Virus record (IMG/VR): IMGVR_UViG_3300032287_001270
Coordinates: 1 to 44,455 of that record
Direction: 5' to 3' (one strand)
Length of the DNA stretch: 44,455 nt
From: a virus
The position numbers and the translations under genes are program-made. Positions within the stretch are counted from its first letter, which is position 1; each line of letters begins with the position of its first letter. The notes under the pieces are model-generated. The model had not been told where the DNA came from, searched no databases, and was given only the letters and a program-made list of their open reading frames with translations. Below, piece by piece: positions 1 through 44,455 of the stretch.

Positions 1-324
1 CTACAGTTCAGTGTACAGCTTCAAAACTTGGATAACGCGCCTCAAGATGTTTTTATTTGGTTAAAACAAAACGGCACGGACATTACTGGTTCGACAGGTT
101 TAGTTGGTATGCCTGCTAGAAAAAGTGCGGGTGTTCCGTTTCATGACATTAAGGGTTGGAACTATTTCCTAAACATGAACGCAGGCGATTACGTTCAAAT
201 TTACTGGTCAACCACGAATGTGGATGTGACGATCCAAACATACCCCGCTTCAGGCACGCCTACTAAACCATCTACAGCGTCCGTCGTAGCCACACTTTCA
301 TTTGTGTCTGCGCTCTCAACATGA
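1..324 (+). CDS. C1q/TNF-like virion protein, 5' truncated
   Basis: The reading frame is open from the first base of the window and stops at 322-324, so the N-terminus lies outside. The first in-window start-like codon is TTG at 28, but coding continues upstream of it. The visible 107 residues are rich in beta-strand-like alternation, with VFIWLKQNGTDI near the start and NAGDYVQIYWSTTN near the middle. This pattern is typical of C1q/TNF-like jelly-roll domains found in phage fibre or decoration proteins (family recall, not searched). It sits directly upstream of other virion genes on the same strand. A role in surface structure or receptor contact is inference. Confidence 0.6.
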   Translation, partial: LQFSVQLQNLDNAPQDVFIWLKQNGTDITGSTGLVGMPARKSAGVPFHDIKGWNYFLNMNAGDYVQIYWSTTNVDVTIQTYPASGTPTKPSTASVVATLSFVSALST

Positions 325-357
325 TACGATCCAACTACCCATATTTCAGAGGTAAAT

Positions 358-2418
358 ATGAATATATTTGAACGCGCATTAGACCTTGATACCTACACAA
401 ATGCACTAGAAGACCCCGGCAGTGCAATTAAAAACGTCGTGTCCGACCCTGCCTTTGGTTTGGTGGCGGGAACCATGTTGGGTATGCCTCAGTTTGGTGG
501 GTTTTCGCCTATGCAAGCTGCGCTGATGACCGGTGGTATTTCTGCTTTGGCTACTGGTAGCTTACAAAAAGGTTTAATGACTGGTTTAAGCGCCTATGGT
601 GGCGCAGGATTGTCTGATTCGTTCATGAAAGCTGGTGAAGCGGCGCTCCCCGGGGTTGGATCTGGAAAGGTCAATCCTTTTGCTAGCGCCGGAAGGACGG
701 CAGTATCTGCTGCAACCCCCGCAGCAGAAGCGTCCGCATTGGACAAACTCAGTGCTGGATTTGGTGCGGCTACAAGTTCTTCCGATGCGGCATTACAGTT
801 TGCCAAGGATAACTACGGCAAAGCACTTATGGCGGCAGGCCCCATACTGGCCGATCAGATGGTGGCGACAAAAACACCGTTGCCAACAGCCGGTTCTCTT
901 TCAGGCCCTAGTTATATCCGTCCATATAGCATGACCCGTAAAGTTCGCCAACCAGAGAAAGACAGTGGCTCGCGTGAGCAAGACTGGTTTGAGACTACAT
1001 GGGAGAGGGGTACGCCCTATAAAGCAGCGAACGGCGGTATCGTTGCGCTTGCTGGTGGCGGCACAACTTCCCAAGATGCCTATGATTTCTTGATGGGCAA
1101 GAAGAGTGATACAGGCTCTATGGTTAACACTGTTACCAAAGCACCCACGTACGAAGGGCGCTATGAGTATGATCCGATAACAGGTACAAGCCGGTTTGTC
1201 CCAGCGCGTGTAGATATGACTACAGCGATGAAACCTGTTATTTCAACTACTACGCCTACTACGCCTACAACGGATACCGCGGGGATTACTACACTTGTTC
1301 CGGGATTTGGGAATCCCAATGCCGCCGCAGCCCAAGCTGCTGCGTTTGCTGCCATGACTCCTGCGCAACAGGCGACTCATCAAGCGCAGTTGGCAGCGAT
1401 TAATGAGGGTTTGACCCCCATGGCAGTTAAGATACTACAGCAAATAAAACAAAAAATACTTTTTAAAAATCCCAACGAAACTCCTGCTGAAGTTGTGAAT
1501 ATGGACAGCTTGTCTGATGCAGCCATAGCCCAATCTAACGCCGCTAACGCAGCAGCCAATTCTGCTCAAGGTGTTGCCGCCGCAAATGCTGCCGCTGCAA
1601 TTGGAGCGGCAAACGCCGCCGGTAATGCTGGATCCGCCGGTACAAGTGCAGGCCCCGGTGGTATGGCTGGAACAGTGGGTGGGCCCGGTGTTGCTGCTTC
1701 TGTAAGCGCCGGAAATACTGGTGCGGCAGGTGCGGCAGGCCCCGGTAGTTCTGGTGTTGGTGGTGGGGGTGGAGGTGGTGGAGGTGGCGGTGGCAATGGT
1801 AGCGGCGCATCATCTGCCGGTGGTAGCTCTGCTGGATCTGCCTACTCAGATGTCCGGATGAAAGACAATATCAAGCCAATCGGCAACGCACTCAGCAAAG
1901 TCAAAAAGCTAGACGGCATCACGTATGACATGGATGGCAGGCGCGGCGCAGGCTTAGCGGCTCAACAAGTTGAGAAAGTATTACCCGAAGTTGTCCACAA
2001 AGATGGCAAAGGTATGCGCAAGCTGGACTACGGCAATACTGTGGGTTTGTTGGTTGAGGCTGTAAAAGAGCTTGACGCCAAGAAAAAAGCTGGTGGCGGC
2101 ATGTTGCAAGGATACGCCACTGGTGGGTTATCTGACCTCGGCTCTTACTCAGATGGCGGCAGGTTACTGCGCGGCCCCGGAGATGGCGTATCCGACTCTA
2201 TCCCTGCAATGATTGGAAAAAGTCAGCCTGCACGTTTAGCTGATGGTGAATTTGTTGTACCTGCACGTATTGTTTCTGAAATTGGCAATGGGTCAACCGA
2301 AGCAGGCGCTCGCAAACTGTACGCAATGATGGACAGAATTCAGGCGGCGCGTAGGAAAACCGTTGGCAAAGGCAAGATAGCCGCAAACACTAAAACAGAT
2401 AAATATCTTCCCGCTTAA
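358..2418 (+). CDS. Virion protein with S74 intramolecular chaperone domain
   Basis: 686 residues, with SD AGAGG 6 nt before the ATG. The N-terminal ~100 residues are Gly/Ala-rich and hydrophobic. Residues ~380-490 are low complexity (Ala/Gly) and end in a poly-Gly run. Residues ~497-575 match the Peptidase_S74 chaperone signature: SDVRMKDNI, then GLAAQQVEKVLPEVV and a LLVEAVKEL helix. In this family the C-terminal chaperone trimerises the fibre and cuts itself off just before the conserved serine, here Ser497. Unusually, about 110 more residues follow, with GPGDGVSDSIPAMI and ADGEFVVPARIV (about 627-640), a motif recurrent in phage structural proteins. It is probably a trimeric virion or fibre protein; its exact position in the particle is unknown. 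Confidence 0.75.
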   Translation: MNIFERALDLDTYTNALEDPGSAIKNVVSDPAFGLVAGTMLGMPQFGGFSPMQAALMTGGISALATGSLQKGLMTGLSAYGGAGLSDSFMKAGEAALPGVGSGKVNPFASAGRTAVSAATPAAEASALDKLSAGFGAATSSSDAALQFAKDNYGKALMAAGPILADQMVATKTPLPTAGSLSGPSYIRPYSMTRKVRQPEKDSGSREQDWFETTWERGTPYKAANGGIVALAGGGTTSQDAYDFLMGKKSDTGSMVNTVTKAPTYEGRYEYDPITGTSRFVPARVDMTTAMKPVISTTTPTTPTTDTAGITTLVPGFGNPNAAAAQAAAFAAMTPAQQATHQAQLAAINEGLTPMAVKILQQIKQKILFKNPNETPAEVVNMDSLSDAAIAQSNAANAAANSAQGVAAANAAAAIGAANAAGNAGSAGTSAGPGGMAGTVGGPGVAASVSAGNTGAAGAAGPGSSGVGGGGGGGGGGGGNGSGASSAGGSSAGSAYSDVRMKDNIKPIGNALSKVKKLDGITYDMDGRRGAGLAAQQVEKVLPEVVHKDGKGMRKLDYGNTVGLLVEAVKELDAKKKAGGGMLQGYATGGLSDLGSYSDGGRLLRGPGDGVSDSIPAMIGKSQPARLADGEFVVPARIVSEIGNGSTEAGARKLYAMMDRIQAARRKTVGKGKIAANTKTDKYLPA

Positions 2419-2427
2419 GGAAAAGAC

Positions 2428-3846
2428 ATGGCAGATCCAACACAAATCACACAGTATCAAACCGGCTTTGCGCCAGTACTTGCTCCTTATGCCGAGCAAA
2501 TGCTAGGCATGACCGCTGGCGCTCTCTATAACTACGAGAAAGACGCAAGTGGGAAAATGATTTATCGGGACGCAAGCGGCGCAATTGTCCCTGCGGGAAC
2601 CCCCGGCGCTCAGCCAAGCGCTTTGGGTCTTAAACCATATGAAAAATATACCGGAGACAGGGTTGCAGCATTTAACGATTTACAAACTAACAAGCTAGGA
2701 ACCGGCGCGTTTGATCAAGCTGCCAAACTTGGGTACAACCAATATTCCACAAGCGCTGCTACAGGTTTAGAAGGGTTGGCAAAATTAGCGGGGCAAACCA
2801 GCTATGCCCCGTCAACTTTTGATTACAAGACAGTTACTGCGCCTACTGGCGTGGTAGACAAATCAATGTCTGGGCCTACTGACGTGTCTGGGTTTGGCGG
2901 TAGCACTAAAGAAGCATCTACAAAGTCATTTATTGATAAAGGTACGGCGGCTAGCTACATGTCACCCTACATTCAAAATGTGGTGGATATTCAACAACGT
3001 GAAGCCCAACGTCAAGCGGATATAGCAGGAACACAACGTAACGCTCAAGCTGCAAAAGCAGGCGCTTTTGGCGGATCTCGTCAGGCTATTATGGACGCCG
3101 AGGCTGCGCGAAATCTTGCCCAACAAAAAGGCGACATTACTGCCAAAGGGCAGCAAGACGCTTACCAACAAGCCATGCAGCAATTTAACGCCGAGCAAGG
3201 CTACGGTCTTACCGCGCAACAAGCCAACTTGCAAGCGGCGTTACAGTCCGCTCTAGCCAACCAACAAACGGACTACAACGTAGGTGCTCAGAATCTAGCA
3301 GCACAACTTAACGTACAGCAACTTAAGTCGGGCCAAGATCTTCAAGCTCAATTGGCAAATCAAGCAGCCTATCAACAAAAGCAACAGTTGGCCGAGCAAT
3401 CTAAACAGTTTGGCGCGGGGCTTGGTCTTCAAGGTCTGCAAGCGGGTATGCAGGGATATCAAAACCTTGGCAATATTGGGCAAAACTTATATGGCCAAAA
3501 CATTAGCAACATAAACACACAAGCACAGCTTGGCGGACAGCAACAGCAGCAAGCACAGAATATATTAGATCAAAAATACCAAGACTTCATTGCGCAAAAA
3601 CAAGAACCGTTTCAACAGTTGTCCTATATGTCCAACATGTTGCGTGGCGTACCATTAAGCCAAGGCGCACAGACTGTTTACCAAGCTCCTCCAAGCGCAT
3701 TTTCTCAAGTAGCAGGCGCTGGTTTATCTCTTGCGGCTTTAGGCAATTTGTTTGGTGGAAAAAGTAATGCCAAGGGCGGCAGTATCAAAGAGAAAAAGGG
3801 CAAGTCTGCTGGACTGCCTGCGCTCGTACTTTCAAAGATGGGATAA
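2428..3846 (+). CDS. Gln/Ala-rich virion structural protein
   Basis: 472 residues, ATG preceded by AAGGAAAAG, starting 9 nt after the previous stop. The middle (residues ~170-330) is a long Gln/Ala-rich, probably helical segment. It contains SYMSPYIQNVVDIQ and KAGAFGGSRQAI, a combination I recall from structural or internal virion proteins of aquatic podovirus-like phages. The C-terminal part has QEPFQQLSYMSNMLRG, then a short hydrophobic Gly/Ala stretch (AGLSLAALGNLFGG) and a Lys-rich tail. There is no enzymatic motif. Its place next to the giant ejection-type protein suggests a role in DNA delivery or tail structure (inference). Confidence 0.6.
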   Translation: MADPTQITQYQTGFAPVLAPYAEQMLGMTAGALYNYEKDASGKMIYRDASGAIVPAGTPGAQPSALGLKPYEKYTGDRVAAFNDLQTNKLGTGAFDQAAKLGYNQYSTSAATGLEGLAKLAGQTSYAPSTFDYKTVTAPTGVVDKSMSGPTDVSGFGGSTKEASTKSFIDKGTAASYMSPYIQNVVDIQQREAQRQADIAGTQRNAQAAKAGAFGGSRQAIMDAEAARNLAQQKGDITAKGQQDAYQQAMQQFNAEQGYGLTAQQANLQAALQSALANQQTDYNVGAQNLAAQLNVQQLKSGQDLQAQLANQAAYQQKQQLAEQSKQFGAGLGLQGLQAGMQGYQNLGNIGQNLYGQNISNINTQAQLGGQQQQQAQNILDQKYQDFIAQKQEPFQQLSYMSNMLRGVPLSQGAQTVYQAPPSAFSQVAGAGLSLAALGNLFGGKSNAKGGSIKEKKGKSAGLPALVLSKMG

Positions 3847-3855
3847 GAGGCGGCT

Positions 3856-5718
3856 ATGTATACATCCACACAACGGGGAACATCAGGCATTAGCTCTGGC
3901 AGTATTGACGCTTTGCGCGTCCAGCTAATGAAGATGAGTGCACAGCAGTTGCAAGCGTTTGCAACTGCCAATCAAGACGATGCCATTAAGCTTAGCCTTG
4001 CCGCCGAAGCGGATAAGTACAAGAAGCAACACGGTCAGGAAGCTCTGGCGCTAATGTCAGGACAACAGCAAAAACCACCTATTGCCCAGCAAATCCTGCA
4101 AAGCATTGGCCAACCTCCGCAGCAACCTCAACAACAACCTCAACAGCCCATGCCCCCTCAAGGTATGCCGCCTCAAATGGCTCCACAGGGTATGCCGCCC
4201 CAAGGTATGCCTCCTCAACAAATGGCGCAAGGTCAGATGCCACCACAAGGTGCGGCAGATGGTGGGTATGTGCTTCCTGAAGATCAAGGTATTGCTACGC
4301 TTCCAGTGAGCAATATGGACTTTGCCGAAGGCGGTATTGTTGCGTTTGATGAAGGCGGTAGCACATCCCCTCTTGGAAGATTTTTTAAAGATCTAACTAC
4401 ACAAACACAAACACCCGAACAAAAACAACTTGATGCTTTGCAAAGTACGCTTAGACGAAAGAGAGCGGAGCTTAACAAACAAGGCGGTCTTTTTGGCTTG
4501 CAGCAGCAAACACCTCAGCAACAGGAAATATACGAGCGCACAAAAGCAGAGATAGACTACTTAGAAAACCTTGTTCGTAACCCAAACTACACGCCTGCTG
4601 CGGCAACCTCTGCCGCGCCCCCAGCAACAGCAACAGCAGCACCTGCTGCTGCAATCAACCCTTATGATCCAGCAACGGCAATACGTCGTTCTGATTTTAC
4701 AAACAAACCCTACCCCGCCGCACTCCCTTCAGCAGCTCCTAAACCCGCAGTTGAGCCGGGCTTGCCTGCAATTGCGGCTACTAAATTTCAACGCACAACT
4801 GTTCCTGATATAGATGTCAAAAAGCAGCTTGAACTGTATGAACAGTCAATGCCAAAAAATATTGTTGATCCGTTGGCTAAACAACGCGAAGAGGCAAACG
4901 CGCCTGCTATACAGGCCGCAGCGCGGCAAGTTAGTTTGTTTGAACAAGAAGTTCAAAACAGAAAGCCTGCGTTTGAAGATCGTCTTAAAGCGTTGGATAA
5001 AAAAGAAGCTCGTGTTAATACAATGGAAGACCGCAACCTAAACATGTCTTTGCTTGAGGCAGGTTTGTCCATGATGTCTGGCGACAGCCCCCACGCTTTT
5101 GTAAATATTGGCAAGGGCGCACAAGTGGGTATCAAGTCTTACGCGGAAGGTCAGGCCAAGGTTGAAGCCGCCAGAGACAAGATGGAAGAAGCCAGATCGC
5201 GTATTGAAGAGTTCCGTCGCAACGAAGATATGATGACTGCTAAAGAACGTCGTGCAGTTTTGCGTGATTACGACAATACGCTTGCATCCGCTGCAAGAGA
5301 CATGTTTGGCGGTGTTGAAAAAATGTACGGCATTAAGCGTCAGGACATTACTTCAGCGATTGCCGATAAAAATGCACGCGATGCAGTCAAGATACAAGTC
5401 CAATCTTCGGAAAACATGGGTATTGCAGGCCTTGAATCGCAAAGAAATATTGCAATGGCAAACATGCAGAATCAACGCAACATTGCGGCAATGCCTAGTG
5501 CTACTGAGCGCATTTTGAGCAACCCAACGTTGTTTGCCAGACAGTTGGAGCTTCAGACGGCTGCGACAGGTATGCGCGGTGATACCGCGTACAGAGAAAC
5601 ATGGGCCAAATCGCCGTACTTGCAAACACAATATCCAAACATAAATGACTACCTCAGGGCAATGGGCGTGCAACCAACAGTAAATCTGCCAGCAAATGCA
5701 CCCAATGTTCTTCCGTAA
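3856..5718 (+). CDS. Virion protein with Pro/Gln repeats and coiled coil
   Basis: 620 residues, SD AGAGG before ATG. Residues ~75-135 are Gln/Pro-rich with several copies of MPPQG. They are followed by DGGYVLPEDQGIATLP and AEGGIVAFDEGG (about 135-170); the GGIVA element also occurs in the S74-domain protein upstream (ANGGIVALAGGG). Residues ~330-460 are charged and helical and are predicted by eye to be coiled coil. No catalytic motif is seen. It lies between another structural gene and the giant polyvalent gene on the same strand. An internal or ejection role is inferred from context only. Confidence 0.55.
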   Translation: MYTSTQRGTSGISSGSIDALRVQLMKMSAQQLQAFATANQDDAIKLSLAAEADKYKKQHGQEALALMSGQQQKPPIAQQILQSIGQPPQQPQQQPQQPMPPQGMPPQMAPQGMPPQGMPPQQMAQGQMPPQGAADGGYVLPEDQGIATLPVSNMDFAEGGIVAFDEGGSTSPLGRFFKDLTTQTQTPEQKQLDALQSTLRRKRAELNKQGGLFGLQQQTPQQQEIYERTKAEIDYLENLVRNPNYTPAAATSAAPPATATAAPAAAINPYDPATAIRRSDFTNKPYPAALPSAAPKPAVEPGLPAIAATKFQRTTVPDIDVKKQLELYEQSMPKNIVDPLAKQREEANAPAIQAAARQVSLFEQEVQNRKPAFEDRLKALDKKEARVNTMEDRNLNMSLLEAGLSMMSGDSPHAFVNIGKGAQVGIKSYAEGQAKVEAARDKMEEARSRIEEFRRNEDMMTAKERRAVLRDYDNTLASAARDMFGGVEKMYGIKRQDITSAIADKNARDAVKIQVQSSENMGIAGLESQRNIAMANMQNQRNIAAMPSATERILSNPTLFARQLELQTAATGMRGDTAYRETWAKSPYLQTQYPNINDYLRAMGVQPTVNLPANAPNVLP

Positions 5719-5733
5719 GTAGTAAAATTAAAC

Positions 5734-5762
5734 AACCGCGTGCAGTTCGGCCTGCCACGGTT
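5734..5762 (+). other. Imperfect hairpin in leader of giant gene
   Basis: This is the only sizeable gap in the left virion operon (5719-5794). It can fold as AACC/GGTT, a two-base bulge, GT/AC, a one-base bulge, then GCAG/CTGC closing a six-base loop. No U-run follows, so it is not a standard terminator. The SD of the next gene is weak (CGGAAAA). A role in mRNA processing or translational control is possible but untested. Confidence 0.3.
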
Positions 5763-5794
5763 GTAAGACCAAGCCGCACAATTCGGAAAATACT

Positions 5795-8700
5795 ATGCCT
5801 CAAGCTGTCCCGTTACCAGATGGTAGATATGTAGCAATACGAGATGGGGAGACCCCAGAGCAGGCATACGCCCGAGCGCAGCAGATGTACCCCGAAGCAT
5901 TTGCGCAAAAACAAGCAGCCGCGCCAACAGCAACTACGTTTGGTGGGCAGACCAAAGAATTCTTTAAAGGGCTTGTGCCCGGCGCTATTGGGCTTGTTGA
6001 ACAGGCCGGTACTGGTATATCAGCACTGCTTCCAGAAGAACAAGAGAAAGCTACCCAAAAATATATCAAAGAAACTGCTGCCGCAGCCAAGGCTCCTTTT
6101 GCCGCTGCGCCGGGGTACGAGGACACGGTGGGGCGTAAATTTGGTGAAGCCGCAGGTTCAATAGCGCCGTTTCTTGCCACTGGGCCGTTTGGTCTGGCTG
6201 GGCGTGTAGCTGGATACGGTCTTGGTATTGGCGCTGGCGCTGGCACACAGGTAGAGAAATCTGCCGCTGAAGGTGCAACTGAAGGTCAACAAACTGCCGC
6301 TACTGCGCTGGGTGCCGTGGTCGGCGCATCAGAGATGTTTGCCCCTGCACGTATTCTAAAACGTCTTGGGGAGCCTGTAATTGAGGGGGCTACGTCGTAT
6401 GTTAAACGTGCGCTGATGGCTGGCGGCGAGGAAGCCGCACAAGAAGCCGCGTCTCAAGCAGCGCAGAACATCATCACCAAAGGCATATACAAACCTGAGC
6501 AACAAATTATTGAACAGGTTGGTGAGTCTGCCGCCTACGGCGGTGCAGTCGGTGCGTTGGCACAAGGACTTTTGGACTTGGCTATTGGCCGTCGTGCACC
6601 AAAACCTGTGCTTACAGACGAGGTAAAGCAAGCCCGTGAAGAAGCGGCTGTGCAGGCAGAACAGGAAAAAGCACGCCTGAACAGCCCTGAGTACGCACAG
6701 GGATTATTCCAACAAACACAAGACTTGGAAGCCCAGCGTAGAGCACTCAAAGCGCAGTTAATCCCGATAAAGAAAGGCGAATCCCCAGAAACGGATTACG
6801 CAAACAATCGAGAAATTAACCGCCAGATAGAAGCCTTAAACAAAGAACTTAAGCCGCTGGCTGATGAGTATGTGCGTGTCAAACCTATTCTAAAACAAGC
6901 GGCAGAACAGGAACGTGTTGCCAAACTAACCCCACAAGAGTATGCGTTGGGTATTGAGCCAGAGCAAGTTGCGCCACAAGCGCAGGCTGAGCCTCGCATG
7001 TACTACGACCAAGAGGTTGTGCCGCCTCAGGAGCCGAAGGCGGAGGATGCTGCGGAGCGATATGCCGCTGAGAGTGTTCAGTTAGCCAATGATCAACGCC
7101 TTGCCAGTGAGAAAGGCCCCAACGATGCGGTTGCTGACTACGTCTCGTACTTGATGCGCAACCCCAACTTGGCTGAGGAAATTGAAAAGAGCCGGATGCA
7201 GTTGCCCGGTTTGCCCACTGGTGTACGTAGTGCCGCCGTGCTGGATGCGTTGAAGTTACAGCTTGCGCCTATGCGCAAACAAAAAGCAGCAGCCGAAAAA
7301 GCTTCTTTTGAGCAGGAGATGGGCACGCGGCAAACAGCGTTTGGTGCCACTAAGCCGGAAAAAGAATCTTCATATGTGCAGGCGTTTACTTCGTACATGG
7401 ATGACATCAAGAGCCAGCGTGATGACGTTGGTGATGACATGTTCTTCAAGTACATAGTCGATCCAAAGCTGGAAAAGATAAGTGAGGGTAAACCCCCAGT
7501 CATAGCGGTGAATCCTCAGTTGATGCCGTTTGCACAACCCAAACAGGCAGAGCGCACACGTACCAAAATTAACGAGTTGATTGACCAAGTCGATACCGCT
7601 CAAGAAGAACGTGATGCTGCTTTGCGCTCAAACAACCGTGACGCTGCAACTGCTGCGTTTGAAAGAGGGAACCAAGCGCTTGAACAACTTAACTCGCTTG
7701 TTGTAGAAACACCTGCTGGAGAACTGACAAAAGGGCGCTTCCCCAGCGCTAAAACAAGCCCACAAGCAAACATTTACGCCCAAGAAGTACTGCGTGTACG
7801 GAACGAACAAAACACCGCTTTAAACACAATTGAAGACAAGCTTGACCGTTTGCGCCGTGGTGATGCTTTAGGTAAAGAGAATGTAGAACCCGGCAAAGGT
7901 GTGGCGGCTGCTACTCCCAATGTGTTGGCCAAACAAGCTGAAGAGGCACGAGGCAAGTATATCTCTGCTGTGTTGGAAGAAGCCGCCATTCATCGCCGTG
8001 TTGCAGGTAAGCCTGCACTAACTTATGCCGAAGCTATCAAAGCCTCGTCGCGCATCCATGATGTGGTGGGTGAGTGGTTAAGCCGCGCACGAGCTGTGCC
8101 TAAAAAACCTGAGTTTGAAGAAGTTATAGTGCAGCCCGCTCAGATGCGGGCAAACAAAATTATCCGTGGTGCTGTTACCAAACGTGTTTTGAAGACTCGT
8201 GATCTGAGTACAATTCCACTAAATGATTTTGCACGCTTGAGCGATAAGGAAGTTAAGCATTTTAAAGCGCAGATTGCCAAAGTTGTTGATGGCTTGTCCG
8301 AAATGCCATCACAGGTTTCACGTGAAACACCGATATTGAAACAGCAGTTTGCCAGCACTGAAGCACAGAAAGTTGCGGAAGCCCGAGGCGAGACAGCCAA
8401 GACACTGGCTGGAGAACTGCGCCGTCGCACAGAGTTTGTGCGCAACTTGATGGCTAAGCCGCCTCTCAAGCCGTTGACAGAAGAAACCCGCAAAGCTTTA
8501 AACTTGAAACTGCTTGATCGCGCCGTTGACATTATGGACAGCGGCAAAGCCTCACGCGGTTTGTTGGACGCTGTTGAACCTATTGTTACAAACTTGGCTG
8601 AAGGCCGTGAGATTCTTCCCCAAGATATACGGGCGCTTGATGATGCCATAAAGCTGTATGAAAGTACAGCCCAAGAGGGTGAGATTGCTGGTGAAGGTGC

Positions 8701-11700
8701 GGCTGGTCAAGGTCAGTTGTTCCCTGAGACACGCAAAGACATTGGTTACATCCGCGCTACTCCTGCCAACTTTGCCAAGTCACCACAGATTAAGCCTGTG
8801 TGGGAAGCGCTGGAGCAAGCACGCAAGCTCAAAGCAAAAATAGAAGCCAACCAGAAAGCACGTTCTGCTAGAGACAAACAAGGTATGGTGCAGATCAAAG
8901 CGTTGCAAGATCAAATTGATGCTATCAAAAATAACATGAAGTTTTTTCTGACTAAATCAGGAGACTTTAATTTAGGGTTGTACACAAACGTAGACATTGC
9001 AAAAATGTTTGTGCCGTACCCTGAGGCGGGGGTTACAAAAGAAGATAAAGCGTTGATGGATCAGTACTTGGCCGTTGTACGAAACATTTTTAATCAAAAC
9101 TACAACCCGTCCATAAAACAAACACTTGAGCAGTCGCTTGAAAGCAACTCAAGATTAGCTAGAAAAATATATCAAGGGTTGTCTGCGGTTTTTAAACCCG
9201 AACAAATAACTTATGTTTATGACAAGTTGCTTCCGGACTTTAATAAAAATATAAGACCTGAATACCTTATACGTCTTAAAGAAGCGCAACAAGCTGTGGC
9301 TTTGGGGCAGCGCCTTGAAAGTGCAAACAACCGTTTGGTTGAGTTTATGCAAGACAGTAACGCTGTTGTGCGTAAACAAGCTGAAGAGAGCTACAAACTT
9401 ACCGAACCACTACTGGACAAACTAAAACTTATCAAACAGAGTTTGCGTGGTGCCGCATTGTTGTCTGACGGAGAACGAGCCGCGCTTGCTTCTGAAACAA
9501 AGTTGGCTGCGCAACGTACTGCGTATAAAGACGCTATGGCCAAGGCAATGGGCAAAGCCCGTCAACGCTTGTCTGATACGTTGGGCGAATTGCTTGATCC
9601 TGAGATTGAACGCGCACGCCGTGCTTTGAAAGCGGCCAAGACACGTTTGGCTACAGTTGAGTCGCAGATTGAAGCGGCTACGAAAGAAATGACTGAGGGT
9701 ACTGGTCAAGCGCCAAACCTAATTAGTAATTTGCAAAAAGTACAAGGGCTTGTTGAGAGCATTGAAAGCGCTGAAACAGAACTAAACGAGTTGCAAGAGT
9801 TGCGCTTTGACGAAATTGAAAACGATGTCGTTGTCACCGAAGCCATGCTTGACAAAGACCTCAAGACAGAACGCGAGTATCTAGAAATACTTGAGCGGCA
9901 ACTGGCAGACATGCGCAAGGAGCCATTGACTGCTGTAGAACTTGGAGAACGCGGCAAGCTGGGCAAACTCAAATACCCCTTCTCTGCGCAGCGCGTAGAG
10001 TCGCAAGTAAAGGCACAACAAGCGGCTGTTGATGAAGCCGAGAAGCGTGCAAACGAATTCCAGAAAGATGTGCAAGTCTGGTGGCCTAAGGTTACTGCTG
10101 CGTTTAAGAAAGAAGGCGTCAAGCTTAAAGATTTGCCCGGCGCAGTGTTTGAGAAAGGCCGCAAGGTTGCGGAGATCAATACGCCTGAACAAAGACGCCT
10201 TGATGAGTTGCGTGATAAAGGTATGCAGGCGGCAAAAGAAGTTGATGAAGCCGCCGTACTTCAAGCAGTTAAAGACAAGCAGATTCAGTTGTTTGATGAC
10301 GAGATCTTTGACGCACGCGGTGAAGTGCAATCGTTCATGGGGCCAGAAAACATGGATCAGTTGGCCGACATCATGGCCGACCCCAAGACTACCAACATCA
10401 AACGTGTACAGGCTACGCTCAAGCTGGGCGCTATGCAGAAGCTGGCTTCGTTGGAAGCGCAAAAAGAAGTGTTCCTTACAGGCAAGCCAGCCAAAGCACC
10501 CAAGGCAGCTACTGTGCCGAGCACCACTGCGTTGGCGGCGGCTAAGCCGTTCCGTACTGGGTCAGGCGTAGCTAAAGCATTTACGCCCGCAGAGATGGAT
10601 GAAATGGCGCGTGCTGACATACGCGACGCTAATGAGTTGGCCAAAAAGATTCTTGGTACAAAAGCGCCGCAGTTGAAAGAACCAAGCAAACGCAAGCAGG
10701 GCAAAATGCCTGACCCTAATATGGGGTTGTTTGACGATTTTGAGTTTTCTCGTGGCACACCGGTAAAAGGCTTGACCAAAGCCGAGTTGGAAGCCGAGCT
10801 TACCGCCGGTATGGGTGAACCTATTACTGGGCGTAAAGTAGAAAAACAAATTGCCGACAAGTTGGCAGTGTATGAAAACCTTGACGAGTACCTGAATCAG
10901 TTCAAAGACGCTACACGCCAAAAGTTAGAAAGCCAGATTCCAGCAGACGCCAAAGGTTTTGTACAAAACGGCAAAGCTGTGCTGTTTGCCAACAACATTG
11001 GTAAAGGCCACGGACTGGGCGTACTGCTTCACGAAGTTGGTGTGCACTTGGGATTCCGCAACTTCTTTAACGAAGGTCAGTACAACGCGTTAGTTAAGAC
11101 AATCAAAAACTGGGCAAACAAAACTGAAGACTCAATGGAAGCGCGTGTTGGTAAAGCCGCCATGCGTAGGGTTGAAGCCGCTGAAACACCTGAAAATCAG
11201 ATTGACGATGAGTTGTTGGCTTACGCTGTTGAAGAAGCCATGCAGATGGGCGTAGAGCCTGTTGGTGTTAAAGGTGGCAACGCAGTCAAGAACTGGTTGA
11301 AGATGGTGGTGGATGCGTTTAAAAAAGCGCTTGAGAAGTTTGGCATCACTACTTCCAACTTAACTGCTGGAGATTTGGTTAACTTTGCTTATGGCGCAGC
11401 CCACCTTGAACTTAAAGGAACTTGGCACGGCACAGGCGTTAAGTTTGATGAGTTTGACCACGCATACATGAGTTCTGGAGAAGGCCATCAGGCATTTGGT
11501 TTTGGTACGTATCGCGCACAAAGGTTTGGAACTGCGGACTATTACCGTGATGTTGCGCAAGGCGTACAACTTAAAAACTGGTTAGAGCGGCCTGACGTGA
11601 AAGCGTGGAGAGCAAGTCAAAGGCCGGAACTAGTACGTAAAGCTCCGGATGTTGTCCCTGACTGGATGCTTGAAAACGCAATAGAAGAAGCGGCAAACGC

Positions 11701-14700
11701 TTATGCCGGTATTTCTCCACATACCATGTTCAAAGATTCTATTGAAAGCCAAATAAAAGATCTGCAAGAGTTGCGCAAAGACTCAAACATGCAAGATGTG
11801 GGTTTTGGTATTCAGACGGACAAAGAGTTTAAAGACACTGTCGAAAAGCTCAAAGCATTTGCAAAAGATGCGGGGTCGTACATAGATGCGCCTTTTGATA
11901 AACCTTTGTATAAAGGTGAACAATCATATAGTTTGTACGACACAAACCCCGCAGCGCACAGTGCTTTAACAAAGTTTGAAATGGTTTTGGCAAAAGATGA
12001 AACGCCATCTTTTAAAGAAATAATTGCAGAAGTAAAAGCGGATGCCGCAGACATAATGAAAGTGTTTGAAAGGGCTTCAGATAATCCAAGTAATAATTTT
12101 GTTTATGAGCGTTACAAACAAATCTACGAAGGTGTAGACAAGCTTAGCTTAGACAACTTTAAGTACCGCCTAGCATCTGGCCCACCTGTACCACAGCCTG
12201 TTGGTTACATGCTACGTACGTTGCACACACGTCCAGAGAACGAGTACATCCATTGGGACGGCCAAGCAGACAAACAACCAGCGGCTGTTAGAGATGTGTT
12301 CAAGCGTATCTACGATTCTTTAGACAGAACACAAAGACAAAACTTTGATCGTTCAATTGGCATCTCTCCAACTGACCGGCAGAATGGGCAACAGTTATAT
12401 GAAGCATTAAGCGCCGTCCTTGAAAAAGGTGGTATGCCTAGCGAACTCTCTGACCGATTTGCGTCTGAACTGTTGCACGCTGAAGGTGTTGCAGGTATTA
12501 AGTTTTTTGATAACCGTTCCAGAATTAAAAAAGAAGGTACGTTTAACTACGTTGACTTTGGCGACAAGGAAGAAGGTGCGCAAATCATTGCCACTGACAT
12601 CAGCCCCGTCAACGCCACAAAGCCCATGCAAAAAGGCGAGATGCTGTTCTCGCGTTCAGCAGAATACACTAACCCGGAGATTGCCAAGCGTAGCGGTTTT
12701 GTTGACAAGATTGTGGCCAAAGATAAAAGTTGGACGCAGAAGCTTAAAGCCAATTTGACTGGTCTGGCTTTTGAGACACAGCTTGTGGACAGGTTTGCAG
12801 GCTTCGAGCGTTTGGCCAAATACATGGAGCCGCTTAAAGGCACTCAGATGTTGTACTACCTGCGCATGTACGACCAGCGCATGAACTTTGTATCTCAGGC
12901 AGTCTCCAACGGCGCACCAGCAATCGTGGAGAAGACGCGCCCAGACGGACGTGTTGAGCGTGTGTTGGAAAGTAAAGAGAGCGCTAACATTAACAACGTG
13001 GTGCAGATTCTAAGAGACGCACAACCAATGGTTGGCAATGCAGAAGCCGTAAACACAATGTTTACCTTGTACATGGCGGCCATCCGCGCAGATAACAAAG
13101 GGTTGGCTTCACTAAACTTTGGTGAAGACGTTACGCAAGAATTGTTGAACGACACCATGTCCGCTATCAAGGCCACGCCCGGCTTAGAAGCTGTGTTTAA
13201 AAATGCACAAGCCGAGTACAACGAGTACAACCGCAACTTGATTGATTTTGTTGTCAGCACTGGCGCACTGTCCAAAGAAGTTGGTAAACGTTTGCTTAGA
13301 GAAAACGATTACATCCCGTTTTATCGTGAACGCAACGGCGTAGCCGAACTGTTAATTGGTGGTGAGTCCCCCATCCGTATTGGTAGTATTGCCGAACAGC
13401 CGTACCTGCATGAACTTGTTGGTGGCGACAGACCTATCCTTGACTTCATGACAAGCTCGGTGCAAAACACCAACCTGTTGATGGATATGGGTATGCGTAA
13501 CTTGGCCACCAAGAACGCGGTGTTTGAACTGGTGGACTTGAAGGCTGCTAAGTTTGTAAAGATGGCTGCTGGCCCTGACGTTGTTAAATTCCGCGATGAT
13601 GGCGCAGATCGTTACGCTGTGATTGCTACCGAGAAGGTCAAGATTGGTAACAAGGAGTTTGATACTGGCGTACCTGCTGACATACTTGTCAAAGGCATGG
13701 AGGGCATTCCAACACAGATGCCAGCAATGTTGCGCGTCATGGCTTTCCCAGCACAGGTATTACGCAAAGCTATTACCCTCAGCCCTTTGTACACAGCAAA
13801 GCAGTTGTTCCGTGACTCCTTGGCCGCGCCTATTCTTTCTGGCGCAGACTTTATGCCTGTCATTGGTGCGTTGAAAGAAATCAACTCCGCTACCAAAAAG
13901 ACTCTTGAACGCCGTGGTGTTACCGGAGGCCAGCAGTTTGTGGGGGGCGCTGAGGACTTGACCAAGATTCTGCGTGATGTGTCTGAAGGTAAGCCGGGCT
14001 GGATGACCGCGCTTGGCAAGCTTGAAGCTATGAGCATGGAGGCCGATGCTGCAACACGTCGTGCGCAGTACAACAGCTACGTTGAGCAAGGCCTGTCCGA
14101 GATGGAGGCAACACTGCTGGCGCTGGAGTCCATGAACTTTAACAAGCGCGGCGCGTCCCCCTCAGTGCATATGGCTAACTCGTTGATACCTTTCTTTAAT
14201 GCACAGATTCAAGGTTTGAACGTGTTGTACAAAGCGTCGATGGGTAAGATGCCGTTCAATGACCAGTTGCGTATTCGTGAAAAGATGCTGCGACGTGGAG
14301 CCTTTATGGCTGTGGCCAGCCTTGCCTATGCCGCATTGATGCAGGACGACGAAGCGTATAAGAACGCTAACCCTGACCAGAAATATGGCAACTGGTTTGT
14401 GCGAGTGCCGGGTCTGGACGAGCCTATCAAAGTACCTGTGCCTTTTGAAATTGGCTACATCTTCAAGGCGTTGCCTGAGGCAATACTTAACAGCATGGTC
14501 AACGAGAATGGTGGTGAGGAAGCAGTTAAAGCTTTCAAACAAATCTTGCTCCAGACAATCCCCGGCGGTTCGTCGTATGGCATCCCACAAATAATGAAAC
14601 CTGCCATCGAGGCAGGACTCGGCAAGTCGTTCTACACAGGTAGGGACATCCTGTCTGCGCGAGAGAAAGAACTGTTGCCCGAAGAGCAGTTCCGCACCAA

Positions 14701-15241
14701 CACATCTGAGTTGGCTAAAGTTATTGGTAAAACGCTGGGCATTTCCCCTATTGTGTTTGAGCAACTTGTCAGCGGTTACACCGGTGCAATGGGGTTGGCG
14801 TTCATGCACGCATTGAGTGTGGGCATACCCACAGGTGAGACTCCTGAGAAAGCCGTTAAGCGTTTGTCAGAATACCCAATCCTTGGCGGTGCGTTCCAGC
14901 CCAACGATGCTGGCGGCATAGTCAACAGCGTGTATGAGCGCATGAACGAGAACCTCAAAATTAAATCTACGTTCGACAAGCTGGTAGGAGAAGGCCGCAT
15001 GTCAGACGCCAAGGAGTTGCTCCAACGTCGCGGCAATGAGTACATGCAAGCCGAGTTGGCAAACAGTTTTAAAAACGACATGAACCAACTGACTCAGGCA
15101 GAACGTGCCATCAGCGCTTCAAAAATGTCACCGGAAGAAAAGCGTGCACAGCTTGACAAGATCAGGAAGATAAAGACCGCTGTTGCTCAAACTGTGAGAG
15201 ATGTTTCCGATAAAACCATACTCCTAGCATCCCCTTTCTGA
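5795..15241 (+). CDS. Giant polyvalent ejection-type protein (3148 aa)
   Basis: 3148 residues, about one fifth of the window. The N-terminus (LPDGRYVAIRDGETPEQA) resembles the start of many internal virion proteins. Residues ~60-270 are Gly/Ala-rich and hydrophobic (e.g. GYGLGIGAGAGT), suited to membrane interaction. Residues ~280-1500 are long charged helices. A zincin-like site HEVGVH lies at 1746-1751 with a downstream ELLAYAVEEA helix. From ~1870 to 2270 it matches the ADP-ribosyltransferase domain of phage polyvalent proteins: WHGTG at 1877, FGFGTY ending at Tyr1906, GIKFFDNRSR at 2234. Residues ~2630-2950 (NFNKRGASPS, PFFNAQIQG) resemble large polyvalent-protein-associated domain LPD38. 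Such proteins are thought to be packaged and injected with the DNA to counter host functions. Domain names are from memory, not from a search. Confidence 0.75.
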   Translation: MPQAVPLPDGRYVAIRDGETPEQAYARAQQMYPEAFAQKQAAAPTATTFGGQTKEFFKGLVPGAIGLVEQAGTGISALLPEEQEKATQKYIKETAAAAKAPFAAAPGYEDTVGRKFGEAAGSIAPFLATGPFGLAGRVAGYGLGIGAGAGTQVEKSAAEGATEGQQTAATALGAVVGASEMFAPARILKRLGEPVIEGATSYVKRALMAGGEEAAQEAASQAAQNIITKGIYKPEQQIIEQVGESAAYGGAVGALAQGLLDLAIGRRAPKPVLTDEVKQAREEAAVQAEQEKARLNSPEYAQGLFQQTQDLEAQRRALKAQLIPIKKGESPETDYANNREINRQIEALNKELKPLADEYVRVKPILKQAAEQERVAKLTPQEYALGIEPEQVAPQAQAEPRMYYDQEVVPPQEPKAEDAAERYAAESVQLANDQRLASEKGPNDAVADYVSYLMRNPNLAEEIEKSRMQLPGLPTGVRSAAVLDALKLQLAPMRKQKAAAEKASFEQEMGTRQTAFGATKPEKESSYVQAFTSYMDDIKSQRDDVGDDMFFKYIVDPKLEKISEGKPPVIAVNPQLMPFAQPKQAERTRTKINELIDQVDTAQEERDAALRSNNRDAATAAFERGNQALEQLNSLVVETPAGELTKGRFPSAKTSPQANIYAQEVLRVRNEQNTALNTIEDKLDRLRRGDALGKENVEPGKGVAAATPNVLAKQAEEARGKYISAVLEEAAIHRRVAGKPALTYAEAIKASSRIHDVVGEWLSRARAVPKKPEFEEVIVQPAQMRANKIIRGAVTKRVLKTRDLSTIPLNDFARLSDKEVKHFKAQIAKVVDGLSEMPSQVSRETPILKQQFASTEAQKVAEARGETAKTLAGELRRRTEFVRNLMAKPPLKPLTEETRKALNLKLLDRAVDIMDSGKASRGLLDAVEPIVTNLAEGREILPQDIRALDDAIKLYESTAQEGEIAGEGAAGQGQLFPETRKDIGYIRATPANFAKSPQIKPVWEALEQARKLKAKIEANQKARSARDKQGMVQIKALQDQIDAIKNNMKFFLTKSGDFNLGLYTNVDIAKMFVPYPEAGVTKEDKALMDQYLAVVRNIFNQNYNPSIKQTLEQSLESNSRLARKIYQGLSAVFKPEQITYVYDKLLPDFNKNIRPEYLIRLKEAQQAVALGQRLESANNRLVEFMQDSNAVVRKQAEESYKLTEPLLDKLKLIKQSLRGAALLSDGERAALASETKLAAQRTAYKDAMAKAMGKARQRLSDTLGELLDPEIERARRALKAAKTRLATVESQIEAATKEMTEGTGQAPNLISNLQKVQGLVESIESAETELNELQELRFDEIENDVVVTEAMLDKDLKTEREYLEILERQLADMRKEPLTAVELGERGKLGKLKYPFSAQRVESQVKAQQAAVDEAEKRANEFQKDVQVWWPKVTAAFKKEGVKLKDLPGAVFEKGRKVAEINTPEQRRLDELRDKGMQAAKEVDEAAVLQAVKDKQIQLFDDEIFDARGEVQSFMGPENMDQLADIMADPKTTNIKRVQATLKLGAMQKLASLEAQKEVFLTGKPAKAPKAATVPSTTALAAAKPFRTGSGVAKAFTPAEMDEMARADIRDANELAKKILGTKAPQLKEPSKRKQGKMPDPNMGLFDDFEFSRGTPVKGLTKAELEAELTAGMGEPITGRKVEKQIADKLAVYENLDEYLNQFKDATRQKLESQIPADAKGFVQNGKAVLFANNIGKGHGLGVLLHEVGVHLGFRNFFNEGQYNALVKTIKNWANKTEDSMEARVGKAAMRRVEAAETPENQIDDELLAYAVEEAMQMGVEPVGVKGGNAVKNWLKMVVDAFKKALEKFGITTSNLTAGDLVNFAYGAAHLELKGTWHGTGVKFDEFDHAYMSSGEGHQAFGFGTYRAQRFGTADYYRDVAQGVQLKNWLERPDVKAWRASQRPELVRKAPDVVPDWMLENAIEEAANAYAGISPHTMFKDSIESQIKDLQELRKDSNMQDVGFGIQTDKEFKDTVEKLKAFAKDAGSYIDAPFDKPLYKGEQSYSLYDTNPAAHSALTKFEMVLAKDETPSFKEIIAEVKADAADIMKVFERASDNPSNNFVYERYKQIYEGVDKLSLDNFKYRLASGPPVPQPVGYMLRTLHTRPENEYIHWDGQADKQPAAVRDVFKRIYDSLDRTQRQNFDRSIGISPTDRQNGQQLYEALSAVLEKGGMPSELSDRFASELLHAEGVAGIKFFDNRSRIKKEGTFNYVDFGDKEEGAQIIATDISPVNATKPMQKGEMLFSRSAEYTNPEIAKRSGFVDKIVAKDKSWTQKLKANLTGLAFETQLVDRFAGFERLAKYMEPLKGTQMLYYLRMYDQRMNFVSQAVSNGAPAIVEKTRPDGRVERVLESKESANINNVVQILRDAQPMVGNAEAVNTMFTLYMAAIRADNKGLASLNFGEDVTQELLNDTMSAIKATPGLEAVFKNAQAEYNEYNRNLIDFVVSTGALSKEVGKRLLRENDYIPFYRERNGVAELLIGGESPIRIGSIAEQPYLHELVGGDRPILDFMTSSVQNTNLLMDMGMRNLATKNAVFELVDLKAAKFVKMAAGPDVVKFRDDGADRYAVIATEKVKIGNKEFDTGVPADILVKGMEGIPTQMPAMLRVMAFPAQVLRKAITLSPLYTAKQLFRDSLAAPILSGADFMPVIGALKEINSATKKTLERRGVTGGQQFVGGAEDLTKILRDVSEGKPGWMTALGKLEAMSMEADAATRRAQYNSYVEQGLSEMEATLLALESMNFNKRGASPSVHMANSLIPFFNAQIQGLNVLYKASMGKMPFNDQLRIREKMLRRGAFMAVASLAYAALMQDDEAYKNANPDQKYGNWFVRVPGLDEPIKVPVPFEIGYIFKALPEAILNSMVNENGGEEAVKAFKQILLQTIPGGSSYGIPQIMKPAIEAGLGKSFYTGRDILSAREKELLPEEQFRTNTSELAKVIGKTLGISPIVFEQLVSGYTGAMGLAFMHALSVGIPTGETPEKAVKRLSEYPILGGAFQPNDAGGIVNSVYERMNENLKIKSTFDKLVGEGRMSDAKELLQRRGNEYMQAELANSFKNDMNQLTQAERAISASKMSPEEKRAQLDKIRKIKTAVAQTVRDVSDKTILLASPF

Positions 15242-15380
15242 CACCAATCAAAGCTTGAGTGCGGAACTTAAAAGGAACGGCGGCGCGTAGCCCCCGTTCC
15301 TTTATCTCTGCAACATTCAGCCCGGGCACAAAGAACCCCTCGCCCGGCTCAAGCTTCTCCCACGGATACGTTATTACCAT
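15162..15380 (-). CDS. Small conserved phage protein at convergent junction
   Basis: 72 residues from the ATG at 15380, preceded by GAGGAAG 9-10 nt upstream; a TTG at 15398 in the same frame is a weaker alternative. The sequence looks like a compact real protein: YPWEKLEPGEGFFVP, then EIKERGLRAA and GMLGVWFYRK. A W..L..G.GFFVP start and a G.WFYR end recur in small phage proteins I recall, with no known function. Its 5' end overlaps the last 32 bases of the primase-helicase gene. Its 3' end is antisense to the last 80 bases of the giant virion gene. It could be spurious, but its composition argues otherwise. Confidence 0.6.
   Translation of the reverse strand: MVITYPWEKLEPGEGFFVPGLNVAEIKERGLRAAVPFKFRTQALIGVRKGMLGVWFYRKHLSQFEQQRSLSS
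15271..15303 (+). terminator. Hairpin between convergent operons
   Basis: A perfect 10-bp stem (AAAGGAACGG / CCGTTCCTTT) with a 13-base loop lies 30 nt after the stop of the giant gene. A/T pairs at the stem base give U-rich ends on both strands, so it could end transcription both ways, although no separate long U-run follows. On the minus strand it lies inside the small 15162-15380 gene. Confidence 0.55.
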
Positions 15381-18267
15381 TGAAGTGTTCTTCCTCAAAC
15401 GTGATGTGCATTGCGTTGACTCTCATAACAGGGCCGTTGGTTTTGCCGAGCATGTCTTTCTTGGTGTACTTTACGCGGAACATCTTCTCCATCTGCTTCT
15501 TGAACTCGTCATAGCTAAAGCTCATGCTGACACAATGCTTCTTGAGTAGCTGTTCCTCGATGTAGTACTCCCTGAACCCATCAGCAAGCGTGCCATGCTC
15601 CACACGCCCCAACACCTTAGACCTTGTGAGCGATTTGTCCACCGACTCACCATCTCCCCACGCAGCCAGCAATCGACCATCTGCTTTCTTGATGATGATA
15701 AAGCTGCCGTAGTTGTCGCCGGTATAAGCATTGAGTACGTCCTCGGCGGTGCGCACACTGCCACGAATGATGCCGCGTGCTTTGTCCACAACAAGTTTCA
15801 AAGCGTTGATAACTTTCTGTACTTCCACATCAATGATATTGGCGTAGTCCCTGCGCAGGAGAATGGCAGACGCAACAATCACAGTACAGCCAGCGTGCCA
15901 GTAGCGCTCGTCGTCATCAAAGTTCATGACCTTTTTCAAGTGCGCGTGCGTCTTGGCAACGACTTCCTGAGCAACATCTTGGTGCTTGGTCAGCCATCTC
16001 ACCCACGCCTCACCGGCTACGCCGTAGTGACGCTTCATGTCCAGCAGGACTTCACGCTCCCTAGGAGTCCACGACAGCTTGATGTTTGGGTTCCACTCCA
16101 GCATACGCAGAAGCTCGCCGTTTGAACTGAACTTCCTTGCGCCAGCCATGTAGTCGGTCAGGCTTTCGTTGGAGGTCATGGTGCAGGTGGTTTTCCAAGA
16201 CGTGTTGTTGAGACGCTCCTTGTTGGCTCCCGCCTCCATACGCTCCTTGCCCTGCGCTTCAGCAAAGTCAAAGATGAACACTGGTGCCCATTCCATGTTG
16301 GCACGTTGGGTGTTGGTGATCTCGTCTACAAGCAAAGGCATACTGTTGAGCAAGCCAGCGCGTTGTTGCATGGCTACTGGGGATGTGCCTTTGCCTGTCC
16401 TATACCTCAGGGGGTGACCCCATACACCAGCCTTGGCGCTCAGCACCAGCGACTTACCAGTACCAGACTCGCGGGAACCAATGTGCCACACAAAACCCTC
16501 GTACTCGGTGAACCGCATCAAGGATGCACCAAATGAGTCTAGACACACAGCCAGCGCTGTCTCCATGTTGGGCTTGTCCACAAAGATGGTCTGCCACATC
16601 TTCTTCCACGTCTGCAAGTCACCGTCGCTGTTGGTGTTGCGGTTGATGTTCTCCAGACCGGGCATGGGGATGCGTGTCTCTCTGCCGTCACTGGTGAACA
16701 CACGGTTGTTGTAGACGAAGCTGTCGTCTTCCTGCCAACCACATTGATAGGGCACAACGATGGGCTTCTTGGCCTGCGATGCCTCACCCACACAAGCACG
16801 CACATACTCATAAAGCTGTTTGTCGTAGCCTGCAAAGGTGGACACGATGTTTTGACTGGCAAGCCACTTGAGCGTCTCGTCCCTACTGACAATAGATTTC
16901 TGCGGGAAGTTCAGCGTCAGCACACCCTCGGGACGCACAGCGGCCATGTGAACCAAATGTTCGTTCTCCATCTTGAGCAGATCAACCACAAACAAGTCGT
17001 AGGGAACAAGCTGGATGGTCTTCTTGCTTTTCTTGCCCTCCTCGTCTGCTTCCTCCTTAACAAAGTACACACCGCCGTTCTCGCCATAGCTGTATCCCCT
17101 TGGTGGAAGTGGGCGTCTTACTGCGGGTATGTTGTCGGGGTCGTCGCTCTCCTCGCTCTCGTCCAGCGCAAAGAACTCCTCCTCAACAAACTCCTCGCTG
17201 ACAGTCGACAGAGGGATTACTTTCTCTGTGTTGTCTGCCTTGAGTTCCCGCCCCAGTATCAATGGGTTGGTGATCTTGCCCCAGTGTGGACAACCTGTGC
17301 ATATCCCGGGATTGAGTGAGTCCATCGCCACGCAGGAGTACGGCCCTTTGATCTCAGCCAACTTTTGTTGCATCCGATCTAGCGGGTATGGGTGCATCTC
17401 TGACAACCACACCGCCTTTTCATCGCCGTCATTGCAGACCTTGGCCCAAGAAAGCAGACCACGCCATACAGGTTCCTTGCCGTCATCCTGCGCCGTGTTG
17501 AGATAGTCCACGACCTGACCGCACTTCGACTCAAAACTGGCAAACAGCGTGGTGCTGTTCTCAATGAGCTTGACTTGCGCCTTGGTCATTGCTTTTGAGG
17601 GACGTGCGCCGGGCAGGGAAAGTGTCTCGACCCTTTGTATTGGACTAGTTTTTTCAACAAGGTGTTTGTCGATGAGCGCCGCAATGTCTTCAAACTTAAA
17701 GATGTCGCCCTCGGCCAGCAGTTTCACTGGCATCGGCTTGCTGTACTTCTTCTTGTGATTGAAAGTTTCTGGGAAGCGCATCACCCTTGCGGAGTCAGCC
17801 GTCACCGACATGTCGATAGACATCTTCTCCTGCGCACACAGACGTTTCAAGTTTTCAGCAACAGGTTTCCAAACATCAGTTGGCAGTTCTTCTGTCAGAG
17901 GCCAGTAACAATGTATTCCACCACCTGAAGACACAATCCACGGCTTGCCCAGTTCAGACAAACCAACCTTCTCCATAAAGGCATCCAATGCAAGGGCGGC
18001 GGCTTTCTTAGACTCGTACCCATCCATGTCGATGAAGAACGCTTTGATCTTCAGCGTGTTCTCTGCCGTGCGCTTACCTGCCTTTGCAAAGGTGGATAAA
18101 GCAAAGAAAATGTTGTAGTCGGCTTTGTTCCAGCGGTCTACATAGGGTAGTAAGTCCTCAAGTTTTTCAACAAAGGCGTGTTCTCTCTTTTTGGTTAATT
18201 CGACCGCGCAGTAGTACCCCGTACCCGGAGACGGAAGAACCACCGCTAGAAATTCAAGCGGAGTCAT
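15349..18267 (-). CDS. AEP-type primase fused to DUF927-like helicase
   Basis: 972 residues, SD AAAGGACAG before ATG. The N-terminal third carries archaeo-eukaryotic-type primase features: FFIDMDG (77-83), SSGGGIHCYW (113-122) and DSARVMRFPETFNHK (158-172), giving the acidic pair, the SxxGxH-like element and the late basic motif. A small Cys/His segment lies near 312-329 (C..GICTGCPHWG). The C-terminal half is a P-loop ATPase with Walker A GSRESGTGKS (597-606) and Walker B LLVDEIT (645-651), arranged as in DUF927-type helicases. The protein should prime and unwind DNA at the phage fork and may act at the origin. It is the last large gene of the leftward block and sits with the ssDNA-binding, polymerase and nuclease genes. 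Confidence 0.85.
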   Translation of the reverse strand: MTPLEFLAVVLPSPGTGYYCAVELTKKREHAFVEKLEDLLPYVDRWNKADYNIFFALSTFAKAGKRTAENTLKIKAFFIDMDGYESKKAAALALDAFMEKVGLSELGKPWIVSSGGGIHCYWPLTEELPTDVWKPVAENLKRLCAQEKMSIDMSVTADSARVMRFPETFNHKKKYSKPMPVKLLAEGDIFKFEDIAALIDKHLVEKTSPIQRVETLSLPGARPSKAMTKAQVKLIENSTTLFASFESKCGQVVDYLNTAQDDGKEPVWRGLLSWAKVCNDGDEKAVWLSEMHPYPLDRMQQKLAEIKGPYSCVAMDSLNPGICTGCPHWGKITNPLILGRELKADNTEKVIPLSTVSEEFVEEEFFALDESEESDDPDNIPAVRRPLPPRGYSYGENGGVYFVKEEADEEGKKSKKTIQLVPYDLFVVDLLKMENEHLVHMAAVRPEGVLTLNFPQKSIVSRDETLKWLASQNIVSTFAGYDKQLYEYVRACVGEASQAKKPIVVPYQCGWQEDDSFVYNNRVFTSDGRETRIPMPGLENINRNTNSDGDLQTWKKMWQTIFVDKPNMETALAVCLDSFGASLMRFTEYEGFVWHIGSRESGTGKSLVLSAKAGVWGHPLRYRTGKGTSPVAMQQRAGLLNSMPLLVDEITNTQRANMEWAPVFIFDFAEAQGKERMEAGANKERLNNTSWKTTCTMTSNESLTDYMAGARKFSSNGELLRMLEWNPNIKLSWTPREREVLLDMKRHYGVAGEAWVRWLTKHQDVAQEVVAKTHAHLKKVMNFDDDERYWHAGCTVIVASAILLRRDYANIIDVEVQKVINALKLVVDKARGIIRGSVRTAEDVLNAYTGDNYGSFIIIKKADGRLLAAWGDGESVDKSLTRSKVLGRVEHGTLADGFREYYIEEQLLKKHCVSMSFSYDEFKKQMEKMFRVKYTKKDMLGKTNGPVMRVNAMHITFEEEHFNGNNVSVGEA

Positions 18268-18281
18268 ATCTGTCCTTTGGG

Positions 18282-18491
18282 TTATTTGAAGTCGTCTGTC
18301 GCGTGGTCTATGCCTTGCTTAAAGCCATCCTCAAAGCCGTCGTGAAAAGACTTCTCTTTGCTGTCAATAAGTTCAGCTGTGCGTTCCACAAGCACCTCAA
18401 TCCAATCAGGGGTAACTTTGTCGAAACCCATGATGTAGATATAGCGCAGAAGTTCGTTGTTACTCAGTTGTCGAGGCTGAATGCTTTGCAT
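18282..18491 (-). CDS. Small hypothetical protein
   Basis: 69 residues from the ATG at 18491, chosen because GGAG lies 6 nt upstream; the in-frame TTG at 18503 is less likely. It overlaps the 3' end of the HTH gene by 28 bases and ends 14 nt before the primase-helicase start. The sequence is acidic and mostly helical, with LIDSKEKSFHDGFEDGF near the C-terminus. I do not recognise it. Its place suggests co-translation with its neighbours. Confidence 0.6.
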   Translation of the reverse strand: MQSIQPRQLSNNELLRYIYIMGFDKVTPDWIEVLVERTAELIDSKEKSFHDGFEDGFKQGIDHATDDFK

Positions 18492-18742
18492 GTTTTTCTC
18501 CAAGCCTCGTCGGCGCTACTAGATGTTTGCAGGATTTTAAGAAGCGAACTGACAACAGGCCGGTACGCTACGAAGACTTCACCACCACCGAACCAGTTGT
18601 AAACAGACTGCCGTGAAGCGCCTGTTGCCTTGGCTATTTTGATGACTGGGAAATTGTGATGGACAGCCCAGCGCCCGAGTTGGTTGCCCAACGTCTTTGG
18701 CGCTTTCATGACCATGTTGATTGTTTGATTTGAGTAAGCCAT
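18464..18742 (-). CDS. HTH (Cro/XRE-like) DNA-binding protein
   Basis: 92 residues. Residues ~15-55 form a helix-turn-helix of lambda-Cro/XRE type: GNQLGRWAVHH, then VIKIAKATGASRQSVYNWF, the second helix pair being a classic recognition-helix pattern. There is no extra domain. It could act as a phage transcription regulator, for example at the palindromic elements near 34-37 kb, but nothing in the sequence proves this. No SD is visible before the ATG; the upstream bases form a GC-rich hairpin, so translation may depend on coupling or on another start. Confidence 0.7.
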   Translation of the reverse strand: MAYSNQTINMVMKAPKTLGNQLGRWAVHHNFPVIKIAKATGASRQSVYNWFGGGEVFVAYRPVVSSLLKILQTSSSADEAWRKTCKAFSLDN

Positions 18743-18749
18743 TTTGATA

Positions 18750-18763
18750 GGGGCTTGCGCCCC
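18750..18763 (-). other. GC-rich hairpin with GCAA tetraloop
   Basis: On the minus strand GGGGC-GCAA-GCCCC folds to a 5-bp stem closed by a GNRA-type loop. It lies 9 nt after the stop of the ssDNA-binding-like gene and 7 nt before the HTH gene start. No U-run follows. It may reduce read-through or hide the HTH start; this is inference. Confidence 0.4.
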
Positions 18764-18772
18764 ACCCCTTTC

Positions 18773-19732
18773 TTACTCGTCCCAATCGTCAACCATTGCC
18801 GCCAAGGATGACTTCTTGGCAGGCACGGCACTAGGCTTCTTCTCTTCCTTGCGGACAGTAGGCTCTTCACCGTCGTCCTCGGCAACAGGCTCGGCCTTGG
18901 CTTTCTTAGCCTTGGGTGCGGGTGCTGGCGTTTCTTCTTCCTCTTCTTCAACCACCTTGGCAGTTGGACGCTTGCCGCCAATAGCTAGGGGAGCCGCCAC
19001 GTTGTCCATCTTGGCAACAGACATGGTGATAGCTTTCTGAGCTTCGGGGCTCTGACCTTTCTCCACAATGTTGGGGTACTCGTCATCGTTCAACCAGCGC
19101 ATAGCTTTGAAGAACAGTTTGGGGGACTCTGACTTGGTATCAAACTTCAAGCGTGTCACAACCTCGCTGGGGTCAACAGGGTTGGGGGTCTGCGCCAACA
19201 AGAAGCGAGCGTAGGCTTGCAAGGGGCGGTTGTCGCCTTCTTCTTTACCAAAGATTGACTTGGCTGGCAGAGTCAATTGCAGGACATCTCCCTCCATGTC
19301 GTTGGCAAGAACAACAGCAACGCGTTGTTGATAGCGGCAAGCACGGCTGTTACCTTGACCTGAGCCAGCGACATTCTGTGAGCAGTCAGTACAGGTAGCA
19401 GCTTGCTTGTTGGATGCGTCAGCGCTTGGCTTCTCACCATCGGATGACCAACAGTCAGGCGCGTTGGCTTCGCCGTCATAGGACTTCATGTAGAACACAC
19501 GTCCAATTTTGGGAGCGGCGGCGACAATCACTACATCAAGGTAGCGTTCTTCGATAGCGGCAACTTCTTTGCCAGAGCTATACAAGCGGAACACGCCGCC
19601 TTTGATTGAGATGCGTTTGCCGCCATCACTACCGCCACTACCAGCGAGGGCTTTGGCTACAGCAGACAGACCTGTGCGGTTTTTTACAAATGCAGGAACC
19701 GCGTCCTGATTAAAAATGGTCACGTTACTCAC
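18773..19732 (-). CDS. Probable single-stranded DNA-binding protein
   Basis: 319 residues from the GTG at 19732. This start is chosen because AGGAGA lies 8 nt upstream and the resulting N-terminus (VSNVTIFNQDAVPAF) fits the family as I recall it; an ATG at 19780 lies inside the previous gene and lacks this SD. The body has four conserved-looking cysteines (CWSS, CTDC, CRYQQR), AVVLANDMEGDVLQL and KLFFKAMRWL. The C-terminal ~80 residues are low complexity (acidic, then Ala/Lys/Pro) and end MVDDWDE, an acidic tip like those by which SSB proteins recruit partners. Position next to helicase, primase and polymerase genes supports an ssDNA-binding or recombination role. The function is inferred. 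Confidence 0.6.
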   Translation of the reverse strand: MSNVTIFNQDAVPAFVKNRTGLSAVAKALAGSGGSDGGKRISIKGGVFRLYSSGKEVAAIEERYLDVVIVAAAPKIGRVFYMKSYDGEANAPDCWSSDGEKPSADASNKQAATCTDCSQNVAGSGQGNSRACRYQQRVAVVLANDMEGDVLQLTLPAKSIFGKEEGDNRPLQAYARFLLAQTPNPVDPSEVVTRLKFDTKSESPKLFFKAMRWLNDDEYPNIVEKGQSPEAQKAITMSVAKMDNVAAPLAIGGKRPTAKVVEEEEEETPAPAPKAKKAKAEPVAEDDGEEPTVRKEEKKPSAVPAKKSSLAAMVDDWDE

Positions 19733-19748
19733 GTTATATTTCTCCTGA

Positions 19749-20198
19749 TTACTTGGTTGGTTTACGAACAGAGATTGCATACTCAGAGACTGAGTTCAAT
19801 CCGGGGGGTACGAGGCCGGGGTTCTCTTCAAGGAATGTCGACATGTTGGTCTGCGCTATGCGCTTCTCAAGCAAGTCAACTGCTTCGTGCTGAAGCACAA
19901 AGGTCTTGAACGAGTCCCAGTCTTGTGTGTTGTAGCGTGTCTTGGTAGACAGCACTACAGTGCCTTGGTCAGTGCGCACAGAGGACACGCCTAGTGCAAG
20001 CATCTGATCTTTTAGTGCGATCTTCACGGTGTCTTGTTGCCGCTTAATCTCTTCAACTTCATTTTCGTACGCTTGTGTTAGCTCTTGGATTCGAGCCGCC
20101 ATTCTGCGGTACACCTTAGCCAGTTTGTCCATTGGGACGTTGGCTAACTCCTTGCTCTCTTCTGTGAGAGGTGCTTCATCATCTATGACTGAGGTCAT
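19749..20198 (-). CDS. Coiled-coil protein next to SSB-like gene
   Basis: 149 residues, with AGGAGAAGCAA directly before the ATG. Residues ~30-65 are a charged helix likely to form a coiled coil. The rest has LGVSSVRTDQGTVVL, DWDSFKTFVLQ and VPPGLN, ending in ISVRKPTK. The order (helix, short beta part with SVRTDQG, helical part, PPGLN tail) recurs in phage proteins paired with this SSB-like family, by memory. Its function is unknown; a replication or recombination partner is inferred from context. Confidence 0.6.
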   Translation of the reverse strand: MTSVIDDEAPLTEESKELANVPMDKLAKVYRRMAARIQELTQAYENEVEEIKRQQDTVKIALKDQMLALGVSSVRTDQGTVVLSTKTRYNTQDWDSFKTFVLQHEAVDLLEKRIAQTNMSTFLEENPGLVPPGLNSVSEYAISVRKPTK

Positions 20199-20231
20199 TT
20201 GCTTCTCCTATTTTTTTGTCTAAGGTTTAAC

Positions 20232-20259
20232 ATCATACACGGAACAAAATCTCTTGCAA
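20232..20259 (-). promoter_or_regulatory. Candidate sigma70-type promoter
   Basis: On the minus strand TTGCAA (20259-20254), a 16-base spacer and TATGAT (20237-20232) lie in the 69-nt gap between the helicase stop and the 20198 gene start. The hexamers match 4/6 and 5/6 of consensus. It would give the SSB-like gene pair its own transcript. Confidence 0.4.
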
Positions 20260-20267
20260 CTCCTTTC

Positions 20268-21830
20268 TTAAATATTTTTTACTTCGCTATCAAACATGCC
20301 GACAAGCAACGCATGGTCAGTAACTTTAGCGGCCATTGCTTTGAATAGTTTTTTCTCAATTGGGCTTGACTCAATGTGTACCACAGTAACTTTGTCAGAG
20401 TCTTGACCTTTGCGATCTGCGCGAGCAATACATTGTGTGTACATTTCAACAGACATCAGAGGGCCAAAGAATACAACTGTGTCAGCGGCAGTCAGGGTAA
20501 TCCCGTGGGCAGTTGCTTGAGGTTGCAACACGAGCACGCGTATCTTGTCAGTAGTCTGAAAGTCCGCAATTATCTGACCGCGCTTTGTTGCTGTCACGTC
20601 GCCATGAATTTGTCCCACGGCAAAGCCGTTGCCTGACAAGTGCCGCACAATAGACTCAATGCTTGACCTGAACAGCGCAAAGATGATGACTTTTCTTTGT
20701 GTCTCCTCAAGCACCTCGTCCAACACATTGAGGCGTGGGGACGCATCGAACTCCACAACTTCTTTGTCGTCTGTATACGCCGCACCGCAGGATATTTGTA
20801 ACAACTTGTTTACAGCAACACCGGCATTGACTGCGCTGATTGTCTCCCCCGCCGCACGCACCATCATCTGCTCTTTGAGTAGGCGGTAGTATTTGTTTTG
20901 CTGGGGTGTCATGGGCACCTCACGCGTCACCGTGATAACTGGTGGCAGGTCAAGGCACTGGTCTTTTGTAAAACGTATTGCTGGTTGAAGCACCTCGTAC
21001 ACCATGTCGCGTGCATTAGCTTTGGGTGCCCACTTGAACATGCTTATCTTGTTCATCACTTTGTCGCGCCATGCAGTCTGAAACTTGGGCACGCCTGTAG
21101 GGTTGACCAGTCGAGCTAAGCCATACGCGTCCACAGGAGACTGCGAGGCAGGAGTGCCAGTCATCATCCACAGATGGGTGTCGGGTTTGATGATTGATGC
21201 CAACGCCTTCCACCGCCGCGTAGATGGATTCTTGTATGCGTTTGCCTCATCGACAATCACAAGGTCAAAGCGCCCATCATTGATGATCTCAGAGGCAATC
21301 AGGTTGAGTCCATCGTAGTTGGCAATGACGAACTCGTAGTCTTGCTGAATCATCTCTATACGCCGTGATGCTTGTTGGTGGTGCGCGACCACAGCGCTTC
21401 TGTGAATGATGCTTCGGTTGATGTCACCCATCCATGCGCTGTGCATGATGGACAAGGGGCACAGTATCAGCACCCTACGCACCTCGCCTTTGTTCATCAA
21501 GTAGTCTGCCGCCCACAAGGCAGAGAGCGTCTTACCAGTTCCGGGGTCGTTAAAACAGAACGATCTGCGGTTTAAAGTCATGAACGCGGAGGTTTCTATT
21601 TGGTGAGCCATTGGTACAAACTTTCCCGGCCAGTGGTAACGCTTGGTGATGGGCGATGGCACATCTTTGACTCCGAGATTCTTGAGTACGCGTGTCTCAT
21701 CAAGTCCCCAGTACACAGCCACTTGATATACGCCATCCTCATGACCAAGGACTTTGTGTTTGGGGATGATGCTGTACTTGTTTGGATTGCGCGTGCGTAG
21801 TATCAGCGCTTTGTTGTCAACGATTTCCAT
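20268..21830 (-). CDS. SNF2/SF2-type DNA helicase
   Basis: 520 residues from the ATG at 21830. This ATG overlaps the upstream stop as TAATG and has AAGGAAG before it, which argues for translational coupling; a longer frame to 21857 exists but lacks support. SF2 motifs are clear: Walker A NDPGTGKT (94-101), DEAN at 194-197 in place of DEAD/DEAH, TGTPA (224-228), and the C-terminal motif VI CIARADRKGQ. The DEAx plus R.DRKGQ pattern is that of SNF2-like phage helicases. It is an ATP-driven translocase probably used in replication or recombination; the neighbouring nucleases and polymerase fit. Confidence 0.85.
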   Translation of the reverse strand: MEIVDNKALILRTRNPNKYSIIPKHKVLGHEDGVYQVAVYWGLDETRVLKNLGVKDVPSPITKRYHWPGKFVPMAHQIETSAFMTLNRRSFCFNDPGTGKTLSALWAADYLMNKGEVRRVLILCPLSIMHSAWMGDINRSIIHRSAVVAHHQQASRRIEMIQQDYEFVIANYDGLNLIASEIINDGRFDLVIVDEANAYKNPSTRRWKALASIIKPDTHLWMMTGTPASQSPVDAYGLARLVNPTGVPKFQTAWRDKVMNKISMFKWAPKANARDMVYEVLQPAIRFTKDQCLDLPPVITVTREVPMTPQQNKYYRLLKEQMMVRAAGETISAVNAGVAVNKLLQISCGAAYTDDKEVVEFDASPRLNVLDEVLEETQRKVIIFALFRSSIESIVRHLSGNGFAVGQIHGDVTATKRGQIIADFQTTDKIRVLVLQPQATAHGITLTAADTVVFFGPLMSVEMYTQCIARADRKGQDSDKVTVVHIESSPIEKKLFKAMAAKVTDHALLVGMFDSEVKNI

Positions 21831-22156
21831 TACGCATCTTCCTTCAACCGCGCCCACGGCGTGTTGCTTTCTCTAAACTCAACCTCTTCCATCAGTTTGT
21901 TTCTGTGAAGTCTTGAAGATGCGTCCAACCAAAACTCATCATCTAGTTCAGACACATCAATCCACAAGTCTCCAAACTTTACTCGCCACGCATTGACCAA
22001 TGTTGATAGCGGGATGGAATACGCTTCACGTTTATTGGGGTCGTCTACTTTCATGGCGGTGTATGGTTTTTTTGGTCTTAGCGCTTCTCCTGCATAAACG
22101 GACAAGTCTTCTAAGTCTTCTGTCAGTTGTTGACCAAGTGTTTTCATTTTTCCCAT
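21830..22156 (-). CDS. Small unknown protein, paralogue of next upstream gene
   Basis: 108 residues from the ATG at 22156, chosen because AGGAGAAGCAA precedes it exactly as at 20198. The C-terminal half reads YSIPLSTLVNAWRVKFGDLW, then DDEFWLDASSRL and EEVEFRE. The protein at 22171-22545 has the same order (FKIPVDRLVNLWIARFGNDW, EEEFFRLAFNRL, EVEVHF), so the two are tandem paralogues. The N-terminal parts differ. The stop overlaps the helicase start. Function is unknown; the adjacency to the helicase suggests a replication accessory role. Confidence 0.65.
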   Translation of the reverse strand: MGKMKTLGQQLTEDLEDLSVYAGEALRPKKPYTAMKVDDPNKREAYSIPLSTLVNAWRVKFGDLWIDVSELDDEFWLDASSRLHRNKLMEEVEFRESNTPWARLKEDA

Positions 22157-22170
22157 TTGCTTCTCCTGTT

Positions 22171-22545
22171 TTATTCTGGCATCCGGCACACATAGCGTGC
22201 CCTGTCTGTTAAGAAATGAACTTCAACTTCTCCGAGTTGTTTAAGTCTGTTAAAAGCTAATCTAAAAAATTCTTCTTCTTCTATTGTCTCCATTGGCACC
22301 CAATCGTTTCCAAAACGTGCTATCCAAAGATTGACCAACCTGTCGACTGGTATTTTGAACGCTTCATTTTCAAGCATTGCACTTGTAATCTCACTATCAA
22401 CAACACGCTTTACTCCTAGCGTCCGGTCACTTAATGCTGTGGTCTGACTTACGTTTGAAGCTCCGATTGTCAGATGCTGATTTGACGCGTAGATTGCTTC
22501 TATTTGTTGCCCCGCCTTTTGAAAGGGGTTGTTTATGATCGACAT
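22171..22545 (-). CDS. Small unknown protein, tandem paralogue
   Basis: 124 residues from the ATG at 22545, which has AAGGAG 9 nt upstream; the ATG at 22554 touches that SD and is unlikely. Its last ~60 residues share the IP...LVN.W..+FG..W...EF...A..RL pattern with the neighbour at 21830-22156. The first 119 bases overlap the HNH-like gene in another frame. An N-terminal part rich in Ser/Thr/Ala (SNVSQTTALSDRT) has no counterpart in the paralogue. Function unknown. Confidence 0.6.
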   Translation of the reverse strand: MSIINNPFQKAGQQIEAIYASNQHLTIGASNVSQTTALSDRTLGVKRVVDSEITSAMLENEAFKIPVDRLVNLWIARFGNDWVPMETIEEEEFFRLAFNRLKQLGEVEVHFLTDRARYVCRMPE

Positions 22546-22687
22546 CTTTTCCATCTCCTTTTTGTACGAGTCCCTCTTTCATAAGCATTGCGCGTGCTTT
22601 ATTTCGAGCGGTTCTTTTTTTAATGATCTCAGGCTTTTGCTCATACTTTGCGTATGAGGGGCGGTCTGCGGGGTTTTTGTAAGGCAT
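22427..22687 (-). CDS. HNH-nuclease-like small protein
   Basis: 86 residues, SD AGGAAA before ATG. The first half is Lys/Arg-rich. The second half has DGKDVDHKQPLSKGG followed by TNRSNLRVKSASDNRSF. This DVDH...GG...NLR....NR order is that of compact HNH endonuclease-like phage proteins (DH, then N, then N). The zinc-ribbon cysteines of larger HNH enzymes are absent, so catalytic activity is uncertain. Its 3' 119 bases carry the start of the next gene in a different frame. It could nick DNA in replication or packaging; this is inference. Confidence 0.65.
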   Translation of the reverse strand: MPYKNPADRPSYAKYEQKPEIIKKRTARNKARAMLMKEGLVQKGDGKDVDHKQPLSKGGATNRSNLRVKSASDNRSFKRKSDHSIK

Positions 22688-22695
22688 GATGTTTC

Positions 22696-23361
22696 CTAAT
22701 GTTTTGGATGAAATTCACACGTTTTTACAGCACACCAACCACACAGAGGCGTTTGGTTTGGGTTCCATACATCGTGCTCGAAGCATGACTCCAAGCGAGC
22801 GTAGCGTTCACGGTAGTCCCACCAGTGCTTAGACGCTTCGTCCGAAGTCATACTCATCTTGACCATATCATTTTTCACAATAAACATCAACGCCGAGTTG
22901 ACTCTGCGGATGTGGGGAAAGTGGGCAAACACCATGATAGACATAAGAACAAGCTGGTCTCTGTCAGGATACTTGTTGTTGCCTGTTTTCCAGTCTGCCA
23001 CCCACGCCGTCAGGTTCTCATCATCAATGATGATTAAGTCTGCAATGCCTCTGACCCACACGTTGTCATCTTCCCAAGACACAGGGTTTAAATTTGCATC
23101 CAGCGCCATCTCATACTCAGGCAGTCTGCGCCCTGCCTTTTTCAGCAACGCGTCAACAACAGGTTGAAACTGAGAGTGCTCGGGCGGTATTGGTTTGCCG
23201 TCCTTGATATACAACTCCAAGCTCTCATGCACCTGTGTGCCGTACCGCGTAGCCTCAGTCTCTACGAATGGGTAGTTCTTCAAGACTTTGATTTCGTGGT
23301 AGCGGCGTTGACACCCCTCAAAATCTTTGAGAGACGAGTGTGACCATGCGGGTTTTTTCAT
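22696..23361 (-). CDS. Cas4/RecB-like PD-(D/E)XK exonuclease
   Basis: 221 residues. RecB-family nuclease motifs are in order: GTQVHESLE (His45), GIAD (Asp108), ADWKTGN (Asp123, Lys125) and a downstream Gln136. One N-terminal cysteine (Cys17) and three C-terminal ones (Cys207, Cys210, Cys215) match the iron-sulphur cluster layout of Cas4 and AddB. It should degrade or process DNA ends from ssDNA and may serve phage recombination. It starts inside the stop of the zincin gene (ATGA overlap) without its own SD, so translation is likely coupled. There is no cas1 or CRISPR array in the window, so a CRISPR role is not indicated. Confidence 0.8.
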   Translation of the reverse strand: MKKPAWSHSSLKDFEGCQRRYHEIKVLKNYPFVETEATRYGTQVHESLELYIKDGKPIPPEHSQFQPVVDALLKKAGRRLPEYEMALDANLNPVSWEDDNVWVRGIADLIIIDDENLTAWVADWKTGNNKYPDRDQLVLMSIMVFAHFPHIRRVNSALMFIVKNDMVKMSMTSDEASKHWWDYRERYARLESCFEHDVWNPNQTPLCGWCAVKTCEFHPKH

Positions 23362-23654
23362 AGTTTGGATGAGTTGACTGCTTGCGTTAATCTGCTGGCA
23401 AAAGCTGTGACGAAGTTCTCGTTGTCGGTCAAGTCGTTGCCCATGTCTTGCAGGATGATGTGCGTCAACTCATGCCAAAACGTGTCGTCGATTTCTTCTT
23501 GCTCAAACGGGTTGCCAAAGTCGTCGTACTTTGCTATCTCAACTAGCTTCTTGCGGTAGTACGTGCGCCCCATTGCGGCGGGGTTCTGTATGGTGTGCCG
23601 CCACTCGACGTTGTATGTCGTTGGCCCCACCGTGAACTGCTTCGGTATCTTCAC
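23358..23654 (-). CDS. Small zincin metallopeptidase-like protein
   Basis: 98 residues starting with GTG at 23654, with AAGGAGAAGCAA directly upstream. The motif FWHELTHIILQDM is a standard HEXXH zinc site. A later glutamate in NENFVTAFASRL may be the third ligand. The compact size recalls phage proteins related to ImmA/IrrE or SprT-like zincins. It could cleave a regulator or process DNA-protein crosslinks, but the substrate is unknown. It overlaps the exonuclease gene by ATGA, so the two products are made together. Confidence 0.7.
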   Translation of the reverse strand: MKIPKQFTVGPTTYNVEWRHTIQNPAAMGRTYYRKKLVEIAKYDDFGNPFEQEEIDDTFWHELTHIILQDMGNDLTDNENFVTAFASRLTQAVNSSKL

Positions 23655-23664
23655 TTGCTTCTCC

Positions 23665-25632
23665 TTATGATTTTGCTAGCCCATATCTACGGTGCGCACC
23701 ACCGTCAGCGGCCAAGGGTATCCCCGGCATGTAACTCGGCTCCATAGTCATCTGCGCCAAGACCCAAGTCTTCGCGTCAACAACTTCTGCGTCAGTCACC
23801 AACACGATCTGTTCATCGTGCACAGTACCAACCACAGGGTATCTCTTTGCTACCCTCAACATCCCATCGGTCATGACAATGCGTGCCAATGCCTGCGTAA
23901 CATTGTTTGTTATTTTTCCTGCATACAACTTCGTTGCACGCTCTCCGTACACCCACTGCGTTTTGCCTTTATCGTCTAACTCAGGGCGCAGATTTGGGTA
24001 CAGAAGTTTCATTCCGTTTGGTAATTCTATCTCGCCTTTGCGGAATGTCAAACACTTGTGCGTGTACTCTTTGCCCAAATACAGCGACTTGTATATAAGC
24101 TCACTGAACAACGCCCACAACGCCACGATAGGCCAAGCAGTCCGGCGGTATGAGTCAATGATTGCCTTGGCGGCAAGGGCATGAGTCAAGAGTTCCTTGT
24201 CAGAACAAGTGTGGGGGATGTCAAACAGCTTGTCGTCGTTGCCGTCCCACTCCACAAACTTCTGCGCGTACTCAGAACTCACCCCCAGTGCTTTGGCAAA
24301 GTCTTTGGAGTACCTGACTGGCGGTGCGCCAAGGAAGCCGGTGAGGAGTTGCGAAGCGAACGATGCCCATCCCAACCCGTAGCCGCACCCCAACAAAGCG
24401 CTCTTCGCAGATTGGCGAAGGTCTGGATGAGATTCTTTGGTGAGGTTTGGTATGTTAAACATCTGAGCCCCGAACGCCGCGTAAGGGTCACCGCCTCCCC
24501 TGAAGATGTTGAGCATCTCTTGGTAATCCGAAAGCCAAGCAAGAACTCGCGGTTCAATCTGAGATAAGTCCCCCACGACCAGTTGGTATCCTTCGGGAGC
24601 CATAATTGCTTTGCGTAGGAAACTACCTCGCTTGAGGTTTTGCATGTTGATGGCACTCCCTTTTGCTGCCGTCCACCTGCCCGAGAGAGCACCGTAATAC
24701 GATAGCGGAACCGGTAGTTTGCCGCGCTGACTGATGTCCAAGAATCGCTGTGCCCTTGTGCGCTCGGTCGTAGATTTAACTTTAAGGCGTGCTTCACAAA
24801 GGAGGGCAACATCTTCACGTTCACCGTTGAGCAACGCTTGGAACAAGGCATCATTCTTGGCAAGAGCGAGCGTTTCTTTGCCGGTAGTTTTACTGACTTT
24901 AGTCGGGGCAACAACCCCGAGGCTTTGAAGTACGTTTGCAAACTTTGGGTTCGATGCAAGCTCAACCTCTTGTATGCCGAGTCTTTGTAGTAGTCCTTCA
25001 CGTGCTTCTCCTTCTTCTGTTAGTGCCTTGATAAGCATCTTGTGGTCAACCTCAAGCGTTGGGCGTGTGTACATCTTGAGCGTCATGTCGATCAAACGCA
25101 GTTCGGATTTGGGGTATCCTTCGACCAAGCGATCAAAGATTCGTTCGCATAGATATACGTCGTGTTTGCAATAGTCTGCAAGTTCAGATTCCACGAGCGC
25201 GTCCAGCTCGGCCATACCATCGGTACTGTGCACGGCTGTCCCTTTTGGGGGAAGATTAAAATCTCCTGCAAGTTTGGCGAGACTGTTGCCAACTTCCACG
25301 CCGCGTAAAGCTCTCGCCATTGATAGTGTGTCGAAGATAAAGGCTGGTCTAGCGTTATATATCCACTCCATAATGGATACATCGAACTGTGCGTTGTGCG
25401 CAAGCACTGCGGTTCGTCCCCAGTCGATTCCAGAAAAGTATTCAGGTAGGTCTGATCCTCTAACCCATTTAATGTCATCTGCGCTTCCGTACTCATGGAC
25501 ACAAGCGCCGAAAGATACGAACCTTTTATCACGTATGTACTCCTCTGTTGTCATCTTTGATAGCGTGTAGTCACGCTTGTCCCATCGAGTTTCAAAGTCG
25601 ATGGTCAGTATCCTGTCAAATGGTTTAGTCAA
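23665..25632 (-). CDS. Family A DNA polymerase with 3'-5' exonuclease
   Basis: 655 residues. The start is TTG at 25632, with a perfect AAAGGAGG 7 nt upstream and overlapping the TGA of the previous gene. Proofreading exonuclease motifs: IDFET (Asp12, Glu14), HNAQFD (Asp84) and YCKHD (Asp158). Polymerase motif A is GDLSQIEPR (354-362), motif B RQSAKSALLGCGYG (406-419) and motif C GTVHDEQ (602-608). All catalytic carboxylates are present. The residue equivalent to E. coli Pol I Phe762 is Leu414. There is no 5'-3' exonuclease domain. It is the phage replicative polymerase, set among helicase, primase and nuclease genes. Confidence 0.93.
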   Translation of the reverse strand: MTKPFDRILTIDFETRWDKRDYTLSKMTTEEYIRDKRFVSFGACVHEYGSADDIKWVRGSDLPEYFSGIDWGRTAVLAHNAQFDVSIMEWIYNARPAFIFDTLSMARALRGVEVGNSLAKLAGDFNLPPKGTAVHSTDGMAELDALVESELADYCKHDVYLCERIFDRLVEGYPKSELRLIDMTLKMYTRPTLEVDHKMLIKALTEEGEAREGLLQRLGIQEVELASNPKFANVLQSLGVVAPTKVSKTTGKETLALAKNDALFQALLNGEREDVALLCEARLKVKSTTERTRAQRFLDISQRGKLPVPLSYYGALSGRWTAAKGSAINMQNLKRGSFLRKAIMAPEGYQLVVGDLSQIEPRVLAWLSDYQEMLNIFRGGGDPYAAFGAQMFNIPNLTKESHPDLRQSAKSALLGCGYGLGWASFASQLLTGFLGAPPVRYSKDFAKALGVSSEYAQKFVEWDGNDDKLFDIPHTCSDKELLTHALAAKAIIDSYRRTAWPIVALWALFSELIYKSLYLGKEYTHKCLTFRKGEIELPNGMKLLYPNLRPELDDKGKTQWVYGERATKLYAGKITNNVTQALARIVMTDGMLRVAKRYPVVGTVHDEQIVLVTDAEVVDAKTWVLAQMTMEPSYMPGIPLAADGGAHRRYGLAKS

Positions 25633-25895
25633 TTAAATGCCTCCTTTGGCGGTGCGCCAGCCATATTTAGATAGCCGAAAAAATCGTTTGCCTCGAGCAA
25701 AAGCTCCGCAGCTTCCATGTCATCTACGTTCATGGTGATGAGTCCTGCCATCTCCCCCTTCGACTTGATGAGCAGTACCGCTTGGTCTGGGTCATCGCCG
25801 TAGCACCTGACCAGTTGCAGTACAACCATCTTGAAGTGCTCACGCTCTTCCTCAGTCATTACTGCGAGTCGTTGTTCGATTGCGTCTTGTTCCAT
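25629..25895 (-). CDS. Small acidic hypothetical protein
   Basis: 88 residues, SD GAGGAG before ATG. It is acidic and helical (MTEEEREHFKMVVLQL, DDMEAAELLLEAND). It overlaps the VRR-NUC gene by 37 bases upstream and the polymerase start by 4 bases. I do not recognise a family; co-translation with nuclease and polymerase suggests a replication accessory. Confidence 0.6.
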   Translation of the reverse strand: MEQDAIEQRLAVMTEEEREHFKMVVLQLVRCYGDDPDQAVLLIKSKGEMAGLITMNVDDMEAAELLLEANDFFGYLNMAGAPPKEAFN

Positions 25896-26173
25896 AGTAG
25901 CTCCTCTAGTTCGTTGATGTTGTCTTCGTTGATGACCATTGAAATCCCCCCTGACCTGCGTATGCGGTACAGGTTGTCCTCTTGTAAAGTTGTTGGCTTA
26001 TTTTTTCCTGCCTTTGCTTCAATGCCAACAAATCTGCCGTTGACGCAGACCAAGAAGTCAGGCACGCCTGAGTTTCCATAACCTGTGCCAATAGGCATAG
26101 CGTAGTACGCGCCTGATGTTTCCAACAGTTTGCGTATTTGCTTCTTTACTTTTACTTCGGGTGTCGATGCCAT
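25859..26173 (-). CDS. VRR-NUC domain nuclease
   Basis: 104 residues, AAAGGAAA before ATG. Residues ~30-65 show the VRR-NUC PD-(D/E)XK site: GNSGVPDF (Asp39), FVGIEAKAG (Glu52, Lys54) and a following Gln64. The whole protein is just this domain, as in phage homologues. It probably cuts branched DNA such as Holliday or flap structures during replication and packaging. It heads the replication gene set after a 161-nt gap. Confidence 0.85.
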   Translation of the reverse strand: MASTPEVKVKKQIRKLLETSGAYYAMPIGTGYGNSGVPDFLVCVNGRFVGIEAKAGKNKPTTLQEDNLYRIRRSGGISMVINEDNINELEELLWNKTQSNNDSQ

Positions 26174-26334
26174 ACAGTTTCCTTTGAATTGGTGAGGGGG
26201 TCAAGTAGATTACACGCCCCCTCGGTCGTGTTCTGGAGTGAATGCAGAGGCTCACTTCTCAAGGGCTAACACCCCCGCATCCAACAAAACGTGTTCGCAT
26301 CTACTAGGCTTGCACGCGGTGTTCAATTAAATAG
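26174..26334 (-). other. Non-coding gap with hairpins before replication genes
   Basis: A 161-nt gap with no plausible ORF. On either strand GAGGGGG (26194-26200) pairs with CCCCCTC (26217-26223) across a 16-base loop, ending 20 nt before the VRR-NUC start. AAGGGCTAAC (26261-26270) is repeated inverted at 26334-26343, and the second copy covers the stop of the 26335 gene. There is no convincing promoter: TTGAAC with a poor -10 is the best. It may be a leader controlling the replication genes. Confidence 0.4.
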
Positions 26335-26487
26335 TTAGCCCTTTTGTTTTTTGTCTCTGACGTCTTGTAAAAGTTTTCTAAGCCACGCACCGCCACCAAG
26401 CTTTATGTACTCTTCATACTCACTCTGCGTTACACGTACGCCAATAGTCTTGCCGCTTTTGGTTAACTCAGATTTTGGTCGTGGCAT
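26335..26487 (-). CDS. 50-residue RHH-like DNA-binding microprotein
   Basis: ATG at 26487, stop TAA at 26335, SD-like GGGAG upstream. The protein starts MPRPKSELTKSGKTIGV, has VRVTQSEYEEYIKLGG and ends with a basic tail. A short beta-strand (TIGVRVT) followed by two helices is the ribbon-helix-helix pattern seen in small phage regulators. It overlaps the zinc-finger gene by 25 bases. The function is inferred as DNA binding. Confidence 0.6.
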   Translation of the reverse strand: MPRPKSELTKSGKTIGVRVTQSEYEEYIKLGGGAWLRKLLQDVRDKKQKG

Positions 26488-26630
26488 TTGTGTTGCTCTC
26501 CCGCTTGTTTAGTTAAGAATACCAACTTACACTTGGTGCAGTACCACGCTGACCCTTGAGAAACAACGGTCTCCTTGTCTTGGTGTATCCCTTTGGTTCT
26601 CCCAAAGAATGTGCGTATGCGTTCAAGCAT
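26463..26630 (-). CDS. Small zinc-finger-like protein
   Basis: 55 residues from the ATG at 26630, chosen for GGAGG 7 nt upstream; a longer in-frame extension to 26819 overlaps another gene. The motif WYCTKCKLVF with a later HKCH gives a Cys-Cys-His-Cys set fit for one zinc ion. It overlaps both neighbours by a few bases. It may bind DNA, RNA or protein; the target is unknown. Confidence 0.6.
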   Translation of the reverse strand: MLERIRTFFGRTKGIHQDKETVVSQGSAWYCTKCKLVFLTKQAGEQHKCHDQNLS

Positions 26631-26823
26631 TGTGTTTCCTCCATCTTCTACATAAATCTTTTGCCGTACTGCTCTTTGGTTTCCTGTCGCACATGGCGCT
26701 GATAGATCTCTCCTTTGCTTGTACTTGTAGTTGCGCTGGCGTAAGAGGCTTTGGCGTGTCGGGGAACAAGCCATGCCAGCCTGATACCCCCATGACTGCA
26801 CTAAGAATGATTCGGTCAATCAT
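26623..26823 (-). CDS. Small conserved phage protein, MCDRKP...LCRRW type
   Basis: 66 residues. It has a hydrophobic start, a Pro-rich linker (PDTPKPLTPAQ), then ISAMCDRKPKSSTAKDLCRRW. The last part recurs in small phage proteins I recall, without known function. It starts in an ATGA overlap with the 26820-26942 gene, and its stop overlaps the zinc-finger start by 8 bases. Tight packing supports real translation. Confidence 0.55.
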   Translation of the reverse strand: MIDRIILSAVMGVSGWHGLFPDTPKPLTPAQLQVQAKERSISAMCDRKPKSSTAKDLCRRWRKHNA

Positions 26824-26942
26824 TTATAAACAGGCACAACTTCGCCCCCAAAATCTTTTTGAACATCCCTAGCTTCAAGTTCAGTCCAAAAGAATTTTGC
26901 TTCGTGTTTATCTTTTGTCCAAACATATCCGTATGGCTTCAT
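26820..26942 (-). CDS. 40-residue microprotein (MKPYGYVW)
   Basis: ATG at 26942 overlaps the stop of the 26939 gene as ATGA, and its own stop overlaps the 26823 start as ATGA. The sequence begins MKPYGYVWTKDKHEAKF and ends GGEVVPVYK. Short phage proteins with a PYGYVW start and a GEVVP.Y end are familiar to me but have no assigned role. Coupled overlaps at both ends are the best evidence that it is translated. Confidence 0.55.
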   Translation of the reverse strand: MKPYGYVWTKDKHEAKFFWTELEARDVQKDFGGEVVPVYK

Positions 26943-27154
26943 TTGTCATCCCCTGCGTGTTTTGCCAGTCGCTTCTCTAACCTTTGAATGCGCTCTTCGT
27001 TGTACTGCATAGCGGCGTGGGCATACTCAGCGGCAGTCTCAGCTTCCAATTTGCGTAAGTGCGCCTCTTGCAGTTCCAGTTGGATCACCTCGGAAATAGT
27101 TTTGGCTCTGAGAATGTCTTTGATGTATTTAATTGTTTTTTCTCTGAATGTCAT
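26939..27154 (-). CDS. Small coiled-coil hypothetical protein
   Basis: 71 residues from the ATG at 27154, chosen because it overlaps the previous stop as ATGA and has GGGGGA upstream. The sequence is one long charged helix (ELQEAHLRKLEAETAAEYAHAA, here 22 positions, ending EERIQRLEKRL), so a coiled-coil dimer is likely. No family is recognised. Confidence 0.6.
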   Translation of the reverse strand: MTFREKTIKYIKDILRAKTISEVIQLELQEAHLRKLEAETAAEYAHAAMQYNEERIQRLEKRLAKHAGDDK

Positions 27155-27300
27155 GTGTTCCCCCACTGTGTATATCCAAGAATCTTCATTACCGCTGTTT
27201 CGTGGATGGCATCCCACCAAAACCTAACGCCTGATGCTGTTTCCACAAACCGCCATAGCGTCCCATAATCATCGGTTGTGTACCAAACTTTGCGTGTCAT
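27151..27300 (-). CDS. 49-residue Trp/Thr-rich microprotein
   Basis: ATG at 27300 with AAGGAG 8 nt upstream. Both ends overlap neighbours as ATGA. It reads MTRKVWYTTDDYGTLW, then VRFWWDAIHE and ILGYTQWGNT. Five tryptophans in 49 residues are unusual. Function unknown. Confidence 0.55.
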   Translation of the reverse strand: MTRKVWYTTDDYGTLWRFVETASGVRFWWDAIHETAVMKILGYTQWGNT

Positions 27301-27698
27301 GTGTTCTTCTCCTTGAGTTTGGCTTCAATATCTCTAACCATTTCAAAGATGGTTGAGCGCCCAGCCCCCGTCTGAAAATCTTCCCAATCCCAGTAGAGTT
27401 CTACCTCCTCATCCGTCAGCCCAACCCACGGCTTCTTGTAGTCTTGGATTTTCATCTCCCAAATGTGTTTTACCAAGATGTCAAACCATTCTTGTGTGGC
27501 TTTGCCTCTACCCATACCCTCTAACGGCATGATGGCGGGACGCAGTTCTTTGATGAGTTGCAACACTTCGTTAATAACATCATTGCGTGGTGGGTTTTTG
27601 TATGCCGCTAAGTAAGGATCAAGCGCCGCTTTCACCGACTCCTTGCGCTGCTTTGCCTGTCGCTCAATCTCGTTGAACGCTTCGTCTTCTTCAGTCAT
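27297..27698 (-). CDS. Hypothetical phage protein (PWVGLTDEE)
   Basis: 133 residues from the second of two adjacent ATGs (27698), 5 nt after GGAGG; the first (27701) is too close to the SD. It is mostly helical and charged, with QDYKKPWVGLTDEEVELY near residue 90, a phrase I recall from several phage hypothetical proteins, and an aromatic YWDWEDF element after it. It overlaps the membrane microprotein upstream by 8 bases and the 27300 gene by 4. Confidence 0.6.
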   Translation of the reverse strand: MTEEDEAFNEIERQAKQRKESVKAALDPYLAAYKNPPRNDVINEVLQLIKELRPAIMPLEGMGRGKATQEWFDILVKHIWEMKIQDYKKPWVGLTDEEVELYWDWEDFQTGAGRSTIFEMVRDIEAKLKEKNT

Positions 27699-27822
27699 CA
27701 TCGCCTCCGTTCTGCGTTGTGTAAATCATCCAACCGATCATGGCACATACAAAGACAAACATAATAGCGCCCAGTGCCAGCATCGTTGCCATAAAAATAA
27801 TATTTGCTAGTACTTCTAACAT
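27691..27822 (-). CDS. 43-residue single-span membrane protein
   Basis: ATG at 27822; the SD (GGAGG) lies in the last codons of the winged-helix gene. Residues 4-33 are almost fully hydrophobic (VLANIIFMATMLALG, then MFVFVCAMIGWM) and are followed by a short acidic tail. It should insert as one transmembrane helix. It could be a small membrane effector of infection, but it has no charge pattern that identifies it as a holin. Its stop overlaps the next start. Confidence 0.6.
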   Translation of the reverse strand: MLEVLANIIFMATMLALGAIMFVFVCAMIGWMIYTTQNGGDDD

Positions 27823-27823
27823 A

Positions 27824-28321
27824 TCAACCTCCGAAGTATGTGTGTAGCTCTCTGTACAAGGCGTGCGCCTGCTTCAAGCCGATGTTGTTGATGACTGTCT
27901 CAACATCCCACGCAGTCTTCACCATAGGCTGCGGACTGAGAGCGGCGATGCCCTCGCCTCGTGTGGTTTTGGCTTTCTCTATGACTTGCGTGGCTTTGAT
28001 TTGCTTGCGTACCTTTATGGGTGAGTACTCGTTGACTATCGTCGTGTAGTTGCCGTTTGCATCCCTCATGCACAACCCATTCTTAACAAACTGCGTGAGC
28101 AGTGAGCCAATAGATGACGGCTTGTATCCCTGCTTCTCCAACGCCGCACAGATGGTCTTGCACGACTGGTGCGGGTTGTTCTTCACGAAGTCGAATGTTG
28201 CTCGTGTTACGTTGTTGCTAACTTTAAAATGTGGTACGTGTTTCACTTTTTTCTCCTGTTGTTGATTATCTAGCTCCCATTCGCTGAGTATTCCAGTCAG
28301 CGCAGTTTTTATATCAGGCAT
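27824..28321 (-). CDS. Winged-helix DNA-binding-like protein
   Basis: 165 residues, SD GAGGAGGG before ATG. Residues ~38-95 form a winged-helix-like unit: VTRATFDFVKNNP, TICAALEKQGYKPSSIGSLL, then a hydrophobic helix and a hairpin (LCMRDANGNYTT). The C-terminus WDVETVINNIGLKQAHALY is also a recurrent phage motif. It lies just after the AAA+/VWA/DUF3150 genes in the same unit. It may bind DNA and regulate phage genes; this is inference. Confidence 0.6.
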   Translation of the reverse strand: MPDIKTALTGILSEWELDNQQQEKKVKHVPHFKVSNNVTRATFDFVKNNPHQSCKTICAALEKQGYKPSSIGSLLTQFVKNGLCMRDANGNYTTIVNEYSPIKVRKQIKATQVIEKAKTTRGEGIAALSPQPMVKTAWDVETVINNIGLKQAHALYRELHTYFGG

Positions 28322-28336
28322 GAGTGTTCCCTCCTC

Positions 28337-29215
28337 TTAGAAATTAAACTTGTCGAGTATTGCATCGACATTCTTCTTGACATCCTGTCGGATGGTCTCG
28401 TCTTTACGCAACTCGCTAGGAGTCACGCCTACCAACAACTGCTCAAGCTCACGCCGCGCTGTCTCCAACGCAGGGTCATTGGTAATGTTGAGTGACTTAG
28501 CTAAGTCACACATCTCTAGCGCGCCATCGACAAGGGTGTCGTGGAAGCGTCGAGTCTTAGCCTCACCCTGCACATAGTCAGTAGTAAGTCTGTCAGAGAT
28601 ACGCTTGAGTCGTTCACCCAGTCGAGCACGAACATCTGCCATAGCGTAGTCGATGCGTTCCTGAGTTAGTGACTCAAGCTTAGCCTTGAGTTCTTCCTGC
28701 GCCTTGTTGCCCACATCCACGCGGAAGTCACCCGCTGTCGGTACGGGCATGTAGTTGACGCGGAATGAGAACTTGGTAACCAAGTCGTTGGGGGTTGGGA
28801 AGTCATCTCGTCTAAACATATCACCGAGAGCCATAGCCTGTGCTGTGATGAGCGATGGGTAGATGGTGATGAATGCCTTGACCAATGCGGCAATCTCCTC
28901 ATCGAACTCGTTCATGCGTTCAGCAAACTTGATGAAGCGCGTGTTGGGTAACAAGCGCAGACCCGAGTCAGACCAAGGCGATGTGTTGTCGTACACATAC
29001 TGACGAGCACGACCGACTGCCTGTTGGATGACCTCCAACTCTGTGCGACCTGCAAGCAAGTGCTTGTTGACACGCGCCGCATCCTTGGCGGCGTTCTTGT
29101 TTGATGTGACCTCATCGGTCGTGGACTTGTCGAGCTTGCGAGCCGTCCACACAGAGGCGTTGAATTCCACCAGCATTGCACAGGTGTCGATGTTGAAGCG
29201 AGGTGTTGTGTTCAT
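28337..29215 (-). CDS. DUF3150-like protein
   Basis: 292 residues, SD GGAG with the spacer TATTCAAT. The protein is helical and charged throughout, with ARKLDKSTTDEV near the start and SPWSDSGLRLLPN near residue 80. This matches my memory of DUF3150, a phage family usually coded beside a MoxR-like ATPase and a VWA protein, as here. No catalytic site is visible. It is likely the third subunit or substrate of that ATPase module; what it does is unknown. Confidence 0.65.
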   Translation of the reverse strand: MNTTPRFNIDTCAMLVEFNASVWTARKLDKSTTDEVTSNKNAAKDAARVNKHLLAGRTELEVIQQAVGRARQYVYDNTSPWSDSGLRLLPNTRFIKFAERMNEFDEEIAALVKAFITIYPSLITAQAMALGDMFRRDDFPTPNDLVTKFSFRVNYMPVPTAGDFRVDVGNKAQEELKAKLESLTQERIDYAMADVRARLGERLKRISDRLTTDYVQGEAKTRRFHDTLVDGALEMCDLAKSLNITNDPALETARRELEQLLVGVTPSELRKDETIRQDVKKNVDAILDKFNF

Positions 29216-29237
29216 ATTGAATACTCCTTTTAGTTAC

Positions 29238-30362
29238 TTACTTGGTTGAGAAAAAGATTTTGTGTTCAGCCAACATCTTGCCGAAGTCGGACAAGGTGAT
29301 GAACAAGTCCACACGCTGAGATGTAGCCACGGTGTTGCAGAAGATTGACTGCATCTCTGCACGCATACGCCACACATATGTGACGATTGCTTCTGCTTCT
29401 GTTCTATCCTTGGCACGCGATACGAACTGGAAGACTTGAATCAACTGAGCAGTAGGGTTGGTAGACAAAGGTGCAGTCTTGGGGTCTTTGATGACACGCG
29501 CATAGTCACAAATCTCACGACCAAAGCGCACGAACGATGCCAACGCCTCAGCAGTAGTGTGACCCACAGTACCAATCAATGCTTGCTCAATGGTTGTGTC
29601 GTCGAGTATGCCAAGACCCTCATCCAAGATGTCACCAGCGGCGGCAAGTGAACGAGGCGTTGCGTATGCTTGCTGTGTTGACTTGGGATTGAATGGGAAG
29701 CCGTTGTCCTTGGACATGTCCTTGCCCTCGTATGCACCACCCTTCTCGTAGTCAAGGAACGATGCCATGACGCGAGGCTCGTTGGATACAAACGCGATGA
29801 CCATAGGATTGATACCGGCATCGGTTGCCCACTTGACCCACTCTTCAGCGGTAGGCTTACGCATCTTCACGAACACAAGACGATTACGCAAGTGTGCTTG
29901 GATGGAGTCACCGAGACCCTCGATTGAAAGATTGGTAGCGGCAAAGATAACGCTACCCTCAACGAAGTGGAAGTTGCCAACGCGTTGCTCGTAGACGATA
30001 GGCGCAAGCACATTCTTGATGAACTGCGGTGCCTTGGCTATCTCATCTAAGAACGCGATGATTGGCTTACTGCCATTGACGCCACGCTGATTGAACTTGC
30101 TGACACCGAAGCGTTCGTTGGGAAGCTCGCGAGAGATGCCGTTCTCGCGGTCAAGGTCAGGCATCCATACAGAACCATCGGACAACTGAGTGCAGTCGAT
30201 GGGGTCAACGGCAATGTGATTGGCGAACTTGGGCATACGCTTGAGTTGATGGAACAACGCGGTCTTGCCGATGCCGTTCTCGCCCTCGACGATTACTGTA
30301 CGCTTGTGACCCACAGCGGCGATGAGGTTGATGACTTGAGAAGAAGAAAGATATTGATTCAT
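29238..30362 (-). CDS. MoxR-like AAA+ ATPase
   Basis: 374 residues, SD cassette GGAGTAATCAAC before ATG. Walker A GENGIGKT (27-34), Walker B IIAFLDEI (101-108), sensor-1 FAATN (about 140) and an arginine-finger-like HLRNRLVF (about 158) are all present, so it should be an active hexameric ATPase. It lacks HTH or protease domains. MoxR ATPases work with VWA proteins to remodel or mature protein complexes. Here the VWA/metallopeptidase gene lies directly upstream and a DUF3150 gene directly downstream, so the three probably act together. Confidence 0.85.
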   Translation of the reverse strand: MNQYLSSSQVINLIAAVGHKRTVIVEGENGIGKTALFHQLKRMPKFANHIAVDPIDCTQLSDGSVWMPDLDRENGISRELPNERFGVSKFNQRGVNGSKPIIAFLDEIAKAPQFIKNVLAPIVYEQRVGNFHFVEGSVIFAATNLSIEGLGDSIQAHLRNRLVFVKMRKPTAEEWVKWATDAGINPMVIAFVSNEPRVMASFLDYEKGGAYEGKDMSKDNGFPFNPKSTQQAYATPRSLAAAGDILDEGLGILDDTTIEQALIGTVGHTTAEALASFVRFGREICDYARVIKDPKTAPLSTNPTAQLIQVFQFVSRAKDRTEAEAIVTYVWRMRAEMQSIFCNTVATSQRVDLFITLSDFGKMLAEHKIFFSTK

Positions 30363-30387
30363 GTTGATTACTCCAAAGGTTGATTGA

Positions 30388-31581
30388 TTAAACAGAGATA
30401 CGAACTAACTTGCCGTGAGTGGGAACGAAGTCTTCGTTCTCCACCACACCCCACAGAGACGGCATTGGGGTATTCGGGGTATCGCAACCGAGGTAGCCGT
30501 CAGTCAGCCACACGATTGCTTTAGCATTGATTTTGTGGTGCAGTATGTAGTCAACAACTGCTTGCGGTGTAGTGCCGCCACCACCTTGAGGTTTGAGTAG
30601 TGTTGCAATCTGCTCGTAGTCAATAGGCTTGAACACTTGGTCACCGCACACCTCGTTGTCCCACCACAAGATACGAACAGCCTCGGGTCTTACTTGCGAG
30701 AGCATACGAGCAATCTCACCGAAGATGAGGCGATAGTATGGCGCCATCGAACCTGATGTATCGGGCGCAAGGATAAGCTCACCGACTGTCTCGTTGAAGT
30801 GCGATGGCATGATGTAGCCCGATGCAAGCATACGCTTGTTGGGAGGACAGAAGCGTGAGTTTTCGTCGCCACTACACACAGACACAAGCCAGTCCTGCAT
30901 AGCCTCGACATAGTTGGTTGTGCGTTCCTTAGCTGTGCCAAAGATGTCACGACCACCCTTGTTCTTACCTGCTAACTTACGCGCAAGCATCTCGCCTTGA
31001 CGATTGGCATCGTCAACATTCTTGCTGTGTTGTTGCTCGTCCTCTGCGTCATCGAACGCAGGGTCTTCATGCACATCGAGGGGTTCATCGAAGTCGTTGC
31101 CACCACCATTGCCATCCTTGTCAGGTTCTTTGCGACCTTGCTTGAGTAGGTCATTAAGAACTTGAGGGAATGACCAACCGAAATACTTGCGGTCAATACA
31201 CAGCGTATCAGTAGGTCTCTCAACGAATGTGAAGTTGGGGTCAAGCTCTTCGATGAGTGCGTTGACTACATAGTCCTGCGCGATGTTGGCAAGTCTTGGC
31301 ATTGCTTTGGTCTCTTTCCTGTACAGGATGCAATGCTTGAGTGCCACATGAAAGTTCTCATGCAGTACAAGGTAGCGCAGTTGCTTGCGGTTGAGTGGGG
31401 CGATAAATTCCTCGCCATACTTCTTGTCACGCCCATTGGTTGCGGCTGTGGGTGTGGTCTTTGAGACCTCTGACTTGCCCATACATATCACACCGCTGAG
31501 CAGTGCATATTGCGGGTGCCGCATACAGTCAATGTTCGCGGCTTGTATACGCTGGTTGAGCGTCATCTTCTCGAATGTCAT
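30388..31581 (-). CDS. VWA-domain protein with HEXXH zincin site
   Basis: 397 residues, SD GGAGAAGCAC before ATG. The N-terminal part has a zinc-protease motif LVLHENFHVALKH (HENFH at 74-78). A Gly/Asp/Glu-rich linker spans ~150-195. The C-terminal VWA-like domain has the metal-ion-dependent adhesion site DTSGS (274-278), GGGTTP (334-339) and WLTDGY (Asp361). This layout matches DUF2201-type proteins found next to MoxR ATPases. It may bind or cleave a target that the AAA+ protein presents. A promoter-like element lies 28 nt upstream. Confidence 0.85.
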   Translation of the reverse strand: MTFEKMTLNQRIQAANIDCMRHPQYALLSGVICMGKSEVSKTTPTAATNGRDKKYGEEFIAPLNRKQLRYLVLHENFHVALKHCILYRKETKAMPRLANIAQDYVVNALIEELDPNFTFVERPTDTLCIDRKYFGWSFPQVLNDLLKQGRKEPDKDGNGGGNDFDEPLDVHEDPAFDDAEDEQQHSKNVDDANRQGEMLARKLAGKNKGGRDIFGTAKERTTNYVEAMQDWLVSVCSGDENSRFCPPNKRMLASGYIMPSHFNETVGELILAPDTSGSMAPYYRLIFGEIARMLSQVRPEAVRILWWDNEVCGDQVFKPIDYEQIATLLKPQGGGGTTPQAVVDYILHHKINAKAIVWLTDGYLGCDTPNTPMPSLWGVVENEDFVPTHGKLVRISV

Positions 31582-31608
31582 AGTGCTTCTCCTGTAGTGT
31601 TTGACATT

Positions 31609-31617
31609 ATTCTAACA
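31609..31617 (-). promoter_or_regulatory. Candidate extended -10 promoter of VWA/AAA+ module
   Basis: On the minus strand TG-T-TAGAAT forms an extended -10 element; no good -35 is seen. Just upstream GGTGTC/GACACC (31620-31640) forms a 6-bp hairpin. A start at about 31602 would leave a 20-nt leader before the VWA gene. It is similar in form to the TGTTATAAT element at 37860. Confidence 0.4.
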
Positions 31618-31648
31618 TAGGTGTCCAAGATTAGACACCCTCGGGTTT

Positions 31649-32611
31649 CTACCAACTCACATTACTGCGGGGGTAGTCTTTCTCCACAACGAATTGTGGA
31701 ATAGTCTGCTTGACGGATTTCTTTTCCAAGTCCAGCGCCTTGAGGATGCGGGTCGACACCGCTTTACGAATTTCCTCTGCGGTAATTTGCTTGTCCAGCT
31801 TCTCTATGCCATCGATGGGTGCGGTTGATTGCCAGACTGGGCGTAGTGTGAAGCCTCTCTGTTTGTATGCACGCTTGGATGCGAGCACATTGAACGCGTC
31901 CTGACACATCTCAAAGAAAGCGTGGATGTCAGCTGATGTAGCTGAGTCATTCGCAATCTTCTCGACGCACTTGCGGGAGTCGTAATCTGACACCGCACCG
32001 CCAGCCCAAGGACGCCCTAAGTTGTGAGAAACTGTAGCCTCAGCGGTGAACTCGGGCAGACGCATCTGCGCGAGCATGAGGTAGTTGTCGAACTTCTTGA
32101 GTATCTCTGCGCGTGCCGTCTTGTCCTCGTTGCCCGACACCATTCTGTGGTGAGATGTGTGGGATGACTTGGTTGTATCGAGCACGCCATCAACATACAT
32201 GAAGTCGGCGCTGAATCGCTCGTCCCCATCGTACATGAACGCCTTGTTGTACACAGGCGCAATCACCTCACCAACTTGTGAGTTCTCGACACGCCTCCAA
32301 CTGTCCTTGCCCAACACATAGTGCATGAAGTCCTTGCTTGTGATTGAGTTGTCACCCATGAACAAGCGGCGTTCGTGTTGCTTGCCGTCGACCATCGTTG
32401 GCTCGTAGTAGCGAGCCATAACTGTGTTGTACAGAACGACATCGAAGTGGTTTGCATACTTCACCACCCTGTAGTGGAAGTAGGTCTTGTAGAGTGGGCG
32501 TTGGTTCTCCATCCATCTCTTGCTACGGACTGCGCCGCGATGATTGAATACTGCCTGTGCTTCAGCATAGCTACGCACCCAAGGTAAAGCTCTGGTTGTG
32601 TTTCCGTACAT
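31649..32611 (-). CDS. Hypothetical protein upstream of VWA/AAA+ module
   Basis: 320 residues, SD cassette GGAGTAATCAAT before ATG. I do not recognise a characterised domain. The segment FDVVLYNTVMARYY followed by LFMGDNSITSKDF resembles a short phage family with the plan LYNT-x-V-x-Y-x-DG ... GGWxTxTT, but the match is by eye only. The rest is mixed alpha/beta with no catalytic motif and no membrane segment. It sits 67 nt before the VWA gene and may belong to that module. Confidence 0.5.
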   Translation of the reverse strand: MYGNTTRALPWVRSYAEAQAVFNHRGAVRSKRWMENQRPLYKTYFHYRVVKYANHFDVVLYNTVMARYYEPTMVDGKQHERRLFMGDNSITSKDFMHYVLGKDSWRRVENSQVGEVIAPVYNKAFMYDGDERFSADFMYVDGVLDTTKSSHTSHHRMVSGNEDKTARAEILKKFDNYLMLAQMRLPEFTAEATVSHNLGRPWAGGAVSDYDSRKCVEKIANDSATSADIHAFFEMCQDAFNVLASKRAYKQRGFTLRPVWQSTAPIDGIEKLDKQITAEEIRKAVSTRILKALDLEKKSVKQTIPQFVVEKDYPRSNVSW

Positions 32612-32616
32612 ATTGA

Positions 32617-33012
32617 TTACTCCTCTGTGGTTGTGGTTGATTTAAGTGCGGGGAACTCTGTGTTGAGTGAGTGGGATGTGTAGAGGTAGTCCCAAAGGTC
32701 ATCGCAATCACCCCCTTGGTTACATTCCTCTTGCCCATCCTCACCCAGTTGGATGAGGCGCCACCCCGCCTCGGGGTAAAGTTCGACTGCCCATTCCATG
32801 AGTGCGTTGTGCGCCCTCACATCCTTGTAGTCGTCGTACCATTTCACATCACTCGTTTCAAATGTGATGATGGGTTGCACATACTCTGTTTCACATTCAA
32901 GTATTGCTTGCGTCCAGTCATCGTTGCGATGCTTGACTAACTCAACGAATGTGTCTCGTTGCTCTTCTGTTGCAAAGCGTATGACATACGCTACATCTGA
33001 CCTATACCCCAT
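32617..33012 (-). CDS. Conserved MGYRSDV-type phage protein
   Basis: 131 residues, with a strong GAGGAGG SD. The first residues MGYRSDVAYVIRF are shared by a set of small phage proteins of unknown function, as I recall it. The C-terminal part is acidic with an ECNQGGDCDDLW cysteine pair. It overlaps the upstream gene by 11 bases. Function unknown. Confidence 0.6.
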   Translation of the reverse strand: MGYRSDVAYVIRFATEEQRDTFVELVKHRNDDWTQAILECETEYVQPIITFETSDVKWYDDYKDVRAHNALMEWAVELYPEAGWRLIQLGEDGQEECNQGGDCDDLWDYLYTSHSLNTEFPALKSTTTTEE

Positions 33013-33673
33013 GGGACACCTCCTCTTCAGTTAAAAGATTGCCTTTGCTATCGAAGCGCCAGCCGTTTATATAGATGAGTTCATTGAAAGTTTCCTCGCT
33101 TGTGTATGCCTCATACTCATCACGAAGAGCTACATAAATCTCATCCGCCAATGACTTTGCTTCTGCGAGCACCCACTCTTCTAAGTCATTAATCAGACTC
33201 TCAACACCTATCGCACGCGCCACAGCATTGACACCCGCGCCTTGGAAGATGCCTTGCCTGAACACCAAGTCATTGTCTTCAGCATCAATGTCCGCAGTAA
33301 TGGTCACGCCCTCCAACCGCATACCACCTGAGTGGACATACATGAATGAAGTGGTATAGATGAGTGCCCTGATGCCTATCCACTCCTCCTGCATCAACGC
33401 AAGCAGAACTGTGTACCGCCCTGCATCGGGGTGCTCAGGCTTTACATAATGCTGAATGAAGTCATCGAGGTTGATGCGTCCTGTCCACGATGCGCCATCG
33501 CCTTGCGAGTAAAAACCTGAGTAGTGGATTTGGTCAACCAACATACCTGTAGCTTCTACTGCTTTGTCACCGATGTACTGTGCGTAGACTGGCTCGTACC
33601 AATCATCGGGCGGCTCGCCATACTGGGATATGGCGTTGTGCTTTGCGTGCTGGTCTAGTTCTTCAAACTCCAT
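33002..33673 (-). CDS. SGFYSQGDGASWTG-family phage protein
   Basis: 223 residues, SD GGAG before ATG. The start FEELDQHAKHNAISQYG and the phrase IHYSGFYSQGDGASWTG (about 49-65) are signatures of a widespread phage and prophage family of unknown role (usually SGFWSQGDGACFEG). The rest of the protein, including HSGGMRLEGVTITAD near residue 115, fits the same family. It overlaps both neighbours by 11 bases. No catalytic residues are known to me. Confidence 0.65.
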   Translation of the reverse strand: MEFEELDQHAKHNAISQYGEPPDDWYEPVYAQYIGDKAVEATGMLVDQIHYSGFYSQGDGASWTGRINLDDFIQHYVKPEHPDAGRYTVLLALMQEEWIGIRALIYTTSFMYVHSGGMRLEGVTITADIDAEDNDLVFRQGIFQGAGVNAVARAIGVESLINDLEEWVLAEAKSLADEIYVALRDEYEAYTSEETFNELIYINGWRFDSKGNLLTEEEVSHGV

Positions 33674-34199
33674 TTAGTTTCTCCAAAAGTTTTATCAATG
33701 TGCTTGCCAACTTCTCTTCAAGTATTTCTTCAACAATTTCTTGCACGCGGTCTGCGTCAGGGTAGTCGTTGCTGTCTAGATAATTTTCTATCTTGTCGTC
33801 AACGTCGTACGCATCAAACTTGTCATCGAAGTCGTAGTCTGTGATGGCGTCATGCACTTGGTTGCTGATGTCGGTGTCGCGTATTTCTCTGCGAACCTGC
33901 TCAGTAATCCTGTCGTCCATCAACTCCAGCACCGAGTCATTGTTCAGGTGTTCCTCTGTGTCGTTGTGCTCGCTTATCGATTCTTCTGCGATGTCTTTGA
34001 TTGCCTCCCTGAACGACTCGTCGATGTACTTCACAGTACTATGCGCTTGCAGGACGGCGCTGACCTTCTCTTCAACCTGTTGGTCAATGTGCGTATTGAT
34101 TGCATGAAGCAATGTGTGTATCAGCGTTGGTGTTACCTCGCGTGGTGGTGTTTCTGTTTGTTCCACAGCGTTGATTTCGGTTTGAGTTGATTGATTCAT
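33663..34199 (-). CDS. Highly acidic helical protein
   Basis: 178 residues from the ATG at 34199, chosen for the GGAGTAATCAAC cassette; the longer frame to 34241 has no SD. By direct count there are about 45 Asp/Glu and 15 Lys/Arg, so a net charge near -30. The first half is Gln/Thr-rich then helical; the second half is dense in DxxD groups (DDKFDAYDVDDKI). It is not recognised. DNA mimicry or a coiled-coil scaffold are both possible. Confidence 0.55.
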   Translation of the reverse strand: MNQSTQTEINAVEQTETPPREVTPTLIHTLLHAINTHIDQQVEEKVSAVLQAHSTVKYIDESFREAIKDIAEESISEHNDTEEHLNNDSVLELMDDRITEQVRREIRDTDISNQVHDAITDYDFDDKFDAYDVDDKIENYLDSNDYPDADRVQEIVEEILEEKLASTLIKLLEKLNGV

Positions 34200-34249
34200 G
34201 TTGATTACTCCATTTAAAATACTGGTGAGGCGCACCAGCAACGCAACTT

Positions 34250-34266
34250 AGTATCAGAGTGATACT
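34250..34266. repeat. 3'-end palindrome copy A
   Basis: AGTATCA-GAG-TGATACT, the first of four related palindromes. On the minus strand it begins 5 nt after the stop of the 34272 gene, with flank CTC before it. It also lies 51 nt upstream of the 34199 gene start. See the matching copies at 35920, 36926 and 37386. Confidence 0.7.
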
Positions 34267-34271
34267 GAGAT

Positions 34272-34367
34272 TCAAAAGACAATGAGTGTTCCTCTCCACA
34301 CGAAGAGGTCGAGGGCGATGGTTGTGAGTGCGGCTGTGTACACAATCACAAAGGCTAGGTTTGTCAT
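34272..34367 (-). CDS. 31-residue membrane microprotein
   Basis: ATG at 34367 overlaps the previous stop as ATGA; stop at 34272. The peptide is almost all hydrophobic (MTNLAFVIVYTAALTT, then LDLFVWRGTLIVF) and should span the membrane once. The palindrome copy A follows its stop. Such tiny hydrophobic proteins are common in phage early regions; the role is unknown. Confidence 0.5.
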   Translation of the reverse strand: MTNLAFVIVYTAALTTIALDLFVWRGTLIVF

Positions 34368-34630
34368 GTTGTTAACTTCTCTCGCACTCGGTTGAGTGCA
34401 TTGAAGCGGTTTTGTATCTCGCCTATCTTCACATTGCGGAATGCCTCGTCGTGTTCCGAGTAACGTGCGTCCACATACTCACGCACATCACCGCCCGACC
34501 TTCTGTAGATGTGGCTGTTGATGGCGAGTAGCACCGCGTCCACCTGTTCTTCTGTTAAGAAGATTTGTTTATCTGTCATTCGTTTCTCCAAAATAAGTTT
34601 GTTTATAAATTCCGACAGGTCTTTGTTCAT
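34364..34630 (-). CDS. Small hypothetical protein
   Basis: 88 residues. The ATG at 34630 overlaps the previous stop as ATGA and has AAGGAG 8 nt upstream; an internal ATG at 34579 also has GGAG, so a shorter form is possible. The middle reads FLTEEQVDAVLLAINSHIYR, the rest is charged and helical. Not recognised. Confidence 0.55.
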   Translation of the reverse strand: MNKDLSEFINKLILEKRMTDKQIFLTEEQVDAVLLAINSHIYRRSGGDVREYVDARYSEHDEAFRNVKIGEIQNRFNALNRVREKLTT

Positions 34631-34830
34631 TCTTCTATCTCCTTGGGATACTGCATGAACAGTATCCTGCCCTTGTAGTCGTGCGGTGAGAGGAAGTCAC
34701 AGTTATTTAGCTCTGCGGCTTTCGCCTCTATGTCACCATCGGCTATGTACTCGGCGCTGTGGACGCGGTGTATGAGTGCTGAGTCCCCGTCAAAGAACTC
34801 AATGTCCCCGAAGATTACGAATCGTTTCAT
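34627..34830 (-). CDS. Small hypothetical protein
   Basis: 67 residues, beginning MKRFVIFGDIEFFDGD, with mixed alpha/beta composition and an acidic C-terminus. Both ends overlap neighbours as ATGA. Not recognised; real translation is supported by this coupling and by a purine-rich GGGAGAGCAGA upstream. Confidence 0.55.
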   Translation of the reverse strand: MKRFVIFGDIEFFDGDSALIHRVHSAEYIADGDIEAKAAELNNCDFLSPHDYKGRILFMQYPKEIEE

Positions 34831-35015
34831 TCTGCTCTCCCTTCAATTTCAAAACCATACGCATAGGTATCCGATGCCTCATTTGCAAACGTCTTACCTA
34901 CCCCGATGTCATCGACTACATTTTGTAGTGCTTCTCCCAAATCGTTCGCCTCGTCATAAGTTATGACCAACACGAACCTGTTGCCTGCGCCCTTGTTGTA
35001 TTTATCTATGTTCAT
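34827..35015 (-). CDS. Small hypothetical protein
   Basis: 62 residues, beginning MNIDKYNKGAGNRFVLV, with a central acidic helix (DEANDLGEALQNVVDD). It overlaps both neighbours as ATGA. SD-like GGGAAG precedes the ATG. Not recognised. Confidence 0.5.
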   Translation of the reverse strand: MNIDKYNKGAGNRFVLVITYDEANDLGEALQNVVDDIGVGKTFANEASDTYAYGFEIEGRAE

Positions 35016-40587: not shown

Positions 40588-43107
40588 ATGGCAACCAACA
40601 TAGACAAAGCCCTGTACCAACAACCCCAAGGTATGGAAGAACTGGCACAAGATGAAGATGCTATCGAGATTGAGATTATTGATCCTGAAGCGGTCAATAT
40701 CAGCATTGGTGACTTAGAAATCAGCATGATTCCCAGTGAAGATGAGGATGATTTCAACGTGAACTTGGCCGAGGACATGGACGAGGGTGCGATGGCTTCG
40801 CTGGCAGGAGACTTGGATTCGGACGTTGAGCAAGATAAAGGCTCACGCAAAGACTGGGAGAAAGCCTACACAGAAGGCTTGAAGCTGTTGGGACTCCAGT
40901 ATGAAGAGCGTACAGAACCTTGGAACGGCGCTTGTGGTGTGTTCCACCCCATGATTACAGAAGCGGTTGTAAGGTTCCAGTCAGAGACAATTACAGAGCA
41001 GTTCCCAGCCGCAGGCCCAGTGCGCACAAAGATCTTGGGTAAAGAAACCCCTGAGAAACAAGAGGCGGCGGTTCGTGTCGAGGCTGACATGAACTACGAG
41101 TTGACAGAAGTCATGCGCGAGTTTAGGCCTGAACATGAGCGCATGTTGTGGAGCTTGCCAGCTACCGGTTCAGCGTTTAAGAAGGTCTACTACGACCCAA
41201 ACATTGGCCGTCAAGTATCTATATTTATACCCGCAGAAGATATTATTCTGCCCTACGGAACGACAGACTTAGATACTTGTTACCGCTTGACACACGTCAT
41301 GCGCAAGACCAAGAACGAGATCATCAAGCTCCAGCAAGCAGGCTTTTACCGTGACATTGAGTTGCCTGACCCCAGTAAAGAACAAGACAACATCAAGAAA
41401 GCCAAGGACAAAGAGACCGGTTTCTCTGATTTAAATGATGAGCGCTACACCCTGTATGAGTGCCATGTTGACTTGGTGCTGGAAGGAGATGAGGACAAAG
41501 ACGACGACGGTGAACCTACCGGCGTAATGCAACCATACGTAGTTACCCTAATAAAAGGAAGCAATGATGTCTTGTCTATTCGGCGGAACTGGAACCAAGA
41601 TGACCCCCTCAGACTCAAGCGCCAGCACTTTGTCCACTACCAGTACATCCCCGGTTTTGGAGCCTATGGCTTTGGACTCTTCCACCTTATTGGTGGATAC
41701 GCTAGGTCAGCCACCAGTATCATGCGTCAGCTTGTCGATGCTGGGACGCTTTCTAACTTACCCGGAGGTCTTAAAACTCGCGGAATGCGCATTAAGGGAG
41801 ACGACACCCCCATCGCTCCCGGAGAATGGCGAGACGTAGACATTGCCTCTGGAGCACTGCGTGACAGCATCTTGCCCCTACCCTACAAGGAACCCAGCGT
41901 TGTCCTAGCCGGACTGATGGACAAGATCGTAGAAGAGGGCCGTCGCTTTGCCGCAACAGCGGATATGAACGTGTCGGACATGTCCGCACAGGCTCCTGTG
42001 GGTACGACACTGGCTCTTTTGGAGCGCCAGCTTAAGGTTATGTCTGCTGTGCAGGCCCGTCTGCACTACACCTTCAAGCAAGAGTTGCGTCTGTTGGCGG
42101 CAATCATCCGTGACTACACCGAGCCAGACTACGACTACGACCCCGTTGATGCCCCACGTAAGGCTAAGCAGTCAGACTACGACCACATCGACATCATCCC
42201 CGTGAGCGACCCCAACGCGGCCACAATGAGCCAGCGGGTTGTGCAGTACCAAGCGGTCATCCAGATGGCGCAGATGGCGCCTGATATTTATGACTTGCCG
42301 CAGTTGCACCGCAACATGCTCCAAGTTTTGGGTATCAAGGATGCCGATAAGCTTGTCCCCCTGCCTGACGACATGAAGCCTAAAGATCCTGTGACTGAAA
42401 ACATGGGAATCATAAAGAGCGAGCCAGTCAAGGCGTTCTTCTACCAAGACCATCAGGCGCACATGCAGGTGCATATGGCTCTTATACAAGACCCAACAAT
42501 TGCACAGATGCTTGGACAAAATCCTAAAGCACAGCAGATTTCAGCCGCACTCATGGCGCATATTGCTGAGCACGTTGGCTTTGAGTATCGTCGTAAGGTT
42601 GAGGAGCAGTTGGGTGCAGCACTGCCGCAACAGGATGAAAACTTGCCTCCACAAGCAGAGTACGCGCTGGCAAGTTTATTGGCTCAGGCATCTCAACAAG
42701 TGGTGCAGCAAAGCCAAACGCAAGCGGCACAGCAACAAGCTCAACAACAGGCGCAAGATCCCATCTTACAAATGCAGCAAGCCGAGCTTCAACTGAAACA
42801 ACAAGAGTTGCAAATGAAAGCTCAAGAGGCACAGGCTAAAAACCAAATTGCACAACAGGAATTGCAGCTAAAGATGCAGATTGCTGGACAGCAAATGGAG
42901 TTAGATAAAGCAAAACTGCAATCAAAACTGGAATACGACGGCACCAAACTTGGAGCGCAAATTAAGAAAGATCAAGCTGAAATAGAGGCCAACCAACAAA
43001 GAGAGGGTATGCGCATGGGTATTGATATGGCCAAGCACAAAGCTCAAAAAGATTTAGATGCTCGGCAGACAGCACTTAATTATTCAAAGGAGAAACCAAC
43101 TAAATGA
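40588..43107 (+). CDS. Portal protein
   Basis: 839 residues, start ATG one base after the previous stop. An acidic N-terminal ~90 residues precede the core: WNGACGVFHPMITEAVVRFQ (about 112-131), then EHERMLWSLPATGSAFKKVYYD and IFIPAEDIILPYGTTDL. This set matches large portal proteins of P22-like and related podoviruses. The C-terminal ~170 residues are Gln/Ala/Lys-rich (QQAQDPILQMQQAELQL) and helical, like the extended barrel of such portals. It should form the dodecameric ring for DNA passage and bind terminase. Confidence 0.85.
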   Translation: MATNIDKALYQQPQGMEELAQDEDAIEIEIIDPEAVNISIGDLEISMIPSEDEDDFNVNLAEDMDEGAMASLAGDLDSDVEQDKGSRKDWEKAYTEGLKLLGLQYEERTEPWNGACGVFHPMITEAVVRFQSETITEQFPAAGPVRTKILGKETPEKQEAAVRVEADMNYELTEVMREFRPEHERMLWSLPATGSAFKKVYYDPNIGRQVSIFIPAEDIILPYGTTDLDTCYRLTHVMRKTKNEIIKLQQAGFYRDIELPDPSKEQDNIKKAKDKETGFSDLNDERYTLYECHVDLVLEGDEDKDDDGEPTGVMQPYVVTLIKGSNDVLSIRRNWNQDDPLRLKRQHFVHYQYIPGFGAYGFGLFHLIGGYARSATSIMRQLVDAGTLSNLPGGLKTRGMRIKGDDTPIAPGEWRDVDIASGALRDSILPLPYKEPSVVLAGLMDKIVEEGRRFAATADMNVSDMSAQAPVGTTLALLERQLKVMSAVQARLHYTFKQELRLLAAIIRDYTEPDYDYDPVDAPRKAKQSDYDHIDIIPVSDPNAATMSQRVVQYQAVIQMAQMAPDIYDLPQLHRNMLQVLGIKDADKLVPLPDDMKPKDPVTENMGIIKSEPVKAFFYQDHQAHMQVHMALIQDPTIAQMLGQNPKAQQISAALMAHIAEHVGFEYRRKVEEQLGAALPQQDENLPPQAEYALASLLAQASQQVVQQSQTQAAQQQAQQQAQDPILQMQQAELQLKQQELQMKAQEAQAKNQIAQQELQLKMQIAGQQMELDKAKLQSKLEYDGTKLGAQIKKDQAEIEANQQREGMRMGIDMAKHKAQKDLDARQTALNYSKEKPTK

Positions 43108-43298
43108 TTCAAGACTTCGCACGCGTATTGCGCGAAAAATTACGCACCGATATGAACAACTACGCAGATGACTGCGCTGGTGGGGCATGTCGCAATTTTG
43201 AAGAGTATCAAAAACTTTGCGGGATTATTCAGGGTCTAGCCCTCGCAGAGCGCCACTTACTTGACCTTGCACAGAAAGTTGAAAAATCCGATGAGTGA
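43104..43298 (+). CDS. Small conserved protein after portal
   Basis: 64 residues, ATG overlapping the portal stop as ATGA. Contains CAGGACRNFEEYQKLCG and GLALAERHLLDL. A helical hairpin is likely, with three cysteines. Proteins of this form recur next to portal and scaffold genes as I recall them; an assembly role is inference. Confidence 0.65.
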   Translation: MIQDFARVLREKLRTDMNNYADDCAGGACRNFEEYQKLCGIIQGLALAERHLLDLAQKVEKSDE

Positions 43299-43728
43299 AC
43301 TCATTCTAGAACCGGGGCAATTTGCTTTGCCCGATGCAATCCAACCCGTCGATGCACCAGTGCAAGACGCTACAGACGAAGAAAAAGCCACCATGCTGCC
43401 AGAGCCGACAGGCTGGAAGTTGCTGTGTGCCGTGCCCCCAGTCTCTGAAAAGATTGATGGTACTGCGCTTGATCTTGTGCGCGATACAAGCAGTATGCGA
43501 CAAGAAGAAAGCGCAACCACCGTGTTGTTTGTGATGAAAGTTGGCCCTGATGCATACAAAGATCAGACCAAGTTTCCCGCAGGCGCGTGGTGCAAAGAAG
43601 GCGATTTTGTCCTTGTTCGTACCTATTCTGGTACGCGATTCAAGATTTTTGGAAAAGAGTTCCGGCTCATCAATGATGACCAAGTGGACGCTGTTGTGCA
43701 AGACCCTCGTGGGCTAACCCGCGCTTAA
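43291..43728 (+). CDS. GroES-like co-chaperonin (Cpn10 family)
   Basis: 145 residues from the ATG at 43291, overlapping the previous gene by 8 bases. After ~40 variable residues the sequence follows the Cpn10 plan: GWKLLCAVPPVSEKIDG, a Ser/Thr/Asp-rich loop (DTSSMRQEESA) in the place of the mobile loop that docks to GroEL, VMKVGPDAYKD, GDFVLVRTYSGTRFKIFG and EFRLINDDQVDAVV. Phage Cpn10 proteins such as T4 gp31 adapt host GroEL to fold the capsid protein, and the gene sits just before the scaffold gene. The assignment is from family features, not a search. Confidence 0.75.
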   Translation: MSELILEPGQFALPDAIQPVDAPVQDATDEEKATMLPEPTGWKLLCAVPPVSEKIDGTALDLVRDTSSMRQEESATTVLFVMKVGPDAYKDQTKFPAGAWCKEGDFVLVRTYSGTRFKIFGKEFRLINDDQVDAVVQDPRGLTRA

Positions 43729-43738
43729 AGGAGTAGAA

Positions 43739-44455
43739 ATGGCAGAGCAATATAAGTTCCCTGACGAACTTGATGACGACAAAAATCAAAAGGTTGAAAT
43801 ACTTCAACCTGAAGATGGTGTTGAAATTGAGATTGTTGACGATACGCCTGTACAAGACCGTGGTCGCAGACCGTTGGACAAAGAGGTTGAAGACCCCACG
43901 GACGACGAAATTGAGAACTACTCCGATAAGGTCAAGGTACGCATTAAAGAGTTAACCCATGCGCGGCACGACGAGCGCAGGGCCAAAGAAGCTCTTTACC
44001 GCGAGAAGCAAGAACTTGAGCGTCTTGCACAGCACATGGTTGAAGAGAACAAGCGTCTCAAACAGCATGTGAACAACGGCACGGAGCAGTACACGACGAT
44101 GGCCAAGACCGCTGCCGAGGCGGAAATGGATAAAGCTCGTCGAGAGTACAAGGCGGCACAGGAGTCGTTTGACACCGATGCCATCCTTGCGGCTCAGGAA
44201 GCGTTGTTTGATGCTAAAGCAAGATTACAACAGGCACAAAATTTTCGTCCAACCCCTTTACAAGTGGATGAATATGATGTACAACCTCAACAACCTGTAC
44301 CCCAACAGGTGCAACCCGACGAAAAGACACTGCGCTGGCAGGCAAAAAACCAGTGGTTCGGAGCACAGGGGTTTGAGGAAGTTTCCAGCTTTGCACTAGG
44401 GCTGCACCAAAAGCTAGTGTCAAACGGGGTTGACCCCCGCTCTGACGAATATTTC
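43739..44455 (+). CDS. Scaffold-like protein, 3' truncated
   Basis: 239 residues are visible, with no stop before the window end. SD AAGGAG 5 nt before ATG. The first 55 residues are acidic (EIEIVDDTPVQDRG); then a long charged helix follows (YREKQELERLAQHMVEENKRL and on), likely coiled coil. A Gln/Pro-rich part and a WQAKNQWFGAQGFEE segment complete the visible piece. The position between portal and the expected capsid gene and the coiled-coil nature fit a head scaffold; no protease site is seen. Confidence 0.65.
   Translation, partial: MAEQYKFPDELDDDKNQKVEILQPEDGVEIEIVDDTPVQDRGRRPLDKEVEDPTDDEIENYSDKVKVRIKELTHARHDERRAKEALYREKQELERLAQHMVEENKRLKQHVNNGTEQYTTMAKTAAEAEMDKARREYKAAQESFDTDAILAAQEALFDAKARLQQAQNFRPTPLQVDEYDVQPQQPVPQQVQPDEKTLRWQAKNQWFGAQGFEEVSSFALGLHQKLVSNGVDPRSDEYF

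Follow-up and report, generated by a model that had tools for sequence, protein, structure and literature searches.

A three-gene module of an AAA+ ATPase, a zincin-VWA protein and a DUF3150-like protein in a freshwater phage, with related trios on plasmids

A freshwater phage carries a module of three genes, which encode a zincin-VWA protein, an AAA+ ATPase probably of MoxR type and a DUF3150-like protein. The genes are inherited together in related phages, and homologous trios are present on plasmids. The best explanation, to which we assign a probability of about one half, is an ATP-driven ternary remodelling machine of mobile elements, encoded in the early region, with a target shared by phages and plasmids. 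The window, that is, the whole stretch of DNA analysed, is an IMG/VR virus record of 44,455 bases. The module is on its minus strand and starts with the zincin-VWA protein (30388-31581, 397 aa). The ATPase (29238-30362, 374 aa) follows after 25 bp, and the DUF3150-like protein (28337-29215, 292 aa, mostly helical) after another 22 bp. These three open reading frames with their coordinates, an HEXXH motif at residues 74-78 and a DTSGS motif at 274-278 of the first protein are all as a preliminary description of this DNA gave them.

The plus strand of the window bears late genes (terminase, portal, tail and ejection proteins). The leftward block encodes a primase-helicase, an SNF2 helicase, a PD-(D/E)XK exonuclease and PolA. 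The trio is located in this block of replication genes, on the strand opposite to the late genes. Many related contigs measure 54-66 kb, so the record is probably incomplete. The terminase is closest to those of phage DSL-LC04, Pelagibacter phages and the freshwater phages MinM2, Pag-Yong1 and Pra-JY27. A nucleotide search of phage records with the module region gave zero matches. The late block also contains a gene for a protein of 3,148 aa (5795-15241, plus strand), in which an LPD38 domain near the C-terminus is the only clear Pfam match. Its position in this block points to a giant protein of the polyvalent kind, which may be ejected.

The zincin-VWA protein matches two Pfam families above their cut-offs: DUF2201_N (PF13203) with 40.4 bits (cut-off 23.2) and DUF2201 (PF09967) with 39.8 bits (cut-off 26.4). 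It is homologous to N4 gp25 and to plasmid VWA-like proteins, and its relatives are found in 565 phage records. The zinc site is HENFH (residues 74-78, 31348-31362, minus strand), within a HExxHxxxxH pattern. The MIDAS of the VWA domain is DTSGS (residues 274-278, 30748-30762, minus strand). Residues D274, S276, S278, T337 and D361 of the MIDAS are invariant in alignment A2. Against solved structures, the protein gave a single marginal match. PHROG 1314 labels this family 'HNH endonuclease', and many phage records bear that name too; in Pfam, the protein has no HNH match.

The zinc site is not kept everywhere. HExxH is lost, with a MIDAS-like DxSxS retained, in the VWA homologues at L170 (6007-7293), L190-L193, L195 and L196. 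One Variovorax plasmid trio and several chromosomal pairs have lost the zincin site, so proteolysis is not always needed. Judged from these sequences, some lineages can do without the zincin site.

The ATPase matches phrog_1297 ('ATPase') with an E-value of 9e-40. Its Walker A motif GENGIGKT (residues 27-34, 30261-30284, minus strand) is conserved, with G27, G32 and K33 invariant in alignment A3. Conserved as well are the Walker B LDE at residues 105-107 and N144. No single AAA model of Pfam reached its cut-off (AAA_5 gave 17.3 bits, cut-off 22), and the matches among solved structures were to AAA+ proteins of other kinds only (midasin, Clp, PspF). By hhalign, the probability was 90.9% against CbbQ/CobS-like ATPases and 100%, over 324 columns, against the ATPases of the plasmid trios. 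The protein is thus a predicted AAA+ motor related to motors of the MoxR/CbbQ type. In a tree, the ATPases with a DUF3150 partner cluster: 2 label changes are needed, compared with 12.7 when labels are shuffled. A single clade of DUF3150-linked ATPases was not rejected (p-AU 0.35, several branches being long). The tree is compatible with one origin of the ternary module.

The third protein is harder to name. It scored 15.4 bits against Pfam DUF3150 (PF11348), below the cut-off of 24.9, and its direct profile probability against canonical DUF3150 was 21.9%. A homologue on a metagenome-assembled contig, 75% identical to it, reached 27.1 bits with the same cut-off. Through plasmid intermediates the link is closer: the third protein matches the plasmid DUF3150-like proteins with an hhalign probability of 100%, and these match canonical DUF3150 with 95.3%. 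It is also 27% identical to the DUF3150-annotated protein of Synechococcus phage MinM2. It may be a distant member of the family. We call it DUF3150-like, because its own score is below the cut-off and the link is made only through intermediates. When genome contigs were scanned with the DUF3150-like profile, it was found on three metagenome-assembled contigs only. The AF2 model of the protein was poor (pLDDT 51.5) and unfit for a structure search. Of the three identities in the preliminary description, the zincin-VWA protein is borne out by Pfam and the AAA+ ATPase by its motifs and phrog_1297, whereas the DUF3150 assignment is suggested through intermediates.

To examine linkage, we considered 85 distinct viral loci related to the window. 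The whole trio is carried by 74 of them, on one strand in 74/74, with a median span of 3.3 kb; the remaining 11 lack part of it close to the end of a contig, so that 74/74 refers to the loci where contig ends permit the test. HExxHxxxxH and DTSGS are both intact in 58 of 58 distinct phage-lineage zincin-VWA proteins. The loci are related to one another, and neither the linkage nor the motif counts are independent events. The preliminary description had proposed one co-inherited module and had named two outcomes against it, genes usually separate in relatives and HEXXH or MIDAS mostly lost; the genes proved to be linked and the sites kept. Two gene orders exist among the complete phage loci, VWA-ATPase-DUF3150 and ATPase-VWA-DUF3150. 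Therefore, co-residence is maintained while the order varies. The median identity to the window is 81% for the ATPase, 77% for the DUF3150-like protein, 72% for the VWA protein and 79% for PolA.

The module seems to have its own promoter. Comparative conservation predicts a promoter/operator at 31609-31638 (minus strand), formed by a palindrome GTGTC-N8-GACAC (31621-31638) and a -10 box TAGAAT (31609-31614). A possible promoter at 31609 had been suggested earlier; that position is the end of the -10 box, and the palindrome and box conserved across relatives support the suggestion. A generic sigma-70 scan did not list a promoter at 31609. In 78 loci, irrespective of which gene leads, the core palindrome TGTC-N8-GACA (31622-31637 in the window) stands no more than 170 bp upstream of the module, and a TATAAT-like box lies about 8 bp after it. 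Ten loci are without the palindrome: in five the contig cuts off the true first gene, and five have a near-match by eye.

Across 1.11 Mb of related loci, TGTC-N8-GACA has 109 copies, with 16 expected. Most copies that are not at the module mark one site 4.5-7 kb upstream of it in relatives. The window has exactly two copies (0.8 expected by chance), and the second is at the head of the leftward operon (38056-38071, minus strand). Because the palindrome is found in the window only at these two places, a single regulator serving the trio and the head of the leftward operon is suggested. A candidate DNA-binding regulator is encoded after the trio, at 27824-28321 (minus strand). This small protein of 165 aa has a conserved pattern that resembles a winged helix-turn-helix (by eye) and weak matches to MarR/activator PHROGs; nothing in Pfam was above cut-off. 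In most relatives its gene is behind the DUF3150-like gene. That this protein binds the palindrome is our guess.

On the other side of the promoter is the gene at 31649-32611 (minus strand), once proposed as a fourth member of the module. The palindrome and -10 box stand before the trio; therefore the trio is a separate unit and this gene is outside it. Its position upstream of the conserved promoter and its fast evolution (37% median identity) speak against it as a module gene, and it was not seen in the plasmid trios examined. Its AF2 model is confident (pLDDT 90.2). Nevertheless, the model had no convincing match in the PDB (best Foldseek E-value 0.44, best VIA Z 4.4). Its viral matches were mostly weak, including some DUF8033 proteins and one nameless protein at an E-value of 2.7e-4.

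The module is not restricted to phages. On 39 plasmids, mostly from Burkholderiales, there is a DUF3150-like gene akin to the one in MinM2, and a zincin-VWA gene adjoins it in 30 of the 30 plasmids among the matches listed. Four of the five plasmids examined (L162, L163, L164 and L170) have the trio in the order ATPase, DUF3150, VWA, with the ATPase immediately upstream. In the fifth, a Simplicispira plasmid, the ATPase is 3.6 kb from the DUF3150-like and VWA genes. The Burkholderiales/Rhodovastum plasmid trios have three proteins homologous to those of the window, with the ATPase and the DUF3150-like protein at an hhalign probability of 100%, but differ from it in gene order. The trios of L162 and L164 are downstream of PRTRC cassettes.

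Canonical DUF3150 was above the cut-off in 9 of 398 genomes from one phylum, and one of the nine is a phage-type metagenome-assembled contig. Its gene is located between a CbbQ/CobS-like ATPase and a CobT-like VWA protein in L183 and L185, and is followed by a VWA protein in L186 and L189. A DUF3150 gene is also found on 1,168 plasmids of the collection. One IncC plasmid has the order ATPase, hypothetical gene, ssb, bet, exonuclease, DUF3150, VWA. The trio of a Citrobacter plasmid comes after genes for RecT and an exonuclease. Neighbours of the plasmid modules include ssb, bet, exonuclease, RecT and toprim genes. Like the window, the IncC-type plasmid and genome modules combine an AAA+ ATPase (CbbQ/CobS-like), DUF3150 and a VWA protein. 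Unlike in the window, the VWA partners tested with Pfam are CobT-like or plain, without a zincin match, and in the IncC plasmid the ATPase is not next to DUF3150, with ssb, bet and exonuclease genes between them. Since it stands beside an ATPase and a VWA protein on phages, plasmids and genomes, DUF3150 is, by gene neighbourhood, a recurrent third partner of ATPase/VWA pairs, with two kinds of VWA partner.

Pairs of ATPase and zincin-VWA protein also exist without DUF3150. Two are near a DUF262 gene, on Synechocystis pSYSA and on a Sphaerotilus plasmid (L166 4964-11266; L168 4709-9623). The N4-like phages have the pair with no detectable DUF3150, so the third subunit is not universal. We compared candidate genes for a hidden DUF3150 in a Rhizobium phage (L226) and Kosakonia phage Kc283 by hhalign, and they gave no match. 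The neighbours of the pair in Erwinia phage SNUABM_47 and cyanophage S-TIM66 include genes annotated as structural. Because of this location, the pair may act on substrates that differ from phage to phage.

MoxR/VWA couples are remodelling chaperones. RavA-ViaA, NorQ-NorD and CbbQ-CbbO each join a MoxR-type ATPase and a VWA co-chaperone, as the module is predicted to do. To our knowledge, these systems have neither a zincin domain nor a DUF3150 partner. The VMAP ternary systems have VMAP as a third protein and the order VMAP-MoxR-vWA (PMC7159879). The module differs from them in gene order, and DUF3150 was the only match of its third protein. The ATPase/zincin-VWA pair in phages is already known. 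In group 2.2 jumbo phages, a MoxR and metallopeptidase-vWA pair was published, and a role in virion assembly was proposed (PMC7824862). Like the module, that pair consists of an ATPase and a VWA domain joined to a metallopeptidase domain on its N-terminal side; the publication mentions no DUF3150 partner, whereas the module of the window is a trio, in a replication region and also on plasmids. N4 gp24 and gp25 are core genes of N4-like phages (PMC4193335). They are a homologous and adjacent ATPase and zincin-VWA protein, with HELWH and DTSGS kept in N4, but no DUF3150-like gene was detected near them. On the other hand, the trio appears to be unreported, as do its distribution among phages and plasmids, the conserved operator and DUF3150 as a third partner. 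The literature searched, 5.39 million papers with subscription papers outside the search, gave no mention of DUF3150 by name, and nothing relevant on IncC plasmids with CobS/CobT or on recombination modules with VWA/AAA genes.

By analogy with the MoxR/VWA family, the AAA+ protein would form a hexameric ring. The VWA domain would dock on the ring and grip the substrate through the metal of its MIDAS, and the fused zincin domain might bind or cut part of that substrate. For NorQ/NorD, one study assigns the finger of the VWA protein to the pore of the ring, and contact with the substrate to the MIDAS (PMC9976466). The DUF3150-like protein would be a dedicated third subunit, probably an adaptor or a helical protein that selects or holds the substrate. 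The target would be something common to phages and plasmids rather than the virion alone, because the same trio is on conjugative plasmids, which make no virions. The likeliest target would be a protein complex on the DNA of the element itself, while this is established, replicated or recombined; in a variant of this reading, a host or restriction complex takes its place. The gene neighbours count for little towards a DNA-related target, since clusters of genes for replication and recombination are common to all mobile elements. The joint inheritance of the module, its retained metal and ATP motifs, its own conserved operator and the plasmid trio all speak for the ternary remodelling machine. 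Of the preliminary interpretation, then, the co-inherited module stands and the fourth gene finds no support, while remodelling of a protein complex is a prediction from knowledge of the family.

The published idea of virion assembly is a rival explanation, but a rather doubtful one. In that case, the ring and the zincin-VWA protein would help to fold, assemble or process a structural protein of the phage. The proposal for jumbo phages, the location of the pair beside structural-annotated genes in SNUABM_47 and S-TIM66 and its core status in N4-like phages are in its favour, and the jumbo and cyanophage pairs count against our preferred reading. However, the plasmids with the trio make no virions, and the trio of the window is among replication genes on the strand opposite to the late genes. 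Moreover, phages DSL-LC04 and HTVC027P, whose terminase (53% identity) and portal (42-44%) are homologous to those of the window phage, have none of the three module genes. A purely virion-assembly role is therefore unlikely.

Counter-defence or host take-over is a similarly doubtful explanation. The machine would strip, unfold or cut a complex with which the host attacks DNA that enters the cell, for example in restriction or as a nuclease. Phages and conjugative plasmids face common DNA defences, and the trio they share is, in the window, separate from the late genes and behind an operator of its own. A defence or membrane complex of the host is thus a possible target, given that conjugative plasmids have the trio too. 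Nevertheless, PADLOC gave no convincing match to known defence systems. The ATPase and the DUF3150-like protein equal PolA in conservation, which is not typical of proteins in an arms race; this suggests a conserved target and is mildly against such a race. Still less probable is a machine akin to CobS/CobT or NorQ/NorD, which would act like a metal chelatase or insert a cofactor and would activate a metalloenzyme of the element or the host. Canonical DUF3150 does neighbour CbbQ/CobS-like ATPases and CobT-like VWA proteins, and NorQ/NorD remodels its target, letting metal in (PMC9976466). Conversely, no CobN-like gene was seen among the large open reading frames scanned in the window, which may be a partial record, and the loci examined have no metalloenzyme that is found repeatedly next to the trio.

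A wider proposal, which we consider speculative and rather improbable, is that DUF3150 marks a general machine of mobile elements, from phages to conjugative plasmids, including those of IncC type. It would have an ATP-driven ring and a VWA grip, with a protease-like head in the zincin branch, and would dismantle a conserved host complex on incoming or replicating DNA. For DUF3150, a family of unknown function, the present analysis provides a consistent set of partners and a testable role. The occurrence of one trio on phages and conjugative plasmids argues against virion assembly as its general function, and points to a common need of mobile DNA.
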